A stretch of 64,000 nucleotides of DNA from Chitinophagaceae bacterium (lineage in GTDB: Bacteria; Bacteroidota; Bacteroidia; Chitinophagales; Chitinophagaceae). The notes beneath the pieces are model-generated. The model worked only from the letters and a program-made list of their open reading frames with translations, did no database searches and was not told the origin of the DNA. The position numbers were made by a program, and so were the translations under genes. Below, piece by piece: positions 1 through 64,000 of the stretch. Position 1 is the first letter of the stretch. Each line of letters opens with the position of its first letter. The stretch covers positions 124,001-188,000 of the forward strand of contig JALHNJ010000005.1 in NCBI GenBank assembly GCA_022843585.1, written 5' to 3'.

Positions 1-903
1 TCGAATCGTTGCATTTTTCTCCAGGCTACTGGTTAGCCGGATTTCATGCTTCTTTTTTCCATCATTAATGATCATTAAGGCAGTATTAGGCGGTATCAAA
101 CCGAGGTTCTCAGCAAACATGGATATTTCATTGCTGGCTTTAGCACTATCTAGTTCAATTTTTATTTTAATAGACTTATGTGTAAGCTTTTGATTAGAAA
201 GAATAAGTTGTTTATTGTAAAACAAGGAGATCATATCACCATCAATTTCTCCGTTGTCATATACATCTATTTGTAAAGAGTCGGAATCAACTTCAATTTC
301 GCTGATCACAATATTTTCTCTTTCGGTGTATTGTTTCTCCGTTACATAGTTCACTACTTTTTTTGGAGTTACAGAAACCGATACCAACGTATCATCATAA
401 GATGGAGTCCAAACCTGAACATTTTCTTTGTATTCGCTGATGGCTTTTAACACGGAATCTTTTTTACTGATATCAGCATTATGCGTAAGATTTAAACGGA
501 TATCAGCACAAGTGTATTTGTAATCCGGCAAACCAATAAAAGCACCTACCAGGTTAGAGCCAGCCTGCGCCACCCGGAGAGTAGCCTGCATATTCATAAT
601 ACAATCCACTTCAAAATTGGCGATAGAGCCAAAATATACAATGGGAATATCGTACAAGCTTAGTTGGCGGGTAGTTTTATTGAAATCACCTTTTACTTTT
701 ATACTACGGTAGGTATTTTTAAAATAATAATTTAGAATTCCGGAAACATAATTTTTTTCGGGTTGTAGAACCAGTTCAACCAAATAATTATTAGCAGAGC
801 TATTCGTTTTTACATTCGCATAGCCATACCAGTAACCAAAAACGGATTGTGATTGGGAGTAAAGTGAAAGTAACAAGGCAATTATCAGTAGTCCTTTCTT
901 CAT
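1..903 (-). CDS. Secreted protein, C-terminus cut by window edge
   Basis: This frame is open for 301 codons from an ATG at 903 to the window edge, so the stop codon lies outside. The N-terminus (MKKGLLIIALLLSLYSQSQS) is a clear signal peptide. The middle has no motif I recognise. The visible C-terminal part (about residues 220-301) holds VYDNGEIDGD, then LSNQKLT, then AENLGLIPPNTALMIINDG. From memory this order recurs as a C-terminal domain in many Bacteroidota secreted proteins, but I cannot name it as a Pfam family. The gene starts 54 bases after the smpB stop on the same strand with no terminator between, so it may be the last gene of the accD-smpB unit. Function unknown. Confidence 0.8.
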   Translation of the reverse strand, partial: MKKGLLIIALLLSLYSQSQSVFGYWYGYANVKTNSSANNYLVELVLQPEKNYVSGILNYYFKNTYRSIKVKGDFNKTTRQLSLYDIPIVYFGSIANFEVDCIMNMQATLRVAQAGSNLVGAFIGLPDYKYTCADIRLNLTHNADISKKDSVLKAISEYKENVQVWTPSYDDTLVSVSVTPKKVVNYVTEKQYTERENIVISEIEVDSDSLQIDVYDNGEIDGDMISLFYNKQLILSNQKLTHKSIKIKIELDSAKASNEISMFAENLGLIPPNTALMIINDGKKKHEIRLTSSLEKNATIR

Positions 904-957
904 GGCTGGGAAGATCGTCAAAAATCAGTCCGCTTTATAACGAAGTTTTACACAAGC

Positions 958-1395
958 TTATTTTAAATACCGCTTCATTTCTCTATCCACATCTTTTTGT
1001 TTGATGCTTTCCCGTTTATCATGCAGTTTTTTACCCTTAGCCAACCCGATTTCAATCTTGGCAAGGTTCTTCGAATTCATGAATATGCGAAGTGGCACCA
1101 GCGTATAGCCTTTCTCTTTGAGTTTGGCAACGATTTTAGTAATTTCTTTCTTATTCAGCAGTAGCTTACGGTCTCTTACAGGATCATGGTTATTAGTTGT
1201 ACCATGACTATACTGTGCAATGTTCAATGATTTTAACCACACTTCTCCATCGGAAATAAGGCAGTAACTATCATTAAAACTCACTTTTCCCGTTCGCATG
1301 GATTTTATCTCAGTACCTAACAATACCATACCTGCTTCATATTTAGCATCTATGAAGTATTCATGAAAGATGGAGCGGTTTTTAATTTCAAACAC
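958..1395 (-). CDS. smpB: SsrA-binding protein SmpB
   Basis: SmpB binds tmRNA and delivers it to stalled ribosomes for trans-translation. The 145-residue product has the expected OB-fold core (NRSIFHEYFIDAKYEAGMVL, TEIKSMRTGKVSFND), the KGYTLVPLRIFMN strand, and the basic tail (GKKLHDKRESIKQKD) that mimics the missing tRNA arm in the ribosome. The length fits the family, slightly short. The start is GTG at 1395: no ATG lies in frame before the upstream stop at 1408-1410, and later methionines would remove the core. It begins 2 bases after the stop of the preceding secreted-protein gene, so the two are probably translationally coupled and cotranscribed with accD. Confidence 0.96.
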   Translation of the reverse strand: MFEIKNRSIFHEYFIDAKYEAGMVLLGTEIKSMRTGKVSFNDSYCLISDGEVWLKSLNIAQYSHGTTNNHDPVRDRKLLLNKKEITKIVAKLKEKGYTLVPLRIFMNSKNLAKIEIGLAKGKKLHDKRESIKQKDVDREMKRYLK

Positions 1396-1397
1396 AG

Positions 1398-2852
1398 TTA
1401 TAAATATTTATAAAAACGATGAACAACTATTTTTTTTGTGTCCTTGTTAATATAACTGATGTAATAGTAGCCATCTTTAAAGGTGATATCAGCAGACGTA
1501 CTATAACTTCTTATTCCCCAGATAAACATTAATATTTTTTCCCAAACAAAGTTTTTTACTTCTCCAAACCCTGGTTTTATTTTTCCCAACTTTAAGCTCA
1601 TATTGAAAGAGACTATTGATGGAGGTTTTACCTGCCTGAAATCCATTGTACCCAAGGTAACTATATTTCCCAGAAAGGTTGAGGTGGGGCCAAGGTCATA
1701 TTTGCTGGACAGGGTTAAAAAAATTTCATTTCCATCTTTATATCCCGTAATCAATAGTTTATTTGCATTACATTTTTTTAAAAAATCTGAAAAACTAATT
1801 TCGGTAATATTGCTTTTAGACCAAAAGTCACCAGACTTGGTTATGCCAGAAGATGTAAACTGCTTAATATTGTCTTTTGTAATTGAAATGAAATTTATAA
1901 GACTGTCTGTAGAAAGTTCGTAAAAATATAATCTAAGTTCAGTTTCTGTTGTATAACCAGATATGAGTATTGAGTCAGTTAGCCATGAAGAGGGATAGTT
2001 TTTTATTTCTTCATTACCAGTTTCGGGGAGTGTAAATTTCTTTATTATGTAATTGCCTGCAGTAATATCAAGTTGTATGAACCATGTATTAAGACTGTTA
2101 CCACCAACAAGAATTTTCAGATATTTCCCATCCTCAAATGTAAGGGAATTGTAATCGAGAAAATAGACAGGTAGCCATAGATTGGTTGCCGGTATCACAA
2201 CATTATCGTTTATTATGTTTGTTCCTATCGGCCGTCTGAGAAGAGCTGAGCTGTTATCATCTTGATAGTCAATTTTTATTTCCTCTCTTTTTACTTTCTG
2301 GTCATCCTTTATAGTAGTTATAATAAATTCATCTTTCCTTAATTTATGATGTACTAATATTATAGATGTACTGTAAAAATAACATCCAACAAGTTCAGTA
2401 TCAAAAGGAAACCCAATCGTATCGGAAATAACCGGAACTCCAGTTTTTACATCTGTTGAAACAATATAGTATTTCGATGTGCTACTTTTATAAAGTACGT
2501 CAGTTAGTTTCTTTGAACCTGGTACGTGTAAAAGATATTTGCTATACCTGTATAAGTTAATAATATTTTTATCAGCATTGGCATTTGCAAGAAGGGAGTC
2601 GTCCGGGTTTTGATCAGCGGTATGGACAGTTATTTCTTTTTTTTGACCTGTTTCAGAAAGGTATGAATGCCGTAGTTGTGTTTTCGAAAGCAATACTGAG
2701 TGAAATAGAGGGCTTGAAAAATCAGTATGAACGGAAGTTCCAATAAGTCTCGGCTTAGGGAAGCTGCTTACATCATGCTCAAATATTTTTTCCTGGGCAG
2801 TAAGAAGCAAGGTAAATGAATATACTGCTATAAATAATAGCATCTTTTTCAT
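1398..2852 (-). CDS. Uncharacterised secreted protein between accD and smpB
   Basis: The 484-residue product has a signal peptide (MKKMLLFIAVYSFTLLLTAQ, probably cleaved after the TAQ) and otherwise no membrane segment. The body is rich in aromatic and beta-forming residues with repeated short strands (for example YYISYINKDTKK near the end), which suggests an all-beta, perhaps propeller-like, extracytoplasmic protein, but I recognise no domain. It lies 15 bases after accD and 2 bases before smpB, so it sits inside what looks like one transcript. Its base composition is more AT-rich than accD and smpB, so it may be a later insertion into a housekeeping operon. That is an inference. Function unknown. 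Confidence 0.85.
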   Translation of the reverse strand: MKKMLLFIAVYSFTLLLTAQEKIFEHDVSSFPKPRLIGTSVHTDFSSPLFHSVLLSKTQLRHSYLSETGQKKEITVHTADQNPDDSLLANANADKNIINLYRYSKYLLHVPGSKKLTDVLYKSSTSKYYIVSTDVKTGVPVISDTIGFPFDTELVGCYFYSTSIILVHHKLRKDEFIITTIKDDQKVKREEIKIDYQDDNSSALLRRPIGTNIINDNVVIPATNLWLPVYFLDYNSLTFEDGKYLKILVGGNSLNTWFIQLDITAGNYIIKKFTLPETGNEEIKNYPSSWLTDSILISGYTTETELRLYFYELSTDSLINFISITKDNIKQFTSSGITKSGDFWSKSNITEISFSDFLKKCNANKLLITGYKDGNEIFLTLSSKYDLGPTSTFLGNIVTLGTMDFRQVKPPSIVSFNMSLKLGKIKPGFGEVKNFVWEKILMFIWGIRSYSTSADITFKDGYYYISYINKDTKKIVVHRFYKYL

Positions 2853-2867
2853 GGGCCCGAATATTGA

Positions 2868-3782
2868 TTAGTTTTTAAAAAGCATCAACACCTTTGCCAG
2901 TTTTTCTTTTAATTCTTTTCTTGGAACAATAAAGTCTAAGAACCCATGTTCCAATATAAATTCACTGCGTTGAAAACCCGGAGGAAGATCTTTTTTTATG
3001 GTTTCTTTAATTACTCTAGGGCCCGCAAAACCAATCAATGCATCTGGTTCTGCAATATTCAAATCACCCAGCATTCCGAATGAAGCGGAGATGCCGCCAA
3101 ATGTTGGATCCGTTAATAAGGAGATATAAGGAAGTTTAGCATCGCTTAATTGTGAAAGCTTCCCACTTGTCTTCGCCAACTGCATTAAGGAAAAAGCACT
3201 TTCCATCATCCTGGCGCCGCCGCTTTTGCTGATCACCATATACGGCATTTTATGTTGAATGCAATAATCAACAGCACGGGAAAATTTTTCACCCATCACA
3301 CTCCCCAATGAGCCGCCGATAAATTCAAAATCCATACAAGCAATCACCAGGTCATTGCCATTTACTTTTCCGACTGCTACCCGCATGGAATCTTTCAAAT
3401 CTGTTTTGCTCCAGGTTTCTTCCAGTCTTTTTTTATACGGCTTCAGGTCGGTAAATTCCAGGTAGTCTTTGCTCCGAATATTTTCAAATAATTCGGTGAA
3501 CTCATTATTGTCGAACAACAGTTCATAGTATTCGCTGCTGTTAATGCGGTGATGGAAGGTACATTTTGGGCAAACGAAAAGACTTTCCCGTAATTCTGAA
3601 ACAGTGCAAATAAAACTACAATCCGGGCATTTTACCCACAGCCCTTCAGGAGTTTCTTTCTTTTCAGATGTTTTAGTATTAATGCCTTTCTTAATTCGCT
3701 TAAACCAGCTGCTCTTTGTTTCTTCAGTCTTGCCTTCTTCTCCAGCCAGGTTGGCATCAAAATCTTCTATTTGTTTCGCCAT
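2868..3782 (-). CDS. accD: Acetyl-CoA carboxylase carboxyltransferase subunit beta
   Basis: AccD is the beta subunit of the carboxyltransferase that moves the carboxyl group from biotin to acetyl-CoA, giving malonyl-CoA for fatty-acid synthesis. Taking the ATG at 3782 the product has 304 residues. A CxxC-x15-CxxC zinc finger lies at about residues 52-74 (CPDC, CPKC), followed by the crotonase-like core with [28 protein letters not shown] and [14 protein letters not shown], which form the acyl-CoA and oxyanion sites. The open frame extends two codons further to a TTG, but the ATG is the natural start. A perfect Bacteroidota -7 box lies 18 bases upstream. It heads the unit with the secreted protein and smpB. 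Confidence 0.97.
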
Positions 3783-3799
3783 AACCAATTGTTGAGGTA

Positions 3800-3807
3800 C
3801 AAATATA
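3800..3807 (-). promoter_or_regulatory. Candidate -7 box (TATATTTG) for accD
   Basis: The minus strand reads TATATTTG, a perfect match to the Bacteroidota -7 consensus TAnnTTTG, 18 bases before the accD ATG. The nearest upstream TTG motifs are spaced 10 and 24 bases away rather than the usual 19-21, so the -33 element is unclear. Confidence 0.5.
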
Positions 3808-3815
3808 GGAAAGTT

Positions 3816-3890
3816 GTCAATAGTGAATAGTCAATGGCGAATGGGCAAATTCTTTAGTAATCATTGACTATTGACTACTCACCATTCACT
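3816..3890. repeat. Intergenic micro-repeat with inverted arms
   Basis: The left part (3816-3837) is built from GTCAATAGTGAATAGTCAAT followed by GG. The right part (3862-3890) carries the inverted form (CATTGACTATTGACT, then CACCATTCAC). The first 20 bases recur exactly at 11997-12016. The element fills most of the gap between accD and the S9 peptidase gene and contains no gene. Confidence 0.7.
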
Positions 3891-6330
3891 TTTTTAATAC
3901 CGCTTCAAATAGCTTGAATATTCTTTTATACTCATCCGTCCAGCTGCTCGGCTCAACAAAGCCATGATCTTCCATTGGGTAACTGGCGAGTTCCCAATTG
4001 TCTTTCCCTAATTCTATTAAACGTTGCGCCAATTTTACCGCATCCTGGTAATGTACATTTACATCCACCATACCATGACAAATTAATAGATCCCCTTTTA
4101 ATCCATCTGCAAAATAGAAGGGAGAACTTTTTCTATATGCAATACTATCAGTGTATGGCTCATTCAAAATGTTGGATGTATAACCATGATTGTATTGTGC
4201 CCAATCCGTAACCGGACGAAGTGCAGCACCTGCAGCAAATACAGTTGGTTCATTGAACATTCCCATCAAGGTAATAAAACCACCATAAGAACCTCCGTAG
4301 AGCCCAACATTTTTCGGATTTACTCCATGATTTTTTACGAGATAGTTTACGGCGTCTACATGGTCACTCAGATCTTTTCCGCCCATGTGACGATAAATGC
4401 CCGTTCTCCAATCTCTGCCATAACCTGCACTGCCACGATAATCAATGTCCAATACATAATACCCATTATCGGCCAGCATATTATTAAACATGTATTCTCT
4501 GAAATAACTACTCCACCATTTATGTGCATTTTGCAAATAGCCAGCACCATGTACAAAAAGTACAGCTGGTTTATTGGGATCGGGATTTGTTGGTTTGTAA
4601 ATTCTTGCATAGATGGGTGCACCATCGGCAGCAGTAATGGTAATTACTTCCGGATCTTTCCAGGCGTAAGATTTAAATTCTTCGCTTTGTGCTTTATTGG
4701 TTATTTGCTCAATCTTTCCACCCACTTTATTTTCTTGCAAATACAATTCCCATGGTTTTGTAGAGTAGGAGTAGAGAACAGCTAATTGCTTTTCATCCGG
4801 TGAAATAGTTACCTGGTTTGCACCTGTCATCGTTGTTATCTTTTCTTTTTTACCATCTGCAATAGTGAGGCGATAAAAATGTTGTTCACCGGGATGCACT
4901 TCGTTGGTGACAATAAAGAAGTATTTTTTGTCTTTTGATAATTGCACCTGCTGCACTTCATACTTACCCGTAGTCAATGCTTTCTTTTCTCCTGTATTTA
5001 CATTTACACTATATAAATGAGAATAGCCTGATACTTCAGAACGATACCAAAAAGTATTTTCATCCAGCCAACCAGTATTGCCGCCACCAAAACCACCAGT
5101 GCCAGGGCCGCCGATCCATGCTTCATCCCGCTGACGATCTAATAATTTTAATTTGTTGGTAGCGGTATCCCAACGCATCAGCCATCGGTCTTTATTGTCA
5201 TCAGCATATATTTCTAAAACTGCATTGGTGCCTTTTGGCGACCAGGATGGATTAGAAACTGTAATGCCCCTGTTTGCATTTCTTTTTTTTCTTTCTTCTA
5301 ATTGTTTGGGATAATCTTTTACATAATCAGGCAAATCTTTTATTCCATGAATTGAGTCAAGCTTAATAGCAATAATAGTGTCCCGTACCCGGTCGTACAC
5401 ATAAAAGTCAGAACTACTTTGTTGTGCACCCACTTTGGTACGGGCAGGTATATCAACTGTAAAACCAGTTTCGGTTACATAACTTGGAACAATAGTAGAC
5501 TTTGCAGCAGCAGATGGTGCAGATTTAAATAAGCGATACGTTACATAACGGCCATCAGGACTAACATTTAATCCTTGTAATGCTTTATCTTCTAAACTGA
5601 TGGAACGAAGTTCTTTTTCTTTTGTTTTTGGTAATGCTTTGGTATACGCTTCAGCAGCTTCTCTTTTTTCTTTACGTTGTTTTAATACCTCAAAGTATTT
5701 CAACTGGTCATTTTTTAACCATTGTTCCTGTGGATTGCTGCCAGCAGTTGGTGGTGCATTTCCTCCGCCGGCACCTCTTCCAAAACCGCTACCAGTTGGT
5801 GGTGTAGAAGATGCATCACCCGTTCTTACATTCGTTAATTGCATTGTTTCACCGCTGGCAATATCCCATGCATATAAATTCTGGTTGCGGTTATAAACAA
5901 TTTTTGTTTCGCTAAAAGAAAACTGTGGATTAGTTTCCATGTCCACTGTTTGTGTAATGCGTGTTAGTTTTCCTGTTTTTACTTCTTTATAAAATATATC
6001 ACCATCTTTTGCATATAACTGATAGGTTCTTGCAATGTTGTAAATAATATTCGGTTGGCTAGTTAATGCCTGCTTCTCAGCAACGGTAGCTTTAACCGGA
6101 GTTTTATTGGTAGTGGTAATATAGTAGATAGAATCAGCATGAGCTTTTTCAGGATTCCAGGAGAAATAAAGGGTAGTACCATCCTGGCTCCAGAATGTGT
6201 TTGATGGAGATGTGCCCATCCATTTTGGATCTCTCATTATTTTTTCAACCGTTAACGGACCTAATACTTGCTGTGTAAAAGCAATTGTGGAGATCAACAG
6301 AACTAAAAACAAATTAATACATTTTTGCAT
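3886..6330 (-). CDS. S9 family prolyl oligopeptidase-like serine peptidase, secreted
   Basis: This 814-residue protein has a signal peptide (MQKCINLFLVLLISTIAFTQ), an N-terminal DPP4-type propeller region made of WD40-like strands (NPSWSPKG, VTISPDEKQLAVLYSY), and a C-terminal alpha/beta hydrolase domain from about residue 560. The catalytic triad is visible: Ser681 in YGGSYGGF, Asp756 in CHGMVDVNVH, and His789 in MEDHGF. In DPP4 the corresponding block reads TADDN; here the second Asp is Val, which is not the catalytic one. It is probably periplasmic and trims short peptides from their N-termini. A Gly/Pro-rich low-complexity stretch (SGFGRGAGGG) lies near residue 180. It is a single gene, bounded by an intergenic repeat downstream. 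Confidence 0.93.
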   Translation of the reverse strand: MQKCINLFLVLLISTIAFTQQVLGPLTVEKIMRDPKWMGTSPSNTFWSQDGTTLYFSWNPEKAHADSIYYITTTNKTPVKATVAEKQALTSQPNIIYNIARTYQLYAKDGDIFYKEVKTGKLTRITQTVDMETNPQFSFSETKIVYNRNQNLYAWDIASGETMQLTNVRTGDASSTPPTGSGFGRGAGGGNAPPTAGSNPQEQWLKNDQLKYFEVLKQRKEKREAAEAYTKALPKTKEKELRSISLEDKALQGLNVSPDGRYVTYRLFKSAPSAAAKSTIVPSYVTETGFTVDIPARTKVGAQQSSSDFYVYDRVRDTIIAIKLDSIHGIKDLPDYVKDYPKQLEERKKRNANRGITVSNPSWSPKGTNAVLEIYADDNKDRWLMRWDTATNKLKLLDRQRDEAWIGGPGTGGFGGGNTGWLDENTFWYRSEVSGYSHLYSVNVNTGEKKALTTGKYEVQQVQLSKDKKYFFIVTNEVHPGEQHFYRLTIADGKKEKITTMTGANQVTISPDEKQLAVLYSYSTKPWELYLQENKVGGKIEQITNKAQSEEFKSYAWKDPEVITITAADGAPIYARIYKPTNPDPNKPAVLFVHGAGYLQNAHKWWSSYFREYMFNNMLADNGYYVLDIDYRGSAGYGRDWRTGIYRHMGGKDLSDHVDAVNYLVKNHGVNPKNVGLYGGSYGGFITLMGMFNEPTVFAAGAALRPVTDWAQYNHGYTSNILNEPYTDSIAYRKSSPFYFADGLKGDLLICHGMVDVNVHYQDAVKLAQRLIELGKDNWELASYPMEDHGFVEPSSWTDEYKRIFKLFEAVLKK

Positions 6331-6408
6331 GTGGTGCAGTTTAGGCTATAAATATAAATGAGAAAGGTAAATGAAACTAAACTGCTTACCATAAATATAT
6401 AAGTGGTG

Positions 6409-6771
6409 CTAATTATTAGGAGCACCACTATCTATCCAGCAAATAATGGAATTTTTTTGTGCTGTTGATAAAGTTGTATTTAGTGGCATTCTGCCCGATA
6501 CAATAGCGGCACGAACAGCAGAAGCGGAAGCTTGTACCTGTGCATGGTTAGTTAATGCACCCGGGCCGTTGCTGCTTCCACTGGCATGGCAACCCGCCTG
6601 GTTACAACTACTTTGAATGATCGGGTTTATATCTGCAGCAAAAAATTTGTTGCTAATCGTACTACAATCTACAGAGGAGCCACCGCCATTGCCGCCATTC
6701 TCTTTTGAACAGGCTATAATAGTAAATAAGGAAAAGAAAAGGATACAGATAACTATTAATGACTTTCGCAT
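6409..6771 (-). CDS. Small lipoprotein with cytochrome c-like haem motif
   Basis: The 120-residue product has a lipoprotein signal with the lipobox Cys at residue 21 (FTIIAC), a Gly-rich linker, and then a domain with CNQAGCH at residues 56-62. This is a CX4CH haem-attachment motif rather than the classical CXXCH. The later GRMPLNTTLS segment offers Met95 as a possible axial ligand, and IICWIDSGAPNN closes the domain in the manner of planctomycete-type cytochrome c domains. I infer an envelope-anchored c-type cytochrome or a degenerate relative. The spacing of the haem motif makes covalent haem binding uncertain. It stands alone between the S9 peptidase and bestrophin genes. Confidence 0.82.
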   Translation of the reverse strand: MRKSLIVICILFFSLFTIIACSKENGGNGGGSSVDCSTISNKFFAADINPIIQSSCNQAGCHASGSSNGPGALTNHAQVQASASAVRAAIVSGRMPLNTTLSTAQKNSIICWIDSGAPNN

Positions 6772-6862
6772 ATAGCTGCTTTATTAAGATTTGAATTTCT
6801 TTATGCTGCTAACAGCAAAAGTTTTACCAAAGTGGTTTTTGGTATGGGTTTATTTGCTGTGA

Positions 6863-7747
6863 TCAGATAATTTCCGCTACATGGCGATGTATGTTTTGCG
6901 ATAGGAGTTCCGTAGGAACATCATTTTGGTCGCCGCCGAAAGGATCTTCTATTTCTTCAGCAATCAGTTCTAAACTGGCTAGTACATAAAATACAAATGC
7001 TACCACCGGAATAACGTAAAAGCCTAATTGAAATACATAACCGAACGGCAACGTCATGATATAGAAGAAAATAAACTTTTTGATAAAAACACTGTACGAA
7101 AAGGGGATTGGGGTATTCTTGATTCTTTCGCAGGCCCCACATATATCAGTAAAAGATTGCAACTCTGCATTGAGAAATAATAATTGTTCACCCGATATTT
7201 TTTTATCAACATGTAGCTGATGTATATGCTGATACATTAACAGCGCCACCTGGTTAGGAATATGTTTGGCTTTATCAATTTTATGTAACAGATGCTCATG
7301 CTCTTTTTCTTGGAACAATTCAAGCCGGGTTTCTTCTTTGCGTAAATGATTATGCAGGGAAAAGGCGAATGCAGGAATTATTTTTCTGAAAAAAGCTCGT
7401 TGTGTTTCATCATCAGCCGGTAAAATAGTGGCCAGCTTCATAGCGAGATTGCGGCTGTTATTAACCAAACTGCCCCAAAGTTTGCGGCCTTCCCACCAGC
7501 GGTCGTAAGCCGTGTTGGTACGAAATACTAATAACATGGAGATGGCAAAACCTAACAAGCCATGCATGAGCGGAATATTTTTTACATAGCTGTTTTGCGA
7601 AAGCTTCCAATAATCCAGTTCCAGCCAGGCAATAACGCCGGAGTAAACGGAGAGTAAAACAATTAGTGGGAACAACTTGCGAAAGGTATCGGCCTTATGG
7701 AATTTGAAAATGAAGGTGAACCAGTCTTTAGTGTTATAAGAAATCAT
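6863..7747 (-). CDS. Bestrophin family anion channel protein
   Basis: This 294-residue inner-membrane protein belongs to the bestrophin/UPF0187 family, which forms pentameric chloride or anion channels. Visible features are the N-terminal hydrophobic helices (LFPLIVLLSVYSGVIAWLEL, GLLGFAISMLLVF), the highly conserved FRTNTAYDRWWEGRKLWG block that begins the cytosolic part, a charged cytoplasmic helical region (residues about 130-190), a second hydrophobic pair (FFYIMTLPFGYVFQLGFYVIPVVAFVFYVLASLELIAEEIEDPFG), and the family-typical acidic IEDPFG end motif. The length fits bacterial members. It is monocistronic. Micro-repeats of the form gagttgagagttt lie just upstream (about 7784-7815). Confidence 0.95.
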   Translation of the reverse strand: MISYNTKDWFTFIFKFHKADTFRKLFPLIVLLSVYSGVIAWLELDYWKLSQNSYVKNIPLMHGLLGFAISMLLVFRTNTAYDRWWEGRKLWGSLVNNSRNLAMKLATILPADDETQRAFFRKIIPAFAFSLHNHLRKEETRLELFQEKEHEHLLHKIDKAKHIPNQVALLMYQHIHQLHVDKKISGEQLLFLNAELQSFTDICGACERIKNTPIPFSYSVFIKKFIFFYIMTLPFGYVFQLGFYVIPVVAFVFYVLASLELIAEEIEDPFGGDQNDVPTELLSQNIHRHVAEII

Positions 7748-7848
7748 TCGGTAGTTCTTTTGGCGAAAATAGTTATTAGTTTGGAGTTGAGAGTTTAGGG
7801 TTGAGAGTTTTAGATTTGAATATTATGGTGTTTTGGAATACTACCTAT

Positions 7849-8214
7849 CTACCCAATCCTTAATATCTTTTCCATTTTACGTCCTTTTGCTAATTCATCT
7901 ACCAATTTGTCTAAATACCTAACCTTTTGCGTTAATGGATTTTGAATATCCTCCACCCGGTACCCACAGATTACTCCTGTAATGAGATGTGCATTGGGAT
8001 TTAATGATGCCTTTTGAAAGAAGGTTTCAAAAGTTGCTTTTTCGTCAATTAGCTGTTGCAGTTTTTTATCATTGAACCCGGTTAGCCACTTTATTACCTG
8101 ATGCAATTCTTCCTTTGTCCTGCCTTTACGTTCAACTTTTGTAACGTAGTGCGGATAAACTGAAGTAAATGTCATTTTTGCTATCCGCTCATTGTGTTCG
8201 GGAGTTGTCGTCAT
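7849..8214 (-). CDS. DUF2200 domain-containing protein
   Basis: The 121-residue protein matches the DUF2200 pattern: an N-terminal RIAKMTFTSVYPHYVTKVERKGRTKEELHQVI block, the WLTGFNDKKLQQLI motif, NAHLITGVICGYRVEDI, and the end MEKILR. The function of the family is not known to me. It is soluble, with no signal peptide. It lies at the edge of a patch of small orphan genes (7849-9558), whose spacers carry palindromic elements, and may belong to that accessory patch, although the family itself is widespread. Confidence 0.88.
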   Translation of the reverse strand: MTTTPEHNERIAKMTFTSVYPHYVTKVERKGRTKEELHQVIKWLTGFNDKKLQQLIDEKATFETFFQKASLNPNAHLITGVICGYRVEDIQNPLTQKVRYLDKLVDELAKGRKMEKILRIG

Positions 8215-8317
8215 TATATATTTCTTTATGTCTGCGAAATGTTGTCAGTCGTGTTAAATTATATTCTGTCCAGGATATATTCGTCAGTCAGCCATTGCGC
8301 CAACCTGCTGTTAGCAG

Positions 8318-8812
8318 CTAATTAATCGATACCGACCCTTGACGCAAAATAATTAACGAATCTCCACTTTTTGATATCTCGAAAGAAACCATTCCTCCGC
8401 CTGTGTAAGGAAGGCAGCTTAAACTTGATACTTCTACTAAATATACTGAGTCAATTTTCTTAAATGTCGTTATTGATAAATAATTAGGCTGCTTATTACT
8501 CAGGCTATCTGCTATTATTATTTTGCATAGATGATCTCGACTCAAGACTTTGAAATTTAATAAGTCAACCGATGTTGGTAAATATTTCAGGGGTAATGAA
8601 TCGGCAGTGAATAAAATGGAGTCTCGAAAATAGTATTTGTCCTTTACAGAACTTGCATCTGGAAGTCGCCCACTATCAAATGCGGCTCTGATTGAGAAAT
8701 TGATAATTTGTGTTGTATCGTTTACTGGCCGAATATCTTTATTATTACCATTTGAACAAGAAGTCAACAATGCAAGTAAGAAAGCAGAGATTATAGAAGA
8801 TAGTTGACTCAT
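8318..8812 (-). CDS. Small putative lipoprotein, unknown
   Basis: The 164-residue product starts with a lipoprotein-type signal (SSIISAFLLALLTSC, lipobox Cys at about residue 19) followed by a short Asn/Asp-rich linker. The rest is a beta-rich domain with YYFRDSILFTADSLPLKYLP and a strand-rich end. No family recognised. The coding strand is minus, and the gene is flanked on both sides by spacers carrying the motif GCTGCTAAC (read on minus at 8302-8313 and on plus at 8819-8827), as in gene-cassette arrays. Expression signals are not obvious. I regard it as a real but orphan accessory gene. Confidence 0.72.
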   Translation of the reverse strand: MSQLSSIISAFLLALLTSCSNGNNKDIRPVNDTTQIINFSIRAAFDSGRLPDASSVKDKYYFRDSILFTADSLPLKYLPTSVDLLNFKVLSRDHLCKIIIADSLSNKQPNYLSITTFKKIDSVYLVEVSSLSCLPYTGGGMVSFEISKSGDSLIILRQGSVSIN

Positions 8813-8820
8813 ACTATTGC

Positions 8821-8890
8821 TGCTAACGTTGAAGCATTTGTGTTTGTGGCGGAATTTGAAAACCGTCAGCCTGGTACAAATGCTGATGTA
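8821..8890. repeat. attC-like imperfect palindrome 1
   Basis: After GCTAACGTT comes an imperfect hairpin. The outer arms GCATTTGT (8834-8841) and ACAAATGC (8876-8883) pair perfectly, and the inner GGCGG and CCGTCAGCC pair with bulges. Size and layout (short outer stem, bulged inner stem, flanking AAC) resemble integron attC recombination sites, but the core sites do not match the proteobacterial consensus closely. Confidence 0.4.
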
Positions 8891-8928
8891 AAATACAAAA
8901 GTTCATTGTTTATTCAATTGCTCAATTT

Positions 8929-9017
8929 ATAACGTCGGGCTGGGGCAGAAGCTGATAGTAGTACACAGTTGAAGCGGTGTTATCAGTCCGCCGACATAAC
9001 ACAAATGCAATGTTATG
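8929..9017. repeat. attC-like imperfect palindrome 2
   Basis: Nested arms are visible. GTCGGGC (8934-8940) faces GCCGAC (8990-8995) with one bulged G, and CTGATA (8952-8957) faces TATCAG (8981-8986). An AAC precedes the left arm. To the right, CATAAC (8995-9000) and GTTATG (9012-9017) form another small hairpin. The whole is about 90 bases long and lies between two orphan genes. An attC-like site or a cassette boundary is the best reading. Confidence 0.4.
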
Positions 9018-9045
9018 TGCTGTGCTTTTACATTATTCAATCAGT

Positions 9046-9558
9046 TTAGGCAAGTTGTTTTCTTGATTCTTTGTCTATCCACTCTTTCATGTTACTCCAT
9101 TCGGAAATAGTTATTTGATTTAGTCGTGGAATAATGTTCTTAATGTCCATTATTAAATTTGGCAGGTTTTGCTCATACTGATTTTCTGTCCGACTGTCAA
9201 ATGAAGCTGTTTGTTTTATTTTAAAATATTCAAATGCCCAATGCAAACTAAAACTGTCGTTGTCGTAAATGCTTTCGTCATACTTGTCTGCTATGTTAAT
9301 GATAACTCCAAACTCATGTCCAAGTCTGTCGTAAATTTTTAAGCAAAACTTGTCGTTGTATATGTTTTCAAGACAACCCTTGTCCGTCTTTATTTTGGCT
9401 TGTTTGTAATTGAAATTATTGTCTTGAAGCCAATTTAATAAGTCAGAGTTAATATAGTCTTGAACAGTTTTCATTTGTCTAATGCGGTTTGTCAGCATTG
9501 CACATAACGTTTGTATTTGCGAAAGTTCTTGTTCCAAATTTAATTGATTTATAACCAA
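9046..9558 (-). pseudogene. Orphan reading frame, probably lacking its true 5' end
   Basis: From a TTG at 9558 the frame gives 170 residues (INQLNLEQELSQIQTLC, then a coiled helix, then an alpha/beta domain ending ISEWSNMKEWIDKE). No ATG exists near the start; the first in-frame ATG is at about 9498 (MLTNRIRQM). Upstream, the same frame stays open to 9672, through the aldolase terminator, and still reads like protein (LPDGSFFYCYSYQYGG). The simplest explanation is a gene that lost its 5' end when it was joined next to fba. A TTG start or the internal ATG remains possible. No family recognised. It is AT-rich compared with its neighbours and belongs to the 8.2-9.6 kb accessory patch. Confidence 0.55.
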
Positions 9559-9621
9559 AAATGGAACAAAAGGAAATGGTACAGCATCATTACTTATTCC
9601 TCCATATTGATAAGAATAGCA

Positions 9622-9649
9622 ATAAAAAAAGCTGCCATCTGGCAGCTTT
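9622..9649 (-). terminator. Rho-independent terminator of fba
   Basis: On the minus strand AAAGCTGCC pairs with GGCAGCTTT around an AGAT loop and is followed by a run of eight T. It lies 32 bases after the aldolase stop. Confidence 0.85.
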
Positions 9650-9680
9650 AAGTAAGTTGTATTGATCTGTTGTTAATTGC

Positions 9681-10748
9681 TTACGCATTGCGGTTAATGC
9701 AATTCAAATCTTCAAAAGCCACTTCCAGGCGTTTGATGAATGCTTCTTCACCTTTGCGCAGCCAAACTCTGGGATCGTAGTATTTTTTATTAGGTTTATC
9801 ATCGCCTTCGGGGTTACCTAACTGTCCCTGAAGGTAGCCTTCACTCTTTTTATAGTTATTCAAAACACCTTCCCAGAAAGCCCATTGCAGATCAGTATCA
9901 ATATTCATTTTAATTGCTCCATAGCCAATGGCTTCCCTGATCTGGTGTTGTGGTGAACCACTTCCACCATGAAAAACAAAATATACTGGCTTTGGGCCAG
10001 TCTTCAATTCTTTTTCAATATACACCTGGCTGTTGTGCAGAATAACCGGGGTAAGTTGAACATTACCTGATTTATATACTCCATGCACATTCCCGAATGC
10101 CGCGGCTACGGTAAACATATTGCCCACCTTGCTTAGTTCTTTGTAAGAATAAGCTACATGCTCTGGCTGCGTATATAATTTAGCATTATCAATATCGCTG
10201 TTATCAACACCATCTTCTTCGCCACCTGTAACACCGAGTTCAATTTCAATACTCATACCCAGCGGAGCCATTCTTTTATAATACTCAACAGATGTTTGAA
10301 TGTTTTCTTCCAGCGGCTCTTCACTCAGATCAAGCATATGAGAACTGAATAGTGGCTGACCTTTTTCTTTGAAGTATTGTTCGCCGGCATCAATCAATCC
10401 ACTTATCCATGGCAACCATTTTTTTGCAGCATGGTCGGTATGCAATACCACAGGCACTCCATAATATTTTGCTACATTATGAATATGCAATGCACCAGAA
10501 ATGCCACCAGAAATATTGGCTTGCAACTGGTCGTTCGGCATCCCTTTGCCGGCAATAAACTGTGCACCTCCATTAGAAAATTGAATAATAACGGGGGAGT
10601 TAACTTTTGCAGCGGCTTCCAGTGTGGCATTAATGGTATTGGTACCTATGGTATTAACAGCGGGCAATGCAAACTGGTTGTCTTTAGCGTCTTTGTAGAG
10701 TGCTTCTAATTCGTCGCCGAACAGCACACCGGCTCTGTACTTTTTCAT
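9681..10748 (-). CDS. fbaA: Class II fructose-bisphosphate aldolase
   Basis: This zinc enzyme cleaves fructose 1,6-bisphosphate into glyceraldehyde 3-phosphate and dihydroxyacetone phosphate in glycolysis and runs the reverse step in gluconeogenesis. The 355-residue length and LHTDHAAKK (Asp105, His106; the Asp acts as acid/base and the His binds zinc) mark subclass IIA, the E. coli FbaA type. Further motifs are IEIELGVTGGEEDGVDNS, the zinc-binding NVHGVY and FHGGSGS, and the phosphate-binding NIDTDLQWAFW. The start ATG at 10748 is clear. It is a single gene with a strong terminator. Upstream the minus strand has TATATTAG (about 10811-10818), an imperfect -7 box. Confidence 0.97.
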   Translation of the reverse strand: MKKYRAGVLFGDELEALYKDAKDNQFALPAVNTIGTNTINATLEAAAKVNSPVIIQFSNGGAQFIAGKGMPNDQLQANISGGISGALHIHNVAKYYGVPVVLHTDHAAKKWLPWISGLIDAGEQYFKEKGQPLFSSHMLDLSEEPLEENIQTSVEYYKRMAPLGMSIEIELGVTGGEEDGVDNSDIDNAKLYTQPEHVAYSYKELSKVGNMFTVAAAFGNVHGVYKSGNVQLTPVILHNSQVYIEKELKTGPKPVYFVFHGGSGSPQHQIREAIGYGAIKMNIDTDLQWAFWEGVLNNYKKSEGYLQGQLGNPEGDDKPNKKYYDPRVWLRKGEEAFIKRLEVAFEDLNCINRNA

Positions 10749-10865
10749 TAAGTAGTATTTTTTTTTTAATGTGGCTTAAAAGTTAGCGGCAGCCAATCGT
10801 TTTACGGCGCTAATATAGCCGATTTATTGATGTTTAATTACAAACAGGTGTTTGAGTGTCAAATT

Positions 10866-11972
10866 TTATTCATTATGCTTTCCTAAGTCTTTTTGTACCA
10901 GCATCAGGTTTTTTTGAAGGCTGTGTTTTAATTGGGTCTTTACTATATCTCCCATTGACTTGCATTTTTTGAAAACAGAAGTGTTGAAGTAATTGTTCAG
11001 CTCATCTTTTAACTGGTTTATTTTTTCAGCGGTAGAAATTTCATCTTTGGTCATAATATCCAGCAGCTCTTTTATGCGGTACCTTGATGATACTACCCGG
11101 TAAGTGATCATTGTTCTTTCCTCAAATTGGTATTGCGCAATTGATTCCTTATTAAGATGGGAGAGAGAAAGTTCTACAAATGCATAATTTTCTTTGAAGA
11201 ATTGTGGTAAGTACAGGTTCTTTCTTCCTTCATAGGATTGCTGATCGAAGTCGATACAACGGATACGATATTGATAGTCTTCAATATCCGGAGTAATATC
11301 CACCACAAAATTATAGCTGCGCATATCACCCAGCAATCGAACAAAACAACGTTCATTAAATTTTACAAATTCTTTGGCCAGTCGTATTTTATTGGTTTCC
11401 GGTGTATCCATTATTTGCTGAACAAACATATCGCCGGGGATACCGGGTATATGTTCCTCTACCAATGTATTATCACAAGTAAAAAAAGTAATACGGTTGG
11501 GAGAGAGGATGTGTTCCAGTTCCAACCCATATACTCTTGATGCATCGGCTATCTTAATGTAATAATGATCGTAGTTGTCGTTGAATTTATTTACAATGCG
11601 AATACGGAATGGATGTGAGTTGCCAAAGGTGCAATAGTCAATTCTGGCAACATCTAAGTGACTGATAAAACTGAAATCACCTTCTGTTTTTAGAATGGCA
11701 TAAATTTTTACAAGGCCATCCCGGATATATTCCCAATCTCTGCTATCATAGGATAACTTTTCCCACAAAGTATCTTTTCCATTTTTGTCTTTTATTGGTG
11801 TTGACCAGGTATAGTTAAGCAGGTTAATATACGTAACGGGCAACTTTACTTCACGACCATGTAGCTTTAAATAATTGCGTAGCGCATTATTAACCGGGTA
11901 CATTGGTTTCTTGCGGGTCGGTTTATCGCCTTGCTTTGTTTCCCGGTCGTTTTTATTTTCTGTAAAACTCAT
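10866..11972 (-). CDS. Uncharacterised protein with kinase-like catalytic motifs
   Basis: The 368-residue soluble protein has no obvious named family. Its central part reads like a divergent protein-kinase/aminoglycoside-phosphotransferase fold. YYIKIAD (Lys140) could be the ATP-anchoring strand and Glu151/Glu153 the helix partner. LLGDMRSYNFVVD (Asp216, Asn221) has the same Asp-x4-Asn spacing as the HRDLKPEN catalytic loop, and IRCIDFDQ (Asp241) sits where the DFG metal-binding motif should be. The N-terminus (about 1-30) is charged and disordered; the C-terminus is helical. No signal peptide. It is monocistronic, with an intergenic micro-repeat directly upstream. The kinase reading is an inference from motif order and spacing. 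Confidence 0.75.
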   Translation of the reverse strand: MSFTENKNDRETKQGDKPTRKKPMYPVNNALRNYLKLHGREVKLPVTYINLLNYTWSTPIKDKNGKDTLWEKLSYDSRDWEYIRDGLVKIYAILKTEGDFSFISHLDVARIDYCTFGNSHPFRIRIVNKFNDNYDHYYIKIADASRVYGLELEHILSPNRITFFTCDNTLVEEHIPGIPGDMFVQQIMDTPETNKIRLAKEFVKFNERCFVRLLGDMRSYNFVVDITPDIEDYQYRIRCIDFDQQSYEGRKNLYLPQFFKENYAFVELSLSHLNKESIAQYQFEERTMITYRVVSSRYRIKELLDIMTKDEISTAEKINQLKDELNNYFNTSVFKKCKSMGDIVKTQLKHSLQKNLMLVQKDLGKHNE

Positions 11973-11975
11973 TGG

Positions 11976-12017
11976 GTGAATGGTGAATAGTCAATGGTCA
12001 ATAGTGAATAGTCAATA
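11976..12017. repeat. Intergenic micro-repeat, second copy
   Basis: Tandem variants of GTGAATGGT and GTCAATAGT fill the gap between two minus-strand genes. Bases 11997-12016 are identical to 3816-3835 (20 of 20). No gene lies here. Confidence 0.7.
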
Positions 12018-12021
12018 ACTT

Positions 12022-12816
12022 CTAAGGTCGATTATTTATAGCTGATTTCAAACTGTTGAAGTAAGCAGGTGCTTTTAGCAAGCGACTTCCATACCAGCTG
12101 AATATTTCTCCATCCACTAAAACGATTTTTGTTTCGGGTAATTGGGTTTGCAATTCGTCAATATGCTTTTGTTGAAAAGGAAAAGGTTCGGAGGAGAGGA
12201 ATAGTAGTTCAGAGTTAATTGTTCTAAGTTCGGAGACTGTTACTTCAGGATATCTTTTTTTGTTTCCGAAAATGTTATTGAAGCCAGCCTCCTCCAGCAT
12301 GGAATGTATAAAAGTGTCGCCGCCGACGGTCATGTAGGGGTTTTGCCAGATGAGATAACAAGCTGTGAGCTTTGAGCTATGAGTTTCGAGCAATGCAAAA
12401 TTATTTTTTATAGCTGCCAACATTTGGCTGGCGGGTTTTTGTTTGCCAGTAATGATGCCGATTTGTTCTATCATTTCATAAGCATCTTCGAGGTTATTGA
12501 CATCGGTTATCCAAATGGGGTAGTGCTTTTCTAATTCTTCTATTTGTTCTTTTACATTTTCTTCTTTGTTGGCGATGATGAGGTCGGGCTGCAGTTCATG
12601 TATAATTTCCATTTTAAGTTGCTTGGTGCCGCCAACTCTTGTTTTACTTCTAAACCATTCTGTTGGATGTATGCAGAATTTAGTGATGCCAGTAACTTCA
12701 TTTCGAATTCCGAGGTCAAATAATAATTCTGTTTGGGAGGGCACTAATGAAATGATGCGTTGAGGAATAGCAGGTATAGCAACTTTTCTTCCGGTCTGGT
12801 CGATAAAATCAGGCAT
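12022..12816 (-). CDS. Cobalamin/iron-type ABC substrate-binding protein without signal peptide
   Basis: The 264-residue protein belongs to the helical-backbone metal receptor (TroA/BtuF-like) family. It opens with DQTGRKVAIPAIPQRIISLVPSQTELLFDLG, the standard start of BtuF/FepB-type domains, followed by LQPDLIIANKEENVKEQIEEL, the long linking helix with IGIITGKQKPA, and TVGGDTFIHSMLEEAGFNNIF in the second lobe. Such proteins normally bind vitamin B12 or iron chelates for an ABC importer. Here no signal peptide or lipobox precedes the domain, and no permease or ATPase gene is adjacent. A cytoplasmic member or a missed N-terminus is possible, but no upstream in-frame ATG is apparent. Ligand uncertain. 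Confidence 0.88.
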   Translation of the reverse strand: MPDFIDQTGRKVAIPAIPQRIISLVPSQTELLFDLGIRNEVTGITKFCIHPTEWFRSKTRVGGTKQLKMEIIHELQPDLIIANKEENVKEQIEELEKHYPIWITDVNNLEDAYEMIEQIGIITGKQKPASQMLAAIKNNFALLETHSSKLTACYLIWQNPYMTVGGDTFIHSMLEEAGFNNIFGNKKRYPEVTVSELRTINSELLFLSSEPFPFQQKHIDELQTQLPETKIVLVDGEIFSWYGSRLLKAPAYFNSLKSAINNRP

Positions 12817-13351
12817 GCAAATATTTGCTGCGAATTTACAAAATCAAAAAGTTGGGAAAATAAATAGAAAGGGAGTTTAGAAGTGGATTCCTGTTCACCG
12901 CGCCTCCTGCTAAATTGTGTTTAGCAGGAGGGTTCCGGACTGTTAGTTTCTTTCATGGATTTGGACACGGTGACGTTTGGTTTCTCAAGGATTGGTTGGA
13001 CTTCTTTCGGTCTTTCTTATTGGGATATTGGGTTTCTCAGTTTTTCAGGCCTTTCTCTACAAAGAAAAAGAAGAAGTTGATTGATACTGGATTTTAAATT
13101 GGACGGTCTTTGTAAGGATTTGGACGGTTCCTCAGTTGGATTTGGACTTTTGGACGGTTTCTTTCAATTGGACTTTTGGACTTCTGATTGATTAGCTATC
13201 AATCAACTTCTGAGACAAAAGTAATTGTGATTCCATTAATATTATAGAGCAAAATAACTCAATTTTTTTACGACATTTTTTACTCAAAACATCGTAAACC
13301 GGCTATAGTATTGTTGCGGAAACCACACAGCTATGTATCGTAGAACTACGA
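12817..13351. other. Gene-poor stretch with hairpins and iterated TTGGAC motif
   Basis: I find no credible gene here. A perfect 12-bp stem with a 5-base loop lies at 12903-12931 (CCTCCTGCTAAA facing TTTAGCAGGAGG). Between about 12961 and 13182 the hexamer TTGGAC occurs eight times, often as TTGGACGGT or TTGGACTTTTGGAC. A second perfect hairpin lies at 13185-13205 (TGATTGAT facing ATCAATCA). The remainder is plain AT-rich DNA. It could be a degenerate gene, a structured RNA or a decayed repeat. Confidence 0.6.
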
Positions 13352-13387
13352 AAAACAGGCTCCGGTATCGATACCGGAGCCTGTTTT
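13352..13387 (-). terminator. 36-bp perfect palindrome, terminator of the CBS-type gene
   Basis: All 36 bases form a perfect palindrome (left half begins AAAACAGGCTCCGGTAT; centre TCGA). On the minus strand it follows the PLP/CBS gene stop by 24 bases and ends in a T run, so it works as a terminator. Transcripts from either strand would form the same hairpin. Confidence 0.85.
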
Positions 13388-13411
13388 AGTTAATAAATGC
13401 GTTATTGTGTA

Positions 13412-14770
13412 CTAATTCCCGAGAGATTGTATGACATCGTATTTCGTCACTATGTGATAATTGCCGGCTTCATCTTTTGCCAGTACAGCACCGTTTTCTC
13501 TATTAATAAGGTGGCTTAGCTTTTCTACCGGTGTATCATAAGCCACAACCGGGAATGATGGTTCCAATACATCCTGCACTGTAGAATGTTTTATCTCTGG
13601 ATTGTTGAATATTTTTTGAAACAAACCGCTTTCACTGATAGCGCCAAGTGGACCATCACCATTCAATACAGGTATTTGTTCAATATCATATTTCTTCATT
13701 AGCTCTACTGCTTCTAATACAGTTTGTGTAGGCTCTACTGTTATCAAACGTTTGGTTCCTCTTGCACTCACTACATCACGGAAAGTTTTTACAGCCAGGA
13801 AACCTCTTTCTATCATCCACTGGTCATTATAAATTTTTCCAACATAACGGCTGCCGTGGTCATGAAAGATACAAACCACCACATCTTCTTTTTTCAACTT
13901 GCTTTTTAATTGCATTAACCCTTGTATACAGCTACCTGCACTATAGCCGCAGAACAGACCTTCTTCTTTTGCCAGCTTTCTCGCCATCACTGCACCATCC
14001 TTATCTGTCACCTGTTCAAAATGATCTATCACACTCATATCGTAATTCTTTGGCACAAAGTCTTCTCCAAATCCCTCGCTGATATAAGGATGTACTTCAT
14101 TCATATCAATTTCACCAGTACGAAAATATTTGGTGAGCAATGAACCGTATACATCAATAGCCCAAATCTGTATTTTAGGATTTTTTTCCTTTAAATATTG
14201 TGCAACACCTGTAACTGTTCCACCTGTACCTGCTGTGCAAACTAAGTGAGTTATTTTTCCATCGGTTTGTTTCCATATTTCAGGGCCGGTTGTTTCATAA
14301 TGTGCTAATCGGTTTGCCAGATTATCATATTGATTCATGTGGTAGGAGTTGGGAACTTCCTTTGCCAATCTTGCTGCCACACTATAATAACTACGGGGGT
14401 CTTCCGGCAATACATTCGTTGGGCAAACAATAACTTCTGCACCCACAGCTTTTAAAATATCAGCTTTTTCTTTGGATTGTTTATCTGTAGTAACGAAAAT
14501 GCATTTGTAACCTTTCACCACGGCAGCTAATGCTAATCCCATTCCGGTATTACCACTTGTTCCTTCAATGATGGTGCCACCTGGTTTTAGTTTGCCTTCC
14601 TGTTCTGCCACTTCCACCATCTTCAATGCCATACGGTCTTTTATGGAGTTGCCGGGATTAAAATAATCCACTTTGGCTAATACGGTGCAGGGAAGATCTT
14701 TGGTTACTTTATTTAAACGAATCATTGGTGTGTTACCAATTGTCTCCAGTATATTATTTTTTATATCCAT
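13412..14770 (-). CDS. PLP-dependent cystathionine beta-synthase with CBS pair
   Basis: The 452-residue protein has a fold-type II PLP domain (residues 1-330) and a C-terminal pair of CBS domains (about 335-452). The PLP-binding Lys44 lies in NPGNSIKDR; the cofactor loops TSGNTG and CTAGTGGTVTG are intact. The active-site FCGYSAGSC and the VCIFHDHGSRY block fit cystathionine beta-synthase, which condenses serine with homocysteine. Bacterial enzymes of this layout can also act as cysteine synthases, so the exact substrate is not settled. The CBS pair suggests control by an adenosyl ligand such as S-adenosylmethionine or AMP. It is a single gene with its own -7 box and a strong palindromic terminator. 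Confidence 0.93.
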   Translation of the reverse strand: MDIKNNILETIGNTPMIRLNKVTKDLPCTVLAKVDYFNPGNSIKDRMALKMVEVAEQEGKLKPGGTIIEGTSGNTGMGLALAAVVKGYKCIFVTTDKQSKEKADILKAVGAEVIVCPTNVLPEDPRSYYSVAARLAKEVPNSYHMNQYDNLANRLAHYETTGPEIWKQTDGKITHLVCTAGTGGTVTGVAQYLKEKNPKIQIWAIDVYGSLLTKYFRTGEIDMNEVHPYISEGFGEDFVPKNYDMSVIDHFEQVTDKDGAVMARKLAKEEGLFCGYSAGSCIQGLMQLKSKLKKEDVVVCIFHDHGSRYVGKIYNDQWMIERGFLAVKTFRDVVSARGTKRLITVEPTQTVLEAVELMKKYDIEQIPVLNGDGPLGAISESGLFQKIFNNPEIKHSTVQDVLEPSFPVVAYDTPVEKLSHLINRENGAVLAKDEAGNYHIVTKYDVIQSLGN

Positions 14771-14791
14771 AGCAAGCTTTTATTCTTTTGG

Positions 14792-14799
14792 CAAAGGTA
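14792..14799 (-). promoter_or_regulatory. Candidate -7 box (TACCTTTG) of the CBS-type gene
   Basis: The minus strand reads TACCTTTG 22 bases before the ATG at 14770, matching TAnnTTTG. No good -33 TTG is seen at the normal distance. Confidence 0.45.
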
Positions 14800-14851
14800 A
14801 GAATCCTGAATTAAGCCTAAGAAGAGATAATATTTTATGTACCGAGCTTAT

Positions 14852-14965
14852 TGCTACTATCATCGTCCCTTGCAATCGAAGATAAGTTCGCAATCTTTTC
14901 TTCCAGTAGAAGGAAAGGTGAGAACCACTCTTGTACTTTCTGTACACTACTCAGCATTTGCGAAT
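14852..14965 (+). repeat. Dispersed intergenic repeat, copy A (expanded form)
   Basis: This copy shares TGCTACTATCATCGTC at its left end, CACTCTTGTAC in the middle (14926-14936) and CAGCATTTGCGAAT at its right end with copy B at 60795-60861, but carries about 50 extra bases between the first two blocks. It lies between the CLC gene and the CBS-type gene. Confidence 0.65.
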
Positions 14966-15002
14966 CTGTTGTAATTATTCGTGCAGTTATTTTAGGTTAG
15001 TG

Positions 15003-16790
15003 TTACTCTTCATACAAATCACCTTGCTGTGATAATAAATCCCTGTACTTACCAAACAATTTTGATTTGGAAACAAACCCTATGAATTTTCTCTCTTTGT
15101 TAAGCACTGGCAAATACCAGCTTTGCGTTACATCAAACTTGTCCATTATTTTATGCATGTCATCCTCTTCATGAATAGTAGCAGCAGGTTTTTTCATCAA
15201 TGACTTGATAGTAACTTTTGAAAACTGCTCCGGCTGAAAAAGTTTTTGCTTGATATCATTCAATTCGATAATACCGGCAAAACGTTCTTTACTATCATGC
15301 ACAGCAAAAATATTCTTATCGTTATACTTAATTATTTCAACCAGGTCGCTAAGATTTTTATCAATAGAGATACTAGCATAATTGTCTTGTATAATTTCAG
15401 CCGGTTCAATAGATGTAAGAATATTCTTTTCTTTTTTATGCGTAAATATCTTTCCCTCCAATGCCAGTTTTTTTATTTCCATTGAATAAGGCTCGTATGA
15501 TTTTACAATGAAAAATGAAATGGAAGAAACGATCATCAGCGGAATAAACAATTCATACCCGTTTGTTATTTCAGCAATTAAAAAGATAGCAGTTAATGGA
15601 CAATACATTACACCGCTCAGCACACCAGCCATACCCACTAAGCTAAAATTGCTTACCGGGATTTTAAACCACGGTGTATTATTGATCAATTTTGAAAATG
15701 TAAATCCTAAATATGAACCAGCAAACAGGGAAGGGGCGAAGTTTCCACCATTACCACCGCTTCCAATCGTAATAGCTGCTGCTATCGGTTTTAATAAAAA
15801 GATCAACGCAGTAAATAAAATCAAACCCCAGTTTTCTCCCAGTAGTTCAAACAAACGGGTATTTTCAGTAATGCTGTTCAGATTTTCACCAGCCACTACT
15901 TTTATACTTTCATATCCTTCTCCAAAGAGTGGTGGAAAAACAAAGAACAATGCTGCCAATAAAATGCCTCCGGTCAATGCTTTTAAATAGATGTTTGCTT
16001 TCCATTGCTGCAATTTGTGTTCTGTGCCTTTAAACACTCGGGCATAGTAGAGGGAAACAAATCCTGCTGCAACACCCAGCAAAAGATAAAAGGGCACATT
16101 GGTATAGTCAAATGTTTCCTTTAATTTAAAATTGAAAAGAATAGTTTCTGCCAAAATTATTTTTGAGCAAAGCACTCCAATTACGGAAGAAATTATAAGC
16201 GGAATAAAATAACTGATGACGGTTTCTGTCAATAAAATCTCAATGGCGAAAATTACGCCTGCAATAGGGGCATTAAAAACGGCTGAAATACCTGCAGCCG
16301 CACCGCAGGCTATTAATAAGGAACGTTCAGAATAATTCAGGTCGCTGATGCGGGCAATATTAGAACCAATTGCAGAACCGGTGGATACAATTGGCGACTC
16401 CAATCCTGCGGAACCACCTAGTCCAACCGTAATAGAACTGGTAACTATATGCTGATAGGTATGGCGAAAAGGAATAAAAGAAGAGCCCCTTGCCATAAAC
16501 CGTAGTACCATGGCTATTCCTTTTTCAACGTAACCAGCAAAAAAATACTTGATAATAAAAACAGTAATGATCAAACCGATTGCAGGAAAAAACAGATATG
16601 CAAATTTTGAAACAGGAATCGTTTCGATCGTTTGTTGCAGATAATGCACCAATGTTTTTAAACCAACTGCTGCAAGTCCGGAAAAAAGTCCCACCACGGT
16701 TGCAATAATCATAATGAATTGCACCCGGCTCAGCTTTGTTCGCAACCCTTGAATAATATATTGATAAACCTTCTTAAAGCTTTTGATCAT
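15003..16790 (-). CDS. CLC family chloride channel or H+/Cl- antiporter with CBS pair
   Basis: The 595-residue inner-membrane protein has the CLC transmembrane domain (about residues 25-440) and a C-terminal CBS pair (about 465-590). CLC signatures are visible: GLGGSAGLESP at 124-133 holds the gating Glu131 in place of the usual GREGP block; AAGISAVFNAPIAGVIFAIEILL follows; and GSGGNGGNFAPSLFAGSYLG is the second anion-selectivity segment. The proximal LTETVISYF segment may supply the internal proton glutamate, which favours an antiporter, but this is not certain. The CBS pair suggests nucleotide regulation. It is monocistronic, with a TATCTTTG -7 box 24 bases upstream. Confidence 0.94.
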   Translation of the reverse strand: MIKSFKKVYQYIIQGLRTKLSRVQFIMIIATVVGLFSGLAAVGLKTLVHYLQQTIETIPVSKFAYLFFPAIGLIITVFIIKYFFAGYVEKGIAMVLRFMARGSSFIPFRHTYQHIVTSSITVGLGGSAGLESPIVSTGSAIGSNIARISDLNYSERSLLIACGAAAGISAVFNAPIAGVIFAIEILLTETVISYFIPLIISSVIGVLCSKIILAETILFNFKLKETFDYTNVPFYLLLGVAAGFVSLYYARVFKGTEHKLQQWKANIYLKALTGGILLAALFFVFPPLFGEGYESIKVVAGENLNSITENTRLFELLGENWGLILFTALIFLLKPIAAAITIGSGGNGGNFAPSLFAGSYLGFTFSKLINNTPWFKIPVSNFSLVGMAGVLSGVMYCPLTAIFLIAEITNGYELFIPLMIVSSISFFIVKSYEPYSMEIKKLALEGKIFTHKKEKNILTSIEPAEIIQDNYASISIDKNLSDLVEIIKYNDKNIFAVHDSKERFAGIIELNDIKQKLFQPEQFSKVTIKSLMKKPAATIHEEDDMHKIMDKFDVTQSWYLPVLNKERKFIGFVSKSKLFGKYRDLLSQQGDLYEE

Positions 16791-16813
16791 CAGCTCATTT
16801 CAGTTGATTGGGG

Positions 16814-16821
16814 CAAAGATA
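16814..16821 (-). promoter_or_regulatory. Candidate -7 box (TATCTTTG) of the CLC gene
   Basis: The minus strand reads TATCTTTG 24 bases before the CLC start codon, a perfect TAnnTTTG match. The -33 region has no clear TTG. Confidence 0.45.
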
Positions 16822-16873
16822 GGAAAGCGATATAAAGGCGTATTTCTTGTACGAAATCATCAATATATCAAAA

Positions 16874-16904
16874 TAAAAAACCCCTCTGTGAACAGAAGGG
16901 TTTT
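16874..16904 (-). terminator. Terminator after sigma/anti-sigma pair
   Basis: On the minus strand AAAACCC and TCTGT pair with ACAGA and GGGTTTT with one mismatch, followed by a T run. It lies 27 bases beyond the anti-sigma stop. Confidence 0.8.
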
Positions 16905-16930
16905 ACCGGACTTGAATGATATAGTTATCA

Positions 16931-17461
16931 TCAAGCTTGTTTTCTAAATTCTTTTCTTTTATTACTCAAAAACATATCCAGTAAAAACAATCCCACTACT
17001 ACATTAATCATCATAAATGCATTAACCCAGGTATTGTTGAAAAACTTACTGAAATCTACTTTACTGATATTTTTAGTTAGTGTTGATTCTTCGCCGCCAG
17101 TAAATGTCATTTGCCCGATTCCATAAATAAGAAATCCAATAAACATTGTTATGAAGAAGAACCCTAATCCCCAGATAATTTTTTTATTGATATAGGATTT
17201 TGTAGCAGGCGCAATATGAACTCTTGAAATTTCTTCCATTACATTTTTGCTAAACCGCATAGACGGAGCCTCCAGTTCTGATGCTTGTAATAGCTGATTT
17301 ACCTCCAGCAGTTCCCTGTATTTTTCTTTCCATTCAGCATTGCTTTCAATGAGCTTTTCAATCAGGGTCTTTTCGGTAGCTGTTGCAGTGCCGTCAATAT
17401 AGTTCCAGAGGCGTTCTTCCTGGTTGCCTTGTTCTGGGTTATTATAAGATGTAGTATCCAT
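16931..17461 (-). CDS. Putative membrane anti-sigma factor
   Basis: The 176-residue protein starts 10 bases after the ECF sigma gene ends, on the same strand. The cytoplasmic N-terminus (1-90) resembles anti-sigma domains: ERLWNYIDGTATATEKTLIEKLIESNAEWKEKYRELLEVNQLL is the short-helix arrangement of the zf-HC2-like family, but no zinc-binding His/Cys residues are present. Two hydrophobic segments follow (IIWGLGFFFITMFIGFLIYG and AFMMINVVVGLFLLDMFL), separated by a short external loop, and the end is basic (NKRKEFRKQ). By position and layout I infer that it holds the sigma factor at the inner membrane until a signal arrives. The signal is unknown. Confidence 0.85.
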   Translation of the reverse strand: MDTTSYNNPEQGNQEERLWNYIDGTATATEKTLIEKLIESNAEWKEKYRELLEVNQLLQASELEAPSMRFSKNVMEEISRVHIAPATKSYINKKIIWGLGFFFITMFIGFLIYGIGQMTFTGGEESTLTKNISKVDFSKFFNNTWVNAFMMINVVVGLFLLDMFLSNKRKEFRKQA

Positions 17462-17471
17462 AACGAACTAT

Positions 17472-18056
17472 TTAATTGTAAATATTCTTCACTTCTTCAG
17501 TATAATGTGTTTCCATTTTTTCTTTTAATCTTGTTCTGGCCCGGTGCAAACGAACTTTTGCTGTATTTGTTTCCAAGCCTAAAATTTCCGCTATTTCTTC
17601 CAACGATTGCTCGGCTTTGTAAAATAACGTAATGATTTGGGCATCGTCGCTGCCTAACAGTCCAATTGCATCGTTTACCATTGCCAGTTTCGATTTCTGT
17701 TCTACTATATTTGCCCTCATGCCCGAATCAATATTATCTGCCGTTGCAAATACATGTTCATTATCTAAAGACTGAATGTCCAGCCTTTTCTTTCTTAAAA
17801 ATGTAATGCAGGTATTATTGACAATGGTGTACAGCCAGGTAGTAAATTTTGAAGCCCCCCGGAAATCCGCCAGATATTTATAGGCTTTAATAAATACATC
17901 CTGCGCCACTTCTTCTGCATCCTCCCTGCTTTTTATCATCCGCAGGGTTAAGGTAAATACATAGTTCTGGTAGCGATTTACAATTATAGCATATGCCTGG
18001 TGATCACCACTAAGCACTTTGCTAATGATTTCATTATCATTCAGTCCGGTTGACAT
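17472..18056 (-). CDS. ECF RNA polymerase sigma factor
   Basis: The 194-residue protein has the two domains of group 4 sigma factors. Region 2 spans about 20-90: YAIIVNRYQNYVFTLTLRMI, the DAEEVAQDVFIKAYKYL block for core binding, and FTTWLYTIVNNTCITFLRKK for -10 recognition. Region 4 spans about 125-185: SLEEIAEILGLETNTAKVRLHRARTRL is the helix-turn-helix that reads the -35 element. It is transcribed with the putative anti-sigma gene downstream. Just upstream lies TGTAACC, 14 bases, GTAGTC, the same pair found twice before the divergent gene, so it probably controls itself. The -10 ends only 10 bases before the ATG, so the transcript may be almost leaderless. Confidence 0.95.
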   Translation of the reverse strand: MSTGLNDNEIISKVLSGDHQAYAIIVNRYQNYVFTLTLRMIKSREDAEEVAQDVFIKAYKYLADFRGASKFTTWLYTIVNNTCITFLRKKRLDIQSLDNEHVFATADNIDSGMRANIVEQKSKLAMVNDAIGLLGSDDAQIITLFYKAEQSLEEIAEILGLETNTAKVRLHRARTRLKEKMETHYTEEVKNIYN

Positions 18057-18066
18057 GCACTAATAA

Positions 18067-18093
18067 GACTACAGGGCAACTGTTTAGGTTACA
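18067..18093 (-). promoter_or_regulatory. ECF-type promoter of the sigma gene
   Basis: On the minus strand TGTAACC (18093-18087), a 14-base spacer, and GTAGTC (18072-18067). Both boxes and the spacer length are identical to two plus-strand sites in the same intergenic region. The AAC core of the -35 box is typical for ECF sigma factors. Confidence 0.65.
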
Positions 18094-18201
18094 AGGCAAG
18101 TTACAGCTTTCTTTAGGGGTGAAATGTTGCCTGTTAACTGTTTCTGGTAAGCTTCATATATAATAATAGTAGTGTATTAGTACGAAGCCCAATTGACAAG
18201 C

Positions 18202-18228
18202 TGTAACCTGTCTTAGTAAGTCGTAGTC
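18202..18228 (+). promoter_or_regulatory. ECF-type promoter, distal site before the membrane protein gene
   Basis: TGTAACC (18202-18208), 14 bases, GTAGTC (18223-18228). It lies 117 bases before the start codon at 18345 and 69 bases upstream of an identical site. Confidence 0.6.
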
Positions 18229-18270
18229 TTAGTCTTTGTAAACCGATTCTTTAAAATATTCTTTGTAGGC

Positions 18271-18297
18271 TGTAACCTGTTTTAAGAACCAGTAGTC
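18271..18297 (+). promoter_or_regulatory. ECF-type promoter, proximal site before the membrane protein gene
   Basis: TGTAACC (18271-18277), 14 bases, GTAGTC (18292-18297). Predicted transcription start is near 18304, giving a leader of about 40 bases to the ATG at 18345. Confidence 0.65.
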
Positions 18298-18344
18298 ATA
18301 CAGTATAACAACGAATAAATTACACAACAAAAAAAATAGAAATT

Positions 18345-18725
18345 ATGAACGGCGCAGAAGTTTTAGTACCAGTTACCATGTTTGCAGGTGGATTTGCAAT
18401 GGTATTCGGCATTTATTACCTTAAAACAAGGCAGAACCTGGCGATGATCGAAAAGGGAATGAACCCCAAAGAATTTGCCAACCGTCCAGCGCCTTATAAA
18501 AACCTGAAATGGGCTTTATTGCTGATAGGCTCCGGTATTGGTTTATTCCTGGCTTACTTGCTCGATAATTATGCATTACCAGCAGAAATAAACAAGTTTG
18601 GCCATCGGGGAGATGAAAATGTACCCATCTATTTTGCTTTAATTGCAATTGGCGGCGGCCTTGGATTGTTTGGTTCGTATAAAATAGAAAAGCAATGGTG
18701 GGATGAAAATAAAGACAAAGTGTAA
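18345..18725 (+). CDS. Small membrane protein, DUF6249-like, probable sigma target
   Basis: The 126-residue protein has three hydrophobic segments: VPVTMFAGGFAMVFGIYYLK (8-27), ALLLIGSGIGLFLAYLLD (about 57-74) and IYFALIAIGGGLGLFGSY (about 95-112). A cytoplasmic TRQNLAMIEKGMNP motif follows the first one and a charged WWDENKDK end closes the protein. This layout, with the MIEKG motif, fits the DUF6249 family of small inner-membrane proteins, whose function is not known. It is transcribed away from the ECF sigma operon across a 288-base region that carries two copies of the presumed sigma promoter, so it is the most likely direct target. A strong terminator follows. Confidence 0.85.
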   Translation: MNGAEVLVPVTMFAGGFAMVFGIYYLKTRQNLAMIEKGMNPKEFANRPAPYKNLKWALLLIGSGIGLFLAYLLDNYALPAEINKFGHRGDENVPIYFALIAIGGGLGLFGSYKIEKQWWDENKDKV

Positions 18726-18753
18726 CCAATCCATATAACACACACCTTATCCG

Positions 18754-18784
18754 GCAATCCTGTTTCACAGGGTTGCTTTTTTAT
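18754..18784 (+). terminator. Terminator of the DUF6249-like gene
   Basis: GCAATCCTGT pairs with ACAGGGTTGC (one G:T pair) around a TTC loop and is followed by TTTTTTATTTT. It ends at the stop of the convergent protease gene. Confidence 0.88.
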
Positions 18785-20379
18785 TTTGCAATTACCTCCA
18801 ACGCCTTCTTTACTGAAGCATCACTACTATTAAGCACCTGGAAAAAACCGGAGTTTCTCCATTTGTATCTGGCCAGTAATGCTTTCAGTCTTAATTGCAA
18901 CAGCTCTTTTTCTTTGGCAGAAATTTTTTCTAATGTTGCAGCATCGCCATTCCGGCTTTTCAATAATTCATCCCACAATTCTGCATTACCCGTAAAATTG
19001 ATGGTAAAATCAGAAGACGATTTATATTTTTCAAACAATGTTGTATTCTTCAGGTAGTATTTATACACCGCATTATTAAAATTCCCGCCATTAATTAAAC
19101 GATTGATATTTTGACGTACCAGACTTGTATCAATAGGAACAAAAATACTGGGAGTTATTCCATCGCCACCAAATAAAGTATCTCTGCAAGCTGTTGCAAA
19201 TCTTTTTCCGTTGTTATGTATTTTAATTGAATCAGCAGAAAGCATTTCACCGCTACTAAAACGTTCCCACAATTGATCCATATAAACCTTTTTCCCATTT
19301 TCATACGAACGCTGAATGCTTCGCCCTAAAGGTGTATAATATCTCGCAACAGTTAATCGCATGGCCGACCCATCGCTTAATGAATATTGCTCTTGCACTA
19401 ACCCTTTTCCAAAAGTTCTGCGACCAACAATAGTAGCCCTGCACCAATCTTGCAATGCACCGGCTAATACTTCACTTGCACTAGCAGATAATTCATCAAC
19501 CAATATTACCAATTTGCCTTTTTCAAATAATCCCGGTCTTTTGCAACGGTATTCTCTTTTTTTACTATTGACCCCTTCTGTGTAAACAATTAATTTATCA
19601 CCATCTAAAAATTCATCGGCCATATCCACCGCTTCATTCATAAAACCGCCGCCATTTCCACGCAGGTCATAAATCAGACTTTGCATGCCTTGTTTAATCA
19701 GGTTCTCCATCGCTTGCATAAACTCTTCGTAGCTGTTGTCGGTAAACTTATTTAGCTTAATATAACCGGTGTTCTTATCAACCATATAGGCTGCATCAAC
19801 AGAAGGAACAGGTATAGTGCCACGGGTAACTGTTACCACTTGTGGTTTTCCATTTCTTAAAACATCTAATGCTGCTTTAGACCCTCTTTCGCCACGTATA
19901 TGTTTTTTTATTTCATCAATAGTAAAGGGTTTGCCGGTAAGTGCTGCACCATTTACTTTTATTATTTTATCTCCGATCATCAACCCGGCTTTATCGCTGG
20001 GGCCGTTAGGATTTACGTACACAACATTCACTGTATCAGAAAAAATATTGAACTCAACACCAATACCTTCAAAATTTCCGGCCAGATCTTCGTTGGCTTC
20101 CTGTAATTCAACCGGAGGTAAATAAACAGAGTGGGGGTCAAGGTGAGTCATCATTTCCTGGATGGCTTTGCCTTCTAAAGTGTCAATGCCTACTGAGTCT
20201 ACATATCTCATTTTAATGAGATCAAGAGCTTCTTGTAAAGCACCTCTTTTATTAGAAGAAAAAAAACCTTTACCGCTATTTTTCCCATCATTTATTTTAT
20301 ATCCCAGAAACATCCCGGCTACCATTATTATTGCAAAAAGAAGCGGAAGCCAAACCTGTAATTTTTTATTGCCCATCAT
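18781..20379 (-). CDS. S41 family C-terminal processing protease
   Basis: The 532-residue protein has an N-terminal membrane anchor or signal (about 8-26, VWLPLLFAIIMVAGMFLGY), a PDZ domain (about 90-175: GIGVEFNIF, GPSDKAGLMIGDKIIKVNG), and an S41 catalytic core. The Ser/Lys dyad is in SASASEV and, 25 residues later, the Lys of RTFGKGLVQE. YIKLNKFTDNSYEEF and LIYDLRGNGGGFMNEAVDMADEFL are standard for the CtpA/Prc family. Such enzymes cleave envelope proteins or tail-marked substrates in the periplasm. The family is usually called CtpA, but with several paralogues per genome in this group I leave the symbol open. It is a single gene, divergent from the sugar kinase gene. Confidence 0.94.
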   Translation of the reverse strand: MMGNKKLQVWLPLLFAIIMVAGMFLGYKINDGKNSGKGFFSSNKRGALQEALDLIKMRYVDSVGIDTLEGKAIQEMMTHLDPHSVYLPPVELQEANEDLAGNFEGIGVEFNIFSDTVNVVYVNPNGPSDKAGLMIGDKIIKVNGAALTGKPFTIDEIKKHIRGERGSKAALDVLRNGKPQVVTVTRGTIPVPSVDAAYMVDKNTGYIKLNKFTDNSYEEFMQAMENLIKQGMQSLIYDLRGNGGGFMNEAVDMADEFLDGDKLIVYTEGVNSKKREYRCKRPGLFEKGKLVILVDELSASASEVLAGALQDWCRATIVGRRTFGKGLVQEQYSLSDGSAMRLTVARYYTPLGRSIQRSYENGKKVYMDQLWERFSSGEMLSADSIKIHNNGKRFATACRDTLFGGDGITPSIFVPIDTSLVRQNINRLINGGNFNNAVYKYYLKNTTLFEKYKSSSDFTINFTGNAELWDELLKSRNGDAATLEKISAKEKELLQLRLKALLARYKWRNSGFFQVLNSSDASVKKALEVIAK

Positions 20380-20461
20380 AATTCTTTATTCTGTAATTTG
20401 AACGCAAAATACTGGATTTGAGCGGAACAGGCGTTTCGTTCATCCAAATCAACAAATCTTT

Positions 20462-21304
20462 ATGGCAGTTGTAAAACTGATTGCAGACAGCGGAGCTACC
20501 AAAGCAGAGTGGTGTTTACTAAATAGCGGTAAGAAGAAAACCATTTTTACGCAAGGTATTAGTCCCTATTTCCTCAATACAGAGCAGATTACAGCCTTAT
20601 TGACAAAAGAGCTTCTTCCAAAACTTAAAAATGTTCGCATCGACGAAGTTTATTATTATGGAACAGGCTGTGCCAACCCGGCCAATGCGAAATCGGTTAA
20701 AAAAGCTATTCATAAGATAATACCGGCCAAAAAGATTGAAGTGACACATGATTTGATGGCCGCAGCAAGAGCTTTATGCGGTAGAGAAAAAGGAATAGCC
20801 TGCATACTTGGCACAGGGTCTAATTCCTGTTATTATAATGGAAAGAAGATCATAAAGAATAGCCCCGGACTAGGTTATGTATTGGGCGATGAAGGAAGTG
20901 GTGCCTATCTGGGTAAAAAAGTCATTCAGTATTATCTCTATGGTACATTTGATGAAGAGTTAAATGGAAGGTTTGATAATACTTACCGAACGAATAGTGT
21001 GGAAATACTGGAAAATGTTTATAAGAAGCCATTGCCTAACCGTTATCTCGCAAGCTTTACCAGATTTTTGGCCGATAACCGGGGGCATTATATGATCGAA
21101 AATATAATTGAAGACGGATTAAACGATTTTTTCTTCAGTCATTTATGTAAATACAGGGAAACATGGACTTTGCCCATTAGTTTTGCCGGAAGTGTTGCAT
21201 TTGGTTTTAAAGATGTGTTACAGCAACTTTGTGATAGTTACGAGTTTGAATTAGGTAAGGTGCTAAAAAACCCAATGGATGGGTTAGTAGCTTATCACAA
21301 GTAA
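20462..21304 (+). CDS. BadF/BadG-type N-acetyl amino-sugar kinase
   Basis: The 280-residue protein belongs to the BadF/BadG/BcrA/BcrD ATPase family, which includes N-acetylglucosamine kinase and MurK. The ASKHA nucleotide-binding motifs are present: the phosphate-1 loop ADSGATKAEW (8-17), LGTGSNS (116-122) and GYVLGDEGSGAYLG (138-151). The murQ start is 16 bases downstream, so the two are cotranscribed. By context I infer that it phosphorylates GlcNAc or MurNAc released from cell-wall turnover and passes the 6-phosphate (or 1-phosphate, if MurK-like) to recycling enzymes. The exact sugar and position cannot be read from sequence. Confidence 0.9.
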   Translation: MAVVKLIADSGATKAEWCLLNSGKKKTIFTQGISPYFLNTEQITALLTKELLPKLKNVRIDEVYYYGTGCANPANAKSVKKAIHKIIPAKKIEVTHDLMAAARALCGREKGIACILGTGSNSCYYNGKKIIKNSPGLGYVLGDEGSGAYLGKKVIQYYLYGTFDEELNGRFDNTYRTNSVEILENVYKKPLPNRYLASFTRFLADNRGHYMIENIIEDGLNDFFFSHLCKYRETWTLPISFAGSVAFGFKDVLQQLCDSYEFELGKVLKNPMDGLVAYHK

Positions 21305-21320
21305 AAAACAAGAACAATCA

Positions 21321-22136
21321 ATGGCATTCGAGAAAAAGACAGAACAACCCAGTCATTATCGTCATTTAGAGAAAATGTCTGTTGGCGAGTTGATTACAAA
21401 TATTAATACGGAAGATAAAACTGTTCCCGGTGCTGTTGAAAAAGCAATTCCCCAAATAGAAAAGCTGGCCGAAACTGCAGCAGATAAAATGCTAATGGGC
21501 GGCCGACTATTTTATATTGGGGCCGGTACCAGCGGCAGGCTCGGTATCGTGGATGCCAGTGAATGTCCACCAACTTTTGGTGTTCCTCAAGGATTGGTGA
21601 TAGGAATTATTGCGGGTGGTGAAAAAGCTATTACCAATGCAGTAGAATTTGCCGAAGATGATAAACAACAAGGCTGGAAAGACCTGTTGGAATTTAATGT
21701 ATGCGATAAAGATGTGGTCATAGGTATTGCAGCCAGTGGCACCACACCTTATGTAATTGGTGCGTTGGAAGAATGTAAAAAAAGGGGCATTATAACGGGA
21801 AGTATTTCCTGTAATCCAGAATCGCCGGTAAGTGCCGCAGCGGATTTTCCTATTGAAGTAGTGGTAGGCCCTGAGTTCGTAACGGGCAGCACCCGAATGA
21901 AAAGCGGTACCGCTCAAAAATTGGTACTCAATATGATCTCGACTACTGTAATGATTCAATTAGGCAGGGTAGAAGACAATAAAATGGTGAACATGCAGCT
22001 AACGAACGATAAGTTGGTGGACCGTGGTACCATGATGTTGATGGAAAGAATTAAAATGACTGACTATGAGCAAGCAAAAGAATTACTCCTGAAATATGGC
22101 AGCGTAAAAAAAGCTGTCGATTCTTTTTCCAAATAG
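21321..22136 (+). CDS. murQ: N-acetylmuramic acid 6-phosphate etherase
   Basis: MurQ removes the lactyl ether from MurNAc 6-phosphate, giving GlcNAc 6-phosphate and D-lactate during peptidoglycan recycling. The 271-residue protein is somewhat shorter than the E. coli enzyme (about 298), as a C-terminal helical part is missing. The SIS domain is clear: GAGTSGRLGIVDASECPPTFG at 67-87 binds the sugar phosphate and contains the catalytic Glu81, and IGIAASGTTPYV and GSISCNPESP follow. GPEFVTGSTRMKSGTAQKLVLNM is a MurQ signature. It directly follows the amino-sugar kinase gene, which supports a joint recycling role. The -33 box of the threonine operon begins right behind its stop codon. Confidence 0.96.
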   Translation: MAFEKKTEQPSHYRHLEKMSVGELITNINTEDKTVPGAVEKAIPQIEKLAETAADKMLMGGRLFYIGAGTSGRLGIVDASECPPTFGVPQGLVIGIIAGGEKAITNAVEFAEDDKQQGWKDLLEFNVCDKDVVIGIAASGTTPYVIGALEECKKRGIITGSISCNPESPVSAAADFPIEVVVGPEFVTGSTRMKSGTAQKLVLNMISTTVMIQLGRVEDNKMVNMQLTNDKLVDRGTMMLMERIKMTDYEQAKELLLKYGSVKKAVDSFSK

Positions 22137-22137
22137 C

Positions 22138-22166
22138 TTGGATTATTCCAACTAATTTATATATTG
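22138..22166 (+). promoter_or_regulatory. Promoter of the threonine operon
   Basis: TTG (22138-22140), a 19-base spacer, and TATATTG (22160-22166) fit the Bacteroidota -33/-7 pattern with normal spacing. The predicted start near 22173 would give a leader of about 210 bases before thrA, containing the threonine-rich peptide. Confidence 0.65.
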
Positions 22167-22184
22167 TGGCACTATCAATAAAAA

Positions 22185-22274
22185 GTGGTAATCAGTTACA
22201 ACGATATTATTTCCCTTCTTGATTTAGCAACTCCTGTTAAATCAACAACCACAACTACAACAACAACCCGTTAA
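22185..22274 (+). CDS. Threonine operon leader peptide (Thr8)
   Basis: A short frame opening at GTG 22185 encodes 29 residues and stops with TAA at 22272-22274. Residues 21-28 are eight consecutive threonines (codons ACA, ACC, ACA, ACT, ACA, ACA, ACA, ACC), followed by Arg and stop. A run like this 110 bases before the aspartokinase gene is what is expected of an attenuation peptide that senses charged threonyl-tRNA. The frame has no ATG after the upstream stop at 22179. GTG is the only standard start that gives a normal-length leader, and it lies about 12 bases from the predicted transcription start. The peptide itself is probably only a sensor. Confidence 0.75.
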   Translation: MVISYNDIISLLDLATPVKSTTTTTTTTR

Positions 22275-22335
22275 GGGTTGTATATCATCATATCAATACA
22301 TGGGCAATTTGCTGTACGGAAAAAAAGGACTCCGT
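22245..22335 (+). promoter_or_regulatory. Attenuator region of the threonine operon
   Basis: ACAACCC (22263-22269) pairs with GGGTTGT (22275-22281), enclosing the leader stop codon. The same GGTTGT could instead pair with ACAACC at 22245-22250 inside the first threonine codons, so two exclusive structures are possible. A weaker stem ACGGA/TCCGT (22316-22320, 22331-22335), followed by a T-rich stretch, is the best terminator candidate. The mechanism is inferred from the layout. Confidence 0.5.
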
Positions 22336-22384
22336 TATGCGTTATATTTTATTTTCATTCGAATAATCAGATAAATAAGTACAA

Positions 22385-24826
22385 ATGCAGGTTTTAAAAT
22401 TTGGAGGCACATCGGTTGCCAATGCAGAGAACATAAATAAAGTAGTTGCGATCGTAAAAGAGAAAATTAAAAATGATACAACAGTAGTAGTAGTGTCTGC
22501 ACTCGGTGGTGTTACAGATTTATTGCTGAATGCAGCTTCATTGGCAGCTGATGGTAATGAATCGTATAAAGAGAAATTAGCAACAGTTGAGCAACGACAT
22601 CTTGAAACAGTAAAGGAATTAATACCAGTAGCACAGCAAAGTCAATTATTAAGTTTGGTAAAAAAATCCTGCAATGAGATTGAAGATATTTGTAACGGCA
22701 TTTTCTTGTTGCGTGAGTTAACGCCACGATCAAAAGACCGGATCGGAAGCTATGGCGAATGGCTTTCTTCGCAAATTATTACTGCTAAATTCAAATCAGA
22801 TGGCATTGCAGCGATCTGGAAAGATGCAAGAGAATTAATTACTACTAACTCCGGTTTTACATCGGCGGAAGTGGATTTTGCAACAAGTGATACGAAAATA
22901 AAAAAGTGGTTAGCTGCTGAAACATCTTCATTATTTATTTTGCCGGGTTTTATAGCGGCTGATAAAAATGGTATCACTACAACATTGGGGAGAGGCGGCT
23001 CTGATTATACTGCGGCCATTCTTGCATCGGCATTAAACGCTAAACTGCTTGAAATATGGACAGATGTTAGTGGTATGATGACTGCCGATCCAAGGTTGAC
23101 CAGTAATGCTAAAATTATTCCGAGTATTTCTTACCAGGAAGCAATGGAGTTATCGCATTTTGGTGCAAAAGTAATTTACCCGCCAACTATTCAACCAGTG
23201 ATGAGTAAAGGAATACCGGTTTGGATAAAAAATACCTTTTCTCCTGCTGACGAAGGCACCCTGATCGAATCTGCTGCAGGGAGGAACGGGAACATAGTTC
23301 GTGGAATTTCAAGCATAAATAATATAGCATTGATAAGTTTGGAAGGAAGTGGTATGGTTGGAATTCCCGGATTTTCAAAAAGATTGTTTGAAGCATTAAG
23401 TAATGAAAAAATAAATGTGATATTGATTACACAAAGCTCCTCTGAACACTCTATTTGTGTGGGTATTGATTCTGGTACCGTAAAAAAAGCAAAACAGGCA
23501 GTAGATGCTGCATTTGCCAATGAAATAGAATTGCAGAAAGTAGAACCGTTGAAAATCGAAGATGATCTATCCATTGTTGCATTGGTAGGAGAGAGTATGA
23601 AAAATCATACAGGTGTAAGCGGAAGAATGTTCAGTGCAATGGGAAGAAATGGAGTTAATATCCGTGCAATTGCTCAAGGCTCTTCTGAAAAAAATATTTC
23701 TGCCGTTATTTCTACCAAGGATGTTCGAAAAGCAATCAATGTTTTGCATGAAGAATTTTTTGAAACAACTTATAAGCAGGTAAATTTATTTATTACTGGT
23801 GCTGGTAATGTTGGGGCAAAACTGCTGGGGCAATTAAATCAGCAGGCTAAACTTTTGCAGGAGCAGATGCATTTGCAATTACGGGTAGTTGGGTTGAGCA
23901 ATAGCCGCAAAATGTTGATTGCTGAAGAAGGAATTGATCTAAACAACTGGAAAGAAAAACTAGATGGTGGAGTGCAGGCTGATCTGCAAAAATTTGTGGA
24001 GGAGATCATAAGCCGCAACTTGCGCAATTCCATTTTTGTAGATGTAACTGCGAATGATACTGTAGCCAATGTTTACGACCAGTTGTTGCAAAAAAGCATT
24101 TCTGTTGTTGCTTGTAATAAAGTGGCCGCTTCATCTGCCTATAGCAATTATAGAAAATTAAAAGACCTGGCCAGAGAATTCAACAGCCGCTATTTATTTG
24201 AAACAAATGTGGGTGCTGGTTTGCCAGTGATTGCCACCTTAAATGATTTGGTACACAGTGGCGATAAAGTGCATAAGATGCAGGCTGTATTAAGCGGTAC
24301 ATTAAATTTTGTTTTTAATAACTACGATGGCACCCGAAAATTTGCTGATGTGGTAAAACAGGCACAGGATGAAGGTTATACCGAACCCGATCCACGACTA
24401 GATTTAGGTGGAACAGATGTGATGCGAAAAATAATGATACTGGCGAGAGAAGCCGGAGAGAAAATTGAAATGGATGAAATTGTAAACAATTCTTTTATGC
24501 CTGCCAGTTGTATGCAGGGAACGGTAGAAGATTTTTACAGGGAAATGGCAAAGGAAGAATCACATTTCAAACAATTAGCAGATAAAGCATCAGAAGCTGG
24601 TTGTAAATTAAAGTTTGTTGCATCTTTTGAGAATGGGAAAGCTGCCGTTGGTTTGCAGCATATTGATCCGAAGCATGACCTCTATCATTTATATGGAAAA
24701 GATAATGTTGTTTTATTTTATACGGACCGCTATAAAGAACAACCATTGGTTGTGAAAGGAGCAGGAGCAGGAGCAGAAGTAACGGCAAGTGGTGTGTTCG
24801 CAGATATAATTCGAGCCAGTAAATAA
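22385..24826 (+). CDS. thrA: Bifunctional aspartate kinase / homoserine dehydrogenase I
   Basis: The 813-residue protein catalyses the first and third steps from aspartate to threonine. The aspartokinase domain (1 to about 290) has KFGGTSVAN at the start, the RGGSDYTA block and the WTDVSGMMTADPR segment. Two ACT domains (about 305-460; ISLEGSGMVGIPGF and VALVGESMKNHTGVSGRMF) normally bind threonine for feedback inhibition. The homoserine dehydrogenase domain begins at about 468 with the NAD(P)-binding FITGAGNVGAKLLG, then VACNKVAASS, ETNVGAGLPVI and GYTEPDPRLDLGGTDVMRK. The full length is present. It opens the thrABC operon (5-base gap to thrB) behind the Thr8 leader, so both attenuation and allosteric control by threonine are likely. 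Confidence 0.97.
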   Translation: MQVLKFGGTSVANAENINKVVAIVKEKIKNDTTVVVVSALGGVTDLLLNAASLAADGNESYKEKLATVEQRHLETVKELIPVAQQSQLLSLVKKSCNEIEDICNGIFLLRELTPRSKDRIGSYGEWLSSQIITAKFKSDGIAAIWKDARELITTNSGFTSAEVDFATSDTKIKKWLAAETSSLFILPGFIAADKNGITTTLGRGGSDYTAAILASALNAKLLEIWTDVSGMMTADPRLTSNAKIIPSISYQEAMELSHFGAKVIYPPTIQPVMSKGIPVWIKNTFSPADEGTLIESAAGRNGNIVRGISSINNIALISLEGSGMVGIPGFSKRLFEALSNEKINVILITQSSSEHSICVGIDSGTVKKAKQAVDAAFANEIELQKVEPLKIEDDLSIVALVGESMKNHTGVSGRMFSAMGRNGVNIRAIAQGSSEKNISAVISTKDVRKAINVLHEEFFETTYKQVNLFITGAGNVGAKLLGQLNQQAKLLQEQMHLQLRVVGLSNSRKMLIAEEGIDLNNWKEKLDGGVQADLQKFVEEIISRNLRNSIFVDVTANDTVANVYDQLLQKSISVVACNKVAASSAYSNYRKLKDLAREFNSRYLFETNVGAGLPVIATLNDLVHSGDKVHKMQAVLSGTLNFVFNNYDGTRKFADVVKQAQDEGYTEPDPRLDLGGTDVMRKIMILAREAGEKIEMDEIVNNSFMPASCMQGTVEDFYREMAKEESHFKQLADKASEAGCKLKFVASFENGKAAVGLQHIDPKHDLYHLYGKDNVVLFYTDRYKEQPLVVKGAGAGAEVTASGVFADIIRASK

Positions 24827-24831
24827 GAAAA

Positions 24832-25752
24832 ATGAAAAAAGTTATTATAAAATCTCCCGGAACTGTTGCCAATCTGGTTTGTGGATTTGATATACTCGGT
24901 TTAGCGTTGAACGAACCGAATGATATTATGGAACTGACATTGCTGGATGAACCCAGAGTCATTATTCATAATAAAGATGAGTTTGATTTACCAACTGATC
25001 CGGAAAAAAATGTAGCTGGGGTAGTATTATTATCCATCATGGAAAAAATGGATAATAAGATTGGATTTGAAGTAACTATTGAAAAGCATATCAAACCAGG
25101 AAGCGGAATTGGTTCCAGCGCAGCCAGTGCAGCAGGTGCTGCAGTAGCGGCGAATCATATGTTGGGAAATATTTTTTCAACAGACGAAGTGGTACAGTTT
25201 GCGATGAATGGAGAAAAATTGGCATCCGGTGTAAAACATGCGGATAATATTGCCCCCTGTATTTTAGGCGGAGTTACATTGATCCGATCCATTCATCCGC
25301 TGGATATTATTACTATTCCATCGCCCGATCTATTTGTAACGGTGGTGCATCCTCAAATAGAAGTACGAACTTCTGATGCAAGGCAAATTTTAAAGCAACA
25401 GGTGTCATTAAAAGATGCTATTCGCCAATGGGGAAATATTGCCGGATTGGTTACAGGTTTTATGAAAAATGATCTGGATCTAATTGGCCGCTCATTAGAA
25501 GATGTAATTATAGAGCCGGTTCGAAGTATTCTTATTCCAGGATTTGCTGAAGTAAAGAAAAATTGCAAAGAAGCCGGTGCATTAGGCGGTGGTATCTCCG
25601 GTTCAGGACCGTCTGTATTTATGCTGAGTAAAGATGAAGGAACTGCAAAGGCTGTTGAATCGGTTATGAAAGATGTTTATACAAGAATTGGAATAGATTT
25701 CAATACTTATGTTACTACAATTAATAAAACGGGAGTTGAAATTGTTGAATAA
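24832..25752 (+). CDS. thrB: Homoserine kinase
   Basis: ThrB phosphorylates homoserine with ATP. The 306-residue protein is a GHMP kinase: SPGTVANLVCGFDILG at the N-terminus is the family start, the glycine-rich phosphate loop PGSGIGSSAASAAGA lies at about 88-102, and the C-terminal ALGGGISGSGPSVFML motif is complete. The ATG at 24832 follows the thrA stop by 5 bases and thrC begins 14 bases after its own stop, so translation is probably coupled. The length matches the family. Confidence 0.97.
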   Translation: MKKVIIKSPGTVANLVCGFDILGLALNEPNDIMELTLLDEPRVIIHNKDEFDLPTDPEKNVAGVVLLSIMEKMDNKIGFEVTIEKHIKPGSGIGSSAASAAGAAVAANHMLGNIFSTDEVVQFAMNGEKLASGVKHADNIAPCILGGVTLIRSIHPLDIITIPSPDLFVTVVHPQIEVRTSDARQILKQQVSLKDAIRQWGNIAGLVTGFMKNDLDLIGRSLEDVIIEPVRSILIPGFAEVKKNCKEAGALGGGISGSGPSVFMLSKDEGTAKAVESVMKDVYTRIGIDFNTYVTTINKTGVEIVE

Positions 25753-25766
25753 ATGTTCAATTATCA

Positions 25767-27077
25767 ATGAAATACTACAGCACAAATAAACAATCACCGA
25801 TAGTTGATTTTAAAGAAGCAACCATTAATGGACAAGCACCGGATAAAGGATTGTATTTCCCGGAAGCTATTCCACAAATAGAAAAAGAGTTAATAGAAAA
25901 TATAGATAAATTTTCTAATGAAGAGATTGCTTTCCGGGTTATCAAACCCTATGTTGGCAATACAATAACGGATGAAAAGCTTTTTCAAATTGTAAGTGAA
26001 ACGGTAAACTTTCCAATACCATTAGTAAAAGTGAATGAAAACATTTCATCCCTTGAATTATTTCATGGCCCTACATTGGCATTTAAAGATATTGGTGCAA
26101 GGTTCATGAGCAGATGTTTGGGGCATTTTGTTAAGGACGATTCAAGAACTGTTACCGTATTGGTAGCTACTTCCGGCGATACTGGTGGGGCTGTTGCCAA
26201 CGGATTTTATGATGTGGAAGGAGTGGAGGTTGTTATTCTTTATCCTTCCGGAAAAGTGAGTCCTGTTCAGGAAAAACAACTTACTACGTTAGGTAAAAAT
26301 ATTAAAGCATTTGAAGTAGAAGGAACATTTGATGATTGCCAGCAAATGGTAAAACAGGCTTTTACTGATAAGGATGTTACGGATAAATTATTTATTACAT
26401 CTGCTAATTCTATTAATGTAGCAAGATGGCTGCCGCAACAGTTTTATTATTTCTTTGCGTACAAGCAATGGATAAACTCCCCTATAGGGGATGGGGGTAA
26501 TACTCCGGTTATCTCAGTACCAAGTGGCAACTTTGGAAATATCTGTGCTGGCATTTTAGCTATGCAGTCGGGCTTACCGGTGAAACATTTTATAGCAGCT
26601 TGCAATGCGAATGATATTGTAACCGGATATTTACAAACAGAACAACTACAACCAAAACAAGCAATAGCTACTTTAAGCAATGCAATGGATGTAGGCAACC
26701 CAAGCAATTTCGTTCGCATTTTAGAGATATTTCAACATCAGTTCCCTGAATTGAAATCTAAACTTTCTTCCTATAGCATCAGCGATGCAGAAACCGTAGC
26801 AATAATTAAAGAAGTGTATCAAAAAGAAAGTTATGTGTTAGACCCTCATGGAGCAGTTGGGTATCTGGCATTGCAGCATTATTTAAAAGAAAACACAGGC
26901 CAAAAAGGAATGGTGCTTGAAACAGCTCATCCTGTAAAGTTTCCGGATGCCGTGGAAAATTGTATTGGAAGATCAATTGAGATACCTGAGGCTGTTCAAT
27001 CTATTATGAGCAAGGAAAAACAATCAATACAAATGAAAGCTGATTATCAGCAATTCAAAGCGTATCTGATTACTTAA
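25767..27077 (+). CDS. thrC: Threonine synthase
   Basis: ThrC converts O-phosphohomoserine into threonine with pyridoxal phosphate. The 436-residue protein has the N-terminal MKYYSTN and APDKGLYFPEAIP typical of the short bacterial type, the cofactor Lys107 in LAFKDIGARFM, the phosphate-binding ATSGDTGGAVANGF and the late SVPSGNFGN loop. Just before that loop the protein carries an extra segment (NSPIGDGGNT, about residues 236-245), encoded by DNA that includes the 14-base palindrome TCCCCTATAGGGGA (26478-26491). It looks like a small repeat inserted in frame. The other signature residues are intact, so the enzyme should work. It is the last gene of thrABC. Confidence 0.97.
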   Translation: MKYYSTNKQSPIVDFKEATINGQAPDKGLYFPEAIPQIEKELIENIDKFSNEEIAFRVIKPYVGNTITDEKLFQIVSETVNFPIPLVKVNENISSLELFHGPTLAFKDIGARFMSRCLGHFVKDDSRTVTVLVATSGDTGGAVANGFYDVEGVEVVILYPSGKVSPVQEKQLTTLGKNIKAFEVEGTFDDCQQMVKQAFTDKDVTDKLFITSANSINVARWLPQQFYYFFAYKQWINSPIGDGGNTPVISVPSGNFGNICAGILAMQSGLPVKHFIAACNANDIVTGYLQTEQLQPKQAIATLSNAMDVGNPSNFVRILEIFQHQFPELKSKLSSYSISDAETVAIIKEVYQKESYVLDPHGAVGYLALQHYLKENTGQKGMVLETAHPVKFPDAVENCIGRSIEIPEAVQSIMSKEKQSIQMKADYQQFKAYLIT

Positions 27078-27104
27078 AAGCAACACCCTCTTTATCACTT
27101 AGCT

Positions 27105-27112
27105 TATATTTG
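27105..27112 (+). promoter_or_regulatory. Candidate -7 box (TATATTTG)
   Basis: TATATTTG lies 17 bases before the ATG at 27130 and matches TAnnTTTG. No TTG stands at the usual -33 distance. Confidence 0.45.
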
Positions 27113-27129
27113 CAGTTTGGAAACCGTGT

Positions 27130-27696
27130 ATGCAAAACATTGAACCTTTTTATAACTGGCGGCATATCTATATAAGTGAGGAGGATGAACGTTCGCCTTT
27201 TAGCGGAAGAACCTATTCAGAATTTGAATTCTCTCAAACAGTATATAATTATTACATACATCCGCAATGGGATGATTTTGGCAGCCGTACTTTATACCTG
27301 AAAGTGTTGATTGCAGATTACGAGGAAAAATATGCTGTATTAGAAATGATAGGCGAATGGAATGATGCCATTGAAAACGACATCATGGAATTGAAAAGAG
27401 AAGTGTTGGAAAAATTTATGTTGGAAGGTGTTTATAAATTTATCCTCATTGGCGAAAATGTGCTCAATTTTCATAGCGATGGTAAGGATTATTATGAAGA
27501 GCTCTATGAAGAAGTAACAGATGAGAACGGTTGGGTAGTTTGTTTAAATATGCCAGAGCAAACACAATATGACTTTAAACATGCCCGGTTGAACCGCTAT
27601 GTAGAGTTAATGGAGTTAGATAATTGGAGAACTTATAAGCCCTATCATTTGTTTAAAAAGATTGATGGTGAATTAATGGCAAGATTGGGTAATTGA
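27130..27696 (+). CDS. Conserved protein of unknown function
   Basis: The 188-residue product is soluble and acidic, with no signal peptide or membrane helix. It is rich in Tyr, Trp and Glu (for example FYNWRHIYISEEDERSPF, YYEELYEEVTDENGW). I recognise no family. The start ATG at 27130 is clear and a -7 box precedes it, so it is probably transcribed separately from thrABC. It lies between threonine synthesis and the succinate dehydrogenase genes; neither neighbour suggests a role. The even codon use and the ordered motif content make it a real gene rather than a chance frame. Confidence 0.82.
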   Translation: MQNIEPFYNWRHIYISEEDERSPFSGRTYSEFEFSQTVYNYYIHPQWDDFGSRTLYLKVLIADYEEKYAVLEMIGEWNDAIENDIMELKREVLEKFMLEGVYKFILIGENVLNFHSDGKDYYEELYEEVTDENGWVVCLNMPEQTQYDFKHARLNRYVELMELDNWRTYKPYHLFKKIDGELMARLGN

Positions 27697-27755
27697 TTCT
27701 TATTGACAATGCTATTATAATGTAAAACTTTTGTCAGTTTTTGGCGTTCGGGTAG

Positions 27756-27763
27756 TATTTTTG
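27756..27763 (+). promoter_or_regulatory. Candidate -7 box (TATTTTTG) of the sdh operon
   Basis: TATTTTTG lies 35 bases before the sdhC ATG. A TTTG at 27730-27733 stands 22 bases upstream, slightly wider than the usual -33 spacing. Confidence 0.45.
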
Positions 27764-27798
27764 CCGAAACCTGATTTCTTCCCTTAAGATTGATATAT

Positions 27799-28488
27799 AT
27801 GAAATGGTCTGAACTGTTTACTTCTTCGATTGGCAAAAAGTGGGTAATGGCGTTGACGGGTTTGTTTTTGATAATTTTTTTAATTGTACATGCTGGTATC
27901 AATGCTTGTATCTGGGCAAATGATGGCGGTGTGATGTTCAATAAGGCCGCTCATTTTATGGGCAGTACGGTGGTAATCCGTATTGCAGAAATTGGTCTTT
28001 TTCTTGGTATTTTTCTTCACATCATCCAGGGCCTTATGTTAGAATTTCAAAATCGCAGTAAAAGAAAAAAAGGTTATGCGGTGCCAATGGGTAATAAAGG
28101 CAGCAAATGGTATAGCCGCAGTATGGGACTATTAGGAACCATCCTTTTATTGTTCTTCATATTGCATTGGTGGCATTTTTGGGTGCCTGCCCGTTTCATC
28201 GGCCATCCTGAATTAACCGAACTAGAAATTAACGGTGTGCATATGCACAATATGTATAATCTTATGCAATATACTTTCCAGGAATTGTGGGTGGTAATTG
28301 CGTATGTAATTGCTTGTATCTCGCTATGCTGGCATTTGATTCATGGTTTTCAAAGTGCATTCCGAACAGTAGGAGTGAGCAATGCAAAATATAATAGCCT
28401 GATCCAAAATGTAGGTGTTGGTTATTCCATTATTATCTCATTGGCTTTTGCAATGATGCCGGTGAGTATGTATTTGGGATGGGTGTAA
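27799..28488 (+). CDS. sdhC: Succinate dehydrogenase cytochrome b subunit
   Basis: The membrane anchor of complex II holds the flavoprotein and iron-sulfur subunits to the inner membrane and passes electrons to menaquinone. The 229-residue protein has five hydrophobic helices (for example WVMALTGLFLIIFLIVHAG, IAEIGLFLGIFLHIIQGLML, LLGTILLLFFILHWWHFWV, VVIAYVIACISLCWHLIHG and a last one near the C-terminus) with conserved histidines for haem b (VHAGINA, FLHIIQG, LHWWHF, WHLIHG). It is the single-subunit type found in Bacteroidota, so no SdhD is expected. The ATG at 27799 is chosen over the in-frame TTG three codons earlier. sdhA and sdhB follow. Confidence 0.93.
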   Translation: MKWSELFTSSIGKKWVMALTGLFLIIFLIVHAGINACIWANDGGVMFNKAAHFMGSTVVIRIAEIGLFLGIFLHIIQGLMLEFQNRSKRKKGYAVPMGNKGSKWYSRSMGLLGTILLLFFILHWWHFWVPARFIGHPELTELEINGVHMHNMYNLMQYTFQELWVVIAYVIACISLCWHLIHGFQSAFRTVGVSNAKYNSLIQNVGVGYSIIISLAFAMMPVSMYLGWV

Positions 28489-28551
28489 TGAGAGTTTGGG
28501 GTCGTTAGTCAGGAGTCTGGAGTAAAAGACCCGGAAGAAGTTCAATGTTGA

Positions 28552-28598
28552 TCAATAGAATTACAACAGTACAAGAGTGCGACGCAACAGACGATGAT
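28552..28598 (-). repeat. Dispersed intergenic repeat, copy C
   Basis: Read on the minus strand, 28598-28569 is identical over 30 bases to 60802-60831 (copy B), and the similarity continues as TGTAATTCTATTGA. It lies in the 178-base gap between sdhC and sdhA. The neighbouring part (28490-28532) has short low-complexity repeats such as gtcaggagtctggagt. Confidence 0.8.
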
Positions 28599-28666
28599 CA
28601 GGGAACTGTAGCTGGTAACAAAAAAGGAATCATTCAAATCATTTATATCAAAGTAATCAGAGGTAT

Positions 28667-30643
28667 ATGTTGGATTCAAAAATTCCCGCAGGTAAGTTAG
28701 AAGAAAAATGGGTGGACTATAAAGGCCATTGCAAATTGGTGAACCCGGCTAACAAACGCAAATTAGAGATCATTATCGTGGGTACTGGTTTGGCAGGTGC
28801 TTCGGCAGCGGCTTCATTGGGAGAACTGGGCTATAAAGTAAAAGCATTTTGTTTCCAGGATTCCCCACGAAGAGCTCACTCTATTGCTGCACAGGGTGGT
28901 ATTAATGCCGCCAAAAATTATCAGAATGATGGTGATTCTGTTTTCCGTTTGTTTTATGACACCGTGAAAGGAGGTGACTACCGTGCCAGAGAAGCGAATG
29001 TGCATCGCCTGGCGGAAGTGAGTGTCAATATCATTGATCAGTGTGTGGCACAGGGTGTTCCGTTTGCAAGAGAATATGGTGGATTATTGAATAACCGTTC
29101 ATTCGGTGGCACACAGGTTAAAAGAACTTTTTATGCGGCGGGTCAAACTGGTCAGCAATTATTGATAGGGGCTTACCAGGCATTGGAAAGACAAGTGGCA
29201 CTGGGAAATGTAACAATGTATAGTCGCCACGAAATGTTGGATGTGGTAATGGTAGAAGGAAAGGCGAGAGGAATTATTGCCCGCAATTTGGTGAATGGTG
29301 AATTAGAAAGACATTTCGGTCATGCAGTATTATTGTGTACTGGTGGATATGGTAATGTATTTTATTTGTCAACTAATGCCATGGGCAGTAATGTAACGGC
29401 TGCATGGAAAGCACATAAGAAGGGAGCCACTTTTGCCAATCCTTGCTTTACACAAATTCACCCGACTTGTATTCCGGTGAGTGGCGACCATCAGTCGAAG
29501 TTGACGTTAATGTCGGAGTCGTTGCGTAATGACGGACGTATCTGGGTGCCAAAACAAAAAGGTGACAAGCGAAAAGCAAATGATATCCCAGAAGAAGAAA
29601 GAGATTATTACTTAGAGAGAAGATACCCGGCTTTTGGAAATTTGGTTCCGAGAGATGTAGCATCAAGAGCAGCAAAAGAAAGATGTGATGCAGGGTATGG
29701 TGTAGGAACTACAGGACAAGCTGTTTATTTAGATTTCAAATTCAACCTGATCAATAAATACGGAAAAACAGAAGCGGGTAAATTAGGAATTGAAAACCCT
29801 GATATCGAAACATTGATGCGGTTGGGTAAAGAAGTAGTGAAAGAGGAGTACGGAAACCTGTTTGATATGTATGAAAAGATCACCGGCGAAAATCCGTATG
29901 AAGTGCCGATGAGAATTTATCCCGCGGTACACTATACAATGGGTGGCCTTTGGGTGGATTACGAATTGATGACGAATGTAAAGGGTTTGTATTGCTTAGG
30001 TGAAGCCAATTTTAGCGACCATGGTGCAAATCGTCTCGGCGCATCTGCGTTGATGCAGGGATTGGCGGATGGATATTTTGTTATCCCTTATACCATTGGT
30101 AACTACCTGGCGGATGAAATAGCTACAAAACCAATTCCCTTGACGCATGAAGCATTTGAACAAACAGAAAAATCTGTTGCAGACAGAATCAATACCTTAA
30201 TGAACATTAAGGGCAAGCAAACTGTTGAAAGTTTTCATAAACGTTTGGGTAAGATAATGTGGGAGAAATGCGGTATGGCCCGTAATGCACAGGGATTGCA
30301 AGAAGCAATCACAGAAATCCAAGCATTAAAGAAAGAGTTCTGGAGTGATGTTCGTATTCCGGGAACTATTAATGAAATGAATCCTGAATTAGATAAAGCT
30401 GGCCGTGTGGCTGATTTTATTGAGTTAGGAGAGTTGATGTGTAAAGATGCCTTGAACAGAAATGAAAGTTGCGGGGGTCATTTTAGAGAAGAAAGCCAGA
30501 CAGCAGAAGGTGAAGCAGAAAGAAAAGATGATGAGTTTGCTTATGTAGCAGCCTGGGAATATGCAGGAGAGAGTAACTGGAATTTGCATAAGGAGCATTT
30601 GAATTTTGAGATAGCGAAACCAACGCAACGTTCTTATAAATAA
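28667..30643 (+). CDS. sdhA: Succinate dehydrogenase/fumarate reductase flavoprotein subunit
   Basis: SdhA carries covalent FAD and oxidises succinate to fumarate. The 658-residue protein has the FAD-binding [20 protein letters not shown] at about 36-55, the [12 protein letters not shown] motif with the His that links FAD, the substrate-binding [15 protein letters not shown] and [11 protein letters not shown], and MGGLWVDY followed by [19 protein letters not shown] for the second FAD contact. The C-terminal part carries [11 protein letters not shown]. It is the long Bacteroidota type. It is encoded between sdhC and sdhB. The 178-base gap to sdhC contains a dispersed repeat, and a second promoter there is possible. 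Confidence 0.97.
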
Positions 30644-30670
30644 AATTACTAACGAATTAGAATCGTTTTT

Positions 30671-31435
30671 ATGGAACACTATAATATGAATCTGACGTTG
30701 AAAGTTTGGCGTCAAAAAAATGCAAGTGATTCAGGAAGATTTGAAACCTATCCAGTAAAGAACATTTCTTCCGAAATGTCTTTCCTGGAAATGATCGACG
30801 TACTGAATGAAGAGTTGATCAGCGAAGGCAAGGACCCGATAGCATTTGATCATGATTGCCGGGAAGGTATTTGCGGTGCCTGTTCAATGTATATCAATGG
30901 TCGTCCGCACGGACCATGGCATGCCAACACAACTTGCCAGTTGCACATGAGAGCTTATCAGGATGGCGATACAGTTGTTATAGAACCATGGAGAGCTAAT
31001 TCATTTCCTGTAATTAAGGACTTGGTGGTAGACCGTTCTGCATTCGATCGTATCATTCAGGCCGGAGGTTATATTTCAATTAATACCGGTAATGCAGTAG
31101 ATGCCAATGCAATAGCTATTAATAAAGATAATGCAGATGCGGCTTTTGCAGCAGCAGCATGTATCGGCTGCGGTGCTTGTGTAGCGGCTTGTAAAAACTC
31201 TTCGGCTTTGTTGTTTGTGTCGGCTAAAGTTTCTCATTTGGCTCTATTGCCTCAAGGAAACCCTGAAAGAAAAACAAGGGCTATGAATATGGTGGCTCAA
31301 ATGGATAAAGAAGGTTTTGGTGCTTGCACTAATACTGGTGCTTGTGAAGCAGTTTGTCCGAAGGAAATTTCTATTGAGAATATTGCGAGACTGAACAGGG
31401 AGTATATGATGGCTGGTGCAGCCTCCGATAAGTAG
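30671..31435 (+). CDS. sdhB: Succinate dehydrogenase/fumarate reductase iron-sulfur subunit
   Basis: SdhB wires electrons from FAD to the membrane quinone through three clusters. All ligands are visible in the 254-residue protein: the 2Fe-2S set Cys63, Cys68, Cys71 and Cys89 ([17 protein letters not shown]); the 4Fe-4S set CIGCGAC plus Cys174; and the second set with Cys219, Cys225 and Cys229 ([13 protein letters not shown]). The [12 protein letters not shown] variant places an Asn where others have a third Cys, typical for Bacteroidota complex II. The start at 30671 is followed by another Met at position 6, which could also serve. The gene is 27 bases after sdhA and followed by a strong terminator. 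Confidence 0.96.
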
Positions 31436-31466
31436 TATTAAAGCTGACAAACTAAATATTTTTCTT

Positions 31467-31491
31467 AGCCCTTTTAGCGAAGGGCTTTTTA
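31467..31491 (+). terminator. Terminator of the sdh operon
   Basis: AGCCCTT pairs with AAGGGCT around TTAGCG and is followed by TTTT. It lies 31 bases after the sdhB stop, in a convergent gap. Confidence 0.88.
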
Positions 31492-31495
31492 AATT

Positions 31496-32083
31496 CTAAA
31501 ATGCCCAGCTTCCTTTTATCGTCATAGATAATAATGGATCGTAACTATTAGGGTCTTTCATAAATTGAATAGCAGGAGTGATGGCAATTTTTTCATTGAG
31601 ATAATATGCACCTGCAAGATTGGCTCCCCAAAAAAAAGTAGTGTAACCGCCTTCTAATCCCAATGCAGGACCCGAGGTAAGATTTATATTTCCTTTTTTA
31701 CATAGATTGTAAATAACACCGGCATAGGTATGGAGATAAGTAAAGTTGTTGTATTGGTAAGGAAATGAGCTAACAATTTCTTTGGCACCAAAATAATAAT
31801 CGATGCCGCCATCAGCTATAAAACCAAAAGCTTTCGATGGTTTCCTATCCATCAAACCTAATCGATTTTTACTCCAAGTAAAGTTTGCGCCAACACCAAT
31901 AGGATGAGTTTCTGAAAATTCTCCGAAAGCTATATTAACACCAGCGGAAACAGATTTTGAATATCCGGTTGGAAGAACTTTGGTTTTATTGTTTTTTTCT
32001 TGCCCAACTCCGGATAATGCCAGCAAAAGACAGGTTAAGGTTATAATTGGATATTTATTTTTTCGGATCAACAAAGTCCACAT
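31496..32083 (-). CDS. Putative outer-membrane beta-barrel protein
   Basis: The 195-residue product begins with a signal peptide (PIITLTCLLLALSGVGQ after a short basic start) and continues as alternating beta strands with glycine turns (SVSAGVNIAFGEF, GVGANFTWSKNRLG, FIADGGIDYYFGA). It ends MTIKGSWAF, with the terminal Phe that the outer-membrane assembly machinery usually reads. I infer a small eight-strand type porin-like or OmpA-type barrel; no ligand or partner is evident. It is convergent with the sdh operon and monocistronic. The start ATG at 32083 fits the signal peptide. Specific family unknown. Confidence 0.8.
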   Translation of the reverse strand: MWTLLIRKNKYPIITLTCLLLALSGVGQEKNNKTKVLPTGYSKSVSAGVNIAFGEFSETHPIGVGANFTWSKNRLGLMDRKPSKAFGFIADGGIDYYFGAKEIVSSFPYQYNNFTYLHTYAGVIYNLCKKGNINLTSGPALGLEGGYTTFFWGANLAGAYYLNEKIAITPAIQFMKDPNSYDPLLSMTIKGSWAF

Positions 32084-32205
32084 ACAATGCTTATTAAGGC
32101 TGATTTTGAATCAAATTTGAGCCTTTTTCCGTAATTAACACGATAGTATAACTTTAAGGCAATAAAAAGGGCAAATTTTACGATTTTTAGCTAAATGCAC
32201 TGCTA

Positions 32206-35200
32206 TTGAGTTGGTTAGGTAGAATATCCGTTATCTTTTTTCTGACATTCGTTTCTGTTCGAAGCAGTGCCCAGTTTCCTATAGCCGGCACCCCAACGCC
32301 AACATCAAACCTCCGGCAGAAAATAGTAAAACTAACCGCCGACAGTTTAGTATTGGATAGCATCAGTATCATCCCCAACAGTATTTCCATTGCGAATGTT
32401 GCTGCGGAAGATTATCGTCTGGATTTTATAAAAGCGATTCTCTATTGGAAAAAGAAACCAACACAGGATAGCATTACTATTACCTATCGTGTATTTCCAT
32501 TTCGACTTGATCCTGTAGCACAAAGAATGCGATTCGACAGTATCATGAACAATTTTTATGTGAAGCCCTACGAATTCAACAACGGACAAACCAATGCACA
32601 ACGGGGTGTTTTTGATTTCGGAACATTAAAAGCTGAAGGCAGTTTCGGCAGACAAGTTGGGTTTGGTAATAGCCAGGATGCGGTATTGAATTCTACCTTA
32701 AACTTACAGTTAAGCGGTATGTTGGGTGATAGTATTGAAATACAAGCAGCCATTACGGATAATAACATTCCCATACAACCAGATGGCAACACGCAGCAGT
32801 TAAATGAATTTGACCAGGTGTTCCTTCAATTCAAAAAAAGAAATTGGCAACTTAACTTGGGAGATATTGATATACGGCAGAATCAAACTTATTTCCTGAA
32901 TTTTTATAAGCGATTGCAAGGAGTTTCTTTTCAAACAACGAACCGACTTTCTAAAAATGTAGTGTCTAAAACTTTGGTGAGTGGTTCGGTAGCCAAAGGA
33001 AAATTTACCCGTAATATTATTGATGCACTGGAAGGTAACCAGGGGCCATATCGTTTGCGGGGAGCTAACAGTGAATTCTTTTTTATTGTTTTGGCTAATA
33101 CTGAACGGGTATTTATCGATGGTGAGTTACTACAGCGGGGAGAAGACCAGGATTATGTGATCAATTATAATTCGGCTGAAATAACTTTTACTCCCAAAAG
33201 AATGATCACAAAAGACAGTCGCATACAAGTGGAGTTTGAATATGCCGACCGGAATTTTTTAAATGCAAACCTTTATCTGTCGCAGGAGTTTGAAGTGAAT
33301 AACAAGCTGAAAATTAGAATCGGGGCTTTTAATAACAGCGATGCAAAAAATTCATCGATCAATCAGGTGTTAGATAATGAACAGAAACAATTCCTGGCTA
33401 ATCTTGGCGATAGCATTCAACGGGCATTTTACCCGGCGGCTGTCATTGACACATTTGCTGCAGGCAAAATATTATATGAGAAAATTTATATTGGCCCGGA
33501 TTCGATTTATCAATATTCAACCGATCCTTTAACTGCGAAGTACAATTTGTCATTTGTAGAAGTGGGACAAGGCAATGGAAATTATATTCCGGATTTTAAT
33601 GGAGCCAATGGAAAAGTATATCGGTATGTCGCACCAATTGGTTTGACAAGGCAGGGTAATTATGAACCGGTACAAATATTAGTAACACCTAAAAAGCAAC
33701 AGTTAATCAATTTAGGGGTTGATTACATTATCGATAAAAACACATTACTAAAAACAGAAATTGCAACCAGCAGTACGGATGTGAATACTTTTTCAAAAAT
33801 TGACGATGGGGATGACAGAGGATGGGCAGGTAAGTTTCAATTGAGTAATACCAAAATATTACGGGCTGCAAAAAGCCTCCGCTTAAATTCGGCTCTTGAT
33901 TATGAATATGTGCAACGAAAATTCAGGCCACTGGAGAGATTGCGTACGGTGGAGTTTACAAGAGACTGGGGATTGCCATTGCTACCCATCCCAATTCCGG
34001 TGGATGAAAATATCATCCGGGCTTCGGCGGGATTGAAGGACAAAAGCAATCATGCCATTTCTTACCAGTTTACTAATTACCGGCGAAGTGATAAATACAA
34101 TGGTATTCAAAATGCAGTCTATCATTCAGGAATGGTTAAAGGATGGCAGTTCAACAATCAGTTTATAATTACCAATTTTAATTCGCTAAATGATAAGGGA
34201 ACGTTCCTGCGGCCTGCTATTGATTTGAGTAAACAACTAAGCCAACTGAAAAACTGGCGATTAGGTTTTCGCTATGCACTGGAACAAAATGCTGCAAGGC
34301 ATAAAGCAACGGATACATTGGTACCACTAACTTTCGCCTTCGATAGTTATTCAGTGTATCTAAAGTCGGATGAAACAAAGAAAAACAGGTACGGTATTAC
34401 TTTCTTTAGTCGTGCCGATAAATACCCGGTAAAAAATTTGTTTGTAAAAGGTGACCGGAGTCTTAATTTAAATTTGCAAACAGAATTGCTGGCAAATCCC
34501 AAGCGGCAATTTTATCTGAATACGACTTTCAGGAGACTTAAAATTTTAGACAGTACGGTTTCAAAGCAAAAAGAAGATGAAACCATTTTGGGCAGGGCAG
34601 AATATGTAATGAATGAATGGAAAGGATTATTGACCGGAAATATTTTATATGAAGTTGGAGCGGGGCAGGAGCAGCGCAGAGATTTTGCCTACCTGGAAGT
34701 ACCGGCTGGTACTGGTCAGTATGCATGGATAGATTATAATAGTGACGGAGTGCAGCAGTTAAACGAATTTGAACTGGCCGCATTTGTAGACCAGGCAAAA
34801 TTCATCCGCATACTTACCCCAACAAATGATTTTATAAAAGCAAATTATACAGCTTTCAATTATAGTTTAAATATTAGTCCCCGTTCATTTTTAGGTGCCG
34901 CTGATCTAAAAGGCTTCAAAAAGTTTTTATCCAATCTGAATGTTATTACCTCATTACAAACAAATAAAAAATCGATTGCAAAGGGGAGTTTTGAATTTAA
35001 TCCCTTTAAGTATTCAGTAAATGATACGGCATTGATTACGTTGAATACAGTGTTATTAAATACTGTTTCATTTAATCGTTTTAGTAGCAAATGGGGAGTT
35101 GATTTGACGAACCTTCGCAATACTGGCAAATCATTACTTACCTATGGTTACGAAAGTCGTAAGTTGAATGACTGGCTGATAAAGTGGCGCTGGAACATCA

Positions 35201-35688
35201 GCCGTAGTTTATTGCTTAGTATTAATGGAAAAAAAGGGGAGAATACTTTGCTTACACCACAATTTGCCAATAGGAATTTCCAGCTTGATATTTACAGCGT
35301 AGAACCTTCGCTTACATTCATCCGAAAAACTGCATTCAGGTTGGTGAGTAGTTACAAATTTGATAGTAAGAAAAATAAGCCCTTGTATGGAGGCGAAAAA
35401 TCTACATCTAATTCTATCAACATCGAATCAAAATATAATATCCTGCAAAGCAGCTCGGTTACCGGCAAGTTCACTTTTAATAATATAGATTATAAAGCTC
35501 CCGCAAATACAACGGTTAGTTATATTATGCTGGATGGATTGTTGCCGGGAAAAAATTATTTGTGGTCGCTTGGTTTAAGCAAACGGCTACTCAATAATCT
35601 TGAGTTGAGTTTCTTATATGACGGAAGAAAAGCAGGTAGTGCAAAAACAGTGCATGTTGGAAGAGCATCTATTACGGCGTTGTTTTAA
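32206..35688 (+). CDS. Large outer-membrane protein of unknown function
   Basis: The 1160-residue protein has a signal peptide ([19 protein letters not shown]), an N-terminal periplasmic part, and a long strand-rich region to the end (final RASITALF with terminal Phe). The block [43 protein letters not shown], then [28 protein letters not shown], resembles segments shared among Bacteroidota cell-surface proteins such as SprA, though the protein is much shorter than SprA. The start is uncertain: TTG 32206 is the only usual codon after the stop at 32188, and an out-of-frame ATG at 32195 gives a 4-codon mini-frame whose TGA overlaps it. Function unknown. Confidence 0.82.
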   Translation: [1160 protein letters not shown]

Positions 35689-35712
35689 AACCCCTGTCCC
35701 CCAAAGGGACCT

Positions 35713-36810
35713 TTATACATTAAACCTGAAATGCATAACATCTCCATCCTTCACTATGTATTCCTTTCCTTCAATTCTCAATTTACCTACTTCACGACAA
35801 GCAGCTTCAGAACCGTATTGAATAAAATCATCGTAGCCAATTACTTCAGCTTTGATAAAGCCTTTTTCAAAATCAGTATGAATTACACTGGCAGCCTGTG
35901 GTGCTTTCCAACCTTCATGTATCGTCCATGCTCTTACTTCCTGCACACCTGCGGTAAAGTAAGTATAGAGGTTTAGTAATTTATAGGCGGAGTGAATTAA
36001 ACGGTCTAATGCAGGCTCTGTCATTTTATATTCTTCCATGAACAACTGTTTATCCTCTGCACTATCCATTTCCGCTATCTGTGCTTCAATATTATTGTTC
36101 ATAATGATCACTTCTGCTTTTTCATGTTTGATGGCTTCTTTCAATGCATCGGAAAATTTATTGCCGGTATGCATGGATGGTTCATCAACATTGGCCACGT
36201 ACAAAACGGGTTTGTCGGTTAGTAAACACAGATCAGCAATGGCTAATTTTTCTTCTTTATCCAGATCCAATGCACGGATACTTTTTCCTTGCTCTAAATG
36301 TTCTTTACATTTTATCAGTGTTTGCAATTCCGCTTTGTATTTCGGGTCTAATTTTAATTGCTTTTCTGTTTTCTGTATTTTCTTTTCTACACTATCCAAA
36401 TCTTTCAATTGCAGTTCGGTGTCAATAATTTCTTTATCGCTTACCGGGTTGATGGCACCTTCTTCCCGCAATACATTTTCGTCTTCAAAACAACGGATCA
36501 CATGGATAATGGCATCCACTTCCCGGATATTACCTAAAAATTTATTCCCCAATCCTTCGCCTTTGCTGGCTCCACGAACAAGGCCGGCAATATCAACGAT
36601 CTCAATCTGGGTTGGAACTATACGATCGGGAATTACCAATTCCGCCAATTTATTTAAACGGGCATCGGGTACATCAACCAGGCCAACGTTTGGATCAATA
36701 GTGCAAAATCGATAGTTGCTAGCTTGTGCCTTAGCACTGTTACTAACAGCATTAAAAAGGGTTGATTTTCCTACGTTGGGTAATCCCACAATTCCTGCTT
36801 GTAAAGCCAT
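35713..36810 (-). CDS. ychF: Redox-regulated ATPase YchF
   Basis: YchF is a widely conserved OBG-type P-loop protein that prefers ATP over GTP and is linked to ribosome and stress biology. The 365-residue protein has G1 GLPNVGKSTLFNAV (8-21), the G3 DIAGLVRGASKGEGLGN, the altered G4 position YVANVDEPS (NVDE rather than NKxD, the basis of ATP preference), a coiled-coil insert in the middle, and the C-terminal TGS domain with FTAGVQEVRAWTI and EYIVKDGDVMHFRFNV. The start ATG is clear. It ends 24 bases from the convergent outer-membrane gene, with a CCCCTGTCCCCCAAAGGGAC repeat in the gap. A TATCTTTG -7 box lies 71 bases upstream. Confidence 0.97.
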   Translation of the reverse strand: MALQAGIVGLPNVGKSTLFNAVSNSAKAQASNYRFCTIDPNVGLVDVPDARLNKLAELVIPDRIVPTQIEIVDIAGLVRGASKGEGLGNKFLGNIREVDAIIHVIRCFEDENVLREEGAINPVSDKEIIDTELQLKDLDSVEKKIQKTEKQLKLDPKYKAELQTLIKCKEHLEQGKSIRALDLDKEEKLAIADLCLLTDKPVLYVANVDEPSMHTGNKFSDALKEAIKHEKAEVIIMNNNIEAQIAEMDSAEDKQLFMEEYKMTEPALDRLIHSAYKLLNLYTYFTAGVQEVRAWTIHEGWKAPQAASVIHTDFEKGFIKAEVIGYDDFIQYGSEAACREVGKLRIEGKEYIVKDGDVMHFRFNV

Positions 36811-36881
36811 GATGAGTTTATAGTTTGTTGTTTTTTGTTATTGGTTTGAAACCCTCAAAAGCAGGTAGCTTTAAAGGGGGG

Positions 36882-36889
36882 CAAAGATA
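36882..36889 (-). promoter_or_regulatory. Candidate -7 box (TATCTTTG) of ychF
   Basis: The minus strand reads TATCTTTG, a perfect TAnnTTTG match, 71 bases before the start codon; the leader would be about 65 bases. No clear -33 element. Confidence 0.4.
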
Positions 36890-36975
36890 CGGTAAATCAC
36901 TTTTTGATGAGGTATGTAAATGCTTTAGTTAAAGTGCTTAACTTCAAACCGTAAACCAGAAACCAAAAACTTTTT

Positions 36976-38373
36976 ATGGCTTTAAGTAGAATTTGGACAG
37001 GATTTATCATAGTTGCGTTGCTGGTGGCAGCCTGCAAATTTGTATTTCAACCGGGTCAGCAGGGTCTTTTTAGTCAACTGGTAACAGGGAAAAACTCTGA
37101 TACGGTTTCCACGAGAAAACTGGATTCTGCAATGGTACCGGCTGCCATTCATACCCAATTGAGCATTTCGAAAACTGCTGTTTGGGGAAAAGAAAAAGTT
37201 TACAAGACAGGAGAGAGCTATACGGCTTACAAATTGCTTCCTGCTAATGGGGTTTTTGAAACAGCAAAAGATGCCGTGAATTTATGTATTGGGTTGATCG
37301 GTATCATGGCCTTATTCATGGGTTTTATGAGTATTGCCGAGGCTGCTGGCGGAGTCAGGTTTTTGTCGAGAATCATCGGACCATTTTTTTCCCGCATCTT
37401 TCCGGAAGTGCCCAAGAATCATCCATCCATGGGGCATATGCTGATGAATTTCTCTGCCAACTTAATGGGGCTTGATAATGCAGCTACACCTTTTGGTATT
37501 AAGGCAATGGAAAGTTTACAGGAAATCAATCCAGATAAAACAAGGGCTTCTAATGCGCAACTGATGTTTTTATGCCTGCATGCTTCGGGGTTAACATTAA
37601 TTCCGGTAAGTATCATTGCTGACAGGGTAGCGTTGAAATCAGCACAACCCACTTCTATCTTCATTCCCTGTATGATCGCAACATTTGTTGCTACTATTAC
37701 TGCGATGATGATCGTAGCATATCGTCAGCGTATTAAAGTATTCCAGGCTACTATAATGCTGTGGGTTTTGGGTATTACTTCAGTAATTGCGGCATTGATT
37801 TTTTATATCCGTTCGCTGGATGTACAAGGGGTTCAACTATTCTCCAGCAGTTTGAGCAACGGAATTATCCTGCTGATCTTTTTATTAATTGTGCTGGGCG
37901 GTATCTACAAAAAAATAAACATTTTCGATGCCTTTATTGATGGTGCAAAGAATGGTTTTGAAACGGCTGTACGAATTATTCCTTATCTCGTAGGTTTATT
38001 AGTGGCCATCAGCCTGCTAAGAAACAGCGGTGCTTTTGAATTTGTAATGGATAGTATTAAGCAACTTTTTGTTTTATTGAATGGTGATACAAGAATCGTT
38101 GATAGTCTTCCTACAGCATTAATAAAACCTTTAAGTGGAAGTGGAGCAAGAGCAATCATGATCGATACGTTGAATGCCCACGGAGCAGATTCTTTTGCCG
38201 GTAACCTTGCTTCAGTATTCAGAGGTTCATCTGATACTACTTTTTATATTATCGCTGTTTACTTTGGTGCGGTGGGAATTAAAAATACCCGGTATGCAGT
38301 TAGTACCATGCTGCTGGCAGATTTAGCAGGAATAATAACGGGAATAGCGATGGCGTATATCTTTTTTGGATAG
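36976..38373 (+). CDS. Nucleoside recognition (Gate) domain membrane protein, SpmA-SpmB fusion type
   Basis: The 465-residue inner-membrane protein consists of two Gate-type halves corresponding to SpmA and SpmB of spore formers, fused as is common in non-sporulating Bacteroidota. The first half has a signal-anchor helix (FIIVALLVAACKFVF), the NLCIGLIGIMALFMGFMSIAEAAGG block and the NHPSMGHMLMNFSANLMGLDNAATPFGIKAM segment that typifies SpmA; the second half has FIDGAKNGFETAVRIIPYLVGLLVAISLLRNSGAF and the FRGSSDTTFYIIAVYFGAVGIKNTRY segment of SpmB. The transported or sensed compound is not known. It is monocistronic, with a bidirectional terminator. Confidence 0.9.
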   Translation: MALSRIWTGFIIVALLVAACKFVFQPGQQGLFSQLVTGKNSDTVSTRKLDSAMVPAAIHTQLSISKTAVWGKEKVYKTGESYTAYKLLPANGVFETAKDAVNLCIGLIGIMALFMGFMSIAEAAGGVRFLSRIIGPFFSRIFPEVPKNHPSMGHMLMNFSANLMGLDNAATPFGIKAMESLQEINPDKTRASNAQLMFLCLHASGLTLIPVSIIADRVALKSAQPTSIFIPCMIATFVATITAMMIVAYRQRIKVFQATIMLWVLGITSVIAALIFYIRSLDVQGVQLFSSSLSNGIILLIFLLIVLGGIYKKINIFDAFIDGAKNGFETAVRIIPYLVGLLVAISLLRNSGAFEFVMDSIKQLFVLLNGDTRIVDSLPTALIKPLSGSGARAIMIDTLNAHGADSFAGNLASVFRGSSDTTFYIIAVYFGAVGIKNTRYAVSTMLLADLAGIITGIAMAYIFFG

Positions 38374-38390
38374 CTTAATATAATGGCAAT

Positions 38391-38424
38391 AAAAAAGCTG
38401 CTCAATAGTGAGCAGCTTTTTTAT
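38391..38424. terminator. Bidirectional terminator
   Basis: GCTGCTCA pairs with TGAGCAGC around ATAG, with six A on the left and six T on the right, so both the plus-strand SpmAB gene and the minus-strand SusCD operon can end here. Confidence 0.9.
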
Positions 38425-38442
38425 TTACGATTTATCTTTTAA

Positions 38443-39237
38443 TTAATAATTCGTCATAAATCCAAATCCTCTTACCTGTGCTGCATTCGTTAAGATGGTA
38501 GCATAACTACCTCTGAAAATTAATGTATAATGTCTTTTTTCTCTTGGAGTAACAGCAAAAGAAATAGTGGTTAACACATTACCTGGTGCAGGGGTAGGTG
38601 GTGTAATATTCTGCAAGTTTGTTAATGTACCTGTAGGTCTCAAATAAAATGTATCAGTCCTGTTTGTTTCATAAGGAATAAAATCAGTTACATCGGTTAT
38701 CTGAACATTTGTAAATACATTAGCCTTTTTATTTGCAGAGTAAACATCAAATGCAGGGATAGCATTTTTTGAATACACAAAATTGGCAAATCGTAGTCTG
38801 GCAGTTGTATCAGAAATGGCAACAATATTATCTTCAACTATTTTTTGTTTAGGAGAACTAATAGTGTCATACATAAATATTGTATAATGCCTGTTTGCTT
38901 TTAAATCCTGTGCAAACGAAATAGGAACCTGTGTACTGGCAGTTAAAGTATCTTTCACCACAAAGGCTCTTGGTCCGCTGGGAACACTAAAACCATATCC
39001 GGTTCCAGGAAATACGCTTCCTAGTGTCATCGCAGCACCGGTTACTGGTTTAGAGTCCACATACACATAATTACGGGCCGTATTTACGGTAGCCATATAT
39101 ACCTGCACAATGGCATTGTTGTCTAACCCGGCGTTTAAGGGAGCTGTTGTGTCAAATGTTTTTTCGCAGGAGCTTAGTAACACTCCGCTTATAACAAGAG
39201 CAGCAGCCCCGTTCATATATTTTTTAATTGATTTCAT
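38443..39237 (-). CDS. DUF4397 domain surface lipoprotein
   Basis: The 264-residue product has a lipoprotein signal (AAALVISGVLLSSC, lipobox Cys at about residue 24) and the DUF4397 beta-sandwich: VQVYMATVNTARNYVYVDSKPV is the first strand pair, then the GYGFSVPSGPRAFVVKDT strand, RHYTIFMYDTISSPKQKIVED, and TTARLRFANFVYSKNAIPAFDVY, where the domain repeats. The role of DUF4397 proteins is not established; they are common as outer-membrane lipoproteins beside SusCD pairs. It follows the SusD gene by 34 bases as the last gene of the DeoR-SusC-SusD unit and may act as an extra surface binding or carrier component. Confidence 0.88.
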   Translation of the reverse strand: MKSIKKYMNGAAALVISGVLLSSCEKTFDTTAPLNAGLDNNAIVQVYMATVNTARNYVYVDSKPVTGAAMTLGSVFPGTGYGFSVPSGPRAFVVKDTLTASTQVPISFAQDLKANRHYTIFMYDTISSPKQKIVEDNIVAISDTTARLRFANFVYSKNAIPAFDVYSANKKANVFTNVQITDVTDFIPYETNRTDTFYLRPTGTLTNLQNITPPTPAPGNVLTTISFAVTPREKRHYTLIFRGSYATILTNAAQVRGFGFMTNY

Positions 39238-39271
39238 CTGTTAGTTTTTTAGTAATTATCTGATACTTTTT

Positions 39272-40921
39272 TTACTCAGCAAACCATGGTCTTACTGTTA
39301 TATAGTCCTGTGCAAATGCACCAACCCTGTTTAGCTCATCTACGTTATACAGATACTCCGAGTTGTATCTTGGTCTCAGGCGATAAGTTGGTTTACCAAG
39401 GTTGCGGATATATAAATCAGTACCGGTTGGCAATGTAAATTCACTATAAACCTGCTGGTCTGTTATCGGGTCAAGATCAGTATAGTGATACCTTCTCATA
39501 TCAACCCAGGTTTCTATAACACCCCAGATGTATAAAGCAATATATTTCTGCATCATTACATGTGATAGTGTTAAGCTACCAACAGGAGGCACATTGATCG
39601 GATTTGCAAAAAAAGCAGCCCTGGAAGCCGGTGTAATTTGTCTTGATGCTGGAACAGATACCTGGTAATCACTGATCAATTGATCGAAATGCAGGTTCAA
39701 CGCTTTTACATATGCTGTATGTGCTGCACCTGCATTACCACCTTTTCGTAATAAAGCCTCTGCTTTTAAAAACTGTATCTCGCTGGCTGTCATTATTGGC
39801 CAGATGGGTGTGTTCTTAAACACATACCTGGCGTTATTATCATTGGCCGGAGCGGCAGTGCTGCTGAAAATACCTCCAAAGAAATTATCTGGTTGGTCTG
39901 CTGCTACTAAGCCATCTGCCCCTTTGTTAGGACGAATTCCCTTATAAGTGCCATTTGGGTTTTCCCTGATAATATACGCTGCACGGGGGTCAACAGTATT
40001 AGTAAGGAACATACTATTTATACCCGACATAAGGTTGGCGATAAATCTTCCCTGGCGAAATCCGTTTGCATTACCACGGGTAGGACTGTACCAGCTAAAT
40101 GTACCAGCTAAACCGGCACCAGACCAGGTGATGTTTGCATTTTCAGCATTGGTTTGCATAGCAAGATCACAATACTTAACAACTGAGTCAGGAGCATATT
40201 CTGCTTTGTTCGAATAACGGTGAAATGCTCTTGCCATTACACCATACACAAACTTTTTCCATTTGTTTACATCACCGTTATTAAAATATTTATCACCCAA
40301 AGCAAGATTGGCCTGACTTACACCATCACCTGTTCTTGATAAATAGTCAATAGCAAGTCTTGATAACCTGATCGTTTCCTGGTAACCTTCCTGCTGCTCG
40401 TTATATTTGAATGTTAGAAGGTCTGGGCGAAATGCTTCAGTTACTATAATTGCATTGGCATGTATATCGGCCACAGTTAAAAATCCCCAAGCCCTGATGG
40501 CATGTGCAACCCCCACATAATCCCATTTCTTTTCTTCAGTACCCCATTCTATAATGCGGCTGATATTTTGACCATGTCCATAATAGTGCATTGCCCACAC
40601 ATCACCTAAGAGGTCACTGTTATTTACAAAATTATCACCCATCTGGTCGTACTGGCTTCCAGTTGAGTTTTGGGCAAAATTTTGAATGAACCGCCCAATA
40701 TAAGTTCCGTCCCTTTGAGTGCCGTAAAAATTACCATTGGCCGAGGCAGAAACTACCATGTTGGCAATAACGCCGGGTAAAAGCTGTTCGATAGGTTGTT
40801 TTACCAATGCGTTAGGATTTAGATATGCTTCTTCAATTTTCTTGGTGCAGGAGCTTGATACAAGCAGCCCCGATGCAGCAACGGTGTAAAGCAGTTTATT
40901 TATTATTTTTTTCATATCCAT
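39272..40921 (-). CDS. SusD/RagB family outer-membrane lipoprotein
   Basis: The 549-residue protein is the surface lipoprotein partner of the adjacent SusC. The signal ends in SGLLVSSSC (lipobox Cys at about residue 25). The early part (EEAYLNPNALVKQPIEQLLPGVI) and the central helical repeats (SRIIEWGTEEKKWDYVGVAHAIRAWGFLTVADIHANAIIVTEAFRP, then LKAEALLRKGGNAGAAHTAYVKAL) are those of the SusD-like family with tetratricopeptide-like repeats. The ligand is not predictable; many such pairs import oligosaccharides, some peptides. A second Met at residue 3 (40915) could be the start. It lies 12 bases after susC and belongs to a unit headed by a DeoR-type regulator. Confidence 0.93.
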   Translation of the reverse strand: MDMKKIINKLLYTVAASGLLVSSSCTKKIEEAYLNPNALVKQPIEQLLPGVIANMVVSASANGNFYGTQRDGTYIGRFIQNFAQNSTGSQYDQMGDNFVNNSDLLGDVWAMHYYGHGQNISRIIEWGTEEKKWDYVGVAHAIRAWGFLTVADIHANAIIVTEAFRPDLLTFKYNEQQEGYQETIRLSRLAIDYLSRTGDGVSQANLALGDKYFNNGDVNKWKKFVYGVMARAFHRYSNKAEYAPDSVVKYCDLAMQTNAENANITWSGAGLAGTFSWYSPTRGNANGFRQGRFIANLMSGINSMFLTNTVDPRAAYIIRENPNGTYKGIRPNKGADGLVAADQPDNFFGGIFSSTAAPANDNNARYVFKNTPIWPIMTASEIQFLKAEALLRKGGNAGAAHTAYVKALNLHFDQLISDYQVSVPASRQITPASRAAFFANPINVPPVGSLTLSHVMMQKYIALYIWGVIETWVDMRRYHYTDLDPITDQQVYSEFTLPTGTDLYIRNLGKPTYRLRPRYNSEYLYNVDELNRVGAFAQDYITVRPWFAE

Positions 40922-40933
40922 TTTTTTAAAGAA

Positions 40934-43900
40934 TTAGAATGATGCTTTAATGCCAATATTAATTTGCACAGGTGCAGGCAATGTTCCATAATCAAAACCA
41001 AAACCTCCAACACCTCTTGCACCGGCTGTTAAACCATTTACGGCAGGGTCAACACCACTATAATTAGTCAATAATATCAAATCATTACCTGTAATGAAGG
41101 CACTAAGACTTTTTACCCCTTTAATAAGGTTTGGTCTGAATGTGTAATTTATTGTCAGGTCACGCAGACGGAACCAGTTTACACCTTTTTCAATGAACTC
41201 TTCCACAGGCATTGTTGCATAATACTGGTCGTTGTAGGCAGGAATAACCACAATTGTATTAGGAGTAGGAGTAGCAGAATTTTGCAACCCATCATTCAAT
41301 ACACCTGTAACTACTCTAGGCTCATACCTGTCAGCAGTAGATTTGCTGATACCATTTTTAGTCAACAATTCATTATTGCCATTATATATATCGCCACCCA
41401 CCTTTAAATCCCAAAGCATACTAACTCTCCAGTTTTTGTAACGGAAGTTATTGCTCCATCCAGTTGTAAAGTTGGGGTTTCTATCGCCTCTTACACGAAA
41501 CACCGCATCAATAACTGGTAAACCATTGGCTGGGTTAATTAATATTTGACCAGCATTGTTTCTTGCATAACCAGAACCAGTGATAGATGTTGTAGGCCCA
41601 CCCAGTGTTAAACCACCTCTACCTGTATAAAGCCATGTTTCAGCAATATAATATTCAGCAACATTTTTCGGTAATCCAACCACTTTATTTCTCATGCGGT
41701 TGAAATTGAAACGCATATCCCAGGTAAATTCTTTCTTTTTCAATACGCTGTAATCAATAGAAATTTCAACTCCTTTATTACGGGTAGATCCTGCATTTTG
41801 TGTATTCAATACAAACCCAGTTCCATAACTTAAACGGAAACCTTCAATTATCTGACCTTCGTTTAATGTATTGTAATAGGTGATATCAATTCCGAAGCGG
41901 CTTTTAAACAGGCGAACCTCGGTACCCATCTCAAATGTTTTTTGTTTTTCAGGCTCTAGCTCAAAGTTGTTATTTACAAAACCATAGGAGTAGCCGCCAC
42001 CGCTCGCCTGGGCATCTACAAATACGGATTGTGTAGAATAAGGGCTATTTAAACGGGCCGTACTGGCTCTTGAACCACGGAGTTTCCAATAGTTAAGTAT
42101 GTTGCCTTTTTTTAAGGCCGGGAACATATCACTTAATATCAGACTGGCACTCATGCCGGGGTAATCATATCTCCGGTTTTTTTCCGGCAGGGTAGAAGCC
42201 TGTTCAAAACGATGGGTGTAGTTTAAGAATAAGAAATTTTTATAGCTTATTGCAAACTCACCAAAGAATGCAAGTTGGCGTAGCAGTACATAGTTGTATT
42301 CGCCAAATTTATTTCTGTTCAATCTTGCACGGGTGCCGGGTCTGGTAAAACTGCTATCCATATAGTCACCCAGCATTGCTTTTAAAGATTTGTTGTCAAT
42401 AATTGTGGGTACTCCTCCTGGTATTACATTCCCATCAGCATCTCTGGGAGTAAGATACATTTTACCGTTTCCACCTGTATTAGATAGACCACCAACAGAG
42501 TCAACAATATTTGTTCCTCTGATAGCAAACATTTCTGTTTTATAATCCTGCCACATTGTTCCACCCATCAGGCGGAGGTCGATATTTTTACCAACTTTTT
42601 TTGTGGCTGTAGCATTAATAGTGTGATTGTAACCGGCATATCTCCTCCAATAGTTATCCAATGAACCACCAGAGCCTGCAGTAACATAAAAAGATTGTGG
42701 ATGGAAAAAGAGAAATCCATTTTGATTATAGGTATCATATCCAAAGCGACCATTAACTGATAACCATTTAAACGGTTTTAAGTTAACACCCAATGTATAG
42801 TTCAATCGTTCTACTTCTTCACCTCCTATATTATTAGCCGTATTCCATAAGGGATTATCGTATTCTCCATTGGCAGAGGCACCATCAAACAAATCACCTT
42901 TATCTCCTGTTTGCGTTTCGAAATTTCTTATATCATCTGTAGCAGGCCACATAATCAAACTCAATAAATAACCACCGCCACCTCTCAATACTTTATCATT
43001 TTCAGATTTTGTATAGGCAAACGAAGGAATTATTTCTAGTTTTTCTTTGAACAGTTTAGTGGTATTGGAAATTCTTGCACTATACCTTTTAAAGTTATTA
43101 TTAGGCACAATACCTTTTTGATCAAAGAAGCTGCCAGATACCCTGAATTTAGATTCCTTAAAACCAAAGTCCATACCCAGGTTATGTGTTTGTGCCGTAC
43201 CTGTACGGAAAAAATTTCTTTTGTTGTCAAATAATTGAGTGCCTTCCGGCCAGGCTGCCCCAAATCTTCTGAAGAAACCACTACCAACAATTTCAGCAGG
43301 AACACCGTTTGTTCCTGCGCTATATGTATCTAATGTTTCAGGGTAGCGGGTTATTTTTTGTAAACGAAGACTGTTATCATATTGGATGGCAAATTTATTG
43401 GTCTTTGCTTTTCTTGTAGTAATGATAATAGCACCGGAACTTGCCTGGCTACCATAAAGAGCAGTTGCTTCAGGGCCTTTCAAAACAGTAAGGCTTTCAA
43501 TATCGCTTGGGTTAATATCCGCAATACGATTTTGATAATCACTTTCTCTATTCGATCTGTCTGATGCAAGTCCAAGACCCGTACCACCACCAGAAGTTTC
43601 ACTCATAGTGGAGTTATCTAACACAACACCATCTACTACATAGAGAGGTTGGTTGCTTAATGATAATGAGTTGAATCCACGAAGCACCACAGAGGAGGAG
43701 GCACCGGCCAAACCAGAAGTTTGATCCAATGTTAAACCAGCCACACGACCCTGTAAGCTATTCAGGAAGTTTTCTCTTTGAGTTTCTTGAATTACATCGC
43801 CACTCACAGTTTGAGTAGAGTAGCCCAACGATCTTGGGTTACGTTTAATATCCATAGCTGTTACAATAACTTCGCCCATGGTATTATCAGCGGTTTTAAG

Positions 43901-44188
43901 ACTAACACCAATAGCACCATCCCCTGGCTTTATATCTTCCGAAACATAACCAACATAGGTAACCACCAATGTTTCTCCCGGATTTACCTTAATGGAGAAT
44001 TTACCATTGGCATCCGTTTGCGTAATGCGACGGGTTCCTTTTACCCGTACAGTTACTCCACTTAACGGAGCCTTACTATCTTCTGATACAATTGTACCAG
44101 AAACTGTTCTTTCCTGTGCCTGCAGGGCAGGTGGAAGGAGCAGCAGCACCAGTGACAAGGAAAGAAACAATTGAAGAATTCTTCTCAT
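40934..44188 (-). CDS. SusC/RagA family TonB-dependent outer-membrane transporter
   Basis: The 1084-residue protein is a SusC-type barrel that, with the neighbouring SusD, imports a bound oligomer using TonB energy. A signal peptide (LFLSLSLVLLLLPPALQAQ) precedes a carboxypeptidase-regulatory-like domain (VSGTIVSEDSKAPLSGVTVRVKGT, to about 105). The TonB box lies near GEVIVTAM, followed by the plug (RENFLNSLQGRVAGLTLDQ, VVLRGFNSLSLSNQPLYVVDGVVLD) with the family GSQASSGAIIITTRKA block, and then a 22-strand barrel ending IKASF. Its regulator is encoded just upstream in the same direction (44-base gap). Substrate unknown; the DeoR gene hints at a sugar phosphate signal. Confidence 0.95.
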   Translation of the reverse strand: MRRILQLFLSLSLVLLLLPPALQAQERTVSGTIVSEDSKAPLSGVTVRVKGTRRITQTDANGKFSIKVNPGETLVVTYVGYVSEDIKPGDGAIGVSLKTADNTMGEVIVTAMDIKRNPRSLGYSTQTVSGDVIQETQRENFLNSLQGRVAGLTLDQTSGLAGASSSVVLRGFNSLSLSNQPLYVVDGVVLDNSTMSETSGGGTGLGLASDRSNRESDYQNRIADINPSDIESLTVLKGPEATALYGSQASSGAIIITTRKAKTNKFAIQYDNSLRLQKITRYPETLDTYSAGTNGVPAEIVGSGFFRRFGAAWPEGTQLFDNKRNFFRTGTAQTHNLGMDFGFKESKFRVSGSFFDQKGIVPNNNFKRYSARISNTTKLFKEKLEIIPSFAYTKSENDKVLRGGGGYLLSLIMWPATDDIRNFETQTGDKGDLFDGASANGEYDNPLWNTANNIGGEEVERLNYTLGVNLKPFKWLSVNGRFGYDTYNQNGFLFFHPQSFYVTAGSGGSLDNYWRRYAGYNHTINATATKKVGKNIDLRLMGGTMWQDYKTEMFAIRGTNIVDSVGGLSNTGGNGKMYLTPRDADGNVIPGGVPTIIDNKSLKAMLGDYMDSSFTRPGTRARLNRNKFGEYNYVLLRQLAFFGEFAISYKNFLFLNYTHRFEQASTLPEKNRRYDYPGMSASLILSDMFPALKKGNILNYWKLRGSRASTARLNSPYSTQSVFVDAQASGGGYSYGFVNNNFELEPEKQKTFEMGTEVRLFKSRFGIDITYYNTLNEGQIIEGFRLSYGTGFVLNTQNAGSTRNKGVEISIDYSVLKKKEFTWDMRFNFNRMRNKVVGLPKNVAEYYIAETWLYTGRGGLTLGGPTTSITGSGYARNNAGQILINPANGLPVIDAVFRVRGDRNPNFTTGWSNNFRYKNWRVSMLWDLKVGGDIYNGNNELLTKNGISKSTADRYEPRVVTGVLNDGLQNSATPTPNTIVVIPAYNDQYYATMPVEEFIEKGVNWFRLRDLTINYTFRPNLIKGVKSLSAFITGNDLILLTNYSGVDPAVNGLTAGARGVGGFGFDYGTLPAPVQINIGIKASF

Positions 44189-44232
44189 AGCTGTTTTTTT
44201 TAGTATTTAAAATAAGCAGTTCACAAAATTTA

Positions 44233-44982
44233 TTACGCCACTTTTACCCCGGCATCGATATAGGGTTTTAGTAAAGGGTCGTTTGCAGGTAATTCTGTTA
44301 TCAGCATATCAATCTCATCAAGTCCGCAAACACGGATGGGTTGTGCAGAATTTATTTTTTCAGCAATACTCAAACACACTACCATTTTAGAAGACTCTAT
44401 CATGGCCCTTTTTAGCTGCACCACTTCCCAATCATTATCAGTAATACCATGTTCCACATCAATAGCATTCGTACCAAGGAAACATATATCAGCTTTTAGT
44501 TGCTTTATTTTGGCAATAGCTTCTGAGCCAACAGTGATCTTTGAATTTTTAGAAATTTTATCGCCAATTAATATCACTTCAATATTTGGGTGATACATAT
44601 ATTCCAATATTGCCGGAATACTACCGGAAATAAATGTTGCTTTTAACTGGGCAGGAAGAGAACGGGCCATTTCAATAATAGTAGTACCCCCGCTCGTAAG
44701 CACAAACATGCCATTGCTGATCAACCCAACTGCTTTTTCAGCAATTGTTTTTTTATGATTTTGTGAGTAAACACCATTGTTGGGAAAATAAACCTGGTTG
44801 AAAGAATGGGAGAGGGCACCGCCATGCACTTTGATCACTTTTCCTTCATCTGCTAATTCCTGCAAGTCACGCCTAATGGTATCCTCAGATACATTTATCT
44901 CAGAACAGAGCAGTGATGAAAGGACTTTGTTGTGCAGGTTCACCTGGTGAAGGATGTATGCCTGTCTTTCCTTTTTGAGCAT
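44233..44982 (-). CDS. DeoR family transcriptional regulator
   Basis: The 249-residue protein has the N-terminal DeoR winged helix-turn-helix (about 1-60: KKERQAYILHQVNLHNKVLSSLLCSEINVSEDTIRRDLQELADEGKVIKVHGGAL) and the C-terminal DeoR sensor domain related to ribose-phosphate isomerases (residues about 75-235), with LTSGGTTIIEMARSL, ISGSIPAILEYM and the ICFLGTNAIDVEHGITDNDWE block that forms the sugar phosphate pocket. DeoR members repress sugar-use genes until a phosphorylated sugar binds. It lies directly before susC on the same strand, so it is probably the regulator of the unit and of itself. A promoter of normal spacing precedes it. Confidence 0.93.
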   Translation of the reverse strand: MLKKERQAYILHQVNLHNKVLSSLLCSEINVSEDTIRRDLQELADEGKVIKVHGGALSHSFNQVYFPNNGVYSQNHKKTIAEKAVGLISNGMFVLTSGGTTIIEMARSLPAQLKATFISGSIPAILEYMYHPNIEVILIGDKISKNSKITVGSEAIAKIKQLKADICFLGTNAIDVEHGITDNDWEVVQLKRAMIESSKMVVCLSIAEKINSAQPIRVCGLDEIDMLITELPANDPLLKPYIDAGVKVA

Positions 44983-45001
44983 TCGTTAGTTTTGATAGCC
45001 C

Positions 45002-45033
45002 AAAATATAGAAATTCCTGCACAAAAACGCAAA
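45002..45033 (-). promoter_or_regulatory. Promoter of the DeoR-SusC-SusD operon
   Basis: On the minus strand TTTG (45033-45030), 20 bases, and TATATTTT (45009-45002). This is close to the Bacteroidota -33/-7 consensus with normal spacing. The start would lie near 44996, about 14 bases before the DeoR ATG. Confidence 0.55.
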
Positions 45034-45088
45034 AAGCAGAAATAATTTGCAGGAAGTGGAAAAAAGGAGAGAAACTGTGAATTAAACC

Positions 45089-45121
45089 CAAAAAACAACC
45101 CCGCCTATTTGGACGGGGTTG
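45089..45121 (-). terminator. Terminator of the small membrane protein gene
   Basis: On the minus strand CAACCCCG pairs with CGGGGTTG around a 10-base loop and is followed by TTTTTTGGG. It lies 25 bases after the stop at 45146. Confidence 0.85.
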
Positions 45122-45145
45122 ATCAATTTATTTTGATAATCAATA

Positions 45146-45634
45146 TTATTTACCAAATGTGAACCGGGCTGTAAAGCCGATTGCGGCAGGTTCAAAGTTT
45201 ATATCGGTTACGATGTTTAACTCTGGTTTCCAATCCAGGGATATATTTAAAGGCACATTGTTGAATTTATAATCAAGTCCTACTACACCCTGTGCACCAA
45301 AATTGGGATCGGTGGAAGTTTTTTGCGTATTAGTATTAAACGTCTTTACAAAACCAAGATAACCTCCTCCGCCATAGAAATAAGTAAGACCGGATGCAGC
45401 AAGAGGTTTATGAAACTCCACCAATGCTCCAATAGCTAAAGGATCGCCAAAGGACAAAAGACCTTCGATGGCTACTTTCTCATTAATAAAGTGTTTGATA
45501 GAAATAGAATTGTTAACCATTGCGGAAGAACTGCTGAGGCGAACACCTAATGCAGTTTTATAATCTTGTGCTGATGCTGTGCTAAATGAACCAATAGCAG
45601 TAATAGTGATGGCGATTAAAAGTATTCTTTTCAT
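45146..45634 (-). CDS. Small outer-membrane beta-barrel protein
   Basis: Starting from the ATG at 45634 the product has 162 residues with a signal peptide (MKRILLIAITITAIGSFSTASAQ). The open frame continues upstream to 45727, but the extension lacks a signal and would bury it, so the shorter form is chosen. The mature part is a set of beta strands with aromatic girdles (ALGVRLSSSSAMVNNSISIKHFI, GLTYFYGGGGYLGFVKTF, GAQGVVGLDYKFNNVPLNISLDWKPELNIVTD) ending GFTARFTFGK, as in eight-strand OmpA-like barrels. Function unknown. It is monocistronic, convergent on the spacer between the DeoR promoter and a terminator. Confidence 0.82.
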   Translation of the reverse strand: MKRILLIAITITAIGSFSTASAQDYKTALGVRLSSSSAMVNNSISIKHFINEKVAIEGLLSFGDPLAIGALVEFHKPLAASGLTYFYGGGGYLGFVKTFNTNTQKTSTDPNFGAQGVVGLDYKFNNVPLNISLDWKPELNIVTDINFEPAAIGFTARFTFGK

Positions 45635-45742
45635 GGTGATTGTTTTTGCTATCAGCATAACGAAAAATGATGCCCCGAAGTCTAAAGGAAATGCAAATGT
45701 TATTAGTTGACGATTGCTATTGAACAATAACCAGCAGCAATT

Positions 45743-47371
45743 TTAAAATAGTTCGTACTTCGTCTTTGGTCTTCTCTCTTCTAACCAACTAAAATTGGGG
45801 AGCCGCATTTCTGATGGAGTCTTTTGCCGGATAGGCCAGATGGTACCGGTGACATTACTTCTCAAAACTACTTTACGCAATGCCTGTTCACTAAAATAAA
45901 TATCAATAATGTCTGATTTGGATTCATTGATGCCGGTATAGGCACTGTCTTCATCCTGTATATAATATATGCACTCTGCAAAGCCATTGGCCCGAACGGA
46001 ATCGATGTTGCCGTTATTAAAATAACCATCCATACGGGAGGATTTGATCTGGTTGAATATTTCGTTATCCATTTTATTTACCAGGAAGCTATTCTCAAAC
46101 ACTTTTACTTTATCAGCCTTTTTATTTTTAGTAAAAACAAATACTGTATCACCTGTTATCTGGCTTTCCTTAGCCCAAATAACGGGATCTTGAAAAAGCC
46201 GGAAGGTTGAATCTCTGAAAGAATAAAAAACACTATCTGCAACAGCTTGTAATGAATCGGAGAAAATGCGAACATTGCGATAGCCTTCAAAGTACCTGTT
46301 CGTACTATCTTTTGTATTATTTACTGTTACTACCTTAGTTCCCTTCACCGTGTCTTTCACCACCGAATCTTTGGTCGCATACAAATCAGAGAGGCGGGCA
46401 GAGAATAAAGTGTCGGCAGTTATATAAATAGAATCGTTGTCTTGCTTTAAGATCATCAATGGTTTACGGGTGGCCAATATCCGATCCCGTTTATTATCCC
46501 TGAATACTTCACCTGCAATGATGGTGGTGCCCTGTGCAGAGTCAACGATTATTACATTACCTCTTGCCTGGGAGGTACCTGTACTATCATCAAAAGCAAC
46601 ATTATCACCAACTATAGAAATTTTTCCATCTCTGATAATTGGTCGTTGTCCAAACTCTGCTTTGCCGGTTTGCAGATTATAAAAACCATCTTTAGTTTCT
46701 ATCGTTCTTCCGCTACTATCTTTTATCAATGTTTGTGCAATAAAACGAACCAATCCATTTTGTGTATTGTACATTAACGAATCAGTTGTGATATCATAGG
46801 CGGGATCTTTTAATATTACGTTGTCCTTAAAATAAATATCTTTTAATCCTCCATAGTACCAGCCTTCTTTGCTTGTTAACACAGTTTTTTTGTTGACTAC
46901 TTTACCTCCATGTTTGTAAATGCCGATGTTGGTGGTCATATCGTATTCCAAATCTGGAGTAGTTAGTGTTCCTTTTCCATCAGTTAACCGAACAGCTCCG
47001 TCAAGAAAAGCAAGTCTTCTGTCAATCAGGTATCGAAGATGATTAGAATAGATATTAGTAGTATCCGCATCATTAATATGCACTTTGCCCCAGGCTTCAA
47101 ATGTTTTGTTGTTATTATTTATAACACAACTATCGCAATAGAATAAACTGGTTCCTTGCTTCAACTTTACATTTCCGGCCAGTATAGTTAATTGAACGGT
47201 GTCCACTTTCCTGAATTCCAATTTTCGTACACCGGGTAAAATATAAACGGTAAGCAAACTATCTTCCGAAGGAGCCGCAGCAGTAGGAGTAACAACCTGT
47301 GCCGGAGAAATTATTGCCGATAATAATAACCCGCAAACAAAAAGGCCGTAAAATGTTTTGTTGTGTCGCAT
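45743..47371 (-). CDS. OstA/LptA-like organic-solvent-tolerance protein
   Basis: The 542-residue protein carries an N-terminal signal peptide (YGLFVCGLLLSAIISPAQ) and an extended series of beta-jellyroll repeats of the OstA/LptA type (for example VQLTILAGNVKLKQGTSLFYCDSCVINNNNKTFEAWGKVHI, YLIDRRLAFLDGAVRLTDGKGTLTTPDLEYDMTTNIGIYKHGGKV). LptA-like proteins carry lipopolysaccharide across the periplasm. Here the array is much longer than in E. coli LptA (185 residues), as is usual in Bacteroidota. Its start overlaps the stop of the MlaD-like gene by one base (TAATG), so translation is coupled. The LptD-like gene lies nearby, divergent. The gene set supports envelope lipid transport. Confidence 0.87.
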   Translation of the reverse strand: MRHNKTFYGLFVCGLLLSAIISPAQVVTPTAAAPSEDSLLTVYILPGVRKLEFRKVDTVQLTILAGNVKLKQGTSLFYCDSCVINNNNKTFEAWGKVHINDADTTNIYSNHLRYLIDRRLAFLDGAVRLTDGKGTLTTPDLEYDMTTNIGIYKHGGKVVNKKTVLTSKEGWYYGGLKDIYFKDNVILKDPAYDITTDSLMYNTQNGLVRFIAQTLIKDSSGRTIETKDGFYNLQTGKAEFGQRPIIRDGKISIVGDNVAFDDSTGTSQARGNVIIVDSAQGTTIIAGEVFRDNKRDRILATRKPLMILKQDNDSIYITADTLFSARLSDLYATKDSVVKDTVKGTKVVTVNNTKDSTNRYFEGYRNVRIFSDSLQAVADSVFYSFRDSTFRLFQDPVIWAKESQITGDTVFVFTKNKKADKVKVFENSFLVNKMDNEIFNQIKSSRMDGYFNNGNIDSVRANGFAECIYYIQDEDSAYTGINESKSDIIDIYFSEQALRKVVLRSNVTGTIWPIRQKTPSEMRLPNFSWLEERRPKTKYELF

Positions 47372-48363
47372 TATTTATTCCCACCGGGAATAGTATCTTT
47401 TTTCGCTGGCGAAGTTATCGGGCCGTCTTTATCTTTTTTGCCAAAGATGGATAAATTAACGTAGCGTTTAGGATTAGTACGCAGATCATCCATTAATATT
47501 TCTGCGCTAAGAATAGCATCATTCAATTTATTGTATAAGGTACGATCATTGATCAATGCACCTAATGTTCCCTCTTTACTGGATATTTTAGCAACGGCTC
47601 CTTTCAATTGACTGATCATTGCATTCAGCGAATCAATAGTAGGTTTTATTTCAATAGCAGCTAATTTTTCCGAAGCTGTTTTAAAATTACCTACTGTACT
47701 GGTAATATTATCCGTGTTTTTATTTAGTGCAGCGGTAAGGTTCTCTGTATTTCTAAGTGTACCCGCTAATGCGCCTGATTGATTATCCAATAAACCATTT
47801 AAGGCGCTACTGGCACGGTTAAGGTTGGCAAAGGTTTGTTGTAAATTAATTTTTGCGTCAGCATTCAATAGGCCATTAACACCACTTAATGTTTGTGCCA
47901 ATGTATCAAGTGTACTTCTTACTTTAGTGAGTGTGGGATTTATCTGTGCAGATACTTGCGAGAGTAGTCCACTTTCTTCCCGTGTTTGTAGTGTATCGCC
48001 AATTTTTAAATAAGTTTTCGAATCTCCCATTTCTATTACTATGTGAGATGCACCTACTAAAGTTGAACCGATATAGGCAACCGAATTATCGGGGATATTA
48101 ATATCTCTTGTAAGATTAATAGTTATTATTACGCCGCTTACATTCTTATCCAGCTCCCTGTTATCATATACTTTTCCTACCGGTAACCCGTTAATCTTTA
48201 CTTCATTTGATTTTTCGAGGGAGCCCATATTGCTGAATACAGCATAGACTTTTTTGGTTTTATTGAAAGTGTCTTTGCCTTTCAAAAAATTAAAACCCAA
48301 TATGAGAATGGTAAGGGCGGTGATAGTTAAAATACCGACTTTTGTTTCGTTGCTGATCTTCAT
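47371..48363 (-). CDS. MlaD/MCE family lipid transport protein
   Basis: The 330-residue protein has one N-terminal membrane helix (VGILTITALTILILGFNFL) and the MCE domain (about 35-115: KKVYAVFSNMGSLEKSNEVKINGLPVGKV, then the VIITINLTRDINIPDNSVAYI block), then a long helical tail of coiled-coil character. MCE proteins form hexameric rings that pass phospholipids between membranes. No MlaE or MlaF permease or ATPase gene is adjacent here. The open frame runs 11 codons further upstream to 48396, but the ATG at 48363 gives the proper start (MKISNETKVG). It overlaps the next gene by one base and follows the amidase gene on the same strand. Confidence 0.9.
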   Translation of the reverse strand: MKISNETKVGILTITALTILILGFNFLKGKDTFNKTKKVYAVFSNMGSLEKSNEVKINGLPVGKVYDNRELDKNVSGVIITINLTRDINIPDNSVAYIGSTLVGASHIVIEMGDSKTYLKIGDTLQTREESGLLSQVSAQINPTLTKVRSTLDTLAQTLSGVNGLLNADAKINLQQTFANLNRASSALNGLLDNQSGALAGTLRNTENLTAALNKNTDNITSTVGNFKTASEKLAAIEIKPTIDSLNAMISQLKGAVAKISSKEGTLGALINDRTLYNKLNDAILSAEILMDDLRTNPKRYVNLSIFGKKDKDGPITSPAKKDTIPGGNK

Positions 48364-48451
48364 TAGGTTTCTTTTGGGGCTTAAGGCCGATAACAAAAGG
48401 CAAATTAGCCATTTTTTTTTTAATCGTTTAAATGAGAGGCATTTATCAAAA

Positions 48452-48485
48452 TAAGAAGAGGCAAACCCAGGTTTGCCTCTTCTTA
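48452..48485 (-). terminator. Hairpin between the amidase and MlaD genes
   Basis: TAAGAAGAGGCAAAC pairs perfectly with its complement (52-66 with 71-85, in 48400s) around a CCAG loop. On the minus strand it is followed by TTTTG, a weak T run, and lies 20 bases after the amidase stop. It probably limits transcription from the amidase gene into the MlaD gene. Confidence 0.7.
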
Positions 48486-48504
48486 TAAATATCCGATGTT
48501 TTTA

Positions 48505-49527
48505 CTATTTAGTTCTTCCTTGCTTTTCTTTATGTTCAATCATTTCAAGAAAAGCTTTAGCATCCAATTCAGGTAAAGGGCTGCTGCTTTGTGTATTGCT
48601 GTCTTTTATATCCGTTTCCTGTTTTTCTTCCAGCCAGGCAATGTATTTTTTTAATGCTTCTAAAATACAAGTAGAAAGTTCTTTTTGTCCCTCCTCGCTG
48701 TTCAGGTATTTCTCTTCTTCAGGGTTTGAAATAAAACCCGTTTCTACCAATACACTCGGCATGGCAGTAGCTTGTAATACCCAAATACCAACCGGACGTT
48801 GTTTCACATCCCTGTCTACACGGCCCACTTTTACAAACTCATCTTGTACATAGCCAGCCAGCGTAGCGCTACGTTTAAAGTATTGCTTTGTTTTTAATAA
48901 ACTAAGAGCAATAAACTCCGGTGAGGTAGGGTCAAGCTCACCATATTTTTCTTTGTAATTATCTTCTGTAAGCATGGAAGCATTTTCCCGAACGGCCAGT
49001 TCTTTATCGTCTGTTTTACCAGCCCCCCATATATAAGTTTCTGTTCCTTTAGCAGTACTGGGTAAATTGTAATAGCGGTATTGAGGAACGTCTTTTGTTT
49101 TTTTCTTCCTGTTTTTACCCTTGCCAACATAATACGTTACTTTTTTGGTGCCTATTTGTTCCGACACTCTTTTCATAGGTGCAGAGTTCACATGGATGCA
49201 TAGAAAAAGATCACCCTTGTTTTCATTAGCAAAATTGGCCCGGGCATGTAATGCGGGATAAGTATCCGTTTTGCGGGTATATAATACTTTGATGTCAGGG
49301 AATTGCTTTTCGATCATCGCCCCAACTTTTAAGGACACATCAAGGCAAATATCTTTTTCGTAAGAGTATTGACCTTTTGCGCCGGCATCGTGTCCTCCAT
49401 GGCCCGGGTCAATTATGATAGTTTTAATAGCTTTTTGTTGTATCCTGTCCGGGCTTGTTTTATCAAAAGAAAAAAAGCTCAGGCAAAAAGCAGCGACCAG
49501 AAAGAAGAGAACGGTTCGTTTAATCAT
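48505..49527 (-). CDS. N-acetylmuramoyl-L-alanine amidase (AmiA/B/C type)
   Basis: The 340-residue protein is a zinc amidase that cuts the bond between muramic acid and the stem peptide. After a signal peptide (TVLFFLVAAFCLSFFSF) the catalytic domain starts with TIIIDPGHGGHDAGA (zinc His43), followed by YSYEKDICLDVSLKVG, FLCIHVNSAP (second His) and the catalytic VLVETGFISNPEEEKYL. Compared with E. coli AmiC the protein has an insert (KVTYYVGKGKNRKKKTKDVPQ), common in Bacteroidota, which may gate the active site. It is the first gene of an amidase-MlaD-OstA run that is conserved in the phylum, and is divergent from lptD. Confidence 0.93.
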   Translation of the reverse strand: MIKRTVLFFLVAAFCLSFFSFDKTSPDRIQQKAIKTIIIDPGHGGHDAGAKGQYSYEKDICLDVSLKVGAMIEKQFPDIKVLYTRKTDTYPALHARANFANENKGDLFLCIHVNSAPMKRVSEQIGTKKVTYYVGKGKNRKKKTKDVPQYRYYNLPSTAKGTETYIWGAGKTDDKELAVRENASMLTEDNYKEKYGELDPTSPEFIALSLLKTKQYFKRSATLAGYVQDEFVKVGRVDRDVKQRPVGIWVLQATAMPSVLVETGFISNPEEEKYLNSEEGQKELSTCILEALKKYIAWLEEKQETDIKDSNTQSSSPLPELDAKAFLEMIEHKEKQGRTK

Positions 49528-49608
49528 GGTTTTTCCTTTTTTAATGGGTTGCCGGAATATTCACAAATAGTTTGCGGTCAGTGGAATGAAGCCTACCTGA
49601 TAAAGATT

Positions 49609-49616
49609 TACATTTG
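49609..49616 (+). promoter_or_regulatory. Candidate -7 box (TACATTTG) of lptD
   Basis: TACATTTG matches TAnnTTTG and ends 11 bases before the first ATG of lptD, so the leader would be very short. No clear -33 TTG. Confidence 0.4.
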
Positions 49617-49627
49617 CCACCTACCTG

Positions 49628-52351
49628 ATGATGCAACTGTACAAATTTAGGCCAAAAATCTTCTTATACGGGATACTGACTGCACTGTTATTTTTCACAT
49701 TGACGTGGAAAACAGCTGCTAACGGTATCAGTGGCCATGATTTTCGCAGTCTTTTAACATCTGCTTCAGATACCACAACACCCCTTTTAAAAAAAGATAC
49801 ACTCCGGCCCTTACCATTAACGAACGCAGATACTACAAAATTGCCAGTAGGTGATACCAGCGGTATCATTCAAAAAACAGACACTTTTAGTCTAAAAATT
49901 TCCAAGGACTCTTTAGCAGCACCTTTAAAGTATGCAGCAGAAGATTCTGCCGTGGCATTGGTACAGGAAAAGAAAATCATCTTGTATGGAAAAACAAAAA
50001 CGGAATACCAGGACATTACACTTACCGCTCCAAAAGTAGAAGTGGACCAGGCGACACAAATAGTAACTGCTGTTAATACAAAAGATAGTACAGGAGCAAT
50101 TACGGAAGAAGCCCGATTTAAAAGTGGTGAAAGTGAGTTTACCAGCGATACGATCCGTTATAATTTCAAATCGCAAGTCGGGCTTACAAAAAATACCTAT
50201 ACTTCGCAGGGAGAATTTATAGTTTTTGGAGAGACTGCAAAAAAGGTGGATGCGAATACCACGTTTATTAAAAGAGCAAGGTTTAGCACTTGTAATCTCG
50301 ATCATCCTCACTTTTCTATTGTAACTCCAAAAATGAAAGTGATCAACCAAAAACTGGCGGTATCCGGACCGGCACACTTGGAGTTTGAAGATGTACCTAT
50401 TCCCATTTATCTGCCATTTGGTTTTTACCCATTGAGTCAGGGCCGCCATTCAGGCTTGTTGCCACCACGATTTGCCGTTAGCGAACAATTTGGGTTGGGA
50501 TTAGAAGGATTGGGCTACTATAAAGTATTAAGTGAATATTGGGATGCAAAAGTGTATGGAAATATTTACTCGTATGGTGGCTGGGCGTTAAACCTTAATC
50601 CAACGTATAGAAAACGATACCGGTACAGCGGTGCATTCAATATCGGCCTGTTAAATTCTAAACAAAATTTTAAAGGCGATCCGGATTTTCGCAAAAGCAA
50701 TAATTTTTCTATTAACTGGAATCACTCCGTTGATAGTAAGGCAAGACCGGGAACTACATTTACAGCCAATGTGCAGGCACAATCCACCAGGTATAATGAG
50801 CTAATTACAAATAACACTCAGCAGAATTTTCAAAACCTATTGGGTTCCTCTATTGCATATTCAAAAACATGGGCAGGCAAGCCGTATAATCTTACGCTGA
50901 GTGCTAATCATAATCAGAATAATGCTTTGCGTTTAATAAGTGTAAGCTTACCGGATGCAGGTTTCACAGTAAGTACCTTGTATCCATTTGAAAGAAAAAA
51001 TAGTGCAGGCACACCAAAATGGTATGAAAAATTAGGTGTTGGTTACAATGGTAATTTCAGAAACCAGTTTTCATTTTACGATACCGCATTTTCATTTAAA
51101 AGATTGATCGATACTTTGCAATGGGGTGCACAACATAATTTTCCGATCACCTTATCATTGCCGCCAATACTCGGAGGTGCTATAATTGTTTCACCTTCTG
51201 TTTCGTATTCGAGTGTGTGGATAGCGCAGAAGTTTCGCCGCAAATGGAATACCGCCACACAAAAAGCAGATACTACAATTACCAAAGGATTTTATACCGA
51301 TCACCAGGTAGGATTTTCGTTAGGTTTCAACACCGCCATTTTCGGAACCTATCAGTTTAAAAAATCAAGGATTATTGCACTTCGTCATGTGATAAGGCCT
51401 TCGCTAAGTTTTAATTATCGTCCCGACCTTTCTAAGGGCAATTACTTTACAGATACAGTGGCACCGGGTATTGCTTACCGTTTTTCTCAGTATAGCGGAG
51501 CATTATATCCCGGTTATTCAGAGGGAAGAACGGGTGGTATCAGTTTTGGGGTGGATAACAATGTTGAAATGAAATGGCGGTCTAAAAAAGATACCGGTGA
51601 AAATGCCATCAAGAAAATCAGGTTAATTGATGGTTATGGTTTCAATAGCGGCTATAATTTTTTACAAGACTCAATGAGACTATATCCATTTAATCTGTAT
51701 ATCCGCTCCACCTTATTTGAAAAAATAAATATAACGGCGCAAGGAATATTAACACCGTACCAGGTCAATGCTCAGGGACTGGATATTAACAGGTTTGTAT
51801 GGCAGGATGGAAAATTTAATATAGGTCGGTTGTCATCTGCAAGTGTTTCTGTAAGTACCAGTTTTAAAAGTAAACCAAGAGATGCGGCAAAAGAGGAGCA
51901 ACGAAAAAAAGATGCTGAAGCCATGCTGGATGATCCGAACCTCGTTGCAGACCAACAACAGTTGTTGAATTATATGCAGCAAAACCCTTCTGAGTTTGTT
52001 GACTTTAATGTACCCTGGTCTGTAACATTGGGCTATTCATTATTCTTCTCCAATCGTTTTGATCCCCGACTGGGAAGATTTGATAAAGATTTAAGTTCTA
52101 ACGTAAACTTCAGTGGCAGTTTTAGTTTAACGCCTAAATGGAATTTTACCATGAATGGTTATTACGATTTTGATACCCGCAAACTCCAAACATTCCAAAT
52201 GTCGATCAACAGGGAAATGCACTGCTGGCAAATGTCTATCAATGTTACACCAATTGGTTTGTATCGTTCCTTCAATTTTACCATCAGTCCAAAAGCAGCG
52301 GTGTTACAGGATCTAAGGATCAACCGTACCCGTTTCTTCACCAATTTTTAA
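49628..52351 (+). CDS. LptD-like LPS assembly outer-membrane protein
   Basis: The 907-residue protein is the outer-membrane barrel of the lipopolysaccharide bridge. A signal peptide (FLYGILTALLFFTLTWKTAANG) precedes an OstA-type N-terminal domain (about 100-240: KKIILYGKTKTEYQDITLTAPKVEVD, then the EARFKSGESEFTSDTIRYNFKSQVGL repeat), and the rest is a large strand-rich barrel with PIPIYLPFGFYPLSQGRHSGLLPPRF at the lumen entrance and INRTRFFTNF at the end. Two Met codons open the frame; the first is given. It converges with plsC (4-base overlap of the stops). It is divergent from the amidase-MlaD-OstA run, which keeps the envelope genes together. Confidence 0.9.
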   Translation: MMQLYKFRPKIFLYGILTALLFFTLTWKTAANGISGHDFRSLLTSASDTTTPLLKKDTLRPLPLTNADTTKLPVGDTSGIIQKTDTFSLKISKDSLAAPLKYAAEDSAVALVQEKKIILYGKTKTEYQDITLTAPKVEVDQATQIVTAVNTKDSTGAITEEARFKSGESEFTSDTIRYNFKSQVGLTKNTYTSQGEFIVFGETAKKVDANTTFIKRARFSTCNLDHPHFSIVTPKMKVINQKLAVSGPAHLEFEDVPIPIYLPFGFYPLSQGRHSGLLPPRFAVSEQFGLGLEGLGYYKVLSEYWDAKVYGNIYSYGGWALNLNPTYRKRYRYSGAFNIGLLNSKQNFKGDPDFRKSNNFSINWNHSVDSKARPGTTFTANVQAQSTRYNELITNNTQQNFQNLLGSSIAYSKTWAGKPYNLTLSANHNQNNALRLISVSLPDAGFTVSTLYPFERKNSAGTPKWYEKLGVGYNGNFRNQFSFYDTAFSFKRLIDTLQWGAQHNFPITLSLPPILGGAIIVSPSVSYSSVWIAQKFRRKWNTATQKADTTITKGFYTDHQVGFSLGFNTAIFGTYQFKKSRIIALRHVIRPSLSFNYRPDLSKGNYFTDTVAPGIAYRFSQYSGALYPGYSEGRTGGISFGVDNNVEMKWRSKKDTGENAIKKIRLIDGYGFNSGYNFLQDSMRLYPFNLYIRSTLFEKINITAQGILTPYQVNAQGLDINRFVWQDGKFNIGRLSSASVSVSTSFKSKPRDAAKEEQRKKDAEAMLDDPNLVADQQQLLNYMQQNPSEFVDFNVPWSVTLGYSLFFSNRFDPRLGRFDKDLSSNVNFSGSFSLTPKWNFTMNGYYDFDTRKLQTFQMSINREMHCWQMSINVTPIGLYRSFNFTISPKAAVLQDLRINRTRFFTNF

Positions 52352-53085
52352 GGTTGATGTTGCAGATAGTAATTCTGCATAGTGGTAAATACAATTTCTT
52401 TTAATTGGTCGGAGTTTAAATTTCCTGTTTCAATGGGTGCCAGAAAATGTATCTCTAATTTATGTGGTAAAAAGTAGAACGGTTTATTAACCGGCAATGC
52501 TTTTTTGGTGTTAAAGATCACAGCAGGTATAACAGCATTGCCCGTAGTGGTGGCTAATTTAAATGCCCCATCATAAAATTTTTTTAACGGCTCCTTTGTT
52601 CTGTTGCGGGTGCCTTCGGGATAAATGGACATATGCATACCCATTGCCAATACCCGCTTCATTTCCTCAAAACTTTTTCGCCGGCTTATTTCACTTTTTC
52701 TATCTACTAACACAGAGCCCTTTCTATAAAACCAACCAAATAAGGGCACTTTTGTAAATGAAGTTTTTGCAATAGTTTTATTAGGGCCGGGAATAAAAGG
52801 ACAGGAGAGAGGAATATCCAATAAGGAATTATGATTGCAGGTTACGATATAGGCTTTTCCGGTTGCAAAATTTTCACGGCCTTTTACTTTCAACGGACAG
52901 GCAACTAAGGTGAGCCAAACCTGCATCCATATTCTCGACATTTTAATAAAGATGTCGGAACCTTTTGGATCGGGTATCAGGTAGGTACACATCGTTGGAA
53001 TAAAAACAATAAGGAATGTACCAACAAAACTCAGTATGCCCCATACTGCCCAAATGCGTCCGATTATATTTTTGATGATGGTCAT
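52348..53085 (-). CDS. plsC: 1-acyl-sn-glycerol-3-phosphate acyltransferase
   Basis: PlsC adds the second acyl chain to lysophosphatidic acid, giving phosphatidic acid for all membrane phospholipids. The 245-residue protein has an N-terminal membrane segment (IWAVWGILSFVGTFLIVFIP) and the four acyltransferase motifs: NHNSLLD (His85 and Asp90, the HX4D catalytic pair), FGWFYRKGSVLVDR, the YPEGTRNR block (155-162) and NAVIPAVIF. It overlaps the acetyltransferase gene by 4 bases (ATGA), so the two are translated together. The ends of plsC and lptD overlap in opposite directions. Confidence 0.93.
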   Translation of the reverse strand: MTIIKNIIGRIWAVWGILSFVGTFLIVFIPTMCTYLIPDPKGSDIFIKMSRIWMQVWLTLVACPLKVKGRENFATGKAYIVTCNHNSLLDIPLSCPFIPGPNKTIAKTSFTKVPLFGWFYRKGSVLVDRKSEISRRKSFEEMKRVLAMGMHMSIYPEGTRNRTKEPLKKFYDGAFKLATTTGNAVIPAVIFNTKKALPVNKPFYFLPHKLEIHFLAPIETGNLNSDQLKEIVFTTMQNYYLQHQP

Positions 53086-53675
53086 AAAGTTTTTATATCA
53101 CTAAAAATAGTTTGTTTTAATTGCGGCCACTCATTTTTTAATATGCTGTAATAAATGGAAGTACGGCGGCGATTATTCCACATGGTCATATGACTACGCA
53201 AGATGCCTTCTTCAATACCACCAATCTTTTCTAATCCTTTTCTTGCTCTTGCATTCTCAACATCTGTTTTAAATTCTACTCTTTCCAAGTTTAAGTTTTC
53301 AAAACCATAATTCATCATGGCAAATTTCGCATGTCGGTTTATTCCAGTACTACGAAATGCAGGACCTAACCAACTCCAGCCGATTTCAAAACGCAGATCA
53401 TGATAAGAAATATTTCCGATGCTGCTGCTGCCAGCAATGTTACATGTTGCTTTATCTATAATGGTAAAAGGGCGACGGGTTTCTGCTTTCTTATCTGCAA
53501 AAGCCATCTCCATCCAGGTTTTTAATTGTGCTTCATTGCCGAGATGATAAGAAAAATAATACCACATATCATAATCTTGTTTCGCTAATGCAAGAAAAGC
53601 TGCATAATCACTTTCTTCAATAGAACGCAACAGCACTTTGTCAGTTTCAAGTATCAGATCATGTGGAATCAGCAT
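53082..53675 (-). CDS. GNAT family acetyltransferase (RimJ/RimL type)
   Basis: The 197-residue protein fits the RimJ/RimL branch of GNAT acetyltransferases, which transfer an acetyl group from acetyl-CoA to an amine such as a protein N-terminus. Visible features are the start ILETDKVLLRSIEESDYAAFLAL, the FTIIDKATCNIAGSSSIGNISY strand, the IGWSWLGPAFRSTGINRHAKFAMM segment (where the acetyl-CoA-binding loop lies, less canonical than R/QxxGxG/A) and NLERVEFKTDVENARARKGLEKIGG, the conserved end. The acceptor is unknown. It sits between ung and plsC in one minus-strand run and overlaps plsC by 4 bases. Confidence 0.88.
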   Translation of the reverse strand: MLIPHDLILETDKVLLRSIEESDYAAFLALAKQDYDMWYYFSYHLGNEAQLKTWMEMAFADKKAETRRPFTIIDKATCNIAGSSSIGNISYHDLRFEIGWSWLGPAFRSTGINRHAKFAMMNYGFENLNLERVEFKTDVENARARKGLEKIGGIEEGILRSHMTMWNNRRRTSIYYSILKNEWPQLKQTIFSDIKTL

Positions 53676-53688
53676 AACGTTTATTTAA

Positions 53689-54366
53689 TTATAAAGACCA
53701 GTCTATCGGGTCAATTCCCTTGCTGGATAAATACTCATTTGTTTTGGAGAAATGTTTGCATCCAAAAAATCCTCCATAAGCAGAAAGCGGAGAGGGGTGA
53801 ACAGAACGTAAAATCAAATGCTTCGATTCATCTATCAACACTCTTTTCTCCTGCGCAAATTTTCCCCACAATAAAAACACTACATGCTTCTTTTGTGCAG
53901 AGATCGTTTTAATAACTGTATCGGTGAATTGTGCCCAGCCAATTTTTGCATGGCTCATCGGTTCCCCTGCTCTTACCGTTAAGGATGCATTTAATAAAAA
54001 CACTCCCTGCTCTGCCCAATGGGTAAGATTACCATGATTGGGAATTTCAATCCCAATATCATCCTGCAATTCTTTAAAAATATTTAATAAAGAGGGTGGA
54101 GGTGGTACTCCATATTGTACCGAAAAACAAAGTCCGTGTGCCTGCCCTTTTCCATGGTAAGGGTCTTGCCCAAGAATTACCACTTTTACTTTATCGAAAG
54201 GAGTTGTATTGAATGCATTAAAAATTAAACTGCCGGGTGGGTAAATGGTTTTGCCTTGTGACTTTTCTGTTTTGATGTGCAATGGAATCTGCGGAAAATA
54301 AGGTTTGCTGAATTCGCTTTTTAGTACATTCTTCCAGCTTTCTTCAATTTTAACGTCCATCGCCAT
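53689..54366 (-). CDS. ung: Uracil-DNA glycosylase
   Basis: Ung removes uracil from DNA as the first step of base excision repair. The motifs of family 1 are complete: [22 protein letters not shown] (catalytic Asp68 in the 225-residue form), [32 protein letters not shown], and the late [14 protein letters not shown] with the catalytic His. The frame stays open upstream to 54435, but that extension runs into the tRNA-Arg gene. The start is taken at ATG 54366; ATG 54360 (MDVKIEES) is equally possible. It lies between the acetyltransferase gene and the tRNA, all on the minus strand. Confidence 0.94.
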
Positions 54367-54386
54367 TGAAATTTCGGTAAAAGTAA

Positions 54387-54415
54387 AAAAGCGAAGCCGT
54401 ATTGACCTCGCTTTT
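54387..54415 (-). terminator. Terminator of tRNA-Arg
   Basis: On the minus strand AAAAGCGA pairs with TTCGCTTTT across a GGTCAATACGGC loop, ending in a T run. It begins directly behind the tRNA 3' end, so the tRNA is transcribed alone. Confidence 0.8.
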
Positions 54416-54416
54416 G

Positions 54417-54490
54417 TGACCCGGATTGGATTCAAACCAATGACCCCAAACTTAGAAGGTTTGTGCTCTATTCAGCTGAGCTACCGGGCC
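54417..54490 (-). tRNA. tRNA-Arg (anticodon TCT)
   Basis: The 74-nt sequence folds into a full cloverleaf: acceptor GGCCCGG with CCGGGTC and discriminator A, D stem GCTC/GAGC, anticodon stem CAAAC/GTTTG with loop CTTCTAA (anticodon TCT, reads AGA), and T stem ATTGG/CCAAT with loop TTTGAAT. The CCA end is not encoded. It has its own promoter and terminator. Confidence 0.97.
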
Positions 54491-54503
54491 TTTTAAGAGG
54501 CGG

Positions 54504-54534
54504 CAAAGATAGGGGATATATGCTTTTTGGCGAA
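54504..54534 (-). promoter_or_regulatory. Promoter of tRNA-Arg
   Basis: On the minus strand TTCG (54534-54531), 19 bases, and TATCTTTG (54511-54504), a near-perfect -33/-7 pair. The start falls a few bases before the tRNA 5' end. Confidence 0.6.
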
Positions 54535-54597
54535 CTAAAAAAGGACCTTTTTTGAATTGTCTCCCGTCTCCTGACTCCAAACTCCCGACTCTTCGCC

Positions 54598-55119
54598 CTA
54601 CATTCCCGGCATCCTGAAGCTATCCAAATACACATTCACTTTTCCTTCGGGCAATTCTTTTTTACTGAACACATATAAAAAGCCGATGGTCTTTCCATCC
54701 GTCCAGGCTTTTATTTTCCAGAAGTTTTTTTTCTTGTCTTCCCAATAATCAATTATACCACGGGTGTTTTGATCATTATTCAAAAAATGACCCCTACCAT
54801 AGCCGGTTGCTTTTACAATTTCAAAACCATCTTTCAGGTAATCGGAATAAGAAACTAGCAAATCTTCCGCAGCAGCAAGATCGGTAAGCGGATTTAATAA
54901 TTTAACGCAGATGATACCATAGGTAACTCCTTCGTTCACACATTCTCCTGTATATACAATAGATGAATCCTGGCTCTTCGCCATTTCAAATTTCATCAGG
55001 CAGTAGTTATAAAGCGAACAACCTGATTTGCTGATCGTATATTTTTTCAGGCTTTGGTTATAAGCTGTTCCGCTGCTAACGAGAAACGCAAAAAGGAAAA
55101 ATATTTTATAAATGAACAT
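54598..55119 (-). CDS. Secreted protein, paralogue of the upstream gene
   Basis: The 173-residue product has a signal peptide (MFIYKIFFLFAFLVSSGTAYN) and a compact domain with KSGCSLYNYCLMKFEMAKS, GECVNEGVTYGIICVKL, the LAAAEDLLVSYSDYL helix and the end IKAWTDGKTIGFLYVFSKKELPEGKVNVYLDSFRMPGM. It is clearly related to the neighbour at 55177-55764; both share GY-x2-GH-x-LN-x-D, TRG-x2-D-x-WED, KAWT-x-GK-x-IG-x-LYV and the R-x-PGM end. Four cysteines near the N-terminus may form disulphides. No named family recognised. Tandem paralogues point to a recent duplication; both are probably periplasmic or surface proteins. Confidence 0.8.
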   Translation of the reverse strand: MFIYKIFFLFAFLVSSGTAYNQSLKKYTISKSGCSLYNYCLMKFEMAKSQDSSIVYTGECVNEGVTYGIICVKLLNPLTDLAAAEDLLVSYSDYLKDGFEIVKATGYGRGHFLNNDQNTRGIIDYWEDKKKNFWKIKAWTDGKTIGFLYVFSKKELPEGKVNVYLDSFRMPGM

Positions 55120-55176
55120 GTTGCAAAAATAGGATTCAGGTAAACGGAAACAGAAAACAGTTGTTAAGATTATTAA

Positions 55177-55764
55177 TTATTTCATTCCGGGGAAACGTAA
55201 ACCTTCGAGAAACAGTTCCACTTTTTTCTCCGGTAACTCTTTGGCACTATGTACATATAATACACCAATAAATTTTCCATTGGTCCAGGCCTTCACTTCC
55301 CATTTCTCTTTGTCTACATCTTCCCATTTATCATATACACCTCTTGTCGTTTCATCTTTATTTAATGAATGGCCCTTGTCATACCCTTTTGATTTTACAA
55401 TGCCATTATCCAATTTCATAAAATCGAGGTAGGTAATAACCGTATCTTCTGCTGCATCTAAATTGTTAACCGGCGCAACTAATTTTACCAGATAAATACC
55501 CCAGGTAATTCCATCTTTAACGCAATCATCCGCATATACGGTAGCCCCATCTTCCAGGTCATACGCATCAAAACGGCCGGGAAAACAAAATACTTCCACC
55601 GTACAGCCTGTACCACTGATAGCTACTTTGGAGGCTTGTTTGTTGGCTTCTTTTTCTTCTTTAGCAGCTTCCTTTGCTGCTTTGTTTGATTCTTTAGTAG
55701 GGGCTTGTGCAATACTGGTTATAGAGCAGCAACTAACCAGGAGCAGTAGTAAGAGTTGGCGCAT
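55177..55764 (-). CDS. Secreted protein, paralogue of the downstream gene
   Basis: Starting from the ATG at 55764 the product has 195 residues with a signal peptide (MRQLLLLLLVSCCSITSIAQ). The open frame extends 16 codons further to 55812, but that start lacks a signal. A charged Lys/Glu/Ala linker (about 22-50) follows, then the same domain as the gene at 54598-55119 with GTGCTVEVFCFPGRFDA, ADDCVKDGITWGIYLVKL and VKAWTNGKFIGVLYVHSAKELPEKKVELFLEGLRFPGM. The two are 57 bases apart on the same strand and probably form a small unit. No named family recognised, function unknown. Confidence 0.82.
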   Translation of the reverse strand: MRQLLLLLLVSCCSITSIAQAPTKESNKAAKEAAKEEKEANKQASKVAISGTGCTVEVFCFPGRFDAYDLEDGATVYADDCVKDGITWGIYLVKLVAPVNNLDAAEDTVITYLDFMKLDNGIVKSKGYDKGHSLNKDETTRGVYDKWEDVDKEKWEVKAWTNGKFIGVLYVHSAKELPEKKVELFLEGLRFPGMK

Positions 55765-55890
55765 CGTAATTTTTTTTCTTGGTTGTGGATTAGAGTGTAA
55801 AGATAAACGCAATCTCTATTTGGTTGCACCATTTATTATTATATACACAGTGCTTCAAATCTTTTAAATTGCAGCCTTTAACTGCCTGCT

Positions 55891-57456
55891 ATGCCCTCAA
55901 CTTTTAATTACGGAATTGATACGCTTACTGTTAACAAAGTACTTGCTATTGCTGCGGGCAAATTAAAAGCTGTACTCAACGATAAAGCTATTCAGGCCAT
56001 TAAGGCAAGTCAACAATCGGTTCAGCAAATTGTGGATGACGGCATAACTGTATATGGCGTTAACACCGGTTTTGGCATATTGGCCAATACTGCTATTTCA
56101 AGAGAAGATACAGCCACCTTACAATATAAAATTTTACAAAGCCATAGTGTAGGAGTGGGTGATCCGATTCCGGTTGAAGTGGCCAAACTGATGCTCATCA
56201 CTAAAGTGCATGCACTGGCACAGGGTTTTAGTGGTGTACAGTTAAATACTTTAGAAAGAATAATCTGGCATATTGAAAACGATGTAATTCCCGTGGTTCC
56301 GGAAAAGGGTAGTGTAGGAGCTAGTGGTGACTTGGCACCGCTGTCGCATTTATTTTTACCATTAATAGGTTTAGGTGAAGTTTTTTATAAAGGCACAAGA
56401 CACAAGGCACAAGATGTCCTTAAACAATTTCAATTATCATCTATACAACTCGGCCCCAAAGAAGGATTAGCTCTCATCAATGGCACACAATTCATTTTAT
56501 CATTCGCTGTAAAAGCAGTGCAACGAATGCACAATTGTTTGGAAGCAGCAGATATAATTGGTGCAATGAGTTTGGAAGCATTGACTGGTACCAAAGCTCC
56601 TTTTGATGAACGATTGCATAACCTGCGGCCATTTACCGGAAACAAATTAGTTGCACAGCGATTAAGATTGTTATTACAAGATTCCGCCATCATGCAAAGT
56701 CATATGGATTGTGGGAGAGTACAAGATCCCTACAGCCTTCGTTGTATGCCGCAAGTGCATGGCGCAAGCCGAAATGCCTGGTTACATTTAAAAGAACTGA
56801 CAGAAATAGAATTGAACGCCGTTACAGATAACCCCATCATTTTTGACGCACAGGATACCATCAGTGGTGGCAATTTCCACGGGCAACCAATGGCCTTACC
56901 ATTAGACTATTGCTGTTTTGCTGCTGCCGAAATTGGCAACATCAGCGACCGCCGTTGTTATTTATTACTCGAAGGTAAATGGGGCTTACCCATGTTATTA
57001 ATGAAAGATGTTGGATTGAACAGCGGCTTTATGATCCCACAATACACTACGGCGGCATTGGTAACAGAAAATAAAACATTATGCTTTCCTGCCAGTGCGG
57101 ATAGTATTCCCACTTCGTTAGGACAGGAAGATCATGTTAGCATGGGCAGCATCAGTGGCAGAAAATTAAATAGGGTATTAGATAATTTGGAATACATCAT
57201 GGCCATTGAATTATTATCCGCCTGCCAGGCCATAGAATTCCGAAGCCCGTTAAAAAGTTCGGCGTTATTAGAATTTGCGCATGATTATGTTCGCCAGTTC
57301 GTAGGCTTCGCCAGCGAAGACAGAATTTTTGCTGACGACATCAACAAAGTATCCGGCATCATCAAAGATTTTTCGTTTGTAGAGAAGGTGAATGAATTTG
57401 CAGCAAGCAAAGGAATAATGTTGAACAGCGGATATGAAGGATTTTCTGATCATTAG
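55891..57456 (+). CDS. hutH: Histidine ammonia-lyase
   Basis: HutH removes ammonia from histidine to give urocanate. The 521-residue protein has the self-forming MIO cofactor triad Ala144-Ser145-Gly146 in SVGASGDLAPLSH, the catalytic Tyr in the VYGVNTGFG motif near residue 53, and NGTQFILSF and QDPYSLRCMPQVHGASRNAW, which line the site. HutU, the next enzyme of the pathway, lies 1.5 kb downstream; deoD and an inverted-repeat array with a GIY-YIG gene sit between them. The formiminoglutamate branch genes are not in this window. The start ATG at 55891 is clear. Confidence 0.96.
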   Translation: MPSTFNYGIDTLTVNKVLAIAAGKLKAVLNDKAIQAIKASQQSVQQIVDDGITVYGVNTGFGILANTAISREDTATLQYKILQSHSVGVGDPIPVEVAKLMLITKVHALAQGFSGVQLNTLERIIWHIENDVIPVVPEKGSVGASGDLAPLSHLFLPLIGLGEVFYKGTRHKAQDVLKQFQLSSIQLGPKEGLALINGTQFILSFAVKAVQRMHNCLEAADIIGAMSLEALTGTKAPFDERLHNLRPFTGNKLVAQRLRLLLQDSAIMQSHMDCGRVQDPYSLRCMPQVHGASRNAWLHLKELTEIELNAVTDNPIIFDAQDTISGGNFHGQPMALPLDYCCFAAAEIGNISDRRCYLLLEGKWGLPMLLMKDVGLNSGFMIPQYTTAALVTENKTLCFPASADSIPTSLGQEDHVSMGSISGRKLNRVLDNLEYIMAIELLSACQAIEFRSPLKSSALLEFAHDYVRQFVGFASEDRIFADDINKVSGIIKDFSFVEKVNEFAASKGIMLNSGYEGFSDH

Positions 57457-57467
57457 GGTTTCTTGTC

Positions 57468-57530
57468 ATGACAATGACTCCGAAAGTAAAACGACTTTTT
57501 TGTCATACCGAGAAAAGCGAGGTATCTCAA
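57468..57530. repeat. Inverted-repeat array, left part
   Basis: A truncated arm (CATGACAATGACTCCGAA, 57468-57485) is followed by a full plus-oriented arm at 57501-57530 (TGTCATACCGAG to GGTATCTCAA). It lies between hutH and the GIY-YIG gene and matches the arms on the other side of that gene. Confidence 0.75.
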
Positions 57531-57552
57531 AGACCATAACCTTGAGAAAATT

Positions 57553-57900
57553 ATGGTATTCATCTACAAACAGCACCATTATTACATCTACATTGTAACT
57601 AATCCGGAACGAACAGTTCTATACACTGGTGTTACCAATAATCTTCCTCAACGTTTAATAGAGCATTGGGCTAACAGAGGTCAGCCCCAAACATTCGCAG
57701 GAAAATATTATTGTTACAATCTTATTTACTTTGAATACTTTCCATACATCAACAACGCTATTGCAAGAGAAAAAGAAATAAAAGGCTGGAGAAGACAAAA
57801 GAAACTTGACTTGATTAAGACTACTAATCCAGACTGGACATTTCTTAATCCTTCTGTTTGTGGTGGTTGGCCTCCTGAAGAAGTGATTAAAAGAGAATGA
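57553..57900 (+). CDS. GIY-YIG nuclease family protein
   Basis: The 115-residue protein is a minimal GIY-YIG domain: YIY (11-13) and YTG (24-26) replace the eponymous triplets, the conserved Arg34 lies in LPQRLIEHW, and the metal-binding Glu lies in AREKEIKGW (73 or 75). This is the stand-alone, UvrC-N-terminal-like type common in bacteria, with no DNA-binding partner domain beyond a short basic tail (WRRQKKLDLIKTTNPDW). It is bracketed by copies of an inverted repeat (57501-57530 upstream; two inverted pairs at 57915-58129 downstream), which suggests that the gene and the repeats belong together. Cleavage activity is assumed from the intact residues, not known. Confidence 0.9.
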   Translation: MVFIYKQHHYYIYIVTNPERTVLYTGVTNNLPQRLIEHWANRGQPQTFAGKYYCYNLIYFEYFPYINNAIAREKEIKGWRRQKKLDLIKTTNPDWTFLNPSVCGGWPPEEVIKRE

Positions 57901-57914
57901 GTGTAAGCGACTCT

Positions 57915-58140
57915 TGTCATACCGACGAAGGAGGTATCTCAAACGTTTTGTTTACAGTGGATTTAATCTCTGAGATGCCTCGTTCCTCGGCATGACAAAG
58001 ACTCCGAATGAAGAATGACTCTTGTCATACCGACGCAGGAGGTATCTCAAGAATAATAAATTATAGGTAACTTTTTAAAACAGTAGCAATCAGTTTAAAT
58101 CTCTGAGATGTCCCTTCCTCGGCATCACAAAGACTCCGAA
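57915..58140. repeat. Inverted-repeat array, right part (two hairpin units)
   Basis: Two units each have a plus arm and a minus arm. Unit 1: TGTCATACCGACGAAGGAGG at 57915-57934 through 57942, with its inverse at 57971-57997 (ends CGGCATGACA). Unit 2: plus arm at 58023-58050, inverse at 58104-58129. Each minus arm is followed by AAGACTCCGAA, as at 57475-57485 upstream. Each unit can fold into a 26-28 bp hairpin, like REP/BIME elements. No other gene lies in this 242-base gap. Confidence 0.85.
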
Positions 58141-58142
58141 AA

Positions 58143-58850
58143 TTACAGCCTTCCCGCACTCTCCAACGCCAACTCCATCATCGGCAACAAAGCCTTCTCT
58201 CTTTCCTCCGCCGATATCTGTTCATGCGTAGGAATAATATCCGATACCGTTAATAAAGTAGCCGCCGATTTCTTCAAATACTTCGCATTTGCAAATAATG
58301 CAAATGCCTCCATTTCCACCGCCACACAATTATTGGTAGCAGCAATATCCGGGGTGCTTTGTTCGGCCCGGTAAAAAACATCGCTGGAGTGTATTGCCGC
58401 TGCCTGCACATTCAAATTCATTTCCTGTGCCGTATCATTAATAACTGCATAGGCTTTTCCTTCATGGTATAAATGATCGTTGTTATAACCAAAAGCATGC
58501 AGCGCATAAGTAGATTCGCTGAAAGCCCTGTCCACATTGATCAGGTCAAATAATTTAAGGTCGGTAGTATAAGCACCGCAGGTACCAATTCGGATAATGC
58601 AATCCACATCGTACTCATTGTACAATTCGTACGAATAAATACCAATAGAAGGGCAGCCCATACCACTGGCACCGATGGTAATGGGGTTGCCTTTATAATT
58701 TCCCGTATAATAAAAGATGTTGCGGGTCTGGCTCACCAGTTTTGCATCCTGTAAAAAGTTGCCGGCAATGTATTTTGCCCGAAGCGGATCACCCGGCATT
58801 AATACGATGGGTGCAATTTCTCCTTTTTTTGCACTAATGTGAATACTCAT
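58143..58850 (-). CDS. deoD: Purine nucleoside phosphorylase, DeoD type
   Basis: DeoD reversibly cleaves purine nucleosides with phosphate to base and ribose 1-phosphate. The 235-residue protein has MPGDPLRAKYIAGNFL at the start, the phosphate-binding RIGTCGAY and the AVEMEAFALFANAKY block, followed by VSDI, whose Asp is the likely general acid. Length and start fit the DeoD family. It lies on the opposite strand between hutH and hutU; no operon partner is present. The start ATG at 58850 is clear. Confidence 0.94.
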   Translation of the reverse strand: MSIHISAKKGEIAPIVLMPGDPLRAKYIAGNFLQDAKLVSQTRNIFYYTGNYKGNPITIGASGMGCPSIGIYSYELYNEYDVDCIIRIGTCGAYTTDLKLFDLINVDRAFSESTYALHAFGYNNDHLYHEGKAYAVINDTAQEMNLNVQAAAIHSSDVFYRAEQSTPDIAATNNCVAVEMEAFALFANAKYLKKSAATLLTVSDIIPTHEQISAEEREKALLPMMELALESAGRL

Positions 58851-58998
58851 AGCAGTTGGTTTAATATTTTAAGTTAACTTTTTTATCGGATAATAACGAC
58901 TTTTGTAGCAATAATGCTAAATGTTGCATGTTGTATTTTAAACAATTGTTTAATACAGTTTTATTCAGCATTCAACATTCAAAATTCAACATATAAAT

Positions 58999-60774
58999 AT
59001 GAGTACACTCACAAGCCGCTACGACGCCATCAAGTATAAAACCCCTACCGGTTCAACGCTAAGTTGTAAAGGCTGGATACAGGAAGCAGCATTAAGAATG
59101 TTACTCAACAACCTCGATCCCGAAGTGGCAGAACGTCCCGACGATTTAATAGTATATGGAGGAAGAGGCAAAGCGGCCCGCAACTTTGAAGCACTCGATA
59201 ATATTATCGCCGCTTTGAAAATATTAGAGAACGATGAATCACTCCTCATTCAATCCGGCAAACCCGTTGGTATATTAAAAACACATAAAGATGCGCCACG
59301 GGTACTCATCAGCAATTCGCAACTCGTACCCAACTGGGCCAACTGGCAACATTTTGATGAGTTAGAAAAAAAAGGATTAATGATGTACGGCCAAATGACA
59401 GCCGGCAGTTGGATATACATCGGCAGCCAGGGTATTGTACAAGGCACTTACGAAACATACGCCGCTGTAGCCGCCAAACATTTCTCCACCAAACCAACGG
59501 AGAAAAAATATGATGCCAATGACGACGAGATCATTGAAACCGCCGCCTATGATGGAACATTAAAAGGCACACTCAATGTAACCGCCGGACTCGGTGGCAT
59601 GGGTGGTGCACAACCATTGGCAATAACGATGAACGAAGGTGTTGCCCTCATTGCCGAAGTAGAAGAATGGCGCATAGACAAACGCATCGAAACAAAATAC
59701 CTCGATGAAAAATATACCAACATTGATGAAGCCATAAACAAGGCACAAGAATACAAGGCACAAGGAAAGGCAAGGAGCATTGGCGTTTGCTGCAACGCAG
59801 TAGAATTATTACAACGCCTTATCAAAAGAGAAGTAGTACCGGATACACTCAGCGACCAAACCTCTGCGCATGATCCGCTGTATGGATATATTCCCAATAC
59901 ACTCACCAATGAAGAAGCGAATGTATTGCGTGAAAAAAATCCAACAGAATATCTCGAACGCAGTTACGAAAGCATTTACTATCATGTATCGCTCATGGAA
60001 GACCTGCAGGAAATGGGTGCCATCACATTCGACTACGGAAATAACATCCGTGCCCGTGCAAGAGAACATGAAGTACGCATGAGCCCAACTACAAACCACG
60101 AACTACAAACTAAAAACTTTTCCTTTCCTGGTTTCGTCCCCGCCTATATCCGTCCATTATTTTGCGAGGGCAAAGGCCCGTTCCGTTGGGCAGCCCTAAG
60201 TGGCGACCCCAATGATATTGCAGTAACCGACGAACTCATCATGAATATGTTTCCGCATAACAAAGGCATGCTCCGCTGGATGAAGATGGCCAAAGAAAAA
60301 ATTGCCTTCCAGGGATTACCGGCCCGCATCTGCTGGCTCGGGCAGGGCGAAAGAGAAAAAGCAGGTCTTGCTTTTAATGAACTCGTTCGTACCGGCAAAG
60401 TAAAAGCACCCATCGTAATTGGGCGGGATCATTTAGACACCGGCTCTGTAGCCAGTCCCAACCGGGAAACAGAATCCATGCTGGATGGTAGCGATGCCGT
60501 AGCCGACTGGCCTATTTTAAATGCATTAGTAAATACAGCAGGCGGCGCCAGTTGGGTAAGCCTGCACCATGGCGGTGGAGTAGGTATGGGTTATAGCATA
60601 CATGCCGGAATGGTGATCGTTGCCGATGGTACCGATGATGCCGAAGCAAGATTGCGCCGTGTATTACGGAACGACCCTGGCATGGGAGTGATACGACATG
60701 CAGATGCAGGTTACGAAATTGCTGAAGAGACATTACAGGCAAATGATTTGGATTTTAAGAAGAGGTTGAAGTAA
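58999..60774 (+). CDS. hutU: Urocanate hydratase
   Basis: HutU converts urocanate to imidazolone propionate with tightly bound NAD+. The 591-residue protein has [14 protein letters not shown], the NAD-binding [39 protein letters not shown], and [25 protein letters not shown]. It is longer than the usual 550-560 residues, in part because of an extra segment ([12 protein letters not shown], about 365-376) just before PGFVPAY. That segment is encoded by DNA holding AACTACAAAC twice (60087-60096, 60101-60110), which looks like a micro-repeat inserted in frame. The key residues remain, so it is probably active. hutH lies upstream. Confidence 0.95.
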
Positions 60775-60794
60775 AATTATTTACCAACTGACAG

Positions 60795-60861
60795 TGCTAC
60801 TATCATCGTCTGTTGCGTCGCACTCTTGTACGTCCTGTAATTCTATTGAGCATTTGCGAAT
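60795..60861 (+). repeat. Dispersed intergenic repeat, copy B
   Basis: This copy begins TGCTACTATCATCGTC and ends GCATTTGCGAAT. It shares 30 identical bases (60802-60831) with copy C at 28569-28598 (inverted), and both ends with copy A at 14852-14965. It lies 20 bases after the hutU stop. The rest of the gap to 61029 is AT-rich without a gene. Confidence 0.85.
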
Positions 60862-61029
60862 TTCCCCATTTTTTTATTCGTTATTCCCTTAATTCATCTT
60901 GTTGGTGTAAATCACAAAATGCCAATAAGTTTGAATATTTAGCAACAGCAACGGCGTAAACCGAATGGATTAATACATTAATTTTAGTAGCAGTTATTGC
61001 AATTTAAAAACTAAAACAACTTTTGGCTT

Positions 61030-61530
61030 ATGGGTATGGCGGGCAACTTACTACGGGTAACAAGAACTGAACTTGATGAATACCTGAAAGACAGTTCTCT
61101 TTTGGACAGCAGGCTCTATGATGATGAAACTGAAGAAGGAGACCCGAAATTATCACACATAGATAAAGCATGGGATGGCATAATATTTTTGTTGACCGGC
61201 CAGAATATGGAGAATGCCAACAACCATCCGCTGACCCGTGTATTATTTAGTGGACAGGTAATAGATGAAGAACAAGACCTGGGCTATGGGCCCGGCCACT
61301 ACCTTACACCTGAACAAGTAAAAGAACTGCATGCAGCAATTGCCGCCATTACAGCCGAAGAACTTGCCAAACGATATGACCCTAAAAAAATGACGGAGCT
61401 TGAAGTGTACCCTAGCATTTGGGAAAACGAATACGAGCTTGAATACTTGGCGGAATATTTTAAGAAAGTGCAGGAAGTATATGCAGAGGCTTCTAAAAAT
61501 GATGAGGGGATTATTACTTTTATAAATTAG
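61030..61530 (+). CDS. DUF1877 (YfbM-like) protein
   Basis: The 166-residue soluble acidic protein matches the DUF1877/YfbM family: MAGNLLRVTRTELDEYLKDSSLL at the start, SHIDKAWDGIIFLLTG in the middle, LTRVLFSGQVID, GYGPGHYLTPEQVKELHAAI, and a C-terminal LEYLAEYFKKVQEVYAEA helix. The biochemical role of YfbM is not established. It stands alone 255 bases after hutU and before the accessory patch. The start ATG at 61030 is clear; a second Met at residue 3 is possible. Confidence 0.9.
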   Translation: MGMAGNLLRVTRTELDEYLKDSSLLDSRLYDDETEEGDPKLSHIDKAWDGIIFLLTGQNMENANNHPLTRVLFSGQVIDEEQDLGYGPGHYLTPEQVKELHAAIAAITAEELAKRYDPKKMTELEVYPSIWENEYELEYLAEYFKKVQEVYAEASKNDEGIITFIN

Positions 61531-61698
61531 AATATTTTGACGGGATTTAGGAAAGTTGATATTTAATTAAATCTCAGGGGGAAAACCTCAAACTTTTAGT
61601 TAGTATATTGAGAAGAAGATTTGATGCTGTTTTAGACTAGAAGAAAAGTATAGACAAAGTGGTATTTTTTGATTAACGATATATTTTGAATTTTCAGA

Positions 61699-62541
61699 TT
61701 GAAAATTAAGAAACCTATAAAGAATGTGACAAAGCCGAAACGACAAACAATCATTTCGGCAGACTCTTTATTACCTAAGCAACAATTTCTTTCCCGTTAC
61801 GGAATTAAGTCAGCCGACTTTGTCAAGACCGGTCTTGTTTGGGACGATCTAGTTAAGATTTACAACAACTATGCTTCACTCAAATCAAAATTGCAACACT
61901 CTGCAAAAGCTATTGTTGACATTTTGTTTTCTAAAGAGGCAAGAGATATAGGAGTTCATTCTGTGAGATATAGAATAAAAGATGCCAATGGGCTTATAGA
62001 AAAAATAATTCGTAAAAAGTTAGAAAATCCCAACCGAGAAATAACAATTCAAAATTATCGTACTGAAATTACAGATCTTATAGGAATTCGTGCCCTGCAC
62101 ATATTTAAAAATGATATATATGGCATACATCATTTTGTAATCGGCATGTTTTCACTAAAAGACGAAGAAACTCCAACACATTATTACAGAGAAGGTGACG
62201 AAGAAGAATTTGTAAAAATGTGCAAAGGCATTGGCTGCAAACAAGAAAAGCATAAGAAGGGCTACAGATCAGTTCATTACATAGTTTCAACCAGCCTAAC
62301 AAAAGAAAATTACTTCGCAGAAATACAAGTTAGAACAATTTTTGAAGAAGGATGGAGCGAGATAGACCATAAAATAAGGTATTCATTTAAAAATTATTCA
62401 GCAACTCCATTTGACGACTCATTAAAGAATTTAAACAGAATTGCTGGATCAGCAGATGAAATTGGCTCGACAATTAAAAACCTCGAGCAAAAAGAACAAG
62501 AGAGAATATTAAAACCAAAAGGCAAAAAGAGAACAAAATAA
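61699..62541 (+). CDS. RelA/SpoT-type (p)ppGpp synthetase domain protein
   Basis: The 280-residue protein has a complete RelA/SpoT synthetase domain and no hydrolase, TGS or ACT part, so it resembles a small alarmone synthetase. Motifs: YRIKDANGLIEKIIRKK (Arg92, Lys94), ITDLIGIRALHIF (Asp126), HKKGYRSVHYIV (Tyr189), AEIQVRTIFEEGWSEIDHKIRY (Glu208 and the WSEIDH turn). Flanking helices and a basic tail (KPKGKKRTK) extend it. The start is TTG at 61699; no ATG is available in frame before the domain. A small ORF begins one base after its stop. It may make alarmones or, as in toxSAS enzymes, modify another substrate as a toxin. AT-rich and probably acquired. Confidence 0.88.
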   Translation: MKIKKPIKNVTKPKRQTIISADSLLPKQQFLSRYGIKSADFVKTGLVWDDLVKIYNNYASLKSKLQHSAKAIVDILFSKEARDIGVHSVRYRIKDANGLIEKIIRKKLENPNREITIQNYRTEITDLIGIRALHIFKNDIYGIHHFVIGMFSLKDEETPTHYYREGDEEEFVKMCKGIGCKQEKHKKGYRSVHYIVSTSLTKENYFAEIQVRTIFEEGWSEIDHKIRYSFKNYSATPFDDSLKNLNRIAGSADEIGSTIKNLEQKEQERILKPKGKKRTK

Positions 62542-62542
62542 A

Positions 62543-62785
62543 ATGTTAGATACAGCTATAGGTCCGGTAATAAATGTGTTGAACAATGCGACATTTCAAA
62601 TAAATGTAACGCATATTGGACGACATAATAAATTTCGTTACAATAGTTACGAAACTGTTTCTGTCGCATCTAACAATACAGGTTACACGTTACAACATTT
62701 GAAGACTTTCGGTATCAGAGTTAGCTGTCATGTTAGACAAAGAGATACTTATAATCGTTTGTATGCAGATGTTTATTTAGAATAG
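62543..62785 (+). CDS. Small protein coupled to the alarmone synthetase-like gene
   Basis: The 80-residue product starts with ATG one base after the TAA of the synthetase-like gene, so it is almost certainly translated from the same message. It is predicted to be beta-rich and mildly basic (FQINVTHIGRHNKFRYNSYETVSVASNN, then HVRQRDTYNRLYADVYLE), with no signal, zinc motif or known fold that I recognise. An antitoxin or regulatory partner of the synthetase is possible by context only. It could also be an unrelated gene or a non-functional frame; its composition is not clearly different from its neighbour. Confidence 0.6.
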   Translation: MLDTAIGPVINVLNNATFQINVTHIGRHNKFRYNSYETVSVASNNTGYTLQHLKTFGIRVSCHVRQRDTYNRLYADVYLE

Positions 62786-62911
62786 AGAAATCGGTATTGG
62801 AAGAGTAACAAACTCTATCAAAAAATCAGGCACAGTTCGAAACTCTAACTCCTTGCCATCGAAAACAACTACTTATTGTGTGCAACTTACTATTCAATTA
62901 AATTAACAGGA

Positions 62912-63673
62912 ATGTTTTTCAAGAACTATTTAAATGGCTTGTCTGATCAATTGGATATCAAATTCAGGTCGCATCAAAGACCAGGACTAAATTCAGCGGA
63001 TAAAGGTGAACTCTGTGAGCTATTTACAAAAGACTTCTTAAATAACTACCTTGACAATCATTATAAGATATTTCGTGGTGGTAATGTTGTAAATATTTTA
63101 GGTGAGCAGTCGCCCCAATTGGATATTGTTTTGACAAATAGAAATACCCTAAAAATTTTTGATGATAAAGGAATATATCCAATTGAAACTTTAGTTGGAG
63201 TTTTTTGTGTCACATCTAATTTGACTTTTCAAAAATTCAAAGAAGATCTTTTAACATTAAAAAAGATTCCAAAGAGAGGGTACTGCTTTCATATGGAAAA
63301 GTATTTTGGAGATAAGTTTCGATATGAAACACAAAAAGTTTGGGAAAACATAATTCCATTTTTATGTGTCTTTGGATTTGAAGGAGATTTGAATGAAAAA
63401 TGGATAGGTGAATTAAATAGCCTTCTTCAAAGCATAGAGAATAAGTCTCTGTGTCCTACAATAATAATGGTTAATAAAAAAGGAATGTTTGAAAAATTCA
63501 TTAAAAAAGATTCCAACGGCAACATTATCCATTATTATGAATATGTACCTTTATTGGTACCAGGTATTCAAGGGTATGCTTTCTCCAAAATTCTTTTGAA
63601 TTTGTACAATTTGAGTAAAGAACAGAATTATAGAAGGCCTGATTATGGAAACTATTTTAAAGCTGACTATTAA
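62912..63673 (+). CDS. DUF6602-like protein with nuclease-type core
   Basis: Starting from the ATG at 62912 the product has 253 residues (the frame opens earlier at a TTG, 62876). The order SADKGELCELFTKDFLNNYL, then YKIFRGGNVVNILGEQSPQLDIVLTN, then YPIETLVGVFCVTSNLTFQKFKEDLLTLKKIP, follows the DUF6602 scheme, in which an alpha/beta restriction-endonuclease-like fold has E, D and E-x-K positions. Here Glu33, Asp71 and Glu92 are present, but where relatives read VKS the protein reads FCVTS, so the catalytic lysine appears to be lost. That could mean an inactive or altered nuclease. It lies in the accessory patch behind the synthetase pair. Confidence 0.72.
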   Translation: MFFKNYLNGLSDQLDIKFRSHQRPGLNSADKGELCELFTKDFLNNYLDNHYKIFRGGNVVNILGEQSPQLDIVLTNRNTLKIFDDKGIYPIETLVGVFCVTSNLTFQKFKEDLLTLKKIPKRGYCFHMEKYFGDKFRYETQKVWENIIPFLCVFGFEGDLNEKWIGELNSLLQSIENKSLCPTIIMVNKKGMFEKFIKKDSNGNIIHYYEYVPLLVPGIQGYAFSKILLNLYNLSKEQNYRRPDYGNYFKADY

Positions 63674-63715
63674 AGATTTTGTAGTAGCAGGTGTTCGCTA
63701 AAAGCAGCATGACAA

Positions 63716-63738
63716 GGTTGGTGTTTTCTTCACCAACC
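63716..63738. terminator. Perfect hairpin after the DUF6602-like gene
   Basis: GGTTGGTG pairs with CACCAACC around TTTTCTT. It lies 43 bases after the stop at 63673. There is no long T run behind it, so it may be a terminator without T tract, or a cassette-type hairpin like those at 8.9 kb. Confidence 0.5.
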
Positions 63739-63873
63739 GATTACAGTAAGTTAACTAAAATTCTTGTGCCTAAGTTGCTGTTCAAAATCCCCTACTTTTT
63801 AATAGTTTTAGCTACTAAAAGGCTAGTGAATTCGGCTCCGTTGTGCGTCAGTATTATTCGAAATTTGCAAACA

Positions 63874-64000
63874 ATGACATTTAAAATGAGACACATTTTA
63901 TATATTCTCCTTTTAATTTTATCATCATGTTCAGTTCCTAAGCAAGTCGGTTGGGACAGAGTTGAAGAAGGTAATGTACGTCACATCGGTTCAAAATCCA
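63874..64000 (+). CDS. Lipoprotein, cut by the window edge
   Basis: An ATG at 63874 opens a frame of 42 codons to the edge. It encodes MTFKMRHILYILLLILSSC, a lipoprotein signal with the lipobox Cys at residue 19, followed by SVPKQVGWDRVEEGNVRHIG. The ATG at 63886 (MRHILY) could also be the start and would give the more usual short basic N-terminus. The product continues beyond the window, so the family cannot be told. It is the last gene seen in the right accessory patch. Confidence 0.72.
   Translation, partial: MTFKMRHILYILLLILSSCSVPKQVGWDRVEEGNVRHIGSKS

Follow-up and report, generated by a model that had tools for sequence, protein, structure and literature searches.

Within the window, i.e. 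the whole stretch of 64,000 nucleotides analysed here, three copies of one promoter-like sequence are located between the gene for an ECF sigma factor and a divergently oriented gene for a small membrane protein of the DUF6249 family. With a probability of about 0.8, these sites are promoters read by the local sigma factor, which would thereby activate its own gene, DUF6249 and targets outside the locus. In the proposed mechanism, a membrane or envelope signal would cause a membrane anti-sigma factor to release the sigma factor, which could then switch on its own operon in a positive feedback, activate the small membrane protein via a tandem promoter pair and, elsewhere in the genome, induce a lipoprotein of the DUF2807 type and possibly a small exported protein. 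The recognition core would comprise TGTAACC, 17 bases, GTC and an A three bases further on. The self-directed mRNA would start 0–4 nt before the sigma ATG in the window, while the leaders of the target mRNAs would extend over tens of bases. For this sigma factor, a literature search returned no description, nor did it find ECF sigma factor, Bacteroidetes and TGTAAC together; the locus would now supply its promoter code, which is conserved, along with a small predicted regulon. It would also give DUF6249, a domain of unknown function that the same search met only in plant work, a predicted regulator and a likely envelope context. A group-level prediction of ECF promoters may already have been published.

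The divergent locus and its conserved sites

The sigma gene (17472..18056, minus strand) encodes a protein of 194 amino acids with Pfam matches to Sigma70_r2 (residues 26–91) and Sigma70_r4_2 (residues 127–177). Region 3 is absent from the Pfam families listed, i.e. the protein displays sigma domains 2 and 4 only, as is characteristic of ECF (group IV) sigma factors, and its nearest solved sequences are those of SigW (the closest), AlgU and RpoE. The gene behind it (16931..17461, minus strand) encodes a 176 amino acid protein that, judging from sequence and model, probably resembles a membrane anti-sigma factor of class I type. Pfam and NCBIfam gave no match for this protein; the sole profile match up to an E-value of 1 is RsiW over residues 5–75 (E 8.9e-4). 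Its structural model (mean pLDDT 78, pTM 0.37) features four helices within residues 9–82 (9–23, 28–40, 42–60 and 68–82), followed by long, membrane-length helices at 93–117 and 143–175. A Foldseek search with the model returned 13 weak matches, all with E above 1, seven of which are anti-sigma entries. The zinc motif Hx3Cx2C, which is optional in class I, is missing together with any cysteine; it is reported as missing in about 44% of class I anti-sigma factors (PMC7406223). On the other side, the predicted target DUF6249 (18345..18725, plus strand; 126 amino acids) matches Pfam PF19762 with 64.2 bits (E 1.2e-17), above the curated cut-off of 33. Its model consists of three helices (pLDDT 79, pTM 0.47), and a fold search gave 71 matches with E up to 10, none of them at or below 0.001. 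A terminator-like hairpin behind the gene (18753..18777, plus strand) was detected by a consensus scan only, with one found versus 0.8 in shuffled sequences, and an Rfam scan of positions 16500–20500 gave no match.

The three sites, TGTAACC-N14-GTAGTC without a single mismatch, all fall within 288 bp. One reads towards sigma (18067..18093, minus strand), with the end of its GTC 10 nt before the sigma ATG, and two in tandem, 69 bp apart, read towards DUF6249, a distal one (18202..18228, plus strand) and a proximal one (18271..18297, plus strand) ending 116 and 47 nt before the ATG, respectively. The earlier note, which was made from the DNA letters, had described this arrangement and its flanking genes correctly, and it was also right that the window holds no further copy, both for the exact string and for TGTAACC-N17-GTCWWA with one mismatch. 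Under an order-1 Markov model, 0.0007 exact matches would be expected in the window. The genome scan that the note had called for returned only these three exact copies in the 4.49-Mb own genome, versus one match for the reversed pattern. Across 97 genomes including the own one, 38 exact matches face 11 for the reversed control, and all but one of the 38 (G025:C13) lie in the sigma/DUF6249 intergenic region or directly before DUF6249. Allowing up to two mismatches does not raise the matches in the own genome above the reversed control (45 versus 115), so that only the exact or a correctly relaxed form is informative; the literal string was dropped as a regulon probe on these grounds.

Relatives of the locus were fetched via the sigma protein (79 loci) and via DUF6249 (27 loci), giving 106 in total, of which four without sigma in the flank were dropped (L050, L054, L056 and L057). 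An anti-sigma relative was detected in 98 of the remaining 102. Seven of the 102 were left out because no divergent DUF6249 was detected or the region exceeded 700 bp (L088, L098, L103, L127, L129, L131 and L136); all seven contain the sigma-directed site, which reads GGTAACC in L103. The other 95 loci, with DUF6249 divergent within 700 bp, collapse to 76 distinct intergenic regions. In these, TGTAAC (one mismatch allowed)-N18-GTC was found 77 times facing sigma and 139 times facing DUF6249, compared with 0–3 matches for each of the other spacers from 12 to 23 and 2.3 matches in total in mononucleotide shuffles. In every one of the 76 regions, each of the two genes is faced by at least one site, the layout (sigma-directed plus DUF6249-directed) being one plus two in 62, one plus one in 13 (mostly the more divergent loci) and two plus two in a single region. 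The alignment of relatives suggested in the earlier note thus reveals boxes and spacing in the entire set; a lack of box conservation, which the note had named as a refutation, was not observed. The tandem DUF6249 sites cluster at distances of 66–70 bp (33/63) and 96–102 bp (11/63); no helical period is favored, the resultant being 0.37–0.38 at periods of 10, 10.5 and 11 alike (n=63).

Position by position, AAC is invariant, the seventh base is C in 97–99% and the base three positions past GTC is A in 99–100%; GTC was imposed by the search, the latter two were not. The GTA ahead of GTC is found at only 65–85% per position, which makes the GTAGTC box a preferred form and not the core. The recognition string proposed in the earlier note therefore proved too strict in its GTA, while its core, TGTAACC-N17-GTC-NNA, is conserved. 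On sequence grounds, form and conservation of the sites fit an ECF promoter with AAC-type −35 and CGT-type −10 elements subject to autoregulation. Conservation alone cannot separate ECF boxes from operators of a DNA-binding repressor or activator, for which the repeated use of one sequence would speak, and nothing else does. Operators are nevertheless highly improbable, as the sites are asymmetric, point towards genes and keep a fixed spacer length with variable spacer sequence, and as they match the general AAC / CGT form described for autoregulated ECF promoters (PMC8103513).

Co-occurrence and candidate targets outside the locus

Among the 97 genomes, 25 encode both sigma (E≤1e-40) and DUF6249 (E≤1e-5). 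Sigma alone was found in none and DUF6249 alone in one (G073), in which DUF6249 is preceded by the site and a sigma-like fragment is encoded on the same contig. With the exception of G073, the sigma-less genomes are uninformative on the DUF6249 promoter, because DUF6249 is missing there, too. Both genes are jointly missing from same-genus genomes of about 1.5–2.1 Mb and present in most, not all, larger ones. In G045, the sigma and DUF6249 genes share a contig and are separated by about 274 kb; DUF6249 retains its tandem pair at a distance of 68 bp, and the sigma-directed site persists at a gap of 9 nt. G046 carries the two genes on different contigs, each with a site, and in two Pedobacter loci two other genes are inserted between them with both sites kept. 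That sites and co-occurrence persist although the genes are unlinked argues for one regulator of both.

This regulator could conceivably be another ECF paralogue, or several with overlapping specificity, which would render the local sigma gene just one of those regulated. The own genome contains 32 first-look candidates for sigma-like genes that could fill this role; against it stands that a site faces sigma as well as its neighbor in all 76 regions and stays with both upon separation. Further evidence bearing on this alternative comes from the targets elsewhere in the genome. For these, the relaxed core TGTAACC-N17-GTCWWA was sought in the 97 genomes, and all 41 off-locus matches were inspected. 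Overall, there is no excess (41 versus 55 for the reversed control), with 23 versus 12 in genomes with sigma and 18 versus 43 in those without, and the case for off-locus targets is made solely by the recurrence of the same genes and not by the number of matches. Among the 23 matches in sigma genomes, 12 precede a DUF2807 lipoprotein, three a small exported protein and two a larger exported protein; the other six are located elsewhere, one of them within a long ORF. Eight of the 18 matches in sigma-less genomes fall inside long ORFs, none precedes DUF2807 and one precedes the small exported protein.

In the own genome, 57 nt separate the DUF2807 site from the likely ATG, and ORFs extending across the site are also present. 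Comparison of the best 30 DUF2807 loci, with spacers of 16–20 and one mismatch allowed, revealed the site in 19 of the 20 genomes that have sigma (G028 being the exception) and in one of the seven that lack it (Fisher p 1.6e-4); most of the DUF2807 genes in the latter seven are more distantly related. The sole sigma-less genome with the site is G012, which is 76% complete. Three genomes (G015, G021 and G027) were left out of this count, because their upstream sequence is truncated by a contig end or by where the match begins; G021 does have a site (L187). Conversely, the off-locus targets read CGTC instead of GTAGTC, as might be expected if a paralogue were involved.

The small exported protein has no Pfam match and is presumably reminiscent of PepSY-like proteins. 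Its site, at G000:C4:237088-237117 (L166, L242) and in the further loci L243–L269, is found before 22 of 23 genes in sigma genomes versus two of five sigma-less genomes (p 0.011), the latter being G012 and G005 with completeness of 76% and 87%. In three near-complete sigma-less genomes (G001, G015 and G018), the promoter retains TGTAAC and carries GTT in place of GTC, as if another ECF sigma factor read it. Furthermore, TAnnTTTG, an element recognized by the primary sigma factor of Bacteroidota (PMC7366714), is embedded in the TGTAAC–GTC site in 20 of 28 promoters of this gene, including those of G001, G015 and G018. Two overlapping promoters, one of which decays after loss of sigma, would look like this; alternatively, a second ECF sigma factor may read GTT. 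Given the DUF2807 site that tracks this very sigma factor and the sites that stay with both genes of the locus, recognition of the sites by a paralogue appears quite improbable, and we infer that the local sigma factor reads them.

With a spacer of 16 (TGTAACC-N16-GTCWWA), the 25 sigma genomes gave 21 matches versus 44 for the reversed control, and the only recurrent targets were DUF2807 (G009) and exported-protein genes (two in G049). In G049 (G049:C6:24332-25355), the small exported-protein gene exists in two tandem copies, each with a site that is one base shorter. In two genomes of the same genus, related exported proteins are preceded by a site at a gap of 16 nt (G022:C5:433245, L178; G032:C15:20084, L183); Pfam gave no match for the part of the protein given.

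The designation of DUF6249 as the prime target in the earlier note thus holds insofar as all 76 regions have sites before it, and needs to be extended by other likely targets outside the operon, namely DUF2807 and the exported protein. A membrane anti-sigma factor in combination with membrane and exported targets suggests an envelope-stress response. One account assigns DUF2807 to a group with Toastrack, a domain found in PSP/Lia envelope-stress systems, and places Toastrack inside the cell (PMC11237479), whereas the DUF2807 protein found here is lipoprotein-like by its N-terminus.

Across the class, DUF6249 was detected by Pfam search in 64 of 296 genomes. Among the best 29 DUF6249 loci outside the window from these 64 genomes, 22 have a site before DUF6249 (three with CGTAAC; L308 and L313 share one identical site sequence) and seven lack it, as compared to a rough chance expectation of about one in 29. 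An opposite-facing site was found in 16 of the 29. A sigma-like gene is encoded in the flank of 28 loci, with an identity of 28–57% that implies that some of these genes are paralogues. A site precedes the sigma-like gene in 17 of the 28, and in 12 of these 17 an ATG follows 8–16 nt past GTC, the exceptions being L308, L313, L316, L318 and L324. The same divergent order was recognized in a Robiginitalea MAG (L136) by reading its ORF. Hence, an autoregulated ECF module of the envelope-stress type probably recurs across the class.

The predicted promoter at the sigma start codon

A feature on which the earlier note had not remarked is that the self-directed promoter-like site lies almost on the sigma start codon. 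In all 76 regions, GTC and the sigma ATG are separated by only 8–17 nt, and by 10–12 nt in 67 of them. In ECF promoters, transcription starts approximately 7–10 nt past GTC. With GTC this close to the ATG, a leaderless or near-leaderless sigma mRNA is predicted, with a leader of 0–4 nt in the window and mostly 0–5 nt in the family. In the 76 regions, most proximal DUF6249 sites are located 31–64 nt before the ATG; the sites of other targets mostly lie 30–95 nt before the coding match, with extremes of 15 nt (G045) and 146 nt (G012), some of these gaps being measured to the start of the match.

The coding start of sigma itself is also constrained. Over the first 14 codons (18015..18056, minus strand), synonymous variation is below that in the rest of the gene, with a mean excess of −0.63 bits that none of 20000 random codon sets reached, the lowest 14-codon window elsewhere being −0.17. 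The start of DUF6249 displays a weaker effect (−0.34 bits; 1/20000), so part of the constraint may be a general start effect. The start of the anti-sigma gene, which served as a control, exhibits none (+0.07 bits), with conserved codons from about residue 10. The preferred sigma start codons, ACC, GGA, ATC and AGC, are not simply A+T-rich, and the predicted folding at the beginning of the sigma mRNA is unremarkable (z −0.01). Coding-sequence start signals compatible with a leaderless sigma mRNA would fit this pattern. Nucleotide conservation between the window and 76 relatives is far stronger over the first sigma codons (ATGTCAACCGGACTGAATGATAATGARATCATTAGC) than over the remainder of the gene. 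An inverted repeat, AATGAT-N6-ATCATT, falls within these codons. A role as an operator was considered for the palindrome TAATGANNTCATTA, located where the sigma coding sequence begins, and rejected, as the palindrome has one other copy in the genome and no excess of near-matches in the window.

The prediction of a leaderless mRNA would be an artefact if sigma were translated from a later start codon or if a second promoter further upstream gave rise to a leadered main transcript. Codon 14 is indeed GTG in 48 of the 73 sequences with valine at this position, and some of the class-level gaps extend to 16 nt, which would allow for leaders as long as about 9 nt. In addition, few mRNAs in the Bacteroidota studied are reported to be leaderless, with about 3.7% of 5’ UTRs in B. 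thetaiotaomicron being shorter than 10 nt (PMC7366714) and leaders exceeding 10 nt in 87% of cases in F. johnsoniae (PMC6847099). A survey with a method that detects Pribnow-type promoters only described leaderless genes in one of 37 Bacteroidetes/Chlorobi genomes (PMC3160421). We nonetheless regard an artefact as unlikely, given that the ATG is found at position 1 in 75 of the 76 regions (in L134, it lies 3 nt further on), that the alignment with E. coli sigma-E begins at residue 1, and that the narrow gap is directly followed by strong nucleotide constraint. The primary-type promoter TTG-N17-22-TAnnTTTG, which could provide a leadered transcript or basal expression of sigma, occurs in none of the 76 regions in either direction; TAnnTTTG alone occurs in 12 and 2 of them, versus 14.3 and 9.3 in shuffles.

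It is a tentative, rather doubtful extension of the near-leaderless prediction that the ECF module is built class-wide such that the self-activating sigma mRNA by design lacks a leader and the target mRNAs possess one. Bacteroidota are mostly devoid of Shine-Dalgarno sites. If the extension holds true, the translation start signal of sigma would sit within its first dozen codons and be constrained at the nucleotide level, sigma would be initiated by another route than its targets, and the feedback loop could be coupled to the state of the ribosome or of initiation factors under stress. The locus may also serve to test leaderless translation in a simple way, within a phylum in which such mRNAs are reportedly rare.

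Comparison with known ECF systems

The pairs SigW-RsiW, RpoE-RseA and AlgU-MucA likewise combine a two-domain sigma factor with an anti-sigma gene behind it and a self promoter of the AAC / GTC type. In contrast to these systems, the locus described here includes a divergent DUF6249 gene with predicted tandem promoters, a predicted promoter placed almost on the start codon, and a putative anti-sigma factor that contains two membrane-length helices and no zinc motif. Within the same phylum, the ECF/anti-sigma pairs EcfO-Reo and Dma from Bacteroides/Phocaeicola respond to envelope stress (PMC13114119, PMC9308784, PMC13088901). Their anti-sigma factors reach the outer membrane with a C-terminal β-barrel, which is missing from the 176 amino acid protein of the window, modelled as all-helical without any strand. 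CirY-CirZ from Phocaeicola vulgatus is a self-activating ECF pair that also has a small regulon of envelope genes; the genes partnered with it are that of the spy chaperone, which is co-transcribed, and two others, and DUF6249 does not occur in the main text of that study (PMC13114119).

What is unusual about the putatively autoregulated ECF pair presented here is the near-leaderless self promoter predicted from its sequence. A leaderless mRNA for an ECF sigma factor is produced from promoter p1 of Mycobacterium tuberculosis sigE. There, the leaderless p1 has a WhiB7 motif, and the SigE/SigH-type promoter is located further upstream (PMC4921905), whereas in the locus of the window the self-directed ECF promoter would itself be the near-leaderless one.
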